Below, in pieces: positions 1 through 38,934 of a stretch of DNA of 38,934 bases. The notes beneath the pieces were generated by a model. The model did not search any database and was not told the DNA's origin. It saw only the letters and a program-made list of their open reading frames with translations. This stretch comes from a virus. The position numbers were made by a program, and so were the translations under genes. The stretch lies in IMG/VR virus record IMGVR_UViG_3300020717_000186, positions 1 to 38,934 of that record; one strand, 5' to 3'. Position 1 is the stretch's first letter. The number at the start of each line of letters is the position of its first letter.

Positions 1-150
1 CCCACCCTTACCACTTTCGGTGTGAACACATAATCTACATCTCCTCACCTTTCCGTATGCGATTGGTAACTGAAATACCCTTATATCCTTTTTGAACATA
101 AATAACGGGTACCATCTTTTACACTCTATACAATGTTTACCTATTGCCAT
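1..150 (-). CDS. Zinc-ribbon-like protein, C-terminus off the window
   Basis: The frame is open from an ATG at 150 to the left edge, so only the first 50 codons are visible. It shows a CIEC motif near residues 7-10 and a CRLC motif near residue 39, the spacing of a two-knuckle zinc ribbon. The start overlaps the last codons of the upstream gene by 14 nt, as is common here. Function is unknown; small zinc ribbons in phages often bind nucleic acid, which is only an inference. Confidence 0.6.
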   Translation of the reverse strand, partial: MAIGKHCIECKRWYPLFMFKKDIRVFQLPIAYGKVRRCRLCVHTESGKGG

Positions 151-379
151 CCATTAATTCTTTTAATCTTGCTTCGTATAAAAATTTATAATGTTGCTTT
201 GTCCAACCATCGTTTCTATCGGTATTCATTTCAGTATAAAACTTTTGTAACTTTGTGTCACCTAATCTTAATTCTGTTTCTTTATTAATTCTATTCTGTT
301 TCTTATTTCCAATTCTTTCGATTTGGAATAATATAAACATACCTACAAATATTGATATGATTGTTATTATTTCTTGCAT
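137..379 (-). CDS. Small membrane-anchored protein
   Basis: This 80-residue product has one N-terminal hydrophobic segment (about residues 4-20, starting IITIISIFVG) followed by a charged, probably helical tail. That fits a single-pass protein with a cytoplasmic domain. The start overlaps the end of the preceding small membrane gene by 13 nt and its end overlaps the next gene. I do not recognise the family. Confidence 0.6.
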   Translation of the reverse strand: MQEIITIISIFVGMFILFQIERIGNKKQNRINKETELRLGDTKLQKFYTEMNTDRNDGWTKQHYKFLYEARLKELMDGNR

Positions 380-513
380 AGTTTTTTCTTTTTTCTTTCC
401 TCAATTAGTTTTCTATGTTTATCATGTTTCATATCCGCTCTTGTTAAGAAAAATACCATACAAAATGCTATTACTATAACTAAATAAAACGGATGCTCAC
501 TTATATATTCCAT
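367..513 (-). CDS. 48-residue single-pass membrane protein
   Basis: The product has a hydrophobic stretch at about residues 8-25 followed by a strongly basic tail ending in several lysines, which predicts a cytoplasmic C-terminus by the positive-inside rule. The ATG at 513 follows the stop of the upstream gene by 3 nt and the 3' end overlaps the next start. Two consecutive one-span genes could act together, but nothing shows this directly. Confidence 0.55.
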   Translation of the reverse strand: MEYISEHPFYLVIVIAFCMVFFLTRADMKHDKHRKLIEERKKKKLCKK

Positions 514-516
514 ATA

Positions 517-738
517 TTAGTTTTTATGTGCTACTCCAACTTTGTTAAATAGGTCATCATAACTACCACCACTCTTAAACTCAAACTTATCACAGGTGTA
601 GTAACGACTTGATATTGCTTTCATTGTCAATCCACACTTCACACCTTGTCCCACACCTACTAACCATAACATATGTTGGCAGTTGAAACATACTTTCTCA
701 TCCGATTTTGGATTTTCTATTTTATTTGCTTCCACCAT
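517..738 (-). CDS. Small four-cysteine protein
   Basis: The 73-residue protein has cysteines at 17, 20, 35 and 49, beginning with CFNC, a plausible single zinc site. It overlaps the end of the upstream zinc-finger gene by 17 nt. No catalytic motif is seen; a small structural or nucleic-acid-binding zinc protein is likely, but the family is not recognised. Confidence 0.6.
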   Translation of the reverse strand: MVEANKIENPKSDEKVCFNCQHMLWLVGVGQGVKCGLTMKAISSRYYTCDKFEFKSGGSYDDLFNKVGVAHKN

Positions 739-1333
739 TTATCTTTTTAGTTAATTGTTTAATTTGTGCTGATAAACTTTGTTGAGTTTGTATCATTTGT
801 GCATATGGTATTGTAGTTCCACTATTAGTTACATTATTTACAATACCCCCCATTGAATGGCTACTATATGCTGGTGCTGATGCTAATCTTATTCCCAACA
901 TTTCATCTATCATTTCCTCAAATACTCTATTAAACTTTGCTAGTGATTGCATGTCCTCTTTATTAACTGAACGTGTTACATTCATACGATTATCATCCCA
1001 CAATAAGATACCAAAATTATCTGATTTGCTACCCAACCATTTATGTTCCGATGTCAATACACTCAATTCCCATTTTGGTTTATGTGGTAAGTTTAAGTCT
1101 AATACATCTACCATATATTTTGTCTCACCGGCATTGTGTATTGGATTTACTAATGCATATCCTTTGTATACATATCCACTTATTTTTTCCCACCCTTTAA
1201 TTTTCATAACTTTTGGTTTTTTAGCTTCATCCATTGCGTTTAATACACAACTCAAATGATCGTTACCTATTAAATAATCTACATCCGTATATGTACTTTC
1301 CTTTCCACAATATCTACAATAATACTCTTTCAC
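722..1333 (-). CDS. Zinc-finger protein with coiled C-terminus
   Basis: The 203-residue product opens with a zinc finger: Cys6-x2-Cys9 and His26-x2-Cys29. A mixed middle region follows, and the last 30 residues are Q/K-rich (QTQQSLSAQIKQL), probably a short coiled coil for oligomerisation. The ATG overlaps the stop of the preceding gene. It could bind DNA or RNA, or a partner through the coil; no enzyme family is recognised. Confidence 0.65.
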   Translation of the reverse strand: MKEYYCRYCGKESTYTDVDYLIGNDHLSCVLNAMDEAKKPKVMKIKGWEKISGYVYKGYALVNPIHNAGETKYMVDVLDLNLPHKPKWELSVLTSEHKWLGSKSDNFGILLWDDNRMNVTRSVNKEDMQSLAKFNRVFEEMIDEMLGIRLASAPAYSSHSMGGIVNNVTNSGTTIPYAQMIQTQQSLSAQIKQLTKKINGGSK

Positions 1334-1524
1334 TAAACATATTTTTTACATCTATCTATTGATTCATTTTCTGCTTCTACTTTTGCTGAATACATTTGTC
1401 TAATGATAATTCCCAATTGCTCATCGGTTATAGTATCATCAATTATAATTTCTTTACGAATGGTCAATGTTTCTTTTGCTTGTTCTGACCATTCTATCAT
1501 TCTTTGTGCGTATATTTTTTCCAT
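1333..1524 (-). CDS. Small helical protein, unknown
   Basis: This 63-residue, mostly charged product looks helical and has no membrane segment. It ends in KKYV and its stop overlaps the start of the following zinc-finger gene. No family is recognised. Confidence 0.55.
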   Translation of the reverse strand: MEKIYAQRMIEWSEQAKETLTIRKEIIIDDTITDEQLGIIIRQMYSAKVEAENESIDRCKKYV

Positions 1525-1525
1525 A

Positions 1526-1738
1526 TTATCTAAACCATTTATCGAAATCGGTTGGCTCCGGTCTATCCTCTTTTTTAACTACTTTCTTTTTAGTTGTTGG
1601 TTTCTTAACTTTTGGTGGGTCTAATTCTGCTTTTAACTGAATTTTCTCTCTCATTGTTAAATCGGTTAATCTATGCCATTGTTTTAGGTCTAATGCCGAT
1701 TCAATAATATAATAACCTTTTTTATCCTGCTTCAACAT
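1526..1738 (-). CDS. Small protein with lysine-rich tail, unknown
   Basis: The first 40 residues look folded (YYIIESALDLKQWHRL); the second half is a flexible, basic PKVKKPTTKKKVVKKE stretch, followed by an acidic/aromatic end. Such tails often contact nucleic acid, which is inference. The start overlaps the upstream UVR-like gene by 17 nt, so the two are probably co-translated. Confidence 0.6.
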   Translation of the reverse strand: MLKQDKKGYYIIESALDLKQWHRLTDLTMREKIQLKAELDPPKVKKPTTKKKVVKKEDRPEPTDFDKWFR

Positions 1739-2003
1739 TGTTTTGTAATTTAGTTATTTGTTTGTGTAACCTTGCTGCTATTTCATATTGTTCATTCTCA
1801 ACACATACCTCTAACATATCAGGTAACATCGTTTCATCAAAATCTAATTCGTTTTGTTCATCAGTATTTTGATTATATAACGCAATTAGTTCATTCATTA
1901 CACCTTCCATAAATTCACTATTTTTAATAGTATTTAGGAGTTGTTGCATGAATAACTTTCTAATTGAGCCATCTTCATTATTTTTGTTTCTTCTACTTTT
2001 CAT
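1722..2003 (-). CDS. UVR-motif-like small protein, first gene of an operon
   Basis: Residues about 68-90 contain VENEQYEIAARLHKQI, close to the UVR motif pattern (E-x2-F/Y-E-x-A-A-x-L-x3-I) known from UvrB, UvrC and McsA, where it mediates protein-protein contact. The rest is helical and acidic. The ATG lies only 4 nt past a strong -7 box, so the transcript may be leaderless; an internal Met19 is the alternative start. It heads the leftmost operon. Confidence 0.6.
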   Translation of the reverse strand: MKSRRNKNNEDGSIRKLFMQQLLNTIKNSEFMEGVMNELIALYNQNTDEQNELDFDETMLPDMLEVCVENEQYEIAARLHKQITKLQNNVEAG

Positions 2004-2007
2004 ATAT

Positions 2008-2038
2008 CAAAGATACAACAAAATATCAAAGTGACAAA
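2008..2038 (-). promoter_or_regulatory. Bacteroidota-type promoter upstream of the gene at 2003
   Basis: On the minus strand TTTG (2038-2035) is followed after 19 nt by TATCTTTG (2015-2008), an exact TAnnTTTG -7 box. The ATG of the next gene begins at 2003, so initiation about 5 nt past the box would give no leader. Confidence 0.75.
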
Positions 2039-2041
2039 ATA

Positions 2042-2152
2042 TTATTGTGACTTTCTATTCTTAGCCTTTACATCAATAGTACCTTTTGTATTGGTTTTAC
2101 CTACTGAATTATTAATAATTGTTTTGTTCTGTTTCTTCTTGTCGGATTTCAT
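2042..2152 (-). CDS. Possible 36-residue basic protein overlapping the previous gene
   Basis: An ATG at 2152 inside the 3' end of the upstream gene opens a frame beginning MKSDKKKQNK and ending VKAKNRKSQ. It would be a small, very basic, probably disordered protein. The overlap of 41 nt is longer than usual here, but the frame fills most of an otherwise empty gap before the promoter. Existence is uncertain. Confidence 0.4.
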   Translation of the reverse strand: MKSDKKKQNKTIINNSVGKTNTKGTIDVKAKNRKSQ

Positions 2153-2378
2153 TATACTCTTTAATAGCATTTCCTTTTGACTCAATGATTTGCTCATAGT
2201 GTAGGTCTGGTATTATTTGTAAAAAAATATATTCAAATGGATTATGTGGATTTTTAACACAATGTTCTGCTTCATATAAATCTTTAGCGGCTGATACATC
2301 GTTTATTCTCTCCGAGTTTATTCTTTTTTTAACTATACAAAGTTTATCTCCATATCTTAAAAATTCTTTTACTATCAT
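2112..2378 (-). CDS. Small hypothetical protein
   Basis: The 88-residue charged product has no membrane segment and a short basic patch (KLCIVKKRINSER) near its N-terminus. It lies 14 nt downstream of the gene at 2393-2647. No family recognised. Confidence 0.55.
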   Translation of the reverse strand: MIVKEFLRYGDKLCIVKKRINSERINDVSAAKDLYEAEHCVKNPHNPFEYIFLQIIPDLHYEQIIESKGNAIKEYNEIRQEETEQNNY

Positions 2379-2392
2379 ATTATGTATGTTTT

Positions 2393-2647
2393 CTATAAAT
2401 CTTTGCGTTTTGTTGTTCTCTTATAGTTTTCTTTTGAATCTTCTTTCTGCCTTTTAATTTCGTTTGTTTGTTGTTCATTTAAATACTCCTTAAGAATTTT
2501 ACTTCCCTTTTTGGTTTTATATAAATCATAATAATTTACTCTTTCACCATTCTTATATACTCTCAATTCATACTTATCACCATTTTTTAATAAGAAAGTA
2601 TGCCACTCAGGTATAAATATTCTTTTGATTTTTCTAAATATATTCAT
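2393..2647 (-). CDS. Small basic hypothetical protein
   Basis: I start at the ATG at 2647 (MNIFRKIKR) and not at an in-frame TTG two codons upstream. The 84-residue product is rich in Lys, Arg and aromatic residues and ends in a charged tail (KRTTKRKDL). It may be a small nucleic-acid-binding protein, but no family is recognised. Confidence 0.55.
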   Translation of the reverse strand: MNIFRKIKRIFIPEWHTFLLKNGDKYELRVYKNGERVNYYDLYKTKKGSKILKEYLNEQQTNEIKRQKEDSKENYKRTTKRKDL

Positions 2648-2662
2648 ATTCAAATATACTAT

Positions 2663-3418
2663 TTATTTTATAAACTTCAAAATATTTTCATACATAAATT
2701 TATGACCTAATTCACCAAAATGCATATCATCAACTTCACCTTTTGTTTCATGCTTAATTATAAAGTGTTCATTTCTATCTATACTATTGGTAACACCACT
2801 TAAATAATTGTAGATTTCACCATCTATTTCAAATCTAATTAAATTAGGCTGTTCTACTAATTTAGTATATTCATTTATTTCATCACTAATACTATCCATT
2901 GACCAAATATAAACTTTTGCACCTATATTGGTTTCTATGTATTTTAATAATGTAAGTATTTGTTTAACTATTTCTATTATAAATGGTATTTCAAAATCCA
3001 AATGTGTTAAATAAAAATGTTGGTATTTAGGATCGTCAAATACCAAACTACCACCCTTTTGCCAACCATCACTTATCCACTTGCCGTTTTGTAAAATTGG
3101 AACTTCAAATCTAACAAAATGTGTAAATTGAAATATTATAGTATCATCTTTGTTTATTTTATGTAAATCACCTAATAATCTTTTGAATTGTTGTTGATTA
3201 CTATGCCCACCTTCAGCTCTTAATATCCACTCCAATCCCAATTCATTTGCTAATTGCACATAAAAAGGATTACCAATATGACCAAGCCATTCGGTATATT
3301 GAGTAGATAAATATCTAATACCCTCTCCTAACTTTTCTAAATATTGATTTTCAGTATGTGCGTAACCTAATAAATTACCTGCACTATGTGAACATCCGTA
3401 AATGTATAACTTATTCAT
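2663..3418 (-). CDS. SGNH/GDSL-like hydrolase
   Basis: The 251-residue protein begins YIYGCSHSAG, matching the block I nucleophile Ser of the SGNH fold, and ends with DMHFGELGH, the D-x-x-H block V that carries catalytic Asp and His. Middle blocks are less clear. SGNH proteins are usually esterases or acetyl-hydrolases acting on sugars and cell envelopes. No signal peptide is seen, so it acts in the cytoplasm or within the particle. A second copy of this type lies at 3979-4617, and a glycosyltransferase-like gene is close by, suggesting shared work on a glycan; substrate unknown. Confidence 0.7.
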   Translation of the reverse strand: MNKLYIYGCSHSAGNLLGYAHTENQYLEKLGEGIRYLSTQYTEWLGHIGNPFYVQLANELGLEWILRAEGGHSNQQQFKRLLGDLHKINKDDTIIFQFTHFVRFEVPILQNGKWISDGWQKGGSLVFDDPKYQHFYLTHLDFEIPFIIEIVKQILTLLKYIETNIGAKVYIWSMDSISDEINEYTKLVEQPNLIRFEIDGEIYNYLSGVTNSIDRNEHFIIKHETKGEVDDMHFGELGHKFMYENILKFIK

Positions 3419-3421
3419 TAA

Positions 3422-3682
3422 TTACCATTCAATTAATCTAACTAACGGCCACATTGGTGCTATTGTATTTCCCAATTTCCAAGCTGCATCTTCTAATTTA
3501 ATACGAAGTTCCTCACTATCATAATAAGATACATGTTCATAACGGGCAAAGTCTTGTTCTGTTATTTTAGTGGGCACCCAACTTTGTTTTGTTAGGACTA
3601 AGACACCAAATAAACCCTCATCAACTAAGGGTTTATTTTTAATTTCATTTTTAAAATGATTAAAGGCATTTAATTGTAACAT
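3422..3682 (-). CDS. Small paralogous protein (pair with 3698-3952), copy 2
   Basis: The 86-residue product shares with its neighbour the layout L-x-AF-x-x-FK, then GVLVL-x-K-x-x-W-x-P-x-x-I-T-E-x-D-F, and a C-terminal WPLVRL-like end. The two are a tandem duplication. Both lie between the two SGNH-like genes. No motif points to an enzyme; function unknown. Confidence 0.65.
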   Translation of the reverse strand: MLQLNAFNHFKNEIKNKPLVDEGLFGVLVLTKQSWVPTKITEQDFARYEHVSYYDSEELRIKLEDAAWKLGNTIAPMWPLVRLIEW

Positions 3683-3697
3683 ATTATATTATTTTAA

Positions 3698-3952
3698 TTA
3701 TACCAATTCTACTAATACCCAAGCAGAATGTCCACCTTTATTTGTTTCAAAAGCGGCTTCATGCAAAGCCTTATCCTCATCTGTTTGATTTTGGCTTTGT
3801 GGATGTACTTGTTTATATTTACCGAAATCTTCTTCAGTTATTTCAAGTGGTATCCATGTACCTTTGTCTAATACTAATACACCATATTTACCCGTTGCTG
3901 CTAATTCTGGGTTAGCTTCTTTAAATGGTTCAAATGCTTCTAACTTAATCAT
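3698..3952 (-). CDS. Small paralogous protein (pair with 3422-3682), copy 1
   Basis: The 84-residue product contains YGVLVLDKGTWIPLEITEED, aligned with GVLVLTKQSWVPTKITEQD in the neighbour. The central beta-hairpin pattern and the Trp are conserved, and the C-terminal half diverged. They may form hetero- or homo-oligomers; function unknown. Confidence 0.65.
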   Translation of the reverse strand: MIKLEAFEPFKEANPELAATGKYGVLVLDKGTWIPLEITEEDFGKYKQVHPQSQNQTDEDKALHEAAFETNKGGHSAWVLVELV

Positions 3953-3978
3953 ATTATTTGTTTTATTTTATATAAATA

Positions 3979-4617
3979 TCAAATTATCTTAGAATAAAAA
4001 TGATTTGCCATTCGTTGATGTCCTAATTCATTAAAATGTCTATCTATTTCACCATTAGGTTTAACTATATGTTGTTCATTTGATATATCTTGCCATTTAT
4101 AATAAAATGAATAATTTATATTATCATTCGTTGAATTTGGTGCTGTAATAAATTCAATTATTTCGTTGTATCTTTTAAACTCTATATGGGTTTGTCCCTC
4201 AACACTCCATACATATAAATTTATATCATTATCTAAACACCACTTTAAAACTTGTTTTTTAAACCAGTTAAAATTGGTATCTCTATATTGTTGTGATACT
4301 TCACTTAAATCATGTTTATGTTGAATAAAAAATGCTTCTAAATCTATTAATTGTGCACGAGTTGGATAAATATTATATCTATCAAAGAATGTAAATTCAA
4401 ATATTACCTTATCACCTTTTTGTATTTGATCTCTCTTATCAATAAATTGTAGTATTGAAACCCAATTACATTGACCGGCATGTGCTGAATTATCTAATTC
4501 TAAATTCAATTTATCTGCTAATAATTTAGGCCATGTTTTGTTTTCGTTTACAACATAATTGTGTCCACCAAATCCAGTAGATAATGAACAACCGAATACC
4601 CAAAGTTTATTTTTCAT
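3979..4617 (-). CDS. SGNH/GDSL-like hydrolase, second copy
   Basis: The 212-residue product has WVFGCSLSTGFGG at the N-terminus (block I serine) and DRHFNELGHQRM at the C-terminus (D-x-x-H, block V), like the gene at 2663-3418. Overall similarity is low outside these blocks, so the copies may have different substrates. The 5' end overlaps the metallophosphoesterase gene by 11 nt, suggesting coupled translation. Cytoplasmic by absence of a signal peptide. Confidence 0.7.
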   Translation of the reverse strand: MKNKLWVFGCSLSTGFGGHNYVVNENKTWPKLLADKLNLELDNSAHAGQCNWVSILQFIDKRDQIQKGDKVIFEFTFFDRYNIYPTRAQLIDLEAFFIQHKHDLSEVSQQYRDTNFNWFKKQVLKWCLDNDINLYVWSVEGQTHIEFKRYNEIIEFITAPNSTNDNINYSFYYKWQDISNEQHIVKPNGEIDRHFNELGHQRMANHFYSKII

Positions 4618-5317
4618 GTTTATTTATTGAACTCCATTCATCACTTTCAGTATCCCATATCCATATAGGATTAGATAAATAATATCTAATATCTAATAAA
4701 GATGCATTTAAACTAACCATTCCTTTTATTGGTGTTTCATATGTTTCCTCAACAATCATACCACCACATTCATGTATATGTCCACATACATGCACTTTAG
4801 GTTTAATATCATTGATACGATTTGCTAACATTTCACAACCAACATGATAATTACCTCTTACACTTATATCATGTCTACCATATCTAGGTGTATGTGTAAC
4901 TAATATATCTATACTACCATCAGTAGGAACTTTTTGCCATACTTCATCTAATTCTTGGTTTCTATGTTTCATAAATGCCCACATACCATAAATAGGTGAC
5001 CATGGACTACCATAGATACCCATACCATCTATATTAATATACTCATCTTCTAAATAAGTAATTGTTGGATTGTTTGCTAATAACAAATTCTTTCTATCTT
5101 GATTCTGAAATACAAAATCATGATTACCTGCAATTAATACCTTATGTTTAGCATTTTTATTTGCATACCATTTTAGAAACAAATCCGTTTCATCATATTC
5201 ACCATAACGAGTACAATCCCCACTATGTATAATCATGTCTACATAGGGTAACTCACTATATAAACTAGTAATCTCATTGTGTCTACCATGAGTGTCACTA
5301 ATAAACATTATTTTCAT
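4607..5317 (-). CDS. Calcineurin-like metallophosphoesterase
   Basis: All main family motifs are present in order: SDTH (Asp8, His10), HSGDC, AGNHDF, THTPRYGRHD and CGHIHE, the two-metal centre of class III phosphoesterases. The 236-residue length is usual for single-domain members that cleave phosphodiesters or nucleotides. I start at the ATG at 5317; the in-frame codon two upstream is TTG. It overlaps the glycosyltransferase-like gene by 20 nt and the following SGNH gene by 11 nt. The exact substrate cannot be told from sequence. Confidence 0.85.
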   Translation of the reverse strand: MKIMFISDTHGRHNEITSLYSELPYVDMIIHSGDCTRYGEYDETDLFLKWYANKNAKHKVLIAGNHDFVFQNQDRKNLLLANNPTITYLEDEYINIDGMGIYGSPWSPIYGMWAFMKHRNQELDEVWQKVPTDGSIDILVTHTPRYGRHDISVRGNYHVGCEMLANRINDIKPKVHVCGHIHECGGMIVEETYETPIKGMVSLNASLLDIRYYLSNPIWIWDTESDEWSSINKHEK

Positions 5318-6455
5318 AACCAATCAATTTATCTATTTCCATAATAGCGTTAAGTGGATTAAAACATCCATTAACAATTCTATAATTATTTTCTAATCTT
5401 TGTTGAACACTATCAGTATTGTATATTTGTTCTACTTCCTCAATTGGTAATTCATTAAATCGTTTTAATGCATTAACAAATGTTTCTATTCTTTCCGTTT
5501 CACTTATATTTTCATCCCAATTCGTATCTAAACCAAATACATCTTCAAATGTTTCTATTCCATTATTTCGGAGTGCTCTATTAAATCCTCTACATTGTAA
5601 AGATATGAATATATTTTTACATAACCAAGCTCTTATCGTTTTTTCTGTCAAACGTAAATCATCACCACTATCACCACTACTTTCAACTATAAAAGATGCA
5701 TATGAGTCTAATGAATTAATGTTCACTTCATCATACATGTCTATACTATCTGAACTTTGTATATTACCCAATTCAACATCTATTTTATTTTCGTATATAA
5801 AAAACTCATTTGTAAATTGATTTAAATACTCAATATCAAATGTTAAATCATCGTTTCCATCTCTGCCCCCACCTGGACTATTTCTATAATTAATAAAATC
5901 ACTAATTGATTTAATATCACCAAATGTGTTTTTCTTTATTATAAGACCAAATGTATAATAACAATCTTTTAATTGAATGTTATGTTTTTTAATAAGTTCA
6001 AATATTTTAATTCTGCGTAAATTGATAGAACGATTAAAGAAATTATATTTTTTGTTTCTTGAATCTTTCAATTGAAATGCTTTTTCTGAAAATAAAGATT
6101 TAAAAGGTAGGCATTTTGTTCTTAATGCTAAATCACATTCAGTTGTATCGTTATCTAAATGTGTAGTTAGAAAATATATTCTATGATTTATATTTCTATT
6201 TTCAATAATAGCTTTTCTTCTGTGTCTATTACAATATTCATGATTAATAAATAAAAATATAGTAAGTTTATATTCTTTATTTACACTTGCATTAATGTAA
6301 TCAATATCATCTAATTTTATAAATAATACATCACCATTTTTTATTTTGTTAATGTAAGTGTAATCATTTTGTGGTATTTCTACTAATGAATAACCTTTAT
6401 TTTCAAAATAACTAAATTCTATACCATAATATTCATTGTGGTAAATAAATTGCAT
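5298..6455 (-). CDS. Glycosyltransferase-like protein (TEK type), copy A
   Basis: The 385-residue product has a C-terminal LTEKTIRAWLCKNIFISL segment followed by GFNRALRNNGIETF. This matches the two other window proteins with a TEK/SEK-x6-8-K/G-x-PF motif, and resembles the nucleotide-sugar-binding C-terminal region of GT10-like GT-B enzymes. The N-terminal 250 residues are divergent. It is followed at once by a metallophosphoesterase and SGNH genes, so a surface- or DNA-sugar modification set is plausible. Activity is inferred; the fold was not modelled. Confidence 0.5.
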   Translation of the reverse strand: MQFIYHNEYYGIEFSYFENKGYSLVEIPQNDYTYINKIKNGDVLFIKLDDIDYINASVNKEYKLTIFLFINHEYCNRHRRKAIIENRNINHRIYFLTTHLDNDTTECDLALRTKCLPFKSLFSEKAFQLKDSRNKKYNFFNRSINLRRIKIFELIKKHNIQLKDCYYTFGLIIKKNTFGDIKSISDFINYRNSPGGGRDGNDDLTFDIEYLNQFTNEFFIYENKIDVELGNIQSSDSIDMYDEVNINSLDSYASFIVESSGDSGDDLRLTEKTIRAWLCKNIFISLQCRGFNRALRNNGIETFEDVFGLDTNWDENISETERIETFVNALKRFNELPIEEVEQIYNTDSVQQRLENNYRIVNGCFNPLNAIMEIDKLIGYENNVY

Positions 6456-6652
6456 TATAACTTCAAATCTTTTATTGTATCAACAATATCCTTTTCATCT
6501 TTATAGATTTCTTTAACTTTGTCTAAAGCTTCATTATAAGCCATTTCGGCTATCTTTGCTGCATCATCTAATTTAATATAAGAAAATGTATCACCCTCTT
6601 TGTTTTTAAGCGAAAGAAAGCCAGTTGCTTTTAATTTGTTTTCCCAATTCAT
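6455..6652 (-). CDS. Small hypothetical protein
   Basis: The 65-residue product has an N-terminal half like a compact beta segment (GDTFSYIKLDD) and a helical, charged second half. Its stop touches the start of the glycosyltransferase-like gene. Unknown. Confidence 0.6.
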   Translation of the reverse strand: MNWENKLKATGFLSLKNKEGDTFSYIKLDDAAKIAEMAYNEALDKVKEIYKDEKDIVDTIKDLKL

Positions 6653-6657
6653 ATGTA

Positions 6658-6828
6658 TTACTTTTTTGAATAAGTATTATCATTTGTAAGTTTCCGTAAT
6701 AAATCTTGCTGACCTTTCGTGAAGTTTCCTTTTTCAGTAAGATGTTTATCCAAAGATTCTAACAATTTAATTTTTTTCATATAGTAATCTTTTGCTTTCT
6801 CTAATAGTATTCTATCGTATCTACTCAT
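6658..6828 (-). CDS. 56-residue basic helical protein
   Basis: The ATG at 6828 overlaps the TAA of the FG-GAP lipoprotein gene (TAATG). The sequence (YDRILLEKAKDYYMKKIKLL) is amphipathic and basic, suggesting a helical hairpin. Family not recognised; the coupling and spacing support it as real. Confidence 0.6.
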   Translation of the reverse strand: MSRYDRILLEKAKDYYMKKIKLLESLDKHLTEKGNFTKGQQDLLRKLTNDNTYSKK

Positions 6829-8060
6829 TATTCAAATATTTTAGTTGTTGTGTTTTGTACCCATATCGTTGAATGTTGATCAGTTGTAAAACCATTTAAT
6901 ACCCATATATTATTTGATTTATATAATAACATTCTCCACATCCATGCAGTTGTTTGTGGTTGAATTGAAACATTATTTTTAATATACGTTGTAGTTACAT
7001 CTGAAAATGTTTGATATGTTTTGTCGGATTTATATACATTGATTGTATATCCACCATACCAACTTCCTGTTATATCACCTGTTCTATCAAGAAATATTTC
7101 ATTAATACCATCACCATCAACATCAGCACATGCAATGTCCATAACACTACCCCAACCAGTTGTACTAGGTAAACATATTTGAGTTTGTGTTTGAAAATTA
7201 TTATTTTTGTTAAAAAAAATAGTAGAAGGTGAATATAAAGCAGGTGCAGGTCTTCCCTCATCACCACTTAATATAATATCATTCTTACCATCATTATCAA
7301 CATCAATAATTTCGCCAGTAATATAACCATAACCTGCATTGTATTGCCAATCTTGGCCTGTAAAATTACCTTTCCCATCACCATATAAAACTTTTGCAGG
7401 ATGCCCACCTAAAACAATTATGTCTAAATTACCATCACCATTTAAATCCCCACTTGCACCTCCATGCCAAAATGCAGTTGGTAACATAGATAAATCACCT
7501 AATTTGTATTTATGAGTAGTTTTGTCACTTAGTAATAATGTGCATTGTTCACCAGGATAGGGTGATGCATCCAATCCTTGATTAATTAAGAATAAATCAG
7601 GTAAACTATCATTATTGAAATCACCTACAATTGTTTTTCTAGTATTTACTGTCCCAACAAAGTTATCAGGTAACATACTATTATCTAATTCATAATGATT
7701 ACCCTTATTAATAATAACATCTGGTTTAGTTGTAAAATTTCCATTGGACTCATACGGATAAAATATATCCTCTAACCCATCACCATTAATATCAATGTAG
7801 ACATATCCTAAATTATTGTTACCATTATAGATACCTTTATTTCTAATACCTAATACTAAACGTATACTATCAACATTAACAAATTTAAATGGTGTTTTTA
7901 ATTGATAAGATGTCTTTCCAACATAATAACCAGCAGTTAAAGTTTGGTATGTTGTAGTAACAGGTGTTGTTGATGGTGGAATAACCGGTAATGGTGTTAT
8001 AACTACTTTAGAACAACTGAACAAACCTACTAATAAAAATCCTAATAATATATTTTTCAT
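6828..8060 (-). CDS. FG-GAP/VCBS repeat lipoprotein
   Basis: I start at the ATG at 8060 (MKNILLGFLLVGLFSCSK), which gives a classical lipoprotein signal with lipobox Cys. The longer upstream start would bury that signal. At least five calcium-loop repeats follow: DINGDGLED, DFNNDSLPD, DLNGDGNLD, DVDNDGKND and DVDGDGINE, the pattern of FG-GAP/VCBS beta-propellers. Such proteins sit on the cell surface and bind ligands or polysaccharide. In a phage genome it may be a moron gene changing the infected cell surface. The upstream gene is a four-span membrane protein. Confidence 0.85.
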   Translation of the reverse strand: MKNILLGFLLVGLFSCSKVVITPLPVIPPSTTPVTTTYQTLTAGYYVGKTSYQLKTPFKFVNVDSIRLVLGIRNKGIYNGNNNLGYVYIDINGDGLEDIFYPYESNGNFTTKPDVIINKGNHYELDNSMLPDNFVGTVNTRKTIVGDFNNDSLPDLFLINQGLDASPYPGEQCTLLLSDKTTHKYKLGDLSMLPTAFWHGGASGDLNGDGNLDIIVLGGHPAKVLYGDGKGNFTGQDWQYNAGYGYITGEIIDVDNDGKNDIILSGDEGRPAPALYSPSTIFFNKNNNFQTQTQICLPSTTGWGSVMDIACADVDGDGINEIFLDRTGDITGSWYGGYTINVYKSDKTYQTFSDVTTTYIKNNVSIQPQTTAWMWRMLLYKSNNIWVLNGFTTDQHSTIWVQNTTTKIFE

Positions 8061-8062
8061 AA

Positions 8063-8407
8063 TTAACCTTTTACAAATATTTGAATTAATAAAATTGTGA
8101 ATGCCAATAATAAACACACAATGGTTTTGGATGTGATAGGCTCTTTGAACAGGACACTACTTAATATACTGAATACAAATACACCTACTACAAACCCTAC
8201 CAACCTAGATAACCATAAACCACCATTACTATATTCTACCATACAACCAACTGATTTAATGAATATAAAACTAATTGGCATTGAAGCTAATATAATTAAG
8301 ATAGGATATTTTTCGTTCCAATGATATTTAATTCCACCCTGTAATTGTAGAAAGGTAAGAACTTGTGCTACCAATCCATACAATATACCTAATAATAACT
8401 TATTCAT
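8063..8407 (-). CDS. Four-span small membrane protein
   Basis: The 114-residue product has about four hydrophobic segments, with only short loops (KYHWNEKY, VEYSNGG). Length and layout resemble small multidrug-resistance/DMT half-transporters, but diagnostic residues are not clear. Its start overlaps the stop of the 52-residue gene by 8 nt. It might anchor or export something for the adjacent lipoprotein; this is inference. Confidence 0.65.
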   Translation of the reverse strand: MNKLLLGILYGLVAQVLTFLQLQGGIKYHWNEKYPILIILASMPISFIFIKSVGCMVEYSNGGLWLSRLVGFVVGVFVFSILSSVLFKEPITSKTIVCLLLAFTILLIQIFVKG

Positions 8408-8558
8408 TTAACTTAATTTTAATTCGTTTACTACCTCGATAGTGTAATCTATATGCTTTATTATATCTACCCCTTTCCCAATAGTGTGGTGTCCTACCAT
8501 AATAACCATTGATAAATGCATTGATAATTCTATTCAATACATACTTTGGATTTTTCAT
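8400..8558 (-). CDS. 52-residue basic aromatic protein
   Basis: The product is rich in Arg, Lys and Tyr (RTPHYWERGRYNKAYRLHYR), strongly basic and probably RNA- or DNA-binding. The ATG at 8558 overlaps the TAA of the preceding gene (TAATG), and its stop overlaps the next ATG. No family recognised. Confidence 0.6.
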   Translation of the reverse strand: MKNPKYVLNRIINAFINGYYGRTPHYWERGRYNKAYRLHYRGSKRIKIKLNE

Positions 8559-9061
8559 TATTTATATTTTTCTTTTAATACTATATCGTAGTAATCAATT
8601 GTTTCTTTACCATTAACACTACTCTTTGTCCATACCATTGGAAATTCATCTCTACATTGTTCTACCCTTTCCTGTTTTGATTTAGTTTTATCGGTATTGT
8701 TTTCATAGAATAACCATGCTTCCCAATAATGGTCAACTGCATTTCTATCCCTAAACCCTACCATAACAGCAATTTGATAACCAAAGAATACAAATGATAA
8801 TACAGGACCCCATTCGTATCTATAATCACAATCAGTCCATTTTGTTTTCCAACCTAAACTACAATAACTAAATCCAAATTTTTGTGGACGAGATGTTTTC
8901 CAACCTGGCTTCTCCTTATCCTTAACCCACACTCTTGGTAGGAAATAAGGAACGCCCACTTTTGTTTTACCACAATATGTTTTTATACTGAATGGTTTGA
9001 ATGGTGAGTTCAATGCCTTTAACCAATAGAAATCTTGTAGGATATATTTTAATTTTCTCAT
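8558..9061 (-). CDS. Trp/Tyr-rich hypothetical phage-type protein
   Basis: The 167-residue product is unusually rich in Trp, Tyr and Phe (WKTKWTDCDYRYEW, FVFFGYQIAVMVGFRD) with few obvious helices. It is likely a soluble beta-rich domain and not a membrane protein, since the hydrophobic part is short and followed by charged residues. It resembles small phage proteins of unknown role; no catalytic signature. Confidence 0.6.
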   Translation of the reverse strand: MRKLKYILQDFYWLKALNSPFKPFSIKTYCGKTKVGVPYFLPRVWVKDKEKPGWKTSRPQKFGFSYCSLGWKTKWTDCDYRYEWGPVLSFVFFGYQIAVMVGFRDRNAVDHYWEAWLFYENNTDKTKSKQERVEQCRDEFPMVWTKSSVNGKETIDYYDIVLKEKYK

Positions 9062-9064
9062 AAC

Positions 9065-9607
9065 TTATTTATTTAGTTTTTTAATACATTCATCAACCTT
9101 ATCTCTTAACCTACCACCATATCCAAAATCACCAGTAACTTGTACATGCCTCCACATTGGAATACGAGCATTCATCCATTTGAACTCTGCACTTAACTTC
9201 ATATCATCAATTGCAATCCAATTACTAATTTTATTATCCTTAGCCCATTTCGCAATTTGATGTGCTCTTTCAAACTCTAAAGATGGATTACTCATCTTAT
9301 TCCATATCCCCATTTGTCTGGTATTCATATGGGTTGTGGTATCAATAAGTTTTGCATAGATACCATACTCAATGAAAATGTCACTCATTTGTTTTAATGT
9401 GAAATGCATTTTCCAATCAGAACTTAACACTAATTCAGCATTTGTTTTATCACATATCTCAGCTAATGCTTCACAATCTGCCCTATCCCAAGCGTAAGGT
9501 ATTGTAAACTCTGCCGATGTGTTTTCGTTTATCTTAACCTTACCATCCATCCATGTTCCCCATGCTAATGGTCCATCTATATCGATGAATATTATTTTCT
9601 TTCTCAT
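9065..9607 (-). CDS. HAD-superfamily protein, HAD_SAK-like
   Basis: The N-terminus IIFIDIDGPLAWG has the HAD motif I DxD; LVLSSDWK supplies motif II and AIDDMK the late acidic motif. The pattern DIDGPL...LSSDW matches the small HAD subgroup found in Swiss-army-knife RNA-repair proteins, probably a 3'- or 2',3'-phosphate-processing enzyme. The match is from memory of motif patterns. The gene lies among unknown paralogs downstream of the DNA ligase gene, compatible with a nucleic-acid repair role. Confidence 0.65.
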   Translation of the reverse strand: MRKKIIFIDIDGPLAWGTWMDGKVKINENTSAEFTIPYAWDRADCEALAEICDKTNAELVLSSDWKMHFTLKQMSDIFIEYGIYAKLIDTTTHMNTRQMGIWNKMSNPSLEFERAHQIAKWAKDNKISNWIAIDDMKLSAEFKWMNARIPMWRHVQVTGDFGYGGRLRDKVDECIKKLNK

Positions 9608-9608
9608 A

Positions 9609-9902
9609 CTATAAATCTTTTAATGCTTCATTAAATGTAAGTTGAACATTCTTAATCATACCAAACCATTTAGCAGATACTCTATGATTACGCATTGTTC
9701 CATTGTCCACACTATACATATTTACACTTCTTTCACTATCCCATATAGGTTTTCGATATATGTGAATGATTACCCAATTTGTATCGGTATCTTGAAATGA
9801 AAATGTATATCTATCATCATGTTCTTCGGCTTCCTTTAATTTGTATTTGCCACCTACAAAATTCATTCCTAATATATCAGTCGGATTATTTATCTTTAAC
9901 AT
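9609..9902 (-). CDS. Alpha-family small beta protein (MLKINN type)
   Basis: The 97-residue protein starts with ML-x-I-x-N, continues with a YTFSF strand and an IYRK/V-x-L-x-R strand, and ends in a helix. Five further genes in 9.6-16 kb share this plan. No catalytic residues stand out. Likely a compact alpha/beta domain of unknown role, expanded by duplication. Confidence 0.6.
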   Translation of the reverse strand: MLKINNPTDILGMNFVGGKYKLKEAEEHDDRYTFSFQDTDTNWVIIHIYRKPIWDSERSVNMYSVDNGTMRNHRVSAKWFGMIKNVQLTFNEALKDL

Positions 9903-9903
9903 A

Positions 9904-10272
9904 TTACATTTTTTTTGCCATTTCGTAAAATACTTTTTTAAGTCCTTCCAAAGTAGTTATGTTTTCTTTGGGAGTAAGTGTCTGTCCTAATTTAACATCA
10001 CCACGTTTTGGGTCTACCTCATTCATTGTTACATGAGCAAGTCCACCATTTCCATCAATTGGTATAAACAAATCAATATTTATTCTTTCTGGAACTGAAT
10101 ATTGTTGTTTTACTTCACTTAAAGAAATAGTGTAATCTTTACCTCCCGGTGATGATGCTATTTCACTAACATCAATACATTTATACATTTGTGTATTTGC
10201 ATTGAATACTGGAATGTTAAACTCTTTATCTACTAACATCCATGCTCCTTTTTCTTTTTTAATTGATTTCAT
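9904..10272 (-). CDS. Gamma-family small protein (paralog of 16259-16621)
   Basis: Residues 11-34 carry MLVDKEFNIPVFNANTQMY, aligned with MLVDKVFEIPLFAATGQQY in the paralog. Both then have Y-x-V/C, a YSVPE motif, a beta-rich D-x-x-I section, VTMNE/VTLYE, and a C-terminal helix. Residues conserved between the copies (VDK, YSVPE) would define the fold. Function unknown. Confidence 0.65.
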   Translation of the reverse strand: MKSIKKEKGAWMLVDKEFNIPVFNANTQMYKCIDVSEIASSPGGKDYTISLSEVKQQYSVPERINIDLFIPIDGNGGLAHVTMNEVDPKRGDVKLGQTLTPKENITTLEGLKKVFYEMAKKM

Positions 10273-10283
10273 ACTTTATTATT

Positions 10284-10601
10284 TTATTTATTTGTTATTA
10301 TATCCCAATCCATAATTACATCATGCAAATATGCTAATAAACAAAATGGGTCTTTTACATTATACAATTCAAAGTTATATTCCAATGGTGAACTGGATAT
10401 ACTATCCCACAATTTCATTCTATACGAACCCTTATCACCCCAATCATGATGTCTATTCATATGAACTCTGAATGTAGTTGAATTAATGTTATCATGCATA
10501 AATTCAAATTCATATAAACTATTATATTCTTGAAAATGCATCACTTCAACTCTCTGTGAATTGATTGCTAATATTTTATCTAAATTTTGTATTGTTATCA
10601 T
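10284..10601 (-). CDS. Alpha-family small beta protein (MITIQN type)
   Basis: I start at the ATG at 10601 (MITIQNLDK), one base after the preceding stop and matching the paralogs; an upstream in-frame start would overlap the previous gene and add unrelated residues. The 105-residue product continues with YEFEF and FRVHMNRHH strands. Function unknown. Confidence 0.65.
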   Translation of the reverse strand: MITIQNLDKILAINSQRVEVMHFQEYNSLYEFEFMHDNINSTTFRVHMNRHHDWGDKGSYRMKLWDSISSSPLEYNFELYNVKDPFCLLAYLHDVIMDWDIITNK

Positions 10602-10602
10602 A

Positions 10603-10926
10603 TTAATCGTATTGTGATTCAAAATGTTCTATTCTATCTTTCACCCAATCGGTAAATGAATCCATTGTTTTCATAGTTGCTTTATCAAAGCTTCCTTTGT
10701 GTAGTGTATCAATCCAAGTAGTACCTTTACCATTTCCGGCTCTCCTTATTTCATATCTTTGATATTCCCATATCATAATAAATGCCAAAACATTGTTTGT
10801 ATTATCAGGAAAACGAAATACCCACACCTCAGGATGTACACCATCGTATTGAAACGAATATTCATATCCTTTTGATGTTGTGAATTTTGTATTATTTATC
10901 TTTCTAAAATTTATTGGTCTATTCAT
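10603..10926 (-). CDS. Beta-family protein (paralog of the N-terminal half of 14535-15077)
   Basis: The N-terminus PINFRKINN aligns with PVNFQKVDN in the other gene. The middle has a W/D-x-YEIR/YNVKI strand, and TMKTMDSFTDWVKDR aligns with YMKTLSLFKEFVHDN. This copy lacks the SWIM zinc finger that the 180-residue relative has at its C-terminus. It overlaps the ligase gene by 8 nt. Function unknown. Confidence 0.7.
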   Translation of the reverse strand: MNRPINFRKINNTKFTTSKGYEYSFQYDGVHPEVWVFRFPDNTNNVLAFIMIWEYQRYEIRRAGNGKGTTWIDTLHKGSFDKATMKTMDSFTDWVKDRIEHFESQYD

Positions 10927-12013
10927 AACTTTCTCTATCTATATTAATTACATAAGGGAAACGAGGTATTCCATCTGGCGTTAAGTTAAAATACTTAATC
11001 GTTGCTTGTTTACCTATTAGTTTCTTTTTACTTTTAAGCATTTCAGCAGTTTCATCCCAAGTTCCTTTTACATTTGATTTGAAGCGTTTACCATCCTCTG
11101 TCTCAAATACCATATACCCAGCAGTTCCAGTTCGGTTTCCCTCACCCTCTACAATATCTAAAATAGTATATTCATCATCAACAAACGATTTGTGTTTTAA
11201 TAAGTTCTTACTTCGTTTGTTTTCATACAAACCATCTATTCTTAACATCTGTCCTTCGTAACCTGCTTCTACATATTCACCATATCGTTCCATTACAATA
11301 TCTTCATTTTTGGCCAAATGTGTTTTTACTACAATACATTCTTTTGGTAATCTCAATGAACATAATGTTGAATATCTAACCTTAAATGTATCATCAACAC
11401 TTGGTAAATCGTAAATGTGATACTGAATATTCTTTTTACTTTCTTTTAAGTCCTCATCCGTTGGTTTTGTTTTCTTAACTAACGATACAATTTTATTGAA
11501 ATCATTAGCAAACTTATCAGCATATAACTCACCATCAAATATCAAATCAGGCGTTTCCTCAAATAGTGGAACTAATGCTTTGAAAATATGTGGAGCTGAA
11601 ATGATTGGTTTACCATTTCTACTAAACATACCATGTCGTGTCACTATACAACGAATACCATCTAACTTTGGTTGAGAGTAAATAGGATATGTAACCTTAT
11701 CTTTACAATCTTCCCATTTAGCAGCTAACATAGGTTCAAAGTATTGTTGCTTATTAATATCTTTAACATTCTCAAAGTAACCACTCTCTAACTTCTTTGT
11801 TCGTTTAGCTACCGCTTCTTTCATTGCTTGCTCCTTATCGGTAGTTTCATTTAACTTACCCTCATTCTTACCATAAACGATTGTCCATTCATTCGTTGTA
11901 ATTTGTCCACCAACTTGTCCACTATGAGTTCGGTATTTATTACCCACTACTTCAATTGTCCACTCTTGCGTTGCACCAGTCTTTGTCTTTTTGTAAATCG
12001 TTTCTAATTTCAT
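10919..12013 (-). CDS. ATP-dependent DNA ligase with N-terminal WGR domain
   Basis: Residues 1-85 form a WGR-like domain (EWTIEVVGNKYRTHSG), an arrangement known in phage and eukaryotic-like ligases. Ligase motif I is KLDGIR with the adenylated Lys116; motif III is FDGELYA, IV is GYEGQMLRIDG and V is LLKHKSF. The enzyme joins nicked DNA through an AMP intermediate. Length (364) fits a minimal ligase with an OB domain. It sits in the middle of the operon from the promoter block at 13.4 kb, with metallophosphoesterase upstream and HAD protein downstream. Confidence 0.9.
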   Translation of the reverse strand: MKLETIYKKTKTGATQEWTIEVVGNKYRTHSGQVGGQITTNEWTIVYGKNEGKLNETTDKEQAMKEAVAKRTKKLESGYFENVKDINKQQYFEPMLAAKWEDCKDKVTYPIYSQPKLDGIRCIVTRHGMFSRNGKPIISAPHIFKALVPLFEETPDLIFDGELYADKFANDFNKIVSLVKKTKPTDEDLKESKKNIQYHIYDLPSVDDTFKVRYSTLCSLRLPKECIVVKTHLAKNEDIVMERYGEYVEAGYEGQMLRIDGLYENKRSKNLLKHKSFVDDEYTILDIVEGEGNRTGTAGYMVFETEDGKRFKSNVKGTWDETAEMLKSKKKLIGKQATIKYFNLTPDGIPRFPYVINIDRESYE

Positions 12014-12023
12014 ATTTTATATT

Positions 12024-12335
12024 TTAGCATTTATCTAATAATTGTAAACAGTCTCTAACACATACGGCACCTTCAACGGCATCTTTTAATTGATTTGGTG
12101 TCACTTCAATAATTGTTCCACTTTTCCAACCCATAACAAACATTTGATATTTACCCAATTCATTTCGGTTTCTATTTAACCACACTTCAATCTTTCTACT
12201 ATTGTAATTTTGTTTCATTACAAACACATAATGATTTCCAGATATCAAATTGTTATTATCTAATCTAAATCCGTTTATTCGGTTACCATTTGCAGAGAGT
12301 CCTACTATACCATCTATATTATTTATTGTTAGCAT
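12024..12335 (-). CDS. Alpha-family small beta protein (MLTINN type)
   Basis: The 103-residue product begins MLTINNID and has a YVFVM strand and an IEVWLNRNR strand, like the other family members. The helical C-terminus has Cys residues (VCVRDCLQLLDKC) not conserved elsewhere. Unknown function. Confidence 0.65.
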   Translation of the reverse strand: MLTINNIDGIVGLSANGNRINGFRLDNNNLISGNHYVFVMKQNYNSRKIEVWLNRNRNELGKYQMFVMGWKSGTIIEVTPNQLKDAVEGAVCVRDCLQLLDKC

Positions 12336-12341
12336 ATTATA

Positions 12342-12995
12342 TTATTTATAGTTTTCTACAATTTCATGATGGTCAAATTCAAATAAACTTTTGATTGGTT
12401 GGTTTCTCAACAACTTAAATACTTCACTCATTTCAATTGGATATAAATTGTTACCATCACAACCTACATCCATCATTTTACCTAAACCAATTCTTTTATC
12501 GGCAGTAAAGTGAACGTGTCCGTGCAAATGAATTGAACCTCTTGCCATATTATCCCAACTTGCAATTGGAAAGTGCATTAATATAAATTTATGTTCACCA
12601 CTAAACGGCGTACCCACATTCCATTTTACAGTCAAGTCCAAATATTTGTTTACTGAACTAAATAAGTTTTGGCAATCAAATCTATTGTTTTCAATGTGGT
12701 GGTCGTGATTACCCAATATAAGGTGAACATTCTTACATACAATTTGGTCTCTAAACTTTTGTATTTGTTCAAACCCACCGAAGCTCCAATCTCCCAAATG
12801 AAATAAAATATCATCTTGTCCAACTACTTCATTTATATTACCAACTAAATGTGCGTTCATATGTTCTAATGTATTGAACTCTCTACAAGTCACCGGGTCT
12901 GTCCACTTTGTTGTTGAACTACAAATGTTAGCGTGGTTATAATGTGTGTCACTTGTAAACCATAACTTCTGACCTTTATTTAGTGTTAATTTCAT
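12342..12995 (-). CDS. Calcineurin-like metallophosphoesterase
   Basis: Motifs in order are FTSDTHYNH (Asp16, His18), FHLGDWSF, LGNHDHH, LMHFP and HLHGHVH, the complete dinuclear metal centre. The 217-residue size and the SDTHYNH...LHGHVH pattern match small phage phosphoesterases related to YfcE-like hydrolases, which act on phosphodiesters. Start at 12995 leaves 18 nt to the upstream gene. It is distinct from the enzyme at 4607-5317, sharing only the motifs. Confidence 0.88.
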   Translation of the reverse strand: MKLTLNKGQKLWFTSDTHYNHANICSSTTKWTDPVTCREFNTLEHMNAHLVGNINEVVGQDDILFHLGDWSFGGFEQIQKFRDQIVCKNVHLILGNHDHHIENNRFDCQNLFSSVNKYLDLTVKWNVGTPFSGEHKFILMHFPIASWDNMARGSIHLHGHVHFTADKRIGLGKMMDVGCDGNNLYPIEMSEVFKLLRNQPIKSLFEFDHHEIVENYK

Positions 12996-13013
12996 AACTT
13001 ATTATTTGTTTTA

Positions 13014-13364
13014 TTATTTAATATAAGAAGGTCCATATTCACCCCATTGAGCAGTACCATCTATAATGTTACCTCTACTATGTTTTGCAGGTGCTTTCCA
13101 AGTTGCGGCTTTTAACAAATCACCTTTCTTAATCGGTGCACCTTTTAAGTCACCATCCACTCTACTAATAAATCCCCAACAACTACTACCACACCATAAA
13201 CGAATGTATTTGTTACCAATTTCAGGTATCACATCTTGATATTGGTCAGGCATACTTGCGTTTGTGTAATACTTAAATCGTTTATCATTAACTTCATCAA
13301 TAAATGCGGCAACAATAGGATTGCCTTTAAGATACTCTATTGCTTTTTCATCAATTACTCTCAT
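13014..13364 (-). CDS. Phage-type conserved small protein, first gene after promoter block A
   Basis: Residues about 50-90 contain KYIRLWCGSSCWGFISRVDG then IKKGDLLKAATWKAPAKHSR, a pattern seen in a widespread small phage protein family (WGFI...GDILKAA.W.APA..RGN), ending in a GPSYI segment. Its role is unknown. It is the first gene behind promoter block A with a leader of roughly 45 nt, and starts the ligase operon. Confidence 0.7.
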   Translation of the reverse strand: MRVIDEKAIEYLKGNPIVAAFIDEVNDKRFKYYTNASMPDQYQDVIPEIGNKYIRLWCGSSCWGFISRVDGDLKGAPIKKGDLLKAATWKAPAKHSRGNIIDGTAQWGEYGPSYIK

Positions 13365-13411
13365 ATTATAAATTTTTGTTATGTATTGTACCCTATCCTG
13401 TCGGTAATAGT

Positions 13412-13441
13412 CTAAATTACGACTTTTTTGCGACGTGGCAA
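13412..13441 (-). promoter_or_regulatory. Promoter of block A (-33/-7)
   Basis: On the minus strand TTG (13441-13439) lies 19 nt before TAATTTAG (13419-13412), matching the Bacteroidota -33/-7 pattern. The dyad units begin 25 nt further upstream. It should drive the operon starting at 13364, which includes the DNA ligase. Confidence 0.7.
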
Positions 13442-13466
13442 TGCATTTAGGTAACTATTTTTAAAA

Positions 13467-13554
13467 GTTTTTATTGAGTATCAACGAGTTACGTCAAACA
13501 ATTATAACCCATTGAATACCAACTAGTTATAACTTGCTGATAATCAATGAGTTA
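13467..13554. repeat. Dyad array A, three 25-bp units
   Basis: Units at 13467-13491, 13505-13529 and 13530-13554 match half-site TAACTNNTTGAT, one centre base, then its inverse. The third unit misses one consensus position; the second is directly abutting. The first retains mainly the centre and the promoter-distal arm. They lie upstream of the -33 of block A, so an operator or activator array is likely; read-through RNA from the upstream gene could also fold here. Confidence 0.75.
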
Positions 13555-13585
13555 TGAAATATACCCAACATATTAAGATTTTTTA

Positions 13586-13855
13586 CTATATCTTAGGTAG
13601 TTGCTGTATTTTTTCCATTACGTCCGTTACATCCATAGGTCTTAAATAACCTATAACATCATCCGTAACAGGTGTTTCATATGTTAAATTACCATCGTTA
13701 TCTAATACTGCCAATTCATACAAATCCTTATCACCACCATAAGTGTAAGGTGTTTTAACTACTGATGCACCATATCCATTATCAAATGTAATACGGCTCA
13801 TAATACCTACACCCATTAAGTGTGGTACAAATTCTAAATCATTAAATGTTTTCAT
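13586..13855 (-). CDS. Small hypothetical protein at the operon end
   Basis: The 89-residue product is beta-rich (GIMSRITFDNGYGASVVK) with a helical end (VTDVMEKIQQL). A weak AAGAT/ATCTT stem lies just downstream at 13572-13595, before dyad array A. Family not recognised. Confidence 0.6.
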   Translation of the reverse strand: MKTFNDLEFVPHLMGVGIMSRITFDNGYGASVVKTPYTYGGDKDLYELAVLDNDGNLTYETPVTDDVIGYLRPMDVTDVMEKIQQLPKI

Positions 13856-13861
13856 TGTGTT

Positions 13862-14221
13862 TTAATTTATTTTTTTACTAGGGTTATTTTGTGACCATGC
13901 TGGTATATTCATCTGCCAATTACCATTACCTGCCATTTTACATATTATATACCCAAACCAATCTAAATTCTGGATACAATCTAATGTCACTGCGGTATTA
14001 TTATGATGCATATGTGTTTGATATAATTGGTATCTATACTTTGCTTTTTTAGTTCGTGTCAATTCCATACCGATATAGTCCTCTTTTACTCCATCACGAT
14101 TTAAGTAAACTAATATATGATAGCTGTCTGCCATTTGTGTTATAGATTCGATACCTAATGTATATTCTTTATATTCAATAAAGTCACCTATTATTTTTGA
14201 ATAGTTTTTAATGTGTAACAT
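13862..14221 (-). CDS. Alpha-family small protein (MLHIKN type)
   Basis: The 119-residue product starts MLHIKNYSKIIG, has a YHILVYLNR strand and an aromatic YRYQLYQTHMHH strand followed by a Trp-containing helix. It lies 1 nt from the next paralog. Unknown function. Confidence 0.6.
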   Translation of the reverse strand: MLHIKNYSKIIGDFIEYKEYTLGIESITQMADSYHILVYLNRDGVKEDYIGMELTRTKKAKYRYQLYQTHMHHNNTAVTLDCIQNLDWFGYIICKMAGNGNWQMNIPAWSQNNPSKKIN

Positions 14222-14222
14222 A

Positions 14223-14531
14223 TTATCCTCTTGCTGATTTAATTAATTTGGTAAATGTGTATATCACCATACCCTTTGCTTTTACTTCATCCTCACTTAA
14301 ATACTCACCCAATTCTGCTTCAGGACAACCAAATAGATATTTTGTAGGTATACCACCCTGTCCCAATTCTCTATAAAAGAAAATGTTGTATGTTGCACCC
14401 TCATGATTTCTTAAACATATATGATATATATTATAACCATTTTTTTTCTTTTCTATAATATCATCTATATAAATCCCATCATATATTTGCATATGCATTA
14501 ACTCTGATCTTATATTTGCAATTGTTATCAT
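14223..14531 (-). CDS. Alpha-family small protein (MITIAN type)
   Basis: The 102-residue product begins MITIANIRSEL, with NIYHICLRN and NIFFYREL strands and an acidic helix (YLSEDEVKAKG). It is the adjacent relative of 13862-14221, and the tandem placement suggests local duplication. Unknown. Confidence 0.6.
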   Translation of the reverse strand: MITIANIRSELMHMQIYDGIYIDDIIEKKKNGYNIYHICLRNHEGATYNIFFYRELGQGGIPTKYLFGCPEAELGEYLSEDEVKAKGMVIYTFTKLIKSARG

Positions 14532-14534
14532 ATA

Positions 14535-15077
14535 CTACGGATTTAATTGTTTAATATGTTTACAAGTTTGTGGTAATGATTTACTATACTGATATGCAGG
14601 ACAAGTACAACTCCATAACCCAGCTAACCCACCAACATTTTCTGTCACTACATACGATGTCGGACCTGAACTACTTGCGACTGTATGTGATATTTCAACC
14701 GCATCTAATTCAGTTAGTCCCATTGTATTAGGTTCTATTTTGTGTAAAGATACTTTCGATGCTACATCCAACATATTATCATGAACAAACTCTTTGAATA
14801 AACTTAATGTTTTCATATATGATTTTGGTATTGGTAAGTTTTCATGTATATACCAACCATCAACTCCCTCACCTAAAGCACATATTTTAACATTGTATTT
14901 ATCATTTGCCCAATCCATTTCAAATAGAACGGCATTGTTCCACGTTTGGGCAGGTCCTCCATTATCTTGGAATACAAAAAATCCTTCAGGTGAATTACAT
15001 ACATCTATTCTAATACTCTGACTTTTTATTTTTAATATTTCGTTGTCTACCTTTTGAAAGTTTACTGGCTTTTGCAT
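14535..15077 (-). CDS. Beta-family protein fused to a SWIM zinc finger
   Basis: Residues 1-105 are the paralog of 10603-10926. The C-terminal part (LWSCTCPAY then TCKHIKQL) is a SWIM finger, C-x-C-xn-C-x-H, which binds zinc and usually DNA or protein. The start at 15077 is supported by the conserved PVNFQKVDN, although it lies 68 nt inside the upstream glucosaminidase gene. It ends in TAG. Confidence 0.75.
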   Translation of the reverse strand: MQKPVNFQKVDNEILKIKSQSIRIDVCNSPEGFFVFQDNGGPAQTWNNAVLFEMDWANDKYNVKICALGEGVDGWYIHENLPIPKSYMKTLSLFKEFVHDNMLDVASKVSLHKIEPNTMGLTELDAVEISHTVASSSGPTSYVVTENVGGLAGLWSCTCPAYQYSKSLPQTCKHIKQLNP

Positions 15078-15588
15078 GTTTAATAGTTTTATGTTTAATT
15101 ACTTTTGGTTCTACCTTTGGTTCATCCGTTTCTAAATTCAATCTACTTAATATATCCTTTAATTGGTCACTATAATTCCTACCAACTTCACTATATACTT
15201 TGTCCAAATATCTAAAGTATTGTGCTCTACTGGATGGTATAATACTTTCTCGTGTTGATTGTAATAAATAATAATCAATAACACTCATTCTCCAATTTGC
15301 GTAGTGTGCATATCCGTTTAATGTAGTATCACTTGTTGTCATTCTGGTGTATGCCCGCCTCATTCCGAATAGGTTATTGTTATTAACACAATTACGGGAT
15401 TTAAACCACCCACTCTCTAATATCGCCTGTGCTACTATAATATCTTTATGTTTAAATGGTAACGACCACACTGCCATTTGAACATTCTTTACATTCATAC
15501 TGTCCTCTTTTGTTAAGGATGTATCTAAATTTTGTCCGTTACAACTAAATGTTGCAAATAATAATAACCCCACTAATAATTTTTTCAT
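15010..15588 (-). CDS. Glucosaminidase-domain lipoprotein
   Basis: MKKLLVGLLLFATFSCNG is a lipoprotein signal with Cys16. AILESGWFKSR places the catalytic-type Glu58, followed by NNLFGMRRAY and YANWRMSVIDYYLL, the usual FlgJ/GH73-type blocks. It should cleave peptidoglycan glycan strands at the outer face of the host wall. The last 40 residues are strongly basic (KTIKHAKASKLSKGRQR) and encoded in the region overlapping the next gene. A phage lysis or envelope-remodelling role is plausible; export is by the host Sec/Lol route. Confidence 0.8.
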   Translation of the reverse strand: MKKLLVGLLLFATFSCNGQNLDTSLTKEDSMNVKNVQMAVWSLPFKHKDIIVAQAILESGWFKSRNCVNNNNLFGMRRAYTRMTTSDTTLNGYAHYANWRMSVIDYYLLQSTRESIIPSSRAQYFRYLDKVYSEVGRNYSDQLKDILSRLNLETDEPKVEPKVIKHKTIKHAKASKLSKGRQRNIKNKKSEY

Positions 15589-15589
15589 T

Positions 15590-15898
15590 TTATAATAATT
15601 TAGGTGACCAACTATCTGTCATTAATTTAAGTTTATCCATCAGTTTTGTAATATCCACTATATCCTCATGCTTTATCCAATATGGATATCTTACACAATG
15701 TGCTTCGTTACTCCATTTACCAATTATGTAATAACCATTTTCTACTGGCTTTCTTTCTAACATAATATATTGTCGCATATGGTCTCTCCATACACTAATT
15801 TCATAACGGTCAACTTTTTCAGTAATACTTTCAATATAGTTTTGTTCATCCCATCTTTGTTCTTTAAGTTTCTTAAAGTTATTAATTGTTAGTTTCAT
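15590..15898 (-). CDS. Alpha-family small protein (MKLTINN type)
   Basis: I start at the ATG at 15898 (MKLTINNFK) since the paralogs begin there; an upstream in-frame codon adds nine non-conserved residues. It has YEISVWRDH and YIMLERKPV strands and a C-terminal helix. It overlaps the upstream zincin gene by 17 nt. Function unknown. Confidence 0.65.
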   Translation of the reverse strand: MKLTINNFKKLKEQRWDEQNYIESITEKVDRYEISVWRDHMRQYIMLERKPVENGYYIIGKWSNEAHCVRYPYWIKHEDIVDITKLMDKLKLMTDSWSPKLL

Positions 15899-16259
15899 AA
15901 TATTTACGTTTATGTCTTTCTTCAAATTTGTCCTCTACTAATTGTGCGGCTTTATTATATCCTTTATCTTTTAGTAAGATGATTGCAAACATATCTGCTG
16001 CTATTTCATCGTTAGGGTTTCTATCCTTTGTATGTTTTAATAATATATGTGCTACCTCATGTGCCTCAACCCACTTCAATTCATCTTTGGTTAGTTTAAT
16101 CTCACCATCAATGAATACACATGCTGATGATGTTTCGGTAAATCCAAAACCACATTCATCAAAGATAGGTTTGAGAACATCATATCGGTAATCATCTTTA
16201 CCCAAAATAGCTACCGCAATGTCACTACGAAACTCACTAAAGTATGTTTTTGTTTTCAT
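15882..16259 (-). CDS. HExxH zinc metallopeptidase-like protein
   Basis: HEVAH (residues 67-71) followed by NDEIAADMFA (Glu85 and Asp89) gives the HExxH...E-x3-D pattern of ImmA/IrrE-type (M78-like) zincins. The 125-residue length suits a single catalytic domain without HTH. M78 proteins cleave repressors; whether this one has a target such as a repressor of the dyad regulon is speculation. The stop-start junction to the upstream gene is tight. Confidence 0.8.
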   Translation of the reverse strand: MKTKTYFSEFRSDIAVAILGKDDYRYDVLKPIFDECGFGFTETSSACVFIDGEIKLTKDELKWVEAHEVAHILLKHTKDRNPNDEIAADMFAIILLKDKGYNKAAQLVEDKFEERHKRKYYETNN

Positions 16260-16621
16260 TATTTGTTAATTAGTTCAGTAATCAATCTTTGTATTTTACT
16301 AGGTGTTGATATTAAATCCCTAAGAAATGTTCCATTACAAGTTACAACATAACTACCATTATCCGTTTTTTCATATAAGGTTACATTAATTAAACTATTA
16401 GATGAACTAAATATTTCAATATCCATTCTTAATACTTCAGGTACTGAATATGATGTTGGAAGCCATTTTAAATATACCCCATATCTTTTACTACGTGCAT
16501 CCACACCTAAATCTGCAACTTCGGTACATATGTATTGTTGTCCCGTAGCGGCAAATAATGGAATTTCAAATACCTTATCTACTAACATTATAGGGTTTCT
16601 ACTCATTTTTTGTATACTCAT
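16259..16621 (-). CDS. Gamma-family small protein (paralog of 9904-10272)
   Basis: The 120-residue product shows PIMLVDKVFEIPLF, YSVPE and VTLYE segments in the same order as the paralog. The start at 16621 leaves 3 nt to the upstream gene; Met6 is the alternative. Unknown function. Confidence 0.65.
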   Translation of the reverse strand: MSIQKMSRNPIMLVDKVFEIPLFAATGQQYICTEVADLGVDARSKRYGVYLKWLPTSYSVPEVLRMDIEIFSSSNSLINVTLYEKTDNGSYVVTCNGTFLRDLISTPSKIQRLITELINK

Positions 16622-16624
16622 AAT

Positions 16625-16756
16625 TTATTTACTTTGAATGTATTTTAATCTTTCGTTCCAATCACTTTCCATTTTTTTAATTAAAAGTTTTTCTTTCTTT
16701 TTCTCTTTTAATTTATGAAAGATTTGTCTAATTGTTTTCTTTATTAGTTTTTTCAT
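16625..16756 (-). CDS. 43-residue lysine-rich peptide
   Basis: The sequence (KKTIRQIFHKLKEKKKEKLL) is a strongly basic amphipathic helix, possibly nucleic-acid or membrane binding. It fits between two genes with short spacers and is too short for standard calls. Existence moderately supported by packing. Confidence 0.5.
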   Translation of the reverse strand: MKKLIKKTIRQIFHKLKEKKKEKLLIKKMESDWNERLKYIQSK

Positions 16757-16767
16757 AACTTTGCATT

Positions 16768-17145
16768 TTACCACCAACTTGTATAATAAACTGTCTTACC
16801 ATTTGCAATTACTTCTCTGGCTTTAGCTACAAACTCCAAATCATTTTTTAATTCATCATCATCACTTGATGAATTACCAAAGAAAAAACCAGAGGTATCA
16901 GGTAAATCAAATTGTTTCAAATCATGTTCTAAACAATCTAAATCATCTAATGTTAATACAACACAGTCACCATTAAAGTCATTTCCCTTACCACCTTTCT
17001 CATAATATAAATCCTGCATCCAACCATGTAAGTTAGGGTGCTTACGCCAATAGTGTATTTCTTCTGGTTGAAAGTTTTTAGTTTCAAAGTCTACTTCCGA
17101 TTTTGGTTTTGCTTTAGTAGAAAAAGCGAACATATCTAATCCCAT
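16768..17145 (-). CDS. Phage-type conserved protein (MGLDM family)
   Basis: I start at the ATG at 17145, since the family opens MGLDM-F/Y-AF and this ATG follows the stop of the tiny upstream gene by 4 nt. Conserved blocks are YWRKHPNLHGWMQDLY, FNGDCVVLTLDDL and GFFFGNSS. Such proteins are common in phages of several hosts, role unknown; the HxxLHGWM and acidic stretches could hold a metal. Confidence 0.75.
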   Translation of the reverse strand: MGLDMFAFSTKAKPKSEVDFETKNFQPEEIHYWRKHPNLHGWMQDLYYEKGGKGNDFNGDCVVLTLDDLDCLEHDLKQFDLPDTSGFFFGNSSSDDDELKNDLEFVAKAREVIANGKTVYYTSWW

Positions 17146-17149
17146 AAAA

Positions 17150-17254
17150 TTATTTTTTATTTTTGTTTTCAAATTTATTTATAATACTATCAACACCCCA
17201 TAGTGCCAATACAAATCCAGTTATCATTCCAATTTCTATTACTCTTACTAACAT
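17150..17254 (-). CDS. 34-residue single-span membrane peptide
   Basis: The product (MLVRVIEIGMITGFVLALWG) has one hydrophobic segment and a Lys/Asn-rich tail. It lies 4 nt upstream of the MGLDM gene, and its spacing supports the choice of that start. Phage membrane micropeptide of unknown role. Confidence 0.5.
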   Translation of the reverse strand: MLVRVIEIGMITGFVLALWGVDSIINKFENKNKK

Positions 17255-17258
17255 AATT

Positions 17259-17471
17259 TTATCTATATAAGGTTACAAATTCTCCAAAGTGTTTATCAAA
17301 TACATTTATTAAATGCTCATAATTACCTTGCATCATTTCTAATTGAATTGCTTTACCATCTAATCCTAATTGTTTAGCTAAGTTCTTTGCTGTACCAATT
17401 AGATAAAATGCATTACCATTAGGACCTGTTAAATCAATTTCAATACCTGTTTCTTTTTTATCTTTTATCAT
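17259..17471 (-). CDS. Small conserved phage-type protein
   Basis: The 70-residue product contains IEIDLTGPNGNAFYLIGTA then a helical part (AKQLGLDGKAIQLEMMQGNY), a pattern I associate with small phage proteins of unknown function. Soluble alpha/beta. It is 4 nt from the next gene. Confidence 0.6.
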   Translation of the reverse strand: MIKDKKETGIEIDLTGPNGNAFYLIGTAKNLAKQLGLDGKAIQLEMMQGNYEHLINVFDKHFGEFVTLYR

Positions 17472-17482
17472 TGTTTTAAATT

Positions 17483-17644
17483 TTATAGTTCTTCAATTAC
17501 TCCGAAACATTCGGCAATAAATAATAAACATCCTGCTGTGAATAAACTACCATACATTAAGAATACACAACCGAACATTCTAACACCAGATTTTAATACA
17601 CTTATTCTAAAGTGTTTGTTTGAATTACTTTCTTTTTGCTCCAT
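17483..17644 (-). CDS. 53-residue membrane protein
   Basis: The product has a hydrophobic core of about 25-30 residues (MFGCVFLMYGSLFTAGCLLF) after a basic N-terminus, and an acidic C-terminus. One long or two short spans. Too small for a known family. Confidence 0.55.
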   Translation of the reverse strand: MEQKESNSNKHFRISVLKSGVRMFGCVFLMYGSLFTAGCLLFIAECFGVIEEL

Positions 17645-17660
17645 CTTTAATTTGTTTTAA

Positions 17661-17810
17661 TTATTCAACTGATACGATTACTACTACACTATCATCCAAT
17701 TCCGATAACTTTTGTTCAAACTCATCAGTCATTTGTTCAAAGTCATATACTTTTTTTCCATCTTCATCTATGTAATAATAGATGTTTACTTCAATTTTTT
17801 CGTTACTCAT
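17661..17810 (-). CDS. 49-residue acidic protein
   Basis: The sequence (VNIYYYIDEDGKKVYDFEQM) continues as an acidic helix and a VVVIVSVE end strand. It fits a small beta-helix-beta protein. The ATG at 17810 is close to the stop of the SWIM gene. Unknown. Confidence 0.55.
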   Translation of the reverse strand: MSNEKIEVNIYYYIDEDGKKVYDFEQMTDEFEQKLSELDDSVVVIVSVE

Positions 17811-17811
17811 T

Positions 17812-18150
17812 TTATTTCTTTTTACTTTTTATTTGAATAATATGTTTACAATCTTTACCTCTACCGAAACCATGTGCGGGACAACTACAAGTCCAAATAC
17901 CACCATCATTAACTACCTTATACACATTATCTTTACTACCTTTAACTTTGTATTCTTTCTTGTCACTTTTGGTTTCCCATGTCTTTTCATGTCCATACAC
18001 AATCTTATCCCACATACCTTCCAACTCTGTCCACCCATACCATCGGTTTACTTCTATCCATTCTGCACCTTTACCGGTACATACTATCCATTTCTTTCCA
18101 GTCACCGGACTTTCAAAACAAAATGGAGGAAAATGTGATTTGATTTTCAT
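17812..18150 (-). CDS. SWIM zinc-finger protein
   Basis: The C-terminus (TCSCPAHGFG then DCKHIIQI) is a SWIM finger C-x-C-xn-C-x-H. The N-terminal 75 residues include WIVCTGKGAEWIEVNRWYGW. It differs from 14535-15077 outside the finger. SWIM domains bind DNA or protein in recombination and transcription factors; exact job unknown. Confidence 0.75.
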   Translation of the reverse strand: MKIKSHFPPFCFESPVTGKKWIVCTGKGAEWIEVNRWYGWTELEGMWDKIVYGHEKTWETKSDKKEYKVKGSKDNVYKVVNDGGIWTCSCPAHGFGRGKDCKHIIQIKSKKK

Positions 18151-18151
18151 A

Positions 18152-18406
18152 CTATACTAATTTATTTGCTATTCTTAATATTGTTTCCTCATCCTCTTTG
18201 GATAACTTCCAACTATTACCGATTAACTTTTTGACTTGTAAATCGAAATCTTTTGGATATTGTATTTCATCATCCTTTAGTGTTCCCTCTAATGCTTTTG
18301 GGCAATACCCATCTTCATAAAGTTCATCAACTAATTCTTGTTTTTCACGTCTAGATAACGAATACATAATGTCATCAATATCAATGTCTATACTAACGTA
18401 ACTCAT
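18152..18406 (-). CDS. Small acidic helical protein
   Basis: The 84-residue product begins SYVSIDIDIDDIMYSLSRRE and is helical and acidic through the end. It lies 1 nt from the SWIM gene; a binding partner of it is possible. Family not recognised. Confidence 0.6.
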   Translation of the reverse strand: MSYVSIDIDIDDIMYSLSRREKQELVDELYEDGYCPKALEGTLKDDEIQYPKDFDLQVKKLIGNSWKLSKEDEETILRIANKLV

Positions 18407-18410
18407 AATT

Positions 18411-18566
18411 TTATTTTTTTATTTTCTTTGAATATTCTTTGTTTATTATTATTGTTTCTATATCCTCATTAGTGGTTAGCTGTGTAATGTGTGAATAGGA
18501 TAATTTGTTTATATTCACCTTATCACCCAACTTTGTCACTATGGTTATATCGTAATATGTTTTCAT
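18411..18566 (-). CDS. 51-residue small protein
   Basis: The product (YYDITIVTKLGDKVNINKLS) is a beta-hairpin-rich sequence with a Lys-rich C-terminus. The ATG at 18566 overlaps the stop of the preceding gene, typical of this genome. Unknown. Confidence 0.55.
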   Translation of the reverse strand: MKTYYDITIVTKLGDKVNINKLSYSHITQLTTNEDIETIIINKEYSKKIKK

Positions 18567-18970
18567 TAGTCTAAATGGTTTCTATATGCAGGTCCGGCAC
18601 TACCAAACGATGCTGTATTCATATAAGTTTCAATACCATGTTTTTTAAATGGTTTTTCTTTCTTTGGTTTGATACCCATCTTACGATTATATCTTTGTGT
18701 GAATAACAATAATAAATCATAGAAACGATCTTTCCAAAACTCTATTGTTTTTGTTTCTACCTTATCGTATCGGTCAACACGTTTTGCTTTACCATACTTT
18801 GTCATAATAGCCTCACCCCAAACAGGAGTATAAACTTTAACATGTGTTTCACCGGCTATATCTTTCTCATTAAGATATGATAATGCTTCATTTACTTTGT
18901 CCAAGGCTTCTTTATGATAACCTGCTATTGACATCCATTTTGATTTTTCTATTGATTCGATTAAGTTCAT
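18566..18970 (-). CDS. Hypothetical protein with helical N-terminus
   Basis: Residues 1-35 (WMSIAGYHKEALDKVNEALS) resemble a single TPR-like hairpin, followed by basic and aromatic parts (KAKRVDRYDKVETKTIEFWK, FYDLLLLFTQRYNRK). 134 residues, no catalytic signature. Unknown. Confidence 0.6.
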   Translation of the reverse strand: MNLIESIEKSKWMSIAGYHKEALDKVNEALSYLNEKDIAGETHVKVYTPVWGEAIMTKYGKAKRVDRYDKVETKTIEFWKDRFYDLLLLFTQRYNRKMGIKPKKEKPFKKHGIETYMNTASFGSAGPAYRNHLD

Positions 18971-18971
18971 A

Positions 18972-19193
18972 TTAGTTAATGTTAAAGTTTAATTTAGAAT
19001 AATTTTTACTATCGTATTGGTTCATCATATCCAATGCGTTATGTTTTAATGTTGGGTCCTCATATGATTGAGAAACATGTAATTCTTGCACCCATTTTTG
19101 AAAGTTGGGGTCACTCATTGTTGCTATACGTTCTGCTTCTAATTGTTCCCACATTAATACATTTGGGTCAATATCGTTATTGTAAATTGCCAT
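18972..19193 (-). CDS. Small hypothetical protein
   Basis: The 73-residue product, with VLMWEQLEAERIATMSD and an Asn/Asp-rich end, is probably helical. It lies 1 nt from its neighbours on both sides. Unknown. Confidence 0.55.
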   Translation of the reverse strand: MAIYNNDIDPNVLMWEQLEAERIATMSDPNFQKWVQELHVSQSYEDPTLKHNALDMMNQYDSKNYSKLNFNIN

Positions 19194-19194
19194 A

Positions 19195-19404
19195 TTATTT
19201 GTTTTTATTTTTAAATTTATTTGTTAAGTCTATAAAGAATAACCACCACCACCGCGGCATATAGAATATTAATCGTATGAATACTCTAAAGTTATATCTA
19301 ACACTATTTCTTATTCTTTCATCTATACCAAGCTTCATTAAGTTATGAGTTTGTATTACCATAGGGAGCATTAATATAAAGTAAATTGCTACAAATGTTT
19401 TCAT
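19195..19404 (-). CDS. Small membrane protein
   Basis: The 69-residue product has an N-terminal hydrophobic segment (VAIYFILMLPMVIQ), a basic middle, and a second aromatic-hydrophobic segment (LIFYMPRWWWLFFIDL). Two spans or one span plus an interfacial helix. Unknown. Confidence 0.55.
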   Translation of the reverse strand: MKTFVAIYFILMLPMVIQTHNLMKLGIDERIRNSVRYNFRVFIRLIFYMPRWWWLFFIDLTNKFKNKNK

Positions 19405-19405
19405 A

Positions 19406-20086
19406 TTAACAACCCCTCAATGCATACTTGCCGTTTAATTGTTTAGCTAAATACCAACCTCTTTTTGTGGATGGGTTTCTTAATGATTGTAAGTGATGAA
19501 CAAAACTACCACCCTCAATGATACCACTATTACCTCTAATATCAACATCATAAAATGTTTTCATTTCAGTATAAGTTGCATCAGGTCTATTATTCATAAA
19601 CTGCCATATTTGTTTAGCAACTTGTCCGTAAGGTTTACCCGAATGTGGTGAGTTTTTTGGTGTTTTTGTCACTACAACTTTTTGTCCATTTCCATACAAA
19701 GAATTAGATATAGCTTGGAAAGCAGGATTCTTTTTACTTTGTAGTTTATTATAGTGTCCATCTGCTAAACTCAATTTCATTCTACCCAATATACGAGCAG
19801 TAACAACACTCATAGTAGCTAAATCCATATTCTGTCTTTTGATACCTGCTTTATTAGTATAGTTTGGATTTTTTGGGTGTAAGTAAATATCAATGTATTC
19901 AGCTAATCTCCAAGGTACATCATTTTGTTTACTCTTTGCCCAATTCTTTAATACTGATTTTCTATCACTATGTCTACCTTTCAATACTACCCAACCAAAG
20001 ATTTGTTCTAATACCTTTTTGATTTCCATAACTTGCTCCTCATTTTTCATTGGGATTGTAGCTATGTAATATTTTGATCTACTCAT
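19406..20086 (-). CDS. Hypothetical basic protein
   Basis: The 226-residue basic product is globular without membrane segments. Helical parts around NMDLATMSVVTARILGRMKL and a C-terminal YTEMKTFYDVDIRGN region are seen; the end (RGWYLAKQLNGKYALRGC) is distinctive. A DNA-associated role is possible from the charge, but no family is recognised. Confidence 0.6.
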   Translation of the reverse strand: MSRSKYYIATIPMKNEEQVMEIKKVLEQIFGWVVLKGRHSDRKSVLKNWAKSKQNDVPWRLAEYIDIYLHPKNPNYTNKAGIKRQNMDLATMSVVTARILGRMKLSLADGHYNKLQSKKNPAFQAISNSLYGNGQKVVVTKTPKNSPHSGKPYGQVAKQIWQFMNNRPDATYTEMKTFYDVDIRGNSGIIEGGSFVHHLQSLRNPSTKRGWYLAKQLNGKYALRGC

Positions 20087-20087
20087 A

Positions 20088-20336
20088 TTATTTCATATGT
20101 TTTAAATGATTAATAAGATTATCTGTATTTTTTACTTTTGTTTTATATGTTCCATTTAGTAAAAGATAACGTGTTTTTTTTATCTTATCAATACGTATTT
20201 CTAATAAATCTCTATAATTATATTCCGCGTTAGGTGTCGTGTCTAATTCAAAGTAATACATTTTTAATAATCTATTAATCAAAGATAATTTACTTTTATA
20301 ATCTAATGTGTGAAACCTCATTGCTGTATTTTCCAT
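20088..20336 (-). CDS. Small basic helical protein
   Basis: The 82-residue product contains YKSKLSLINRLLKMYYFELD and a Lys-rich C-terminal helix. Unknown. Short spacers to its neighbours support it being real. Confidence 0.55.
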   Translation of the reverse strand: MENTAMRFHTLDYKSKLSLINRLLKMYYFELDTTPNAEYNYRDLLEIRIDKIKKTRYLLLNGTYKTKVKNTDNLINHLKHMK

Positions 20337-20346
20337 ATTGTTATTA

Positions 20347-20739
20347 TTATATGTTACCTAATTTTCTATCTTCGGCTTGTGCTTCATTCATACTATTAGC
20401 ATAATCATTGAATGCTGAATAATCTCTAGCATCTTCATCAGCTTCTTCGTTACTTACATAATGTGAATTACTTTTAAGTAAGTCACGTTCTTTATCGTAT
20501 TGTTCAGCTTTGAATTTAGTTACATACTCAATAGCTTCATCTAATTTTTTAGCTTCATCATATAATGCTGTTTGTATTTTATCTCTCAACAATATAGATT
20601 TGTCTAATTCAGCTTTAAAGTAATTAATACTACTTACATTTCTACCTAATTCCTTTAGGTGAGACTCATTTTGTTCCACTAACTTAGCAGTTGCATAATA
20701 CAACTGATTTAATTCCAATAAAGATAATTCTAAATTCAT
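20347..20739 (-). CDS. Coiled-coil protein
   Basis: The 130-residue product is almost entirely helical and rich in Glu, Lys, Leu and Ala (LDKSILLRDKIQTALYDEAK), predicting a coiled coil. It may be a scaffold or adaptor. No family recognised. Confidence 0.6.
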   Translation of the reverse strand: MNLELSLLELNQLYYATAKLVEQNESHLKELGRNVSSINYFKAELDKSILLRDKIQTALYDEAKKLDEAIEYVTKFKAEQYDKERDLLKSNSHYVSNEEADEDARDYSAFNDYANSMNEAQAEDRKLGNI

Positions 20740-20751
20740 ATATTATAATTT

Positions 20752-20907
20752 TTATTTGTTTTTACGAGCCCACAATTTGTTGGCTTTTTTAATTTTGTTA
20801 GGTACAACCTTTTGTTTATACCTACCATCATATACACCAGCTTCTAACTGGTCACTTCGTTTGTTACTATTTGGCAGTAACTTTAACTTTCGTTTGTTGT
20901 TTTTCAT
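20752..20907 (-). CDS. 51-residue basic protein
   Basis: I start at the ATG at 20907 (MKNNKRKLKLLPNSNKRSDQ), since upstream codons lie deeper inside the GP88-like gene and encode an unlikely hydrophobic sequence. The product is highly basic to the end (KKANKLWARKNK), suggesting nucleic-acid binding. It overlaps the upstream gene by 41 nt. Confidence 0.5.
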   Translation of the reverse strand: MKNNKRKLKLLPNSNKRSDQLEAGVYDGRYKQKVVPNKIKKANKLWARKNK

Positions 20908-21694
20908 AAACACTAAATTTACTATCCATTGGTATAATGAACTTGTTGTTAGCAGTATCAATTTTATTTCTTACTTTCTTAAACTTCAATCCTACAATAA
21001 CATTCTTTGCATCGTAGTATCTCATATCATATGCATCACCATCAATAACCTCAATACCCATAAAGGTTTTAGGTAATACTTTACCCTCAAATACCATAGC
21101 AACCCTACCTTTGTCACTTTGTAATAACTCCATAGATTGTAACATATTGTAACCGCTGAACGAATATGTTAAATCGTAGTTAGGATATTTTTCAGTCAAT
21201 TTGAAACGATTAGCAACTTTAGTATAATCATAGAATTGAACATTTGGAAAATACTCCAATATATTCATATCACCTAATTTGAAACTAACTAAACTAATAT
21301 CAGATGTACCATTGATACGAACTGAAAACTTATAACCTTGCTTAATTGCTTCAACTCTAGCTTTTGTAATTTCCATAATCAACCAAGCCATAAAGAACTC
21401 TCTATGCTCAAAGAACAATTTAGTCTTTTTGATACGAGCGTTATTGATTGCGTTTTTCTTTACGTCAATTCTATTATGTCCACTTTCAGTTAAACACGCT
21501 GTTCGGCATTCTTCGGTAGAACCAGGACAAACATTATAACCACTTTGTTCAGCAGGTGCAAGATACAATATATAAGTCATCTCATTGTACTTTAAACCTT
21601 TAGCAATTTTTGAACTACTTGCTACACTACCTAAATAAGATAAACCAGTTACCTTTTTAGCATTACCGATTGTTGTAAATTTCATTGTATTCAT
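20867..21694 (-). CDS. GP88-like phage protein
   Basis: The 275-residue product has YLAPAEQSGYNVCPGSTEEC followed by RTACLTESGHNR, giving Cys56, Cys63 and Cys67, the hallmark N-terminal block of the phage GP88 family (LAPA-x-x-SG-x-x-VCP-x5-C-x3-CL). The function of the family is unknown to me; the clustered cysteines could hold a metal. It is the first gene after promoter block B, so it is a prime target of the dyad-array regulator. Stop is TAG. Confidence 0.75.
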   Translation of the reverse strand: MNTMKFTTIGNAKKVTGLSYLGSVASSSKIAKGLKYNEMTYILYLAPAEQSGYNVCPGSTEECRTACLTESGHNRIDVKKNAINNARIKKTKLFFEHREFFMAWLIMEITKARVEAIKQGYKFSVRINGTSDISLVSFKLGDMNILEYFPNVQFYDYTKVANRFKLTEKYPNYDLTYSFSGYNMLQSMELLQSDKGRVAMVFEGKVLPKTFMGIEVIDGDAYDMRYYDAKNVIVGLKFKKVRNKIDTANNKFIIPMDSKFSVYEKQQTKVKVTAK

Positions 21695-21740
21695 ATTATA
21701 ATTTTTTTATATACCACCCCTCTCATTGTTGGGATATACC

Positions 21741-21770
21741 CAAAGTTACGACTATTTAGCGACGTGACAA
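21741..21770 (-). promoter_or_regulatory. Promoter of block B (-33/-7)
   Basis: TTG (21770-21768) precedes TAACTTTG (21748-21741) by 19 nt, an exact Bacteroidota -7 box. The leader to the ATG at 21694 is about 45 nt. Confidence 0.8.
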
Positions 21771-21796
21771 TGGCTTGGTCAAAGTATTTTTAGAAG

Positions 21797-21916
21797 TTTT
21801 TTGATGATAATCAATGAGTTACATATATGTTTTTTTCATATATAAAAAAAATGTAATAGACATAAATAACCCATTGAAAATCAACTAGTTATAACTTGCT
21901 GATAATCAATGGGTTA
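21797..21916. repeat. Dyad array B, three 25-bp units
   Basis: Units at 21797-21821, 21867-21891 and 21892-21916 share the 25-bp dyad. The last two abut, as the matching pair does in array A, and differ from that pair at only a few positions. The first unit has lost its promoter-proximal outer arm. Array start to -33 is 26 nt. Confidence 0.78.
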
Positions 21917-21929
21917 TGTTTTAGGGTAG

Positions 21930-21953
21930 TATATTAGGGTTTTTTCTAATATG
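21930..21953 (-). terminator. Weak hairpin 3' of the operon at 21975
   Basis: On the minus strand ATATTAG and CTAATAT form a 7-bp stem around an A-rich loop, 22 nt past the stop at 21975. No U-tract follows, so it is weak as a terminator. Confidence 0.35.
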
Positions 21954-21974
21954 TTACCTTATTTTAGGGTTATT

Positions 21975-22379
21975 TTACCAAGAAATTTCCCAATCTTTAA
22001 ACTCTGCTGCTAAACAATCAATCTTATAGTCCATACGTCCACCCACAACTTCTTGAATTTTGTTTTTGGCTGTATTTCTTATACCATTGATACCATGTGT
22101 TAATTCTAAATTGTTACCCTCTTTAATACCTTTACGATAGTTTGATTCGTTCTGCCAAATGTGAGTATTAATTTGTGCTAATACTACAATTGCTCTAATA
22201 GTTTCTGCACTAACCGGCGTGTCACTATCATCTAAACACAATTGAATATCATGTACGATGTCTGCAATTTCTTTTGCATATTCTGCTTTGTGTTCAGGAA
22301 TCTTTACTTCTTTTAATTGAGCTATACTCAATCTGTCAATTAACTCCGCTAATGTTGGGAGATACTTTCTTTCACTCAT
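21975..22379 (-). CDS. Small helical protein, phage-type
   Basis: The 134-residue product opens YLPTLAELIDRLSIAQLKEV, a phrase (LIDxLSIxxLK) I associate with small phage proteins linked to glycosyltransferase-like genes, and is helical to a Trp-rich end. Its ATG overlaps the upstream gene stop by 4 nt (ATGA). Unknown function; the context suggests a helper of the two upstream proteins. Confidence 0.65.
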   Translation of the reverse strand: MSERKYLPTLAELIDRLSIAQLKEVKIPEHKAEYAKEIADIVHDIQLCLDDSDTPVSAETIRAIVVLAQINTHIWQNESNYRKGIKEGNNLELTHGINGIRNTAKNKIQEVVGGRMDYKIDCLAAEFKDWEISW

Positions 22380-23482
22380 ATATGTAGGTTTTTAATATAA
22401 CTAATTAATATTTTTTGATTATTCATAATTTCATCAAAATATTCATAATATAATTTATGTAATTCTAAATATGATAAATTTGATAATTCATTTACTTTAT
22501 TACAAAATTCATCTAAATCATATCCAACATTACAATAGTATAAAGGGCAATTAAATGTCATTCCAAAATATTTACTAAATTCCTCTAATGTATTTTCAGG
22601 TCCCCAAAAACAAAATGGCGTGCCAAATAGAATGGGTTTCCATATTTTTTCAGAATAATGTAATAAATTAGTTCTATCTACATATTGATGAAATGGTGTA
22701 TTACTACTAAATCCTTCGGTTATTATTTCAAAATAAACATTAAAATAATGTGTTACATTTGTATTAGGTGGGGAAAAGAAAACTGGATTTTGTATTTCAT
22801 TTTTAACTAACTTATAATTTGCTTCTGCTTCATTCATACCATCTAATTCTAATGGTAATGTTTTATAAGCAACTGAATTTTTTATGTATTCTATATCGTT
22901 TTTGGTTACACTATACCATTGTGCATTAAAATCTTTGGTATCTAAATTCCAACAAAAACTAACCAAACCATCATCTACTTTATTATTAGTATATAATGAC
23001 TCATATATTTTGAATCTTTCAGTTCTTAAATGATGATTTAAGAATAAATATTTTTTTAATCTTTTCTTTGTATTTAGATTATGTTCCTGTATATAATTTA
23101 TTGTATCTATTCTATTTTCAAATGTATCTACCATTTGAAATGCATGTACTGGAAAAAATACATGTGATTTATATTGATTATTTGTAATATTGACAGTAAG
23201 TATTTTTAGGTCTACATTTGTAATTTTAGTTTCAAATTCCTCTATTACTTTATTTTCTATATAAGTTTCTACTGATGTAAAATCTATTATTAATTTAATA
23301 GGATTGTATTTCTTTACAAATTCAACAACTGAATCAACATTTGGATATGGGTTATTATCCATCATATGGATAACATAGACATTATCCATAGGAACAATCT
23401 TAATATGATAGTTTTGATTTTGGGTTTGCTCCAAAAATTGAGTTCCTAATATTCCATTTTCAGTTTTAAAATATCTTATCAT
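22376..23482 (-). CDS. Glycosyltransferase-like protein (SEK type), copy B
   Basis: The 368-residue product has HYSEKIWKPILFGTPFCFWG followed by NTLEEFSKYFGMTF, strongly like the GT10-type donor-site motif S/TEK...PI..G.P...G and aligned with copies A and C. The N-terminal half has no clear motif. Stop TGA overlaps the ATG of the next gene. Predicted sugar transferase acting in the cytoplasm on a surface, particle or DNA acceptor; acceptor unknown. Confidence 0.6.
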   Translation of the reverse strand: MIRYFKTENGILGTQFLEQTQNQNYHIKIVPMDNVYVIHMMDNNPYPNVDSVVEFVKKYNPIKLIIDFTSVETYIENKVIEEFETKITNVDLKILTVNITNNQYKSHVFFPVHAFQMVDTFENRIDTINYIQEHNLNTKKRLKKYLFLNHHLRTERFKIYESLYTNNKVDDGLVSFCWNLDTKDFNAQWYSVTKNDIEYIKNSVAYKTLPLELDGMNEAEANYKLVKNEIQNPVFFSPPNTNVTHYFNVYFEIITEGFSSNTPFHQYVDRTNLLHYSEKIWKPILFGTPFCFWGPENTLEEFSKYFGMTFNCPLYYCNVGYDLDEFCNKVNELSNLSYLELHKLYYEYFDEIMNNQKILISYIKNLHI

Positions 23483-24735
23483 ATTGAAAACAACTTAAGT
23501 GTGTCCTCTTTCTCTTTTTTGATTATGTTTAATAACACCTGATAATTATACTCACAATTAAAATAAGTTTCGTCTACTAATTCTCTTAATTCCTCTATAT
23601 CCATAGCAGCCAATCTATCTACTATCTTTAAAAATTTTGCAAATCTAATTTTATAGAAAGCAGCTTTTGCATTATCCTCATGTCTTAGTTCCCACATTAG
23701 TTCCTGAAATTCAGTAGTATCATCTAATTCATCTGCATCATATAATTGTGGAAATAGTTTAAATCCCATTTCCTCTAATCCTTTATATAACCCAGCACTA
23801 CCAAATACTAAAAATGGTTTCTTACATATGATAGGTCTAAATGTTTTTTCAGTTAGTGAACAAAAATCCACCGGGTCACTTAGGGTTTCTATAACTAAAT
23901 CAATTAATGCGTTATTGTTCTTAGGAAAGTTTACCCACTTACAATTAAAGAAATAACTACCCTCTACTTCATTATCAAATATTCTTGTTGGAAACTGAAA
24001 TGAGTCATCTATAATTGGTAGTAAAACTTTATCACCATCTCTTTCTCTATCACTATAAACCAAATATCTTTTATCTTGTTCTTGGTGGTGTCTAAAAAAG
24101 AAACTTGCCTCACACTTACTCATTAATCTATTTTCTAACAGATGTTTATATAAGTGTAATCTTGCTTCTCTTGGTTGGTTATTAGTAGTATAGAAATGCT
24201 TTTGTGCATTATAACTATTAACTACAATATTTTCCTTTTCAATCTTTTCGATATTGTTCTCTAAGAAATAAGGTAAACATCCTAAATTATAAACTACATT
24301 AATGTTACCCCAATCATGCGACCAGTTTTTAGATGCTATTGTTATCCAAACCTTATCAATCTGGTCTCCAAAGAAATCATTTAGGTCTTTTACTAAGTGT
24401 GGAACAGGACCACCGACAGTAAGAAAGTCCATATCCTCACCATAGAATATGAACTTCTTTATAACACCAGTCCTAAGTTTTTCTAATAATTCGTTTGCTT
24501 TTGGCAATTGTATAAATCCTGGTATTGCTGATGAAATTGATTCGGTATATATCATACAATATATTTCCTCATCCTCAACAAACCTAGCATTTCCATAATG
24601 TTCTGCACTAATAAGGAATTGCTTCATATAACCATCTTTAATCATAGTTGCTCTAGCCTGCTCACTATAATAGTCAACATCAACTATACCCCAACTACTT
24701 TTGTATTCCGTAAACTTAATTTTTATTTCTCGCAT
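23479..24735 (-). CDS. Glycosyltransferase-like protein (TEK type), copy C
   Basis: The 418-residue product carries LTEKTFRPIICKKPFLVFG then GLYKGLEEMGFKLFPQLYD, the best match among the three window copies. The first 200 residues include EEIYCMIYTESISSAIPGF and FIFYGEDMDF. It is ATGA-coupled to copy B, so the two proteins are probably made in similar amounts and may act in series. This gene class is often seen in T4-like phages, where its role is mostly untested. Confidence 0.62.
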   Translation of the reverse strand: MREIKIKFTEYKSSWGIVDVDYYSEQARATMIKDGYMKQFLISAEHYGNARFVEDEEIYCMIYTESISSAIPGFIQLPKANELLEKLRTGVIKKFIFYGEDMDFLTVGGPVPHLVKDLNDFFGDQIDKVWITIASKNWSHDWGNINVVYNLGCLPYFLENNIEKIEKENIVVNSYNAQKHFYTTNNQPREARLHLYKHLLENRLMSKCEASFFFRHHQEQDKRYLVYSDRERDGDKVLLPIIDDSFQFPTRIFDNEVEGSYFFNCKWVNFPKNNNALIDLVIETLSDPVDFCSLTEKTFRPIICKKPFLVFGSAGLYKGLEEMGFKLFPQLYDADELDDTTEFQELMWELRHEDNAKAAFYKIRFAKFLKIVDRLAAMDIEELRELVDETYFNCEYNYQVLLNIIKKEKEDTLKLFSI

Positions 24736-25084
24736 ATTTCTTATAATAAGTATAAAGTGCTAACAAATCACCATCCACTTTTTCAGTAGCTTCATCCCAT
24801 AAATCTACACCAAACACATCCTTTAAATCTCTCCTTAATGTCCAAAGTATCATTTGCTCGTCTCTATGTGCTTCTAACTCCATTTTAACGGCTCTTAATC
24901 GGTGTTTATGTGATGCTTCTTGTGCTAATTCTACTCTATTCTTTTCATCCGTACCACCATAATTTTTATAAGTGGTTTCGTACATATAATTTGCATCCTT
25001 TCTTAACTTATCCGCCTGTGTGAATAGTTTAGAATAATTATAATCTCCTCGTTTAATCTTATCGTATATCGGTGTGTGGTCCAT
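24716..25084 (-). CDS. Helical charged protein
   Basis: Start at the ATG at 25084 (MDHTPIYDKIKRG); the codon three upstream is TTG. The 122-residue product is helical and rich in charged residues (RVELAQEASHKHRLRAVKME). It overlaps its neighbours on both sides. No family recognised. Confidence 0.6.
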   Translation of the reverse strand: MDHTPIYDKIKRGDYNYSKLFTQADKLRKDANYMYETTYKNYGGTDEKNRVELAQEASHKHRLRAVKMELEAHRDEQMILWTLRRDLKDVFGVDLWDEATEKVDGDLLALYTYYKKYARNKN

Positions 25085-25364
25085 AACTTTCAAATGTTAA
25101 TCTTCGTACATATAATGCATTAAGTGAATGTCCAATTGCTTCTGCTAATTCCTCATCACTTGTCACTTCTAATATTGCTGCAATTACGTCAGCGTAGCAG
25201 AAGCGAGTTTCATATACTGAATTTATTGTTTCAATTGTGTCCTCTGCTTTTGTATTCCAATATTGTTCATTCAATTTTTCTTGTTCTAGCCATTGTTGGT
25301 ATACATAATCTTCGTCACCACTTTCATCGATTGGTGTATTATTCGGTAGTTGTTGTTTGCTCAT
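25059..25364 (-). CDS. Acidic helical protein
   Basis: The 101-residue product is acidic at the start (DESGDEDYVYQQWLEQEKLN) and helical afterwards (ADVIAAILEVTSDEELAEAI). It overlaps the preceding and following genes by about 26 nt each. Unknown. Confidence 0.6.
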   Translation of the reverse strand: MSKQQLPNNTPIDESGDEDYVYQQWLEQEKLNEQYWNTKAEDTIETINSVYETRFCYADVIAAILEVTSDEELAEAIGHSLNALYVRRLTFESYGPHTDIR

Positions 25365-25524
25365 AATATTCTTTTAAGGTTTTTTCTATAAATTGTATTG
25401 CTTCACTATCACCACTATATGCATCATAGCTTTGATAAACTTTTACAAATTTTTCTATTCCAAATGTTTCTAATTCCCACATAACGGAACTAATATTTTT
25501 TATGTAGCAGTGGTTAAATCCCAT
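25339..25524 (-). CDS. Small hypothetical protein
   Basis: The 61-residue product (ELETFGIEKFVKVYQSYDAY) looks helical and ends in a TTTTE tail. It touches the upstream gene at its start. Unknown. Confidence 0.55.
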   Translation of the reverse strand: MGFNHCYIKNISSVMWELETFGIEKFVKVYQSYDAYSGDSEAIQFIEKTLKEYYEQTTTTE

Positions 25525-25808
25525 TATTTGTTTCTTTGTTTTATTTTTTCTGCCATTCGGTTAAAGGACTCACTATCGTTTGCTTCTATAATCGGTTTTA
25601 AACTATCATATAACCCATTAGAGAACACTTCATCTGTTCCTTTATCCGTTTTAGTTACTGCCTCTCCAATGTGGGCATATCGTTTAACATGCCAATTGCT
25701 TAGGGGTGCTGTATGTTTTTTTAAATGTGCTGCCTTTGCATCTAAATAAGCAAACAATTCATCATCACTCATCCCCTTTAATTCTTCGTCTGTCTTATTA
25801 AATTCCAT
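25524..25808 (-). CDS. Hypothetical protein, first gene after a promoter
   Basis: I start at the ATG at 25808 (MEFNKTDEELKGMSDDELFA), because upstream codons lie in the terminator and promoter. The 94-residue product is helical and acidic. The -7 box ends 4 nt before the ATG, so the message may be leaderless. Unknown function. Confidence 0.6.
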   Translation of the reverse strand: MEFNKTDEELKGMSDDELFAYLDAKAAHLKKHTAPLSNWHVKRYAHIGEAVTKTDKGTDEVFSNGLYDSLKPIIEANDSESFNRMAEKIKQRNK

Positions 25809-25811
25809 AGT

Positions 25812-25843
25812 TAAATATAATAATAAATAATGTGAAAAACAAA
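25812..25843 (-). promoter_or_regulatory. Promoter upstream of 25808
   Basis: TTTG (25843-25840) is 20 nt before TATATTTA (25819-25812). It overlaps the U-tract of the upstream terminator, so termination and initiation are back to back. The ATG is only 4 nt past the box. Confidence 0.6.
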
Positions 25844-25867
25844 AAAAGGGGAACATTTCTGCTCCCC
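25841..25867 (-). terminator. Rho-independent terminator of the SPFH operon
   Basis: GGGGAGCA-GAAA-TGTTCCCC forms an 8-bp stem with one G-U pair and a GAAA loop, followed by a run of seven T. It lies 9 nt past the SPFH stop. Confidence 0.9.
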
Positions 25868-25875
25868 TTAATATT

Positions 25876-26727
25876 TTATTGTTTTAATTGTAATATCATT
25901 CCACCGCCACCACCTACAACTGATGGTTGAACTCCGTTCCATCTACTTGCTTTGATATACTCAACATAAGTAGGAGTCAATACTTGCTGAATTTTCTTAA
26001 CTGCCTCAGCCTCACCCATTGCGTTAATTACTTTCGTTGCACTATCACCTCTTGCTTTAGCAATTTGTTTGTTAGCCTCAGCGATTGAACTTTGTAATTG
26101 CATCTTTGATGTTTCAGCATCTTGCTTTGCTCTAATCTTAGCGTTAATCGCATCGGATAAACTCTTATCAGTTGGTGTTGGTTGTTTTAAGATACTAAAG
26201 TTATCTACAATGAAACCATCTTTCTCAAATCGTTCAGTTACATTCTTACGAACTGCTGCTTCAAAACCTGGTAAGTTATTTAAGATACTATCAACTGTCA
26301 ATAAACCACTCACATCTTGCATACTACCTCTAACTACATTTCGTAAATAAGTGTTTGTAATACTTTCTAAGTCATCCGTTTTATACTTTAAGTAAATCTT
26401 AGATGCTTTTGTTGGATTAACACGGTAGTTTAAACCAATATCCATTTTGAAACCGGCACCACCATTACAACTAACTACAATTGCTTCATCAATTGGTTTA
26501 CCCTCACTTGCATCCTCAACCCATGCGACGTGTTGTTGTGTTGTTGGGATTGTCACAATATATGTAAAACCCGGTGTGTAAAACTGAAACCCAGTCAATA
26601 AAGGTAAACTATCTATACCTCTATAATCACCACTATTGTCAATCTTAAATCCTACTTCGGTTGGACTGATACGGGTACAACTACCTAATGTCACTACTAA
26701 TGCTACTAATGCTAATACTTTTTTCAT
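25876..26727 (-). CDS. SPFH/prohibitin-family lipoprotein
   Basis: MKKVLALVALVVTLGSCTR is a lipoprotein signal, so the protein is anchored by lipid where most family members use a transmembrane span. Residues 30-190 form the SPFH domain (GLNYRVNPTKASKIYLKY, FEKDGFIVDNFSILKQ), then a coiled coil rich in Ala, Glu, Lys and Gln (AKQDAETSKMQLQSSIAEA) and a GGGGG end. SPFH proteins build large membrane rings that shield or sort proteins; a phage copy may protect the infection site or a protease complex. This role is inferred. Confidence 0.85.
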   Translation of the reverse strand: MKKVLALVALVVTLGSCTRISPTEVGFKIDNSGDYRGIDSLPLLTGFQFYTPGFTYIVTIPTTQQHVAWVEDASEGKPIDEAIVVSCNGGAGFKMDIGLNYRVNPTKASKIYLKYKTDDLESITNTYLRNVVRGSMQDVSGLLTVDSILNNLPGFEAAVRKNVTERFEKDGFIVDNFSILKQPTPTDKSLSDAINAKIRAKQDAETSKMQLQSSIAEANKQIAKARGDSATKVINAMGEAEAVKKIQQVLTPTYVEYIKASRWNGVQPSVVGGGGGMILQLKQ

Positions 26728-26728
26728 A

Positions 26729-27016
26729 TTATTTTGTTTTGTTTAATGTTTTATTCATCCTAAATCTTATCAATTTCGTATTCTGTGAATCGAAAATTTC
26801 AAATTCTATCCTTCTATTTCCTGGTGAATTTGCTGCATCAAGCTTTTCTACTTTCTCAATAAGATTTCTAATAGAAGACATATTATCAATGTCTGGAAAT
26901 TCAAAACTTGTATGGTCGGTTACAATTACCTCCCCTACTGAGTGTAGTTGGTCTATTACGAAATTGGCAATTCTTGTAGTTTTACCTGATTGTCTAAGCA
27001 TTTCTATTTTTTTCAT
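26729..27016 (-). CDS. Small P-loop-like protein
   Basis: The N-terminus LRQSGKTTRIANFVIDQL has GKTT with a degenerate P-loop in front, followed by a helix and a VIVTDH strand. This matches the start of small phage NTPase-like proteins. The 95-residue length lacks a full Walker B and sensor region, so it is either a short family or a remnant. Confidence 0.6.
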   Translation of the reverse strand: MKKIEMLRQSGKTTRIANFVIDQLHSVGEVIVTDHTSFEFPDIDNMSSIRNLIEKVEKLDAANSPGNRRIEFEIFDSQNTKLIRFRMNKTLNKTK

Positions 27017-27029
27017 ATTATTTTGTTTT

Positions 27030-27107
27030 TTATTTATTTGTAATTTTGTTTGTTCCCTTTTGTTTAGGTGAATGATTGTTTTTTGTTGTCCAGTACTTTC
27101 TTTTCAT
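27030..27107 (-). CDS. Possible 25-residue basic peptide
   Basis: An ATG at 27107 opens a 25-codon frame (KRKYWTTKNNHSPKQKGTNK) with a TAA stop, filling the gap between two genes. The composition is basic and unstructured. Only packing supports it. Confidence 0.3.
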   Translation of the reverse strand: MKRKYWTTKNNHSPKQKGTNKITNK

Positions 27108-27118
27108 ACTATTTGTTT

Positions 27119-27499
27119 TTATTTAATGTTTAATTTTTGTTTAATTGTTTTTGTTGGTGTTTTTTTATTAAGCTCGTCATGAGCCTGTTTGAATATTTGT
27201 TTAATTCGTCTATGTTCTTTTGAAAATCTATTAACTCTACCCACACCACTTATGTAGTATTTGGATAAGATAGATGCACTATTACATGCTATAAACGGCA
27301 TTTCATTAATACCATAATCACTCATATCACCCAATGTCAAAATACCAGCATCAAATTGATTTAATCTAACACCTTTTGGAGCGTGATAATCTAATGCTTC
27401 ATTTACAACTTTTGAATTGAGAATTGGTCCGTAGACTGAATAACTAACTCCTTCAAATGTAATTATCAGTATTGTAAATAATATTATTATTACTATCAT
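27119..27499 (-). CDS. Membrane-anchored hypothetical protein
   Basis: An N-terminal hydrophobic segment (VIIILFTILIITFEGVSY) is followed by a soluble domain (HAPKGVRLNQFDAGILTLGD) and a basic C-terminal helix. The domain has a conserved-looking GDMSDYGINEMPF motif. Topology favours a single span with the domain either side. Unknown. Confidence 0.6.
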   Translation of the reverse strand: MIVIIILFTILIITFEGVSYSVYGPILNSKVVNEALDYHAPKGVRLNQFDAGILTLGDMSDYGINEMPFIACNSASILSKYYISGVGRVNRFSKEHRRIKQIFKQAHDELNKKTPTKTIKQKLNIK

Positions 27500-27502
27500 A
27501 TT

Positions 27503-27736
27503 TTACTTTTTGTTTTTGTTTAATAATTTGAATGCCACTTTGTAAAAGATAATGAACGGAATAACTAAAGGCCATATGATAGTTCCTAACACACACAATA
27601 ATATGTATTTCATATGCCAATCACCATATCTATCCATATAATTTTCACTTTCACTTTCATTATTTTCTTTTGTTTTCATAAATGCTATAAATGTAGCACA
27701 ATATAAAACACTAATAAGTAAATACCACACTATCAT
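27503..27736 (-). CDS. Two-span small membrane protein
   Basis: The 77-residue product has two hydrophobic segments (VWYLLISVLYCATFIAFM and LLCVLGTIIWPLVIPFIIF) joined by an acidic loop. It starts 4 nt inside the preceding gene. Unknown; it belongs to a run of four membrane or anchored proteins. Confidence 0.6.
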   Translation of the reverse strand: MIVWYLLISVLYCATFIAFMKTKENNESESENYMDRYGDWHMKYILLCVLGTIIWPLVIPFIIFYKVAFKLLNKNKK

Positions 27737-27942
27737 AATTTACCTTTTATGTAACTAATAAAATTGTAAATGGCTACCAAACCAATTACTGTCATAATAC
27801 CCAATCCAAGCAATCCTATAATGTTTGCTATTGTACTGGCTTTATTCAATAACCAAAAAGATGATTGAACTAACCAAAAATATACTGATAATACTACCAG
27901 TACCGCTAATGTTCTTGTCACCAGCTTACTTAAATTTTTCAT
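27733..27942 (-). CDS. Two-span small membrane protein
   Basis: I start at the ATG at 27942 (MKNLSKLVTRTLAVLVVLSV), next to the stop of the upstream lipoprotein-like gene; a longer start would run into it. Two hydrophobic spans (AVLVVLSVYFWLVQ and IGLLGLGIMTVIGLVAIYNF). Unknown. Confidence 0.6.
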   Translation of the reverse strand: MKNLSKLVTRTLAVLVVLSVYFWLVQSSFWLLNKASTIANIIGLLGLGIMTVIGLVAIYNFISYIKGKL

Positions 27943-27946
27943 AACT

Positions 27947-28255
27947 CTATTTTTTACTATAAATTTGTGTTTCCGTAAAAAGTTGATATTGAATTTCACC
28001 TTGATTATTTTTATAACCTATTTTATATTCAATATCACGTGTGTATAGATTTACATCACCAATAACCCCAATTGTAGAGTCAGGTTTCAAATATACTACA
28101 TCACCCTCTTGATATTGAGAAATCCTTAGTTGTTCTTTGTGTTTTGGTTTAACACCACAACTAACAAGTCCTGCTGCTATAAGTGCGAATAATATACACA
28201 ATGCTAATAGTGCACTAAGTTGTACATCTCTTTTATCACTTTCTTTACCTTGCAT
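27947..28255 (-). CDS. Anchored extracytoplasmic small protein
   Basis: Residues 12-33 are hydrophobic and end LIAAGLVSCGVKPK, a possible lipobox. If the Cys is lipidated the leader is longer than usual, so a simple membrane anchor is the other option. The remaining 70 residues form a beta-rich domain (GDVVYLKPDSTIGVIGDV). Unknown. Confidence 0.6.
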   Translation of the reverse strand: MQGKESDKRDVQLSALLALCILFALIAAGLVSCGVKPKHKEQLRISQYQEGDVVYLKPDSTIGVIGDVNLYTRDIEYKIGYKNNQGEIQYQLFTETQIYSKK

Positions 28256-28256
28256 A

Positions 28257-28856
28257 TTAAATGTTATTATCTTTATATAATTGAAACCACTTTTTACCCA
28301 TAGTTTCGTATTTCATATTGAATTTTGTTGGCATTTGCTTCCATACTTTTGGGTTGCTGTATGGTGAATTATTAGGTCTACTCCATCTTCTACTATACCT
28401 CATATAATTGTAGAATTGTAAGTAAGCATTTGCTTTTTGAATGTACTCCGGTAAATTAACAGGCAGTTTCCACTTCTTAATTATCTTTACCGATCTCAAT
28501 TCGTTATCATGTTCTAAATTTCGCGCACGGGTTACGGCATCTTTTACACTTCGTATTTTATTGCCACTTAACCAATGTTCTAAGTTATTTAATCCTGTAC
28601 AACCTTTTGCCCATGCTTCACAATTTTCTTCCCATTGTGTAAGGTGAGCGTATTCATGTGCTAATATACCTAACCAGTCTTTATGTTTACCAGCTACTAC
28701 TAACTTTTTATTATCATCATCAAAGTAACCACCACATCTAATATTACCACTCAATACCAAATATTTAACAGGTCGTATTTCACACTTAATTCCTACTCGT
28801 CTGCAATGTCCCTTGACATGCTCTATAAAATCTGTTACATTTTTAGTTAATGCCAT
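28257..28856 (-). CDS. HExxH metallopeptidase-like protein
   Basis: Start at the ATG at 28856, since upstream codons lie in the MoxR terminator. Residues 67-71 are HEYAH in the context WLGILAHEYAHLTQWEE, the zinc-binding helix of SprT/M48-like zincins. A downstream third ligand is not obvious. The C-terminal 100 residues are basic and Asn/Trp-rich. Peptidase activity is likely if a third ligand exists; the target is unknown. Confidence 0.7.
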   Translation of the reverse strand: MALTKNVTDFIEHVKGHCRRVGIKCEIRPVKYLVLSGNIRCGGYFDDDNKKLVVAGKHKDWLGILAHEYAHLTQWEENCEAWAKGCTGLNNLEHWLSGNKIRSVKDAVTRARNLEHDNELRSVKIIKKWKLPVNLPEYIQKANAYLQFYNYMRYSRRWSRPNNSPYSNPKVWKQMPTKFNMKYETMGKKWFQLYKDNNI

Positions 28857-28875
28857 TTTTGATTTGTTTAAGTTA

Positions 28876-28909
28876 TATAAAAATAGGGATGCCCTTTGCA
28901 CCCCTATTA
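28876..28909 (-). terminator. Terminator 3' of the MoxR gene
   Basis: An 11-bp stem AATAGGGGTGC/GCATCCCTATT with one G-U pair and a five-base loop is followed by TTTTTATAT. It lies about 45 nt past the MoxR stop, after a first hairpin. Confidence 0.85.
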
Positions 28910-28920
28910 TGTTAGTTCGG

Positions 28921-28948
28921 GTAGGGTAGTATGAGAACCCTACCCTAC
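28921..28948 (-). terminator. First of two hairpins after the MoxR gene
   Basis: GTAGGGTAG pairs with CTACCCTAC (9 bp) around a ten-base loop directly after the stop. It has no U-tract and is followed by the classical terminator, so it may protect the mRNA 3' end. Confidence 0.6.
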
Positions 28949-28952
28949 ACTA

Positions 28953-30185
28953 CTACCAAGTGATTGTATCGTCGTCTGCGTTAGCATCCTCTGTCACTTC
29001 GTTGAATAACTTTTCACCATCATCAGTACGCAAATATTTTTGCACTAATTGTTTGATATAAGTACGCTCACTATCCATTCCACCATCTTGTGAATAGAAC
29101 GGGAAGATTGCTACCTCAGCTGCTTCTAACAAATCAAAACCATCATATAACAAACCAGCCATCTCTACTGAAATACGAGTAGAAATTGCGGTAGTTAATT
29201 TACCAGCATCACCTTTGATTTGGTCTCTAGTGTGTGCTGCAATTTCAGCTACTGCTTTCAAATCCTCTTTGTTTGTGTCAGGATATAACATCTCTAACAA
29301 TTCAAACTCCTTATCCTTATCTAATGTATCTACCTCAATTGTAACGAAACGGTCTAACAACGCACGGTCCATAACACGTGTTGCTGTATACTCCGAACCG
29401 ATATTGGCAGTTGCGATAAATGTAACACCCTCAGCTACCTTAACAATTGGTGAATTATCTTGCTCATCTAATCTTAAGTATCTTTGTGTTTGGTCTAACA
29501 CAGTCATTAAGATATTTGATGCCTCAGGATGTGCTCTACTCAACTCATCCAATAAGATTACTGCGTATGGCGTTTTGATTGCTTTTACAAACGCACTCTC
29601 ACTAAAATAAGTACCACTTGCTTTGTTAAAGTGTGTGTTACCAATTAACGCAGCACGCGGGTCTTGCGTTGCACCTAAGTTAAAGTAGTAGAAAGGTCTC
29701 TTTAACGCTTCTACTAATGCTTTAGCGGCCATTGTCTTACCACTACCAGCAGGTCCGGTCATCATAATATTACGAGCGCGAACTGCTGAACGTAATAAGT
29801 ATTTCCACTTTAACTCATTCATAATTAAGTTAGCTGGTTTCAATGCGATACCATCCTCGTGAATGAATTTCTTAACATCCTCATGCTCCGTAGGATTTTC
29901 TACGATAGTTTCAGCGATGTCAGTATTCATAGGTCTAACTAACAAATCGGTGTATTCTTGCATATCAACTAAACGATATGATTTATCACCATTTTTACCT
30001 ACATAACCTCTAACTGCTTTACCAGTTGTTGCGGCTTTCTTTCTTAATGAACTACCTACAATTGTTGATGCTGTACTATCTAATACATCACCTTTTGTGT
30101 TTACCAAACAAAAACGAGATTTAACATTTTCTACTTTGTAAATTTCGTTTGTGTACCCAAATTCCATGTTTTTTACCTTACTCAT
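28953..30185 (-). CDS. MoxR/CobS-like AAA+ ATPase
   Basis: The 410-residue protein has Walker A GPAGSGKT (144-151), Walker B VILLDE (209-214), sensor FIATANIG and arginine-finger region MDRALLDRF (272-280), the arrangement of MoxR/CobS-type AAA+ proteins. Residues 1-120 form an extra N-terminal domain. These ATPases pair with VWA proteins to insert metal into or remodel targets. Its partner is probably the VWA protein at 30368-32440. It has its own dyad-controlled promoter (block C) and a double hairpin terminator. Stop is TAG. Confidence 0.88.
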   Translation of the reverse strand: MSKVKNMEFGYTNEIYKVENVKSRFCLVNTKGDVLDSTASTIVGSSLRKKAATTGKAVRGYVGKNGDKSYRLVDMQEYTDLLVRPMNTDIAETIVENPTEHEDVKKFIHEDGIALKPANLIMNELKWKYLLRSAVRARNIMMTGPAGSGKTMAAKALVEALKRPFYYFNLGATQDPRAALIGNTHFNKASGTYFSESAFVKAIKTPYAVILLDELSRAHPEASNILMTVLDQTQRYLRLDEQDNSPIVKVAEGVTFIATANIGSEYTATRVMDRALLDRFVTIEVDTLDKDKEFELLEMLYPDTNKEDLKAVAEIAAHTRDQIKGDAGKLTTAISTRISVEMAGLLYDGFDLLEAAEVAIFPFYSQDGGMDSERTYIKQLVQKYLRTDDGEKLFNEVTEDANADDDTITW

Positions 30186-30237
30186 ACTTTTAGTGTTTAT
30201 TGTTTAATGTTTAATATTTTACCCTTTCGAATATACT

Positions 30238-30269
30238 CGAAGTTACGACAATTTTCTCAAACCGCCAAA
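30238..30269 (-). promoter_or_regulatory. Promoter of block C (-33/-7)
   Basis: TTTG (30269-30266) is 20 nt before TAACTTCG (30245-30238), one mismatch from TAnnTTTG. It drives the MoxR gene with a leader of roughly 50 nt. The first dyad starts only 8 nt upstream of the -33. Confidence 0.72.
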
Positions 30270-30277
30270 TCTTTTTT

Positions 30278-30351
30278 TAACCTACTGATAATCAACCAGT
30301 TATGCCCCACTTTTTAGTGTAATATATAACTTGTTGATAATCAATCAGTTA
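30278..30351. repeat. Dyad array C, two 25-bp units
   Basis: Units at 30278-30302 and 30327-30351, centres 49 bp apart. The second fits the dyad at all 20 defined positions, giving the clearest definition of the element: half-site TAACTNNTTGAT plus a centre base and inverse. Located between the VWA and MoxR genes, closer to the -33 than in the other blocks. Confidence 0.8.
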
Positions 30352-30367
30352 GGTTTTTTAGTGTTTT

Positions 30368-32440
30368 TTAATCTTTTTTCATAAATAACTCGTTCATAGT
30401 CTTAACAATAGGAACGATTTGTTTAACGTCAATGAATTTACTGTCACTTCCGTACATTGTTTTGAAATTATCACGTGAACGTCCGTAACCATATGTGTCA
30501 CCTACAAAGTAACTCATAACTTTAATACCCATATCCTTAATTTGATGAACCATTTTCTTTGTATGTAACAAAGCGTTATGTCCACTATAAGAACATTGGT
30601 CATTTGAGAACGAAGGCTCACCATCACATATGTTTAAGAAATAACTATCCATATCTTTGTTACTTTCTACAAAGTGTTTCATAATTGCTTGGAAACATAA
30701 CCCCTCAGGTGTTGTACCATTTGCTTGCAATGCTGGGAACAATCGTTTCACTTTCTCAAACTTATCAAAACGGCTATCATAAGCGATACATATGTAAGGT
30801 TTGTTACCCCACGTACCTCTAATAGAAACCTGTACTGCTAAGTTAGATACCATTGAAGCGGCTTTACAAATAGCAATAGAAACTGCTAATGCATCGTTCC
30901 AACATGTACCACTCATACTACCACTACCATCTAAGGTAATATGTAACATTACTTTCTTAAAGCGGTCAACTTCTTTGGTACTGAATACATTTACATAATC
31001 ATAACCTAAAGCTGCAACTAATCGTTTGTCAATTCTACCATTCTTTTGTCGAGGATTAACTGTCTCACGTTCCTCACTACGAACTGCAATACGCTTACCT
31101 AATATAGTACCCATTAAGATACCTCTGCGTAATGTTTCCTCATTCCAACCTTGCCACTCACCTTTCTTATCTTTACCACTTTTCTCATACCAATATGCAA
31201 ATGGGAAATCACTATCTTGCATTAATGCCTCAGTCATTTTCTTTGAAACAATACATTGAACAGGTTTGATATAACCACCATTCTCCAATTGAGTGTCACC
31301 TACCGATGTCATTTCAGTACCACTCTTGTCAATTTGCTCCAATGTATCAGCTTCTTTCTTACTGATTTGCTTTTTCTTAACATTATTGTTTACGAAATCC
31401 TTTTGCTTTTTGATAGCTTTCTTTAATTGCTCCATAGCATTCTTAGATAACTTAACTTTCTTACCACCCGCATCATCACCATCAGTTATCTCAAAGTTAT
31501 CACCCAAATCATCAATTTCCTCAACTTCATCATCACCCTCACCATCACCATCACCTTGTTGTTTTTGTTTAGGTTTTACTTGGACGGTAATATTTTGTAA
31601 GATTGTATTGGTAATCTTTTCTGCTACTGCCAATGAGTCAGTAGTGTTTTTCAATCTATCAATATTCTTTAAGTCCAATGCTTCGTAAATCTCTCTCAAA
31701 CCTTTTAACTTTGATAAGTCAGTATTAGCGTTTGTGATATTGATAATACGGAACATATAACTTTCTAAGCTCTCATCCGTAAATTCGTCACTCTTTAATC
31801 CCTTATCAATTGTATCGGAATAGAAATACTCATCATACAATGCTCTGTAATAATCTCTATATCCTGGACAAGTATTGTAGATATATTGGTCAATACGTCT
31901 ATCCTCTACAAAGTTTACCAATGATTTAACTACATCGAATAAGTTATCTTTGTTTAACTCATATGCTGCACTATCTAATGTTTGAGGATCTTTACCTGCT
32001 GCTTTTGCAAAGCCATTGAATAAATCATTTGGTGCTTGATATTTAGGCAACAATTCAAAGTCCGTAAGAACAATGTGTGATGCTTCGTGCAATGCTAACC
32101 CCACAGCTACGTCAAACTTTTCTGGTTTAACCTCAGCAGATAATACTACTGATTTACCATCCGTATAAGAGTCACCTTTTTGTGCGAACTTAACAGGAAT
32201 AGGTTTGTTTGTAAGAATGTTTACAAAGTTTGAGATTGCTCTTTTGTGTGCATTCAATTTAATCATATCGGCAGTTGATGCCTCTACTTTATTTACCTCA
32301 GCTGGCTTCCATGTACCACCACTCCAATAAGTACTAGGTGTATCATACTGGCTCCATTCATCGGCCCAAAAGGAACTTGCTGATTTTTTAGTTGTTTTGT
32401 TTTTTGAGTAACTACCTCTAAATCTGTCATACCAACTCAT
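30368..32440 (-). CDS. CobT-like zincin/VWA protein
   Basis: The 690-residue protein has LALHEASHIVL (HExxH-type, 118-122), FVEDRRID (177-184, typical of MoxR-associated VWA proteins), an acidic and lysine-rich middle (295-365), and a VWA domain with MIDAS LDGSGSMSG (504-508), TTPEG near 577 and NICDGEPS near 608. It is likely the co-chaperone or metal-dependent partner of the MoxR ATPase. Similar pairs are known in T4-like phages, where their job is not settled. It follows the 44-nt tRNA-like element and is read from promoter block D. Confidence 0.85.
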   Translation of the reverse strand: MSWYDRFRGSYSKNKTTKKSASSFWADEWSQYDTPSTYWSGGTWKPAEVNKVEASTADMIKLNAHKRAISNFVNILTNKPIPVKFAQKGDSYTDGKSVVLSAEVKPEKFDVAVGLALHEASHIVLTDFELLPKYQAPNDLFNGFAKAAGKDPQTLDSAAYELNKDNLFDVVKSLVNFVEDRRIDQYIYNTCPGYRDYYRALYDEYFYSDTIDKGLKSDEFTDESLESYMFRIINITNANTDLSKLKGLREIYEALDLKNIDRLKNTTDSLAVAEKITNTILQNITVQVKPKQKQQGDGDGEGDDEVEEIDDLGDNFEITDGDDAGGKKVKLSKNAMEQLKKAIKKQKDFVNNNVKKKQISKKEADTLEQIDKSGTEMTSVGDTQLENGGYIKPVQCIVSKKMTEALMQDSDFPFAYWYEKSGKDKKGEWQGWNEETLRRGILMGTILGKRIAVRSEERETVNPRQKNGRIDKRLVAALGYDYVNVFSTKEVDRFKKVMLHITLDGSGSMSGTCWNDALAVSIAICKAASMVSNLAVQVSIRGTWGNKPYICIAYDSRFDKFEKVKRLFPALQANGTTPEGLCFQAIMKHFVESNKDMDSYFLNICDGEPSFSNDQCSYSGHNALLHTKKMVHQIKDMGIKVMSYFVGDTYGYGRSRDNFKTMYGSDSKFIDVKQIVPIVKTMNELFMKKD

Positions 32441-32470
32441 ACTTTTATGTTTTAGATTTTAATTAATTGA

Positions 32471-32514
32471 AGATAGTAGGGGAATCGAACCCCTACCAAT
32501 GTTCCGAACTATCT
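32471..32514 (-). ncRNA. tRNA-like acceptor/T-arm minihelix
   Basis: Read on the minus strand, AGATAGT (5') pairs with ACTATCT (3') as a perfect 7-bp acceptor stem. Between them is a 13-nt linker and a perfect T-arm AGGGG-TTCGATT-CCCCT with the invariant loop of real tRNAs. D arm, anticodon arm and variable loop are absent, and no CCA is encoded (TCA follows). The first base is the last base of the TAA stop of the upstream gene. It is either a tRNA deleted in its middle or a tRNA-like processing or regulatory element before the VWA gene. Confidence 0.65.
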
Positions 32515-32750
32515 TATGCTGAAATCTTAGCTCTCTTAGCTAAAGTTCCTAATCTTTGTGAATAGTACATTGCTCTACTCAAGTAATACGCTCTCTTTTG
32601 TTCACTTTGAGTTGTGTTAGCTTGTAACAATGCTTCGTTTAATGAATTTGTGATAAATTCGAATTTAGACTTTAAAGTAGTCATACGTGTTTTTTCAGTT
32701 TTTAGTGTGGTGACTCCACATTTGTTTAGAATTAAAAGTTTAAATATCAT
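32514..32750 (-). CDS. Small helical protein
   Basis: The 78-residue product has a C-terminal helical part (ANTTQSEQKRAYYLSRAMYY, then RAKISA). The first ATG at 32750 follows the upstream stop by 4 nt; Met23 (32684) is an alternative, since the first 22 residues are less convincing. The stop codon overlaps the tRNA-like element. Unknown function. Confidence 0.6.
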   Translation of the reverse strand: MIFKLLILNKCGVTTLKTEKTRMTTLKSKFEFITNSLNEALLQANTTQSEQKRAYYLSRAMYYSQRLGTLAKRAKISA

Positions 32751-32754
32751 ATTA

Positions 32755-33015
32755 TTAATTATGTTTCATACCTTTACATACCCCATATCCTTGTCGTTGT
32801 GATAACTTGTATAAGCGAGCAGCATCTTTAGCAGGCATAATTTGTATTTCATTACCCGTCTTATGATTAGCAATTGCAACACCACCTACACGTTCAACTG
32901 TGCTACAATTAACACAATTACGATAACCGAATTTTAGTAATCTAAGTTCAGGCATAGGTCCGTTACATTTGATACATTTAATCATCTTTAATTTAGGGTG
33001 TTTTTTAGTACACAT
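32755..33015 (-). CDS. Zinc-ribbon protein, first gene of block D operon
   Basis: I start at the ATG at 33015, because an upstream in-frame ATG at 33108 lies in or before the promoter. The 86-residue product has MIKCIKCNG and FGYRNCVNCSTVE, two C-x2-C knuckles of a zinc ribbon, then a basic end (YKLSQRQGYGVCKGMKHN). Such proteins often act as transcription or translation factors. It heads the VWA operon. Confidence 0.7.
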   Translation of the reverse strand: MCTKKHPKLKMIKCIKCNGPMPELRLLKFGYRNCVNCSTVERVGGVAIANHKTGNEIQIMPAKDAARLYKLSQRQGYGVCKGMKHN

Positions 33016-33039
33016 ATTTTTTTGATGTTTGGTTATACC

Positions 33040-33070
33040 CAAAGTTACGAAAAAATATCCAAACCGCCAA
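33040..33070 (-). promoter_or_regulatory. Promoter of block D (-33/-7)
   Basis: TTG (33070-33068) is 20 nt before TAACTTTG (33047-33040), an exact -7 box. The leader to 33015 is short (about 20 nt) and A-rich without a Shine-Dalgarno site, usual for Bacteroidota. Confidence 0.8.
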
Positions 33071-33090
33071 GCTTTTTGGAAAGTTTTTTT

Positions 33091-33165
33091 AAAATCGTTG
33101 ACGCTCAATCACTTACATATTAGTTTTTTTACTAATATCGTAAGTCGTTGATAATCAATGAGTTA
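33091..33165. repeat. Dyad array D, two 25-bp units
   Basis: Units at 33091-33115 and 33141-33165, centres 50 bp apart. The second differs from the dyad at one position; the first is weaker in its outer arms. Between them is a TTAGT/ACTAA stem around T7. The second unit covers the TAA of the upstream cREC gene. Confidence 0.75.
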
Positions 33166-33600
33166 TGAAAATTGGTGTATTTCGGTGTATCTTTTAAGGA
33201 TTGCCCTAATATTTTCACTACCCACAGGATTAGCTGAATGTATTAAATACTCCGGCATAGGTAAACCATTTTCGGTTAAATATTCTACTAACCATTTTGC
33301 ACAATCATATCCTGTTTTTTCAGTAAAGTGGCCTTTTAACGGGTCGGGTGGATTTTCTCTACCACCATTATCAAAATAGTAGTTTATATGTTCCTCACCT
33401 AAATCGTGGTCAAATGATACAATATTTGGAATACCATGTAATACAATTTGTTCTACAAATTCTTGATAATTTCGTACTACTTTCCAATGTAAATCCACAT
33501 ATCTATTATCACCAGTCTTTTTGAATGATTGTTTAGGTTCTCTAATATCATCTAAATATAAATTGTAACTTTCTTGCATTTCTTGTTTCCATTTAATCAT
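33163..33600 (-). CDS. cREC-like (cyclic-phosphate receiver) protein
   Basis: Residues 14-20 YLDDIRE and 63-68 FDHDLG, with SANPVGSENIRAIL at the end, match the small receiver-like domain described from RNA-repair and conflict systems (cREC), predicted to process cyclic phosphates. I start at the ATG at 33600, preceded by GGAG 7 nt upstream; the upstream in-frame start would read through a terminator. The terminator 11 nt above the Shine-Dalgarno site suggests expression is limited by read-through. Confidence 0.7.
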   Translation of the reverse strand: MIKWKQEMQESYNLYLDDIREPKQSFKKTGDNRYVDLHWKVVRNYQEFVEQIVLHGIPNIVSFDHDLGEEHINYYFDNGGRENPPDPLKGHFTEKTGYDCAKWLVEYLTENGLPMPEYLIHSANPVGSENIRAILKRYTEIHQFS

Positions 33601-33610
33601 CTTGTTACTC

Positions 33611-33645
33611 CATAAAAATAAAAAAGGGGATAATCTCTTATCCCC
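33611..33645 (-). terminator. Terminator after the small lipoprotein gene
   Basis: A perfect 8-bp stem GGGGATAA/TTATCCCC with a GAGA loop is followed by TTTTTTATTTTT. It ends 11 nt before the cREC start codon, so it also acts as a barrier or attenuator for that gene. Confidence 0.9.
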
Positions 33646-33652
33646 TCTTAAA

Positions 33653-33805
33653 TTACTTAACGATTGTACTATCAGTTTTAGTAGAATCAGCAACTACTGC
33701 TGTTGAATCTGTTTTTACTGATGTTGAATCGGTTTTAACTTCTGTTTTTGCACCACCACAAGCTGCTAAAGCTGCGATAGCGAAAATTGCTAACACTTTT
33801 TTCAT
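33653..33805 (-). CDS. 50-residue lipoprotein with KTDST repeats
   Basis: MKKVLAIFAIAALAACGG is a lipoprotein signal, and the mature part is built of D-S/T-x-x-V/K-T and KTDST-like repeats (VKTDSTSVKTDSTAVVADST). Only 33 residues remain after processing, all polar and flexible. Comparable short lipoproteins are common in Bacteroidota; the role is unknown. It has its own promoter and a strong terminator, so it may be well expressed. Confidence 0.8.
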   Translation of the reverse strand: MKKVLAIFAIAALAACGGAKTEVKTDSTSVKTDSTAVVADSTKTDSTIVK

Positions 33806-33840
33806 TGTTGTTTGTTTTTAATTTTTAATTGTTTACTTGT

Positions 33841-33872
33841 TAAAGATACACTTTATTTTTAAAACCACCAAA
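33841..33872 (-). promoter_or_regulatory. Promoter of the small lipoprotein gene
   Basis: TTTG (33872-33869) is 20 nt before TATCTTTA (33848-33841). Leader about 30 nt to the ATG at 33805. No dyad copy is present. Confidence 0.7.
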
Positions 33873-34145
33873 TTATTTAGTTGTTTTCTTAGTAGCAGTA
33901 GTTTTAGGTTTTTTAGCTGTTGCTGTTTTAACCTTAGCTTCTACTTCCTTAACTTTAGCTTCTACTTTCTCTACCTGAGCGATAGTATCTGCTTTCACTT
34001 TCTTAACTTTGTTTAGGTCATTTCTCAAATTAGTTGCAGTTTCACCTGGAACTTTAGTTTCTACTTCCTTAACGAAAGTTTCCACTTGTGCTTCTAATTG
34101 TGTTGCTTTACCAAACAAGTCTTTAATGAATTGGAATAATCCCAT
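33873..34145 (-). CDS. Lysine-rich coiled-coil protein
   Basis: The 90-residue product has a helical first half (LFQFIKDLFGKATQLEAQVE) and heptad-like VEKVEAKVKEVEAKVK, then a KKPKTTATKKTTK tail like histone-H1-type or phage DNA-binding tails. It could coat DNA or membrane. Its own promoter suggests high expression. Confidence 0.7.
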   Translation of the reverse strand: MGLFQFIKDLFGKATQLEAQVETFVKEVETKVPGETATNLRNDLNKVKKVKADTIAQVEKVEAKVKEVEAKVKTATAKKPKTTATKKTTK

Positions 34146-34181
34146 TTTGTTTTGTTTTAGTTATTAAATATAAATATATGT

Positions 34182-34213
34182 CTAAATTACGAAAAAATTA
34201 TCAATTATCCAAA
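34182..34213 (-). promoter_or_regulatory. Promoter upstream of 34145
   Basis: TTTG (34213-34210) is 20 nt before TAATTTAG (34189-34182). It lies partly over the 3' end of the ferredoxin gene. Confidence 0.65.
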
Positions 34214-34515
34214 TATTTTAACCCAAAAAATTCATAATTTCGTGTAACTGATTGATATTCACCGAGTTGTATAGCTATTTTCTCACTAGATACAATGGCG
34301 TCAACAGGACATTCAGGTATACAAGCACTACAATCAATACAATCATTAGGGTTTATGTATAATTGTATGCCTTTAACCCCATTTTGCTTTGCTTCTTGGA
34401 GCTCTTTACCCTCACCGGTAGGATTGATAGGTCCATGAATACAATCCATAGGACAAACCTTTAAACACCCACCATCACATAAATCTGTACATTTACTTGT
34501 TATTATAAAACTCAT
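34201..34515 (-). CDS. 7Fe-type ferredoxin
   Basis: The N-terminus has C-x7-C-x3-CP (KCTDLCDGGCLKVCPMDCIH) and the middle has DCIDCSACIPECPVDAI, giving [3Fe-4S] and [4Fe-4S] clusters as in seven-iron ferredoxins. It carries single electrons in the cytoplasm. A phage-like element could use it to feed a redox enzyme such as a nucleotide reductase, though none is in view. It is the last gene of a three-gene operon after DUF4494 and HAD genes. Confidence 0.85.
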   Translation of the reverse strand: MSFIITSKCTDLCDGGCLKVCPMDCIHGPINPTGEGKELQEAKQNGVKGIQLYINPNDCIDCSACIPECPVDAIVSSEKIAIQLGEYQSVTRNYEFFGLKYLDN

Positions 34516-34516
34516 A

Positions 34517-34831
34517 TTATAAATCTAAGTGACCTATACCACCATTTCGTTCTACATTATATGCAAATGCTCTTTCTCTACCCTCTTTGATATCGTTTAT
34601 TACAACTCTATCTCCATTAGGTAAATCAAATATAATAGCGTGATATTTTAAGCCATTTTCGTCTAATGCTCTTAGGGTTTGTTCTTTAGCAGATGAAGGT
34701 CTTGCCGTAGTTATAATGATAGTATATCCCTTTGCATTCCATTCTTCAAACTTTTCCTTTGTTCCAGGTAATATGTTTTCAGTTGCATGCTCAAATGTTG
34801 TTCCATCAAAATCTACAAATAAGGTATTCAT
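34517..34831 (-). CDS. Small HAD-superfamily phosphatase-like protein
   Basis: LFVDFDGTTFEH (motif I DFDGT), IIITTARPSS (motif II) and VINDIKEGRERA (motif IV) form the minimal HAD set. The 104-residue, capless form resembles phage and bacterial small phosphatases related to polynucleotide or sugar phosphatases. The substrate is not shown. ATG overlaps the stop of DUF4494. Confidence 0.8.
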   Translation of the reverse strand: MNTLFVDFDGTTFEHATENILPGTKEKFEEWNAKGYTIIITTARPSSAKEQTLRALDENGLKYHAIIFDLPNGDRVVINDIKEGRERAFAYNVERNGGIGHLDL

Positions 34832-35058
34832 TATTCTGCGTTTACTACTTCAATAATTTTACTTTCTTTAGCACCAGTAACTTCATAATCTACATTGATT
34901 GCTGAATCGGTGAATAACTTAACTACTCTAGCTTCTGCTTCAGTTACGCTCATTGCATCCACTAAATAGTTTTCTTTTGTTTTCTTTACTTTACTTACGC
35001 CCTTTCCGTTATCTACTTCATGGTGCATTGTAACTTGTACTTCATAATACTTTGCCAT
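34831..35058 (-). CDS. DUF4494-family protein
   Basis: The 75-residue protein has ENYLVDAMSVTEAEARVVKL, the central block of DUF4494 proteins found in Bacteroidota and their phages. Function is unknown. It starts an operon under its own promoter at 35083-35114. Confidence 0.75.
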   Translation of the reverse strand: MAKYYEVQVTMHHEVDNGKGVSKVKKTKENYLVDAMSVTEAEARVVKLFTDSAINVDYEVTGAKESKIIEVVNAE

Positions 35059-35082
35059 AACTTAATTGTTTTTGTTTATAAT

Positions 35083-35114
35083 TAAAGATACGTTAAATTT
35101 CTGTATCTTCCAAA
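35083..35114 (-). promoter_or_regulatory. Promoter of the DUF4494-HAD-ferredoxin operon
   Basis: TTTG (35114-35111) is 20 nt before TATCTTTA (35090-35083), partly over the 3' end of the upstream gene. Leader about 18 nt. Confidence 0.7.
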
Positions 35115-35719
35115 TCTTCTTCAATAATTTCTTCATCATCATCTTCCGCAGTGACACCTTGTTCTGCAAACTGTCCGTTCTTAGGTATCTTTCTCTTACC
35201 TATTAATAAAAAGAAACAATTGTAACATAAGAATCGTAAGTTCTCTAAAGTATGGTTTCTATAATCACCATCTAAGAAATCTAATAACAGGGGTGCTTTA
35301 CCATCTGTTACTCTTACTTCATCAAATCCACATGCTGTGCAACACTCAGGAAACACATCATTTTTAATCAATCTTCTCTTTAGCTTACTAATTGGGTATG
35401 TCGGATGCATACCTTGTAATATCTCACTTAATGGATATTTACCTACCGTCAGTTTTAATCTGCGTTCAATAGGAACATTCGTAGGGTTATAATCGATATC
35501 AAAGATACCATACAACTTTGCATACTTTTTATATGTGTTGTATGATACCCCTAATGTCCTTGCTGTATCTTTTGCTGAACGAGAACGTCCTTGTGCTTCC
35601 GTAATCTCAGCTGCTAATAATTGTCTACTACCCAATCCTCTTTTTAGAGTTCCTTTAGATGAGTTATCTACTTTTTTATAACCCTTATCTATATTGGGAA
35701 AGAAACCTTCATTTTCCAT
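35093..35719 (-). CDS. HTH plus zinc-knuckle (HNH-like) protein
   Basis: Residues 46-70 (SAKDTARTLGVSYNTYKKYA) fit a helix-turn-helix. Later CTACG (C127, C130), DGDYRNHTLENL and CYNC (C165, C168) form a treble-clef/HNH-like zinc fold with a D...H...N pattern, but the usual catalytic H-H/N pair is not certain. The tail is highly acidic. It could be a degenerate HNH nuclease or a DNA-binding regulator, and is the only clear HTH protein in the window, hence one candidate for the dyad-array regulator. Confidence 0.65.
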   Translation of the reverse strand: MENEGFFPNIDKGYKKVDNSSKGTLKRGLGSRQLLAAEITEAQGRSRSAKDTARTLGVSYNTYKKYAKLYGIFDIDYNPTNVPIERRLKLTVGKYPLSEILQGMHPTYPISKLKRRLIKNDVFPECCTACGFDEVRVTDGKAPLLLDFLDGDYRNHTLENLRFLCYNCFFLLIGKRKIPKNGQFAEQGVTAEDDDEEIIEEDLEDTEI

Positions 35720-35723
35720 AAAA

Positions 35724-36395
35724 CTATTTGAACTTAAATCCAGTTAATTTTGTAATTGTAGCTACATCAACTTTATGTGATTCTAAACCTGTTTGTTTTC
35801 CATCAACATTATCAAATAAGAATGCTAAGTATTCTTTAGTTTTAACAATGTAAACTACTTTCCAGCATTGTTTAGGAATTGTTGTTGTTCCAACTTTTTC
35901 AGCTACACCAATATTACCACACCATACATGTACTGAATCATTTGCAATTGACCATTGTCTTTCTGCTGTTTCTACTGACTTCCAATCACCTGCGTTTAAT
36001 GCGTGATATTGAGCTGCCATATTAGAAAAATAGAAACACTCAGCTTGAACTTGTGGAGTTTGGCAAAGGTTATCCGCTGCTGGACACATATGCCCTCTAT
36101 CAACACCTTTTAATCCTTTTGCTTTGTGAGTTTGATTGATTAAATCATAATCAGCTTGCAATTTTGTATCAGCTGCTGCTAATGGATCTGGTGCAAATTG
36201 ATCTTTTCTCGCCATAGGTGATGCACAACCTACTTTTGCTTTTGTGTCCCACCATTCTACCAATACTGGATAATGTAATGATTTACTATAAGTTGCTGTG
36301 TAGTTTGTGTGTTTTAAAACTACCAAATCTTGTGCTTTACCACCGATAGCAAAGAATGCTAAAACGATGATAACTAATAATAACACTTTTTTCAT
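35724..36395 (-). CDS. Secreted DNA/RNA non-specific endonuclease (NUC1 type)
   Basis: A signal peptide (KVLLLVIIVLAFFAIGG, cleaved before QDL) precedes a beta-beta-alpha-metal nuclease. The catalytic GVDRGHMCPAADN (DRGH, 99-102) and FYFSNMAAQYHALN with NxW region are present. It cleaves DNA and RNA outside the cytoplasm, in periplasm or medium. A phage could use it to scavenge nucleotides or exclude other DNA. It has its own promoter and is 4 nt upstream of the HTH gene. Stop is TAG. Confidence 0.88.
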   Translation of the reverse strand: MKKVLLLVIIVLAFFAIGGKAQDLVVLKHTNYTATYSKSLHYPVLVEWWDTKAKVGCASPMARKDQFAPDPLAAADTKLQADYDLINQTHKAKGLKGVDRGHMCPAADNLCQTPQVQAECFYFSNMAAQYHALNAGDWKSVETAERQWSIANDSVHVWCGNIGVAEKVGTTTIPKQCWKVVYIVKTKEYLAFLFDNVDGKQTGLESHKVDVATITKLTGFKFK

Positions 36396-36419
36396 AATTG
36401 TTTTTGTTTAATGTATATA

Positions 36420-36451
36420 TAAATATATTAAAATTAAATTAAATTACCAAA
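36420..36451 (-). promoter_or_regulatory. Promoter of the nuclease operon
   Basis: TTTG (36451-36448) is 20 nt before TATATTTA (36427-36420), directly after the TonB-receptor terminator. Leader about 20 nt. Confidence 0.65.
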
Positions 36452-36482
36452 TAAAAACCCCCATATTTCTATGAGGGCTTTT
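36452..36482 (-). terminator. Terminator of the TonB-receptor gene
   Basis: CCCTCATA-GAAA-TATGGGGG forms an 8-bp stem with one G-U pair, followed by TTTTTATTT, 30 nt past the stop. Confidence 0.88.
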
Positions 36483-36507
36483 TGTTGAGTATATACTTGA
36501 CTGCGAA

Positions 36508-38934
36508 TTAAAAATTAATCTTCAAACTTACATCTGAAGTTCTACCCCAACCTTTGAAACCATTTAGCAATGTTCCAGCGTTAGTACCACTTCCGTCAGT
36601 TGCTTCAATCCAATATTGTTTATCAAATAAGTTGTAAACATGTGCTGATGCATATGAATCAAACTTACCGATTTTCAATTTGTAACCAATTCTTGCATTT
36701 GCAACACCAAATCCAGGGATTTTGTATGCTTGTGCAGTCACGGTTGCGATTGTTCTTTTACTTGGGTCGTAGTTAGCGTAGTATTTATCGTTGTATGTGA
36801 AATCACCACCTAAATCTAAACTCTTAGTAACTTGATATCTTACGATAGTTCCTAATTGAGTTTGAGGCTGATTACCTACGAATAAACCATCAGAATATAC
36901 ATTAACCTTTGTTGTAGTGTTCTTAACAGCATCTAATAAAGTTGCAGATGCGTTACCTTTCCACTTCCAATCACCGGCAGATGCGAATGCACCTACTTCT
37001 AATGCTTTAGTTACTTTTACTTTTGCTTCAGCTTCAACACCTTTGTGCAATGCACCTTGTCCTGTGATTAAAGCACTATATTGTGTTCCATCAGGATTAG
37101 TTAATAAAGGAGATGCTAAAGAACGATTCTTAAATTCAGTATAGTAAGCGTTCAACTTAAATGTTAAAGTTCTACTTCTAAAGCCATAACCTGCTTCATA
37201 AGAGTTTGCTTCTTCATTTTTAATGTTAGAGTTTACTGCGTTACCACTATTAGGATTTGTAGTTGTTGTTGTACCATTATAGATGAAACTCAAATAAGGA
37301 GCTCTACTATATTTTCCAGCGTTTACAAATACGTTATTGTATTCATCTAAGTTATAGTTTACACCAAATTTAGCATTATAACCAGTTAAATCAACTTTAG
37401 CTGCATTGTATTCAGTATGAGTTGCGTTATATCTATCAGTTCTACCATAATAAGTTTCAGAAATAGCACCTTGTGCAAATACTGATAATTTATTCTTAGT
37501 GTACTCTAATTGTCCGAATGTACCTAAATAGTTCACTAAACCATCGTAGTCATAAGCTACTCTATTGTTTACTGGAGTTACTTTAGTTACATCGATATAT
37601 GAGTTTGCGTTAGCATCAACTGTCGCATGTGGAGTGAATGGGTCTTTATAGAAAGAGCCACCTACTAAATCTCTCATTTCACGGAAGTGAGTTCCTTTAT
37701 AAGTTCTACCATCAACACCAAAAGATAAGTTTAATTCTTTTGTTAATTTTGTGTTTAATGTAGATAAAGCACCTGTCCAAACGTGATTGTTGATTGAATT
37801 TCTGATACCAAATGCAGAACCATTTACGTTTGTTGCGTTTGCAGTTGTGATAGGGTCAGCAATAATTTGACCTTGTGCATTTCTTGCAGATGGAGTTGTA
37901 CCAATTGTACCTGAACCACCACCATGTCCAAATGATGTATAAACAGCAGTTGTTAATGATGTTTTAGGTGAAATCTGCCAGAAGTCATTAACTTGGAAGA
38001 TTGGTTTATGGAAATAGTTAATATTGATATTCTTTTGTTGACCATTTACAACATAAACATCTTTATTATATTTTAAACCATATTGATTATACTCAGCTGC
38101 AGTCAACATAGAAGAACGTTGTCCGTGCTCTTGTGGTGCACCTAAGAATGTTACTGATAATTTGTGGTTTTTAATATCTTTAGCGTAAGATAAGAAATAA
38201 GAATATGCTTTAATATATGAATTGTTTACATACTCACTTCCTTGTGTAGTTGAACCTACGAAAGAAAATGCACCATTCTTAGTGTTACCTGTTGATAATG
38301 ATAATACTGTCTTAGATTGTCCGAAATCAGTCAAAGATTGAGAGATTGAACCACCTTTTTCAGCATCGGTTGTTTTAGTAATAATATTCATAGTACCACC
38401 TACTGATTGGATAGCTAATTTAGAAGCACCCAAACCTCTTTGTACTTGAATTTCTTTCAACTCATCACCAATACCTGCCCAGTTAGAAAAATAGACTGTA
38501 CCACCTTCCATATCGTTTACAGGTACACCATTAATCAATACTGCGATATTTTTGTTATCGAACCCTCTAATGTTAATACGAGAGTCACCATAACCACCAC
38601 CTGATTTAGTTACAAATGCAGAAGGAGTAATTCTCAATAATTCAGGTAATTCTTGTGTACCTAAATTCTCAGCTGCGAATTTTGCATTAACTGATGAGAT
38701 AGCAACCGGAGTTTTTCTATCCACACCTAAGTTAGCAAATACTGCAACTTCTTTCAATCCAATAGATGTAGATTGTAACTCAATTACAATACCATCCTTT
38801 GCATCTACTTTTGCTGTTTTAAAACCAAGATAAGATACTTTGATATCCTCACCTTTCTTTGTTGTTTTAAGTGTGAATGTACCATCTAATCCAGATGTTG
38901 CATTAGCACCATTTTCAGTCGAAATACTAGCTCC
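36508..38934 (-). CDS. TonB-dependent receptor, N-terminus off the window
   Basis: The frame is open to the right edge, so the first ATG at 38757 is internal. The visible start (GLDGTFTLKTTKKG, VSYLGFKTAKVD) is a carboxypeptidase-D-like domain of SusC-type receptors. The plug follows (LPELLRITPSAF, INIRGFDNKNIAVLINGVPV, VQRGLGASKLAIQSVGGTMN) and then a 22-strand-type barrel ending in Phe. It imports a chelate or glycan across the outer membrane using TonB. A terminator follows, so it is not part of the nuclease operon. It could be host DNA or a rare phage-carried receptor. Confidence 0.9.
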   Translation of the reverse strand, partial: GASISTENGANATSGLDGTFTLKTTKKGEDIKVSYLGFKTAKVDAKDGIVIELQSTSIGLKEVAVFANLGVDRKTPVAISSVNAKFAAENLGTQELPELLRITPSAFVTKSGGGYGDSRINIRGFDNKNIAVLINGVPVNDMEGGTVYFSNWAGIGDELKEIQVQRGLGASKLAIQSVGGTMNIITKTTDAEKGGSISQSLTDFGQSKTVLSLSTGNTKNGAFSFVGSTTQGSEYVNNSYIKAYSYFLSYAKDIKNHKLSVTFLGAPQEHGQRSSMLTAAEYNQYGLKYNKDVYVVNGQQKNININYFHKPIFQVNDFWQISPKTSLTTAVYTSFGHGGGSGTIGTTPSARNAQGQIIADPITTANATNVNGSAFGIRNSINNHVWTGALSTLNTKLTKELNLSFGVDGRTYKGTHFREMRDLVGGSFYKDPFTPHATVDANANSYIDVTKVTPVNNRVAYDYDGLVNYLGTFGQLEYTKNKLSVFAQGAISETYYGRTDRYNATHTEYNAAKVDLTGYNAKFGVNYNLDEYNNVFVNAGKYSRAPYLSFIYNGTTTTTNPNSGNAVNSNIKNEEANSYEAGYGFRSRTLTFKLNAYYTEFKNRSLASPLLTNPDGTQYSALITGQGALHKGVEAEAKVKVTKALEVGAFASAGDWKWKGNASATLLDAVKNTTTKVNVYSDGLFVGNQPQTQLGTIVRYQVTKSLDLGGDFTYNDKYYANYDPSKRTIATVTAQAYKIPGFGVANARIGYKLKIGKFDSYASAHVYNLFDKQYWIEATDGSGTNAGTLLNGFKGWGRTSDVSLKINF

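Follow-up and report, generated by a model that had tools for sequence, protein, structure and literature searches.

In mitochondria, tRNA-shaped units that lie between genes are excised, and the mRNAs are thereby freed from polycistronic transcripts. Phage T7 possesses repeated intergenic structured sites at which its polycistronic message is cut by RNase III. Plant mitochondria also contain t-elements, that is, tRNA-like structures at the ends of mRNAs, which are recognized by RNase P and RNase Z and define the ends of transcripts but are not translational (PMC11658184). Two phage RNAs, M3 and C4, are likewise cut by RNase P, as are some mRNAs (PMC11143913), and studies of the minimal model substrates MD1 and pATSer indicate that a stack of the acceptor and T stems, of 12 bp in MD1, suffices for this enzyme (PMC11221534). 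In the cluster K mycobacteriophages, repeats named SAS and ESAS are located before gene starts, some of them with inverted repeats (PMC3203893).

We analyzed a stretch of viral DNA of 38,934 nucleotides (positions 1 to 38,934 of IMG/VR virus record IMGVR_UViG_3300020717_000186), which we call the window. An earlier note on this DNA described a 44-nt element, resembling the acceptor and T arms of a tRNA, between two genes. The element is present as described and lies on the minus strand, which carries nearly all the genes around it. From 32515 to 32467 it reads AAGATAG-TTCGGAACATTGG-TAGGGG-TTCGATT-CCCCTA-CTATCTT-CAA. The whole tRNA-like minihelix with its 3' N-C-A-A (AAGATAGTTCGGAACATTGGTAGGGGTTCGATTCCCCTACTATCTTCAA) spans 32467-32515 and scored 52.8 bits with covariance model R1 and 57.8 bits with model R2 (E 6.5e-14 in its own record), R2 having been built with the window minihelix and its relatives. 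A search with R2 found this single copy in the window record.

The 5' strand of the acceptor stem is AAGATAG (32509-32515), of which 32514-32509 form the 6-bp core; the A at 32515 is position -1 of the minihelix and also the second base of the UAA stop codon of the preceding gene. It is followed by a mini D-arm (32502-32508), which consists of UU (32508-32507), a CGG loop (32506-32504) and AA (32503-32502), and of which the stem pairs covary among relatives (UA, CG, AU, GC). The variable spacer CATTGG (32496-32501) stands in place of the missing anticodon arm and variable loop. Then come the 5' strand of the T stem, UAGGGG (32490-32495), the T loop UUCGAUU (32483-32489; T54 T55 C56 G57 A58 N N), which is nearly invariant in the family, and the 3' strand of the T stem, CCCCUA (32477-32482). 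The 3' strand of the acceptor stem (32470-32476) is CUAUCU plus U 32470, which is position 73 and can pair with A -1, and C-A-A (32467-32469) represents positions 74-76. The earlier note had divided the pairing into a 7-bp acceptor stem and a 5-bp T stem. The continuous 12-bp pairing holds, but the relatives place the register at 6 + 6 bp, to which an A-U pair may be added (12-13 bp). Similarly, the 13-nt linker is there and the anticodon arm is missing, but the D arm, which had been taken as lost, is kept as the 2-bp mini D-arm UU-CGG-AA. In nearest-neighbor folding of the window sequence, an alternative hairpin (-15.2 kcal/mol) was lower in energy than the minihelix (-12.7 kcal/mol); the fold in the window therefore rests on covariation and not on energy.

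The upstream gene (32514-32750, minus strand) encodes 78 amino acids, and its UAA stop codon (32516-32514) covers the start of the minihelix, in agreement with the overlap reported before. Its product had no match in Pfam or NCBIfam. The downstream gene (30368-32440, minus strand; PHROG 1576) encodes 690 amino acids and starts 29 nt past the minihelix. It had been called a VWA gene; the MIDAS-like motif (DGSGSM ... CDGEP) is indeed present, but no Pfam match was obtained, and we refer to it as VWA-like. Its product also possesses a HEASH stretch (LHEASHIVLTDFE), which is a zinc-protease-like HExxH motif.

Relatives of the VWA-like protein were found in nine viral loci, with 74-100% identity, and the minihelix is located directly before the gene in all of them, with identical stems and a linker of 11-14 nt by a first count. 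In an exact search with its 23-nt core, 12 stretches belonging to other viral contigs were seen to contain the window minihelix. The same minihelix also follows a gene of the SPFH/lipoprotein family (phrog_200), where it overlaps the stop codon of that gene. Since the same minihelix stands behind a different gene, its presence in the window is no local accident, and it is not bound to one gene.

We then scanned viral contigs with two motifs. The first consisted of the linker and T arm (TTTGGAAY, a spacer and GGTTCGANTCC) and the second of another linker (AAYGGTT, 8 nt and GGTTCGATTCC), the acceptor being unspecified in both. Among the listed matches of the first scan, 70 of 101 distinct sites possessed a perfect 6-bp acceptor stem and a 6-bp T stem. 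These paired sites carried at least 26 acceptor sequences, and permutation of the partners gave a mean of 8 and a maximum of 15 such sites, as compared with 70. Among the listed matches of the second scan, at least 11 bp (11-13 bp) were formed at 71 of 111 distinct sites, and all six acceptor pairs were formed at one register in 33 listed sites, against 1.3 expected. Because acceptor pairing was absent from the search patterns, these two scans are the least biased tests in this study. The earlier note had argued that random decay of a tRNA would not keep both stems exact, and a non-random origin is borne out by the score of the window copy, by the exact core in other contigs and by perfectly paired relatives with unrelated stems.

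The family comprises, as a lower bound, well over a hundred sites in metagenomic phages, in addition to cultured Mycobacterium phages. Its carriers differ strongly in gene content, and their hosts probably belong to different phyla. Few bacterial genomes carry the minihelix: among 84,980 species genomes there were ten motif matches, of which one, the locus L244 in a Bacteroidetes MAG, was a clear family member. Two of 296 Bacteroidota genomes matched, and one of these was again L244. We rejected L244 as a bacterial minihelix, since 12.1 kb around it is 100% identical to a viral contig; this identity means that phage sequence was probably binned with the host. L244, together with L284, is the Centralia_MAG_339 contig of a species-representative MAG, and the viral locus involved in the identity is L164. 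Microcystis phage Mel-JY01 has one candidate, with 31.9 bits and a bulged acceptor. The prophage prophiBWHA-1 of M. abscessus holds one minihelix (L294, 1441-1630) with short G-rich repeats on its flanks, among them GAGGTTGGTCTAGG and GGCTGGGTTGGTCTAGGG on the upstream side.

Arrays of real tRNAs scored up to 29 bits with R2. Minihelices of 20-29 bits, which include several mycobacteriophage copies, were consequently accepted only by position, strand and length. Some other matches were rejected. The BLAST matches of the 57-nt window element in cultured phages (a Vibrio DNA polymerase and the annotated tmRNA of cr52_1) were regarded as chance or tRNA-like, and the weak model matches in the crAss-like phages W04 and W05 include a full-length sequence like tRNA-Asp, as judged by eye from its anticodon GTC. 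The annotated tmRNA of crAss-like phage cr52_1 (L143, 1155-1535) has a minihelix-like acceptor/T arm in its 3' part (AGTAAGT...ACTTACT), and its 5' acceptor has no obvious pairing to the annotated 3' end.

The core of the family is a 12-bp acceptor/T helix, in which the acceptor stem and the T stem usually have 6 bp each and the T loop is UUCGAUU; the acceptor is often lengthened by an A-U pair at -1/73. That is, a T loop of the UUCRANN type is placed on a T stem that is stacked on an acceptor stem, as in tRNA, and the stack has the length of about 12 bp found in a minimal RNase P substrate. In the alignment of 84 distinct sequences (A2), 98.3% of the pair cells were standard pairs and 14 of 15 pairs showed two-sided changes, percentages that are biased toward structure because A2 was gathered with a pairing model; when the partners were slid by one column, pairing fell to about 56%. 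The mycobacteriophage set was paired at 92.8%, and its D-stem pairs are AU, CG, UA and GC. All three helices (acceptor, T and mini D) covary. The compensatory changes that the earlier note proposed to look for in related phages do occur, and none of the relatives examined at the window site has a full tRNA there.

The mini D-arm was found through variants of the linker. It has 2, rarely 3, bp around a three-base YGG loop: UU-UGG-AA, CA-UGG-UG, CU-UGG-AG, UA-UGG-UA and AA-CGG-UU, in addition to UU-CGG-AA of the window. We infer that its GG probably stands in for G18-G19 in a contact with the T loop. The spacer past the mini D-arm is 3-6 nt in most relatives, and a few (L166, L287) have an extra hairpin there. 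At the 3' end of 82 elements, position 73 is U in 64, position 74 is C in 77, position 75 is mostly A or U, and position 76 is A in 58; the mycobacteriophage copies end mostly in A-C-G-A, and those of the array in G034 mostly in C-C-C-A. Judged from these bases, the 3' N-C-N-A appears to be a mimic of NCCA. When single sequences were folded by energy models, the minimum was usually a fold other than the 12-bp one, which lay a median of 1.85 kcal/mol higher. Longer members of 63-102 nt with an additional arm, some of them with CCA, are located in L287 (4367-4435 and 5469-5570), L265 (673-735) and L166 (3510-3572). They may be transitional forms that link the minihelix to tRNA or tmRNA-like RNAs.

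The position of the elements relative to genes was also clear. An ORF of at least 60 codons on the same strand ends between -40 and +5 nt from the element in 71 of 82 cases, as compared with 9 of 82 on the opposite strand. In 20 elements, including that of the window, the stop codon overlaps position -1/+1. That is, a tRNA-like structure stands at gene borders on the sense strand, which is the placement of t-elements and of mitochondrial punctuation. The array in G034 holds 11 copies within 4.5 kb. A 69.7-kb record with 10 copies is Mycobacterium phage Fowlmouth, of which the host is M. smegmatis mc2 155; Fowlmouth and its relatives MrMiyagi and Cuke, which are also M. smegmatis phages, have corresponding arrays, with 12-13 matches per region when the filters were off, and Papyrus and Indlulamithi gave 10 (some of them weak) and 11 matches. 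Arrays of 10-13 have about one minihelix per non-overlapping gene junction. Several of the gaps without a model match hold visibly related divergent versions, and others hold none.

In three annotated mycobacteriophage regions, all 37 matches were on the coding strand, and the minihelices of these phages are typically located 8-10 nt past a stop codon and 39-50 nt ahead of the next start. The records of Fowlmouth, MrMiyagi and Cuke have no annotated feature at the minihelices. At the gp57/gp58 junction of Fowlmouth, the acceptor is GACCGG/CCGGTC and the T stem GGTAGG/CCTACC; at the orthologous junction of Cuke, they are GACCAG/CTGGTC and AGACGG/CCGTCT, which is a compensatory change. Nearly all the mycobacteriophage copies, and also those of G034 and L264, are followed by a stable hairpin of 5-9 bp and then by a ribosome-binding site, the mycobacteriophage hairpins beginning 1-3 nt past the N-C-N-A end. 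Such a hairpin follows 29 of the 82 elements and is missing in the window and after most non-mycobacterial copies. A small hairpin, directly ahead of the ribosome-binding site, was also seen behind most array elements in L264, L265 and L287-L289, and the mycobacteriophages have a repeated leader, ACAACAGAAAAGGATGG.

We compared the minihelix with known RNAs. ARAGORN found no tRNA or tmRNA in the window or the arrays, and Rfam 15 gave no match at the gathering score for the window or for eight further loci from arrays or relatives. The element is not a tRNA, having no cloverleaf, no anticodon arm in most copies and no tRNA call. It is also not a tmRNA: the match of the window to RF00023 is only sub-threshold (15.4 bits against a gathering score of 47). 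With the tRNA-like domain of tmRNA it shares an acceptor/T helix and the lack of a normal anticodon arm; unlike tmRNA, it has no tag ORF or pseudoknots, it combines a 12-bp stack with a 2-bp D-arm, and it occurs in many copies per genome. The t-elements are organellar homologues of tRNA with a typical tRNA-like secondary structure, whereas the minihelices are about 47 nt long, have a 2-bp D-arm, no anticodon arm and free stem sequences, and are located in phage operons. We did not count them as t-elements, since they have no cloverleaf, show no tRNA homology and belong to a different biology. The punctuation marks of mitochondria are working tRNAs, whereas the phage minihelices cannot decode. 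MD1 and pATSer are laboratory constructs, whereas the minihelices arose by natural evolution, covary as a family and possess a mini D-arm. M3 RNA and the antisense C4 RNA are individual phage substrates of RNase P and not a repeated intergenic punctuation element. The RNase III sites of T7 are long imperfect hairpins without tRNA features, and SAS/ESAS consist of a 13-bp motif of the GGGATAGGAGCCC type and 17-bp imperfect repeats for which no tRNA-like fold is described; both differ from the minihelices in these respects.

The stems vary freely while the length, the T loop, the GG and C74 are fixed, and the elements are placed at gene junctions. This combination is best accounted for if RNase P and RNase Z excise the element, and we consider it fairly probable that the minihelix functions as punctuation of operon mRNA, excised by host RNase P (and RNase Z). 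In the proposed mechanism, host RNase P would read the 12-bp ruler and the elbow, in which the GG of the mini D-arm would lie against the T loop. Its cut would fall where the upstream gene ends, separating position -1 from the acceptor stem, and RNase Z or 3' trimming would cut after position 73-76. The polycistronic message would thus be split into smaller units, and a downstream unit with a hairpin at its new 5' end, beside the ribosome-binding site, would be protected against decay that depends on the 5' end. The cut in the window would place the 78-aa gene and the VWA-like gene on separate units. Several observations count against this reading. When the stop codon covers -1/+1, a cut there would land inside UAA. 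The non-mycobacterial group has U, and not A or G, at position 73, and C is seldom found at position 75, so that the RCC contact of RNase P would be incomplete. The energy models usually prefer other folds, and the window lacks the following hairpin.

The placement behind stop codons can also be considered in another way. The minihelix may remain uncut as a protective 3' structure, which, once cleavage has taken place at another site, would block 3' exonucleases or RNase E and stabilize the upstream mRNA; it would perhaps be CCA-tailed by the host enzyme, and the tRNA shape would serve only stability. Consistent with this idea, the elements often stand directly behind the stop codons of genes that are likely to be highly expressed, the gene upstream in the AAGGATG group is that of an HK97-type major head protein, and the N73-C-N-A looks like a CCA end. 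A plain hairpin would suffice for protection, though, while the strict T loop, the YGG mini D-arm and the 12-bp length point to a reader of the tRNA shape, and the hairpins before the next genes are left unexplained. We therefore regard this possibility as unlikely. The earlier note also raised the idea of a decoy. As such, free minihelices would titrate host enzymes that process or modify tRNA, or defense nucleases that attack tRNA. The retention of only the elbow and acceptor of a tRNA, without the anticodon, and the number of copies, up to 13 per array, suit such a sponge. A sponge does not need one copy per gene junction, after the stop codon and on the coding strand, and many phages, including the window record, have a single copy. 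Given the strict intergenic post-stop placement, the decoy is less likely than a processing signal, and we give it a rather small chance.

We put at a similarly low level the view that the minihelix is an attenuator-like site at which a protein of the phage or the host binds and regulates translation or transcription of the downstream gene, its tRNA shape being incidental. The fixed distance of 39-50 nt to the next start in the mycobacteriophages fits such a site, but the stems vary freely where the tRNA-specific T loop and GG do not, and the element is common to phages whose gene content, and probably host phyla, differ widely. The sequence also resembles the 3' halves of tRNAs, and a few members (L166, L265, L287) have an extra arm, as would be expected of decayed or recently deleted tRNA genes or of an attachment site derived from a tRNA. 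This origin is scarcely credible. There are dozens of different, perfectly paired stems with compensatory changes, and ten or more copies per genome; in Fowlmouth, MrMiyagi and Cuke, minihelices are kept at junctions that are orthologous. A recent tRNA deletion at the window site, another proposal of the earlier note, is refuted by the conservation of the minihelix in relatives with 74-97% protein identity, by its unrelated gene contexts and by its covarying stems. An attachment site made from a tRNA 3' half has no need of pairing with the 5' acceptor strand, which is conserved as a partner here, while the stems differ freely and one phage holds multiple copies. The ideas of an integrase attachment site and of a tRNA deletion were dropped on the basis of the covariation and the multiple copies. 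A signal for RNase P and RNase Z, at which cleavage would occur, is thus the best supported of the three readings offered in that note.

In the open full texts that were searched, there was no description of this family. The minihelices are apparently a large, undescribed phage RNA family that neither Rfam nor the phage annotations examined contain, and most likely a new variety of tRNA-like signals for mRNA processing. In the broadest form of the punctuation reading, these widespread tRNA mimics without an anticodon would be a general punctuation code of polycistronic phage mRNAs, and the RNase P of the host would cut at them, together with RNase Z and perhaps the CCA-adding enzyme; we give this a slightly better than even chance. 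If the cleavage is true, phages make operon-processing signals from the smallest RNA shape that the tRNA machinery reads, the role of RNase P widens to systematic punctuation of mRNA in bacterial viruses, and natural minimal tRNA mimics are supplied. Such punctuation would be the counterpart, in bacterial viruses, of mitochondrial tRNA punctuation without the tRNAs, and the phages of M. smegmatis are a direct test system for it.

Some other genes of the window were also recorded. A gene for an AAA ATPase of the MoxR/CbbQ type (28953-30185) comes after the VWA-like gene, and a DNA/RNA non-specific endonuclease is encoded at 35724-36395 on the minus strand. A phage-borne TonB-dependent receptor, with plug and barrel, is encoded at 36508-38757 on the same strand, and this receptor suggests a host that belongs to Bacteroidota.
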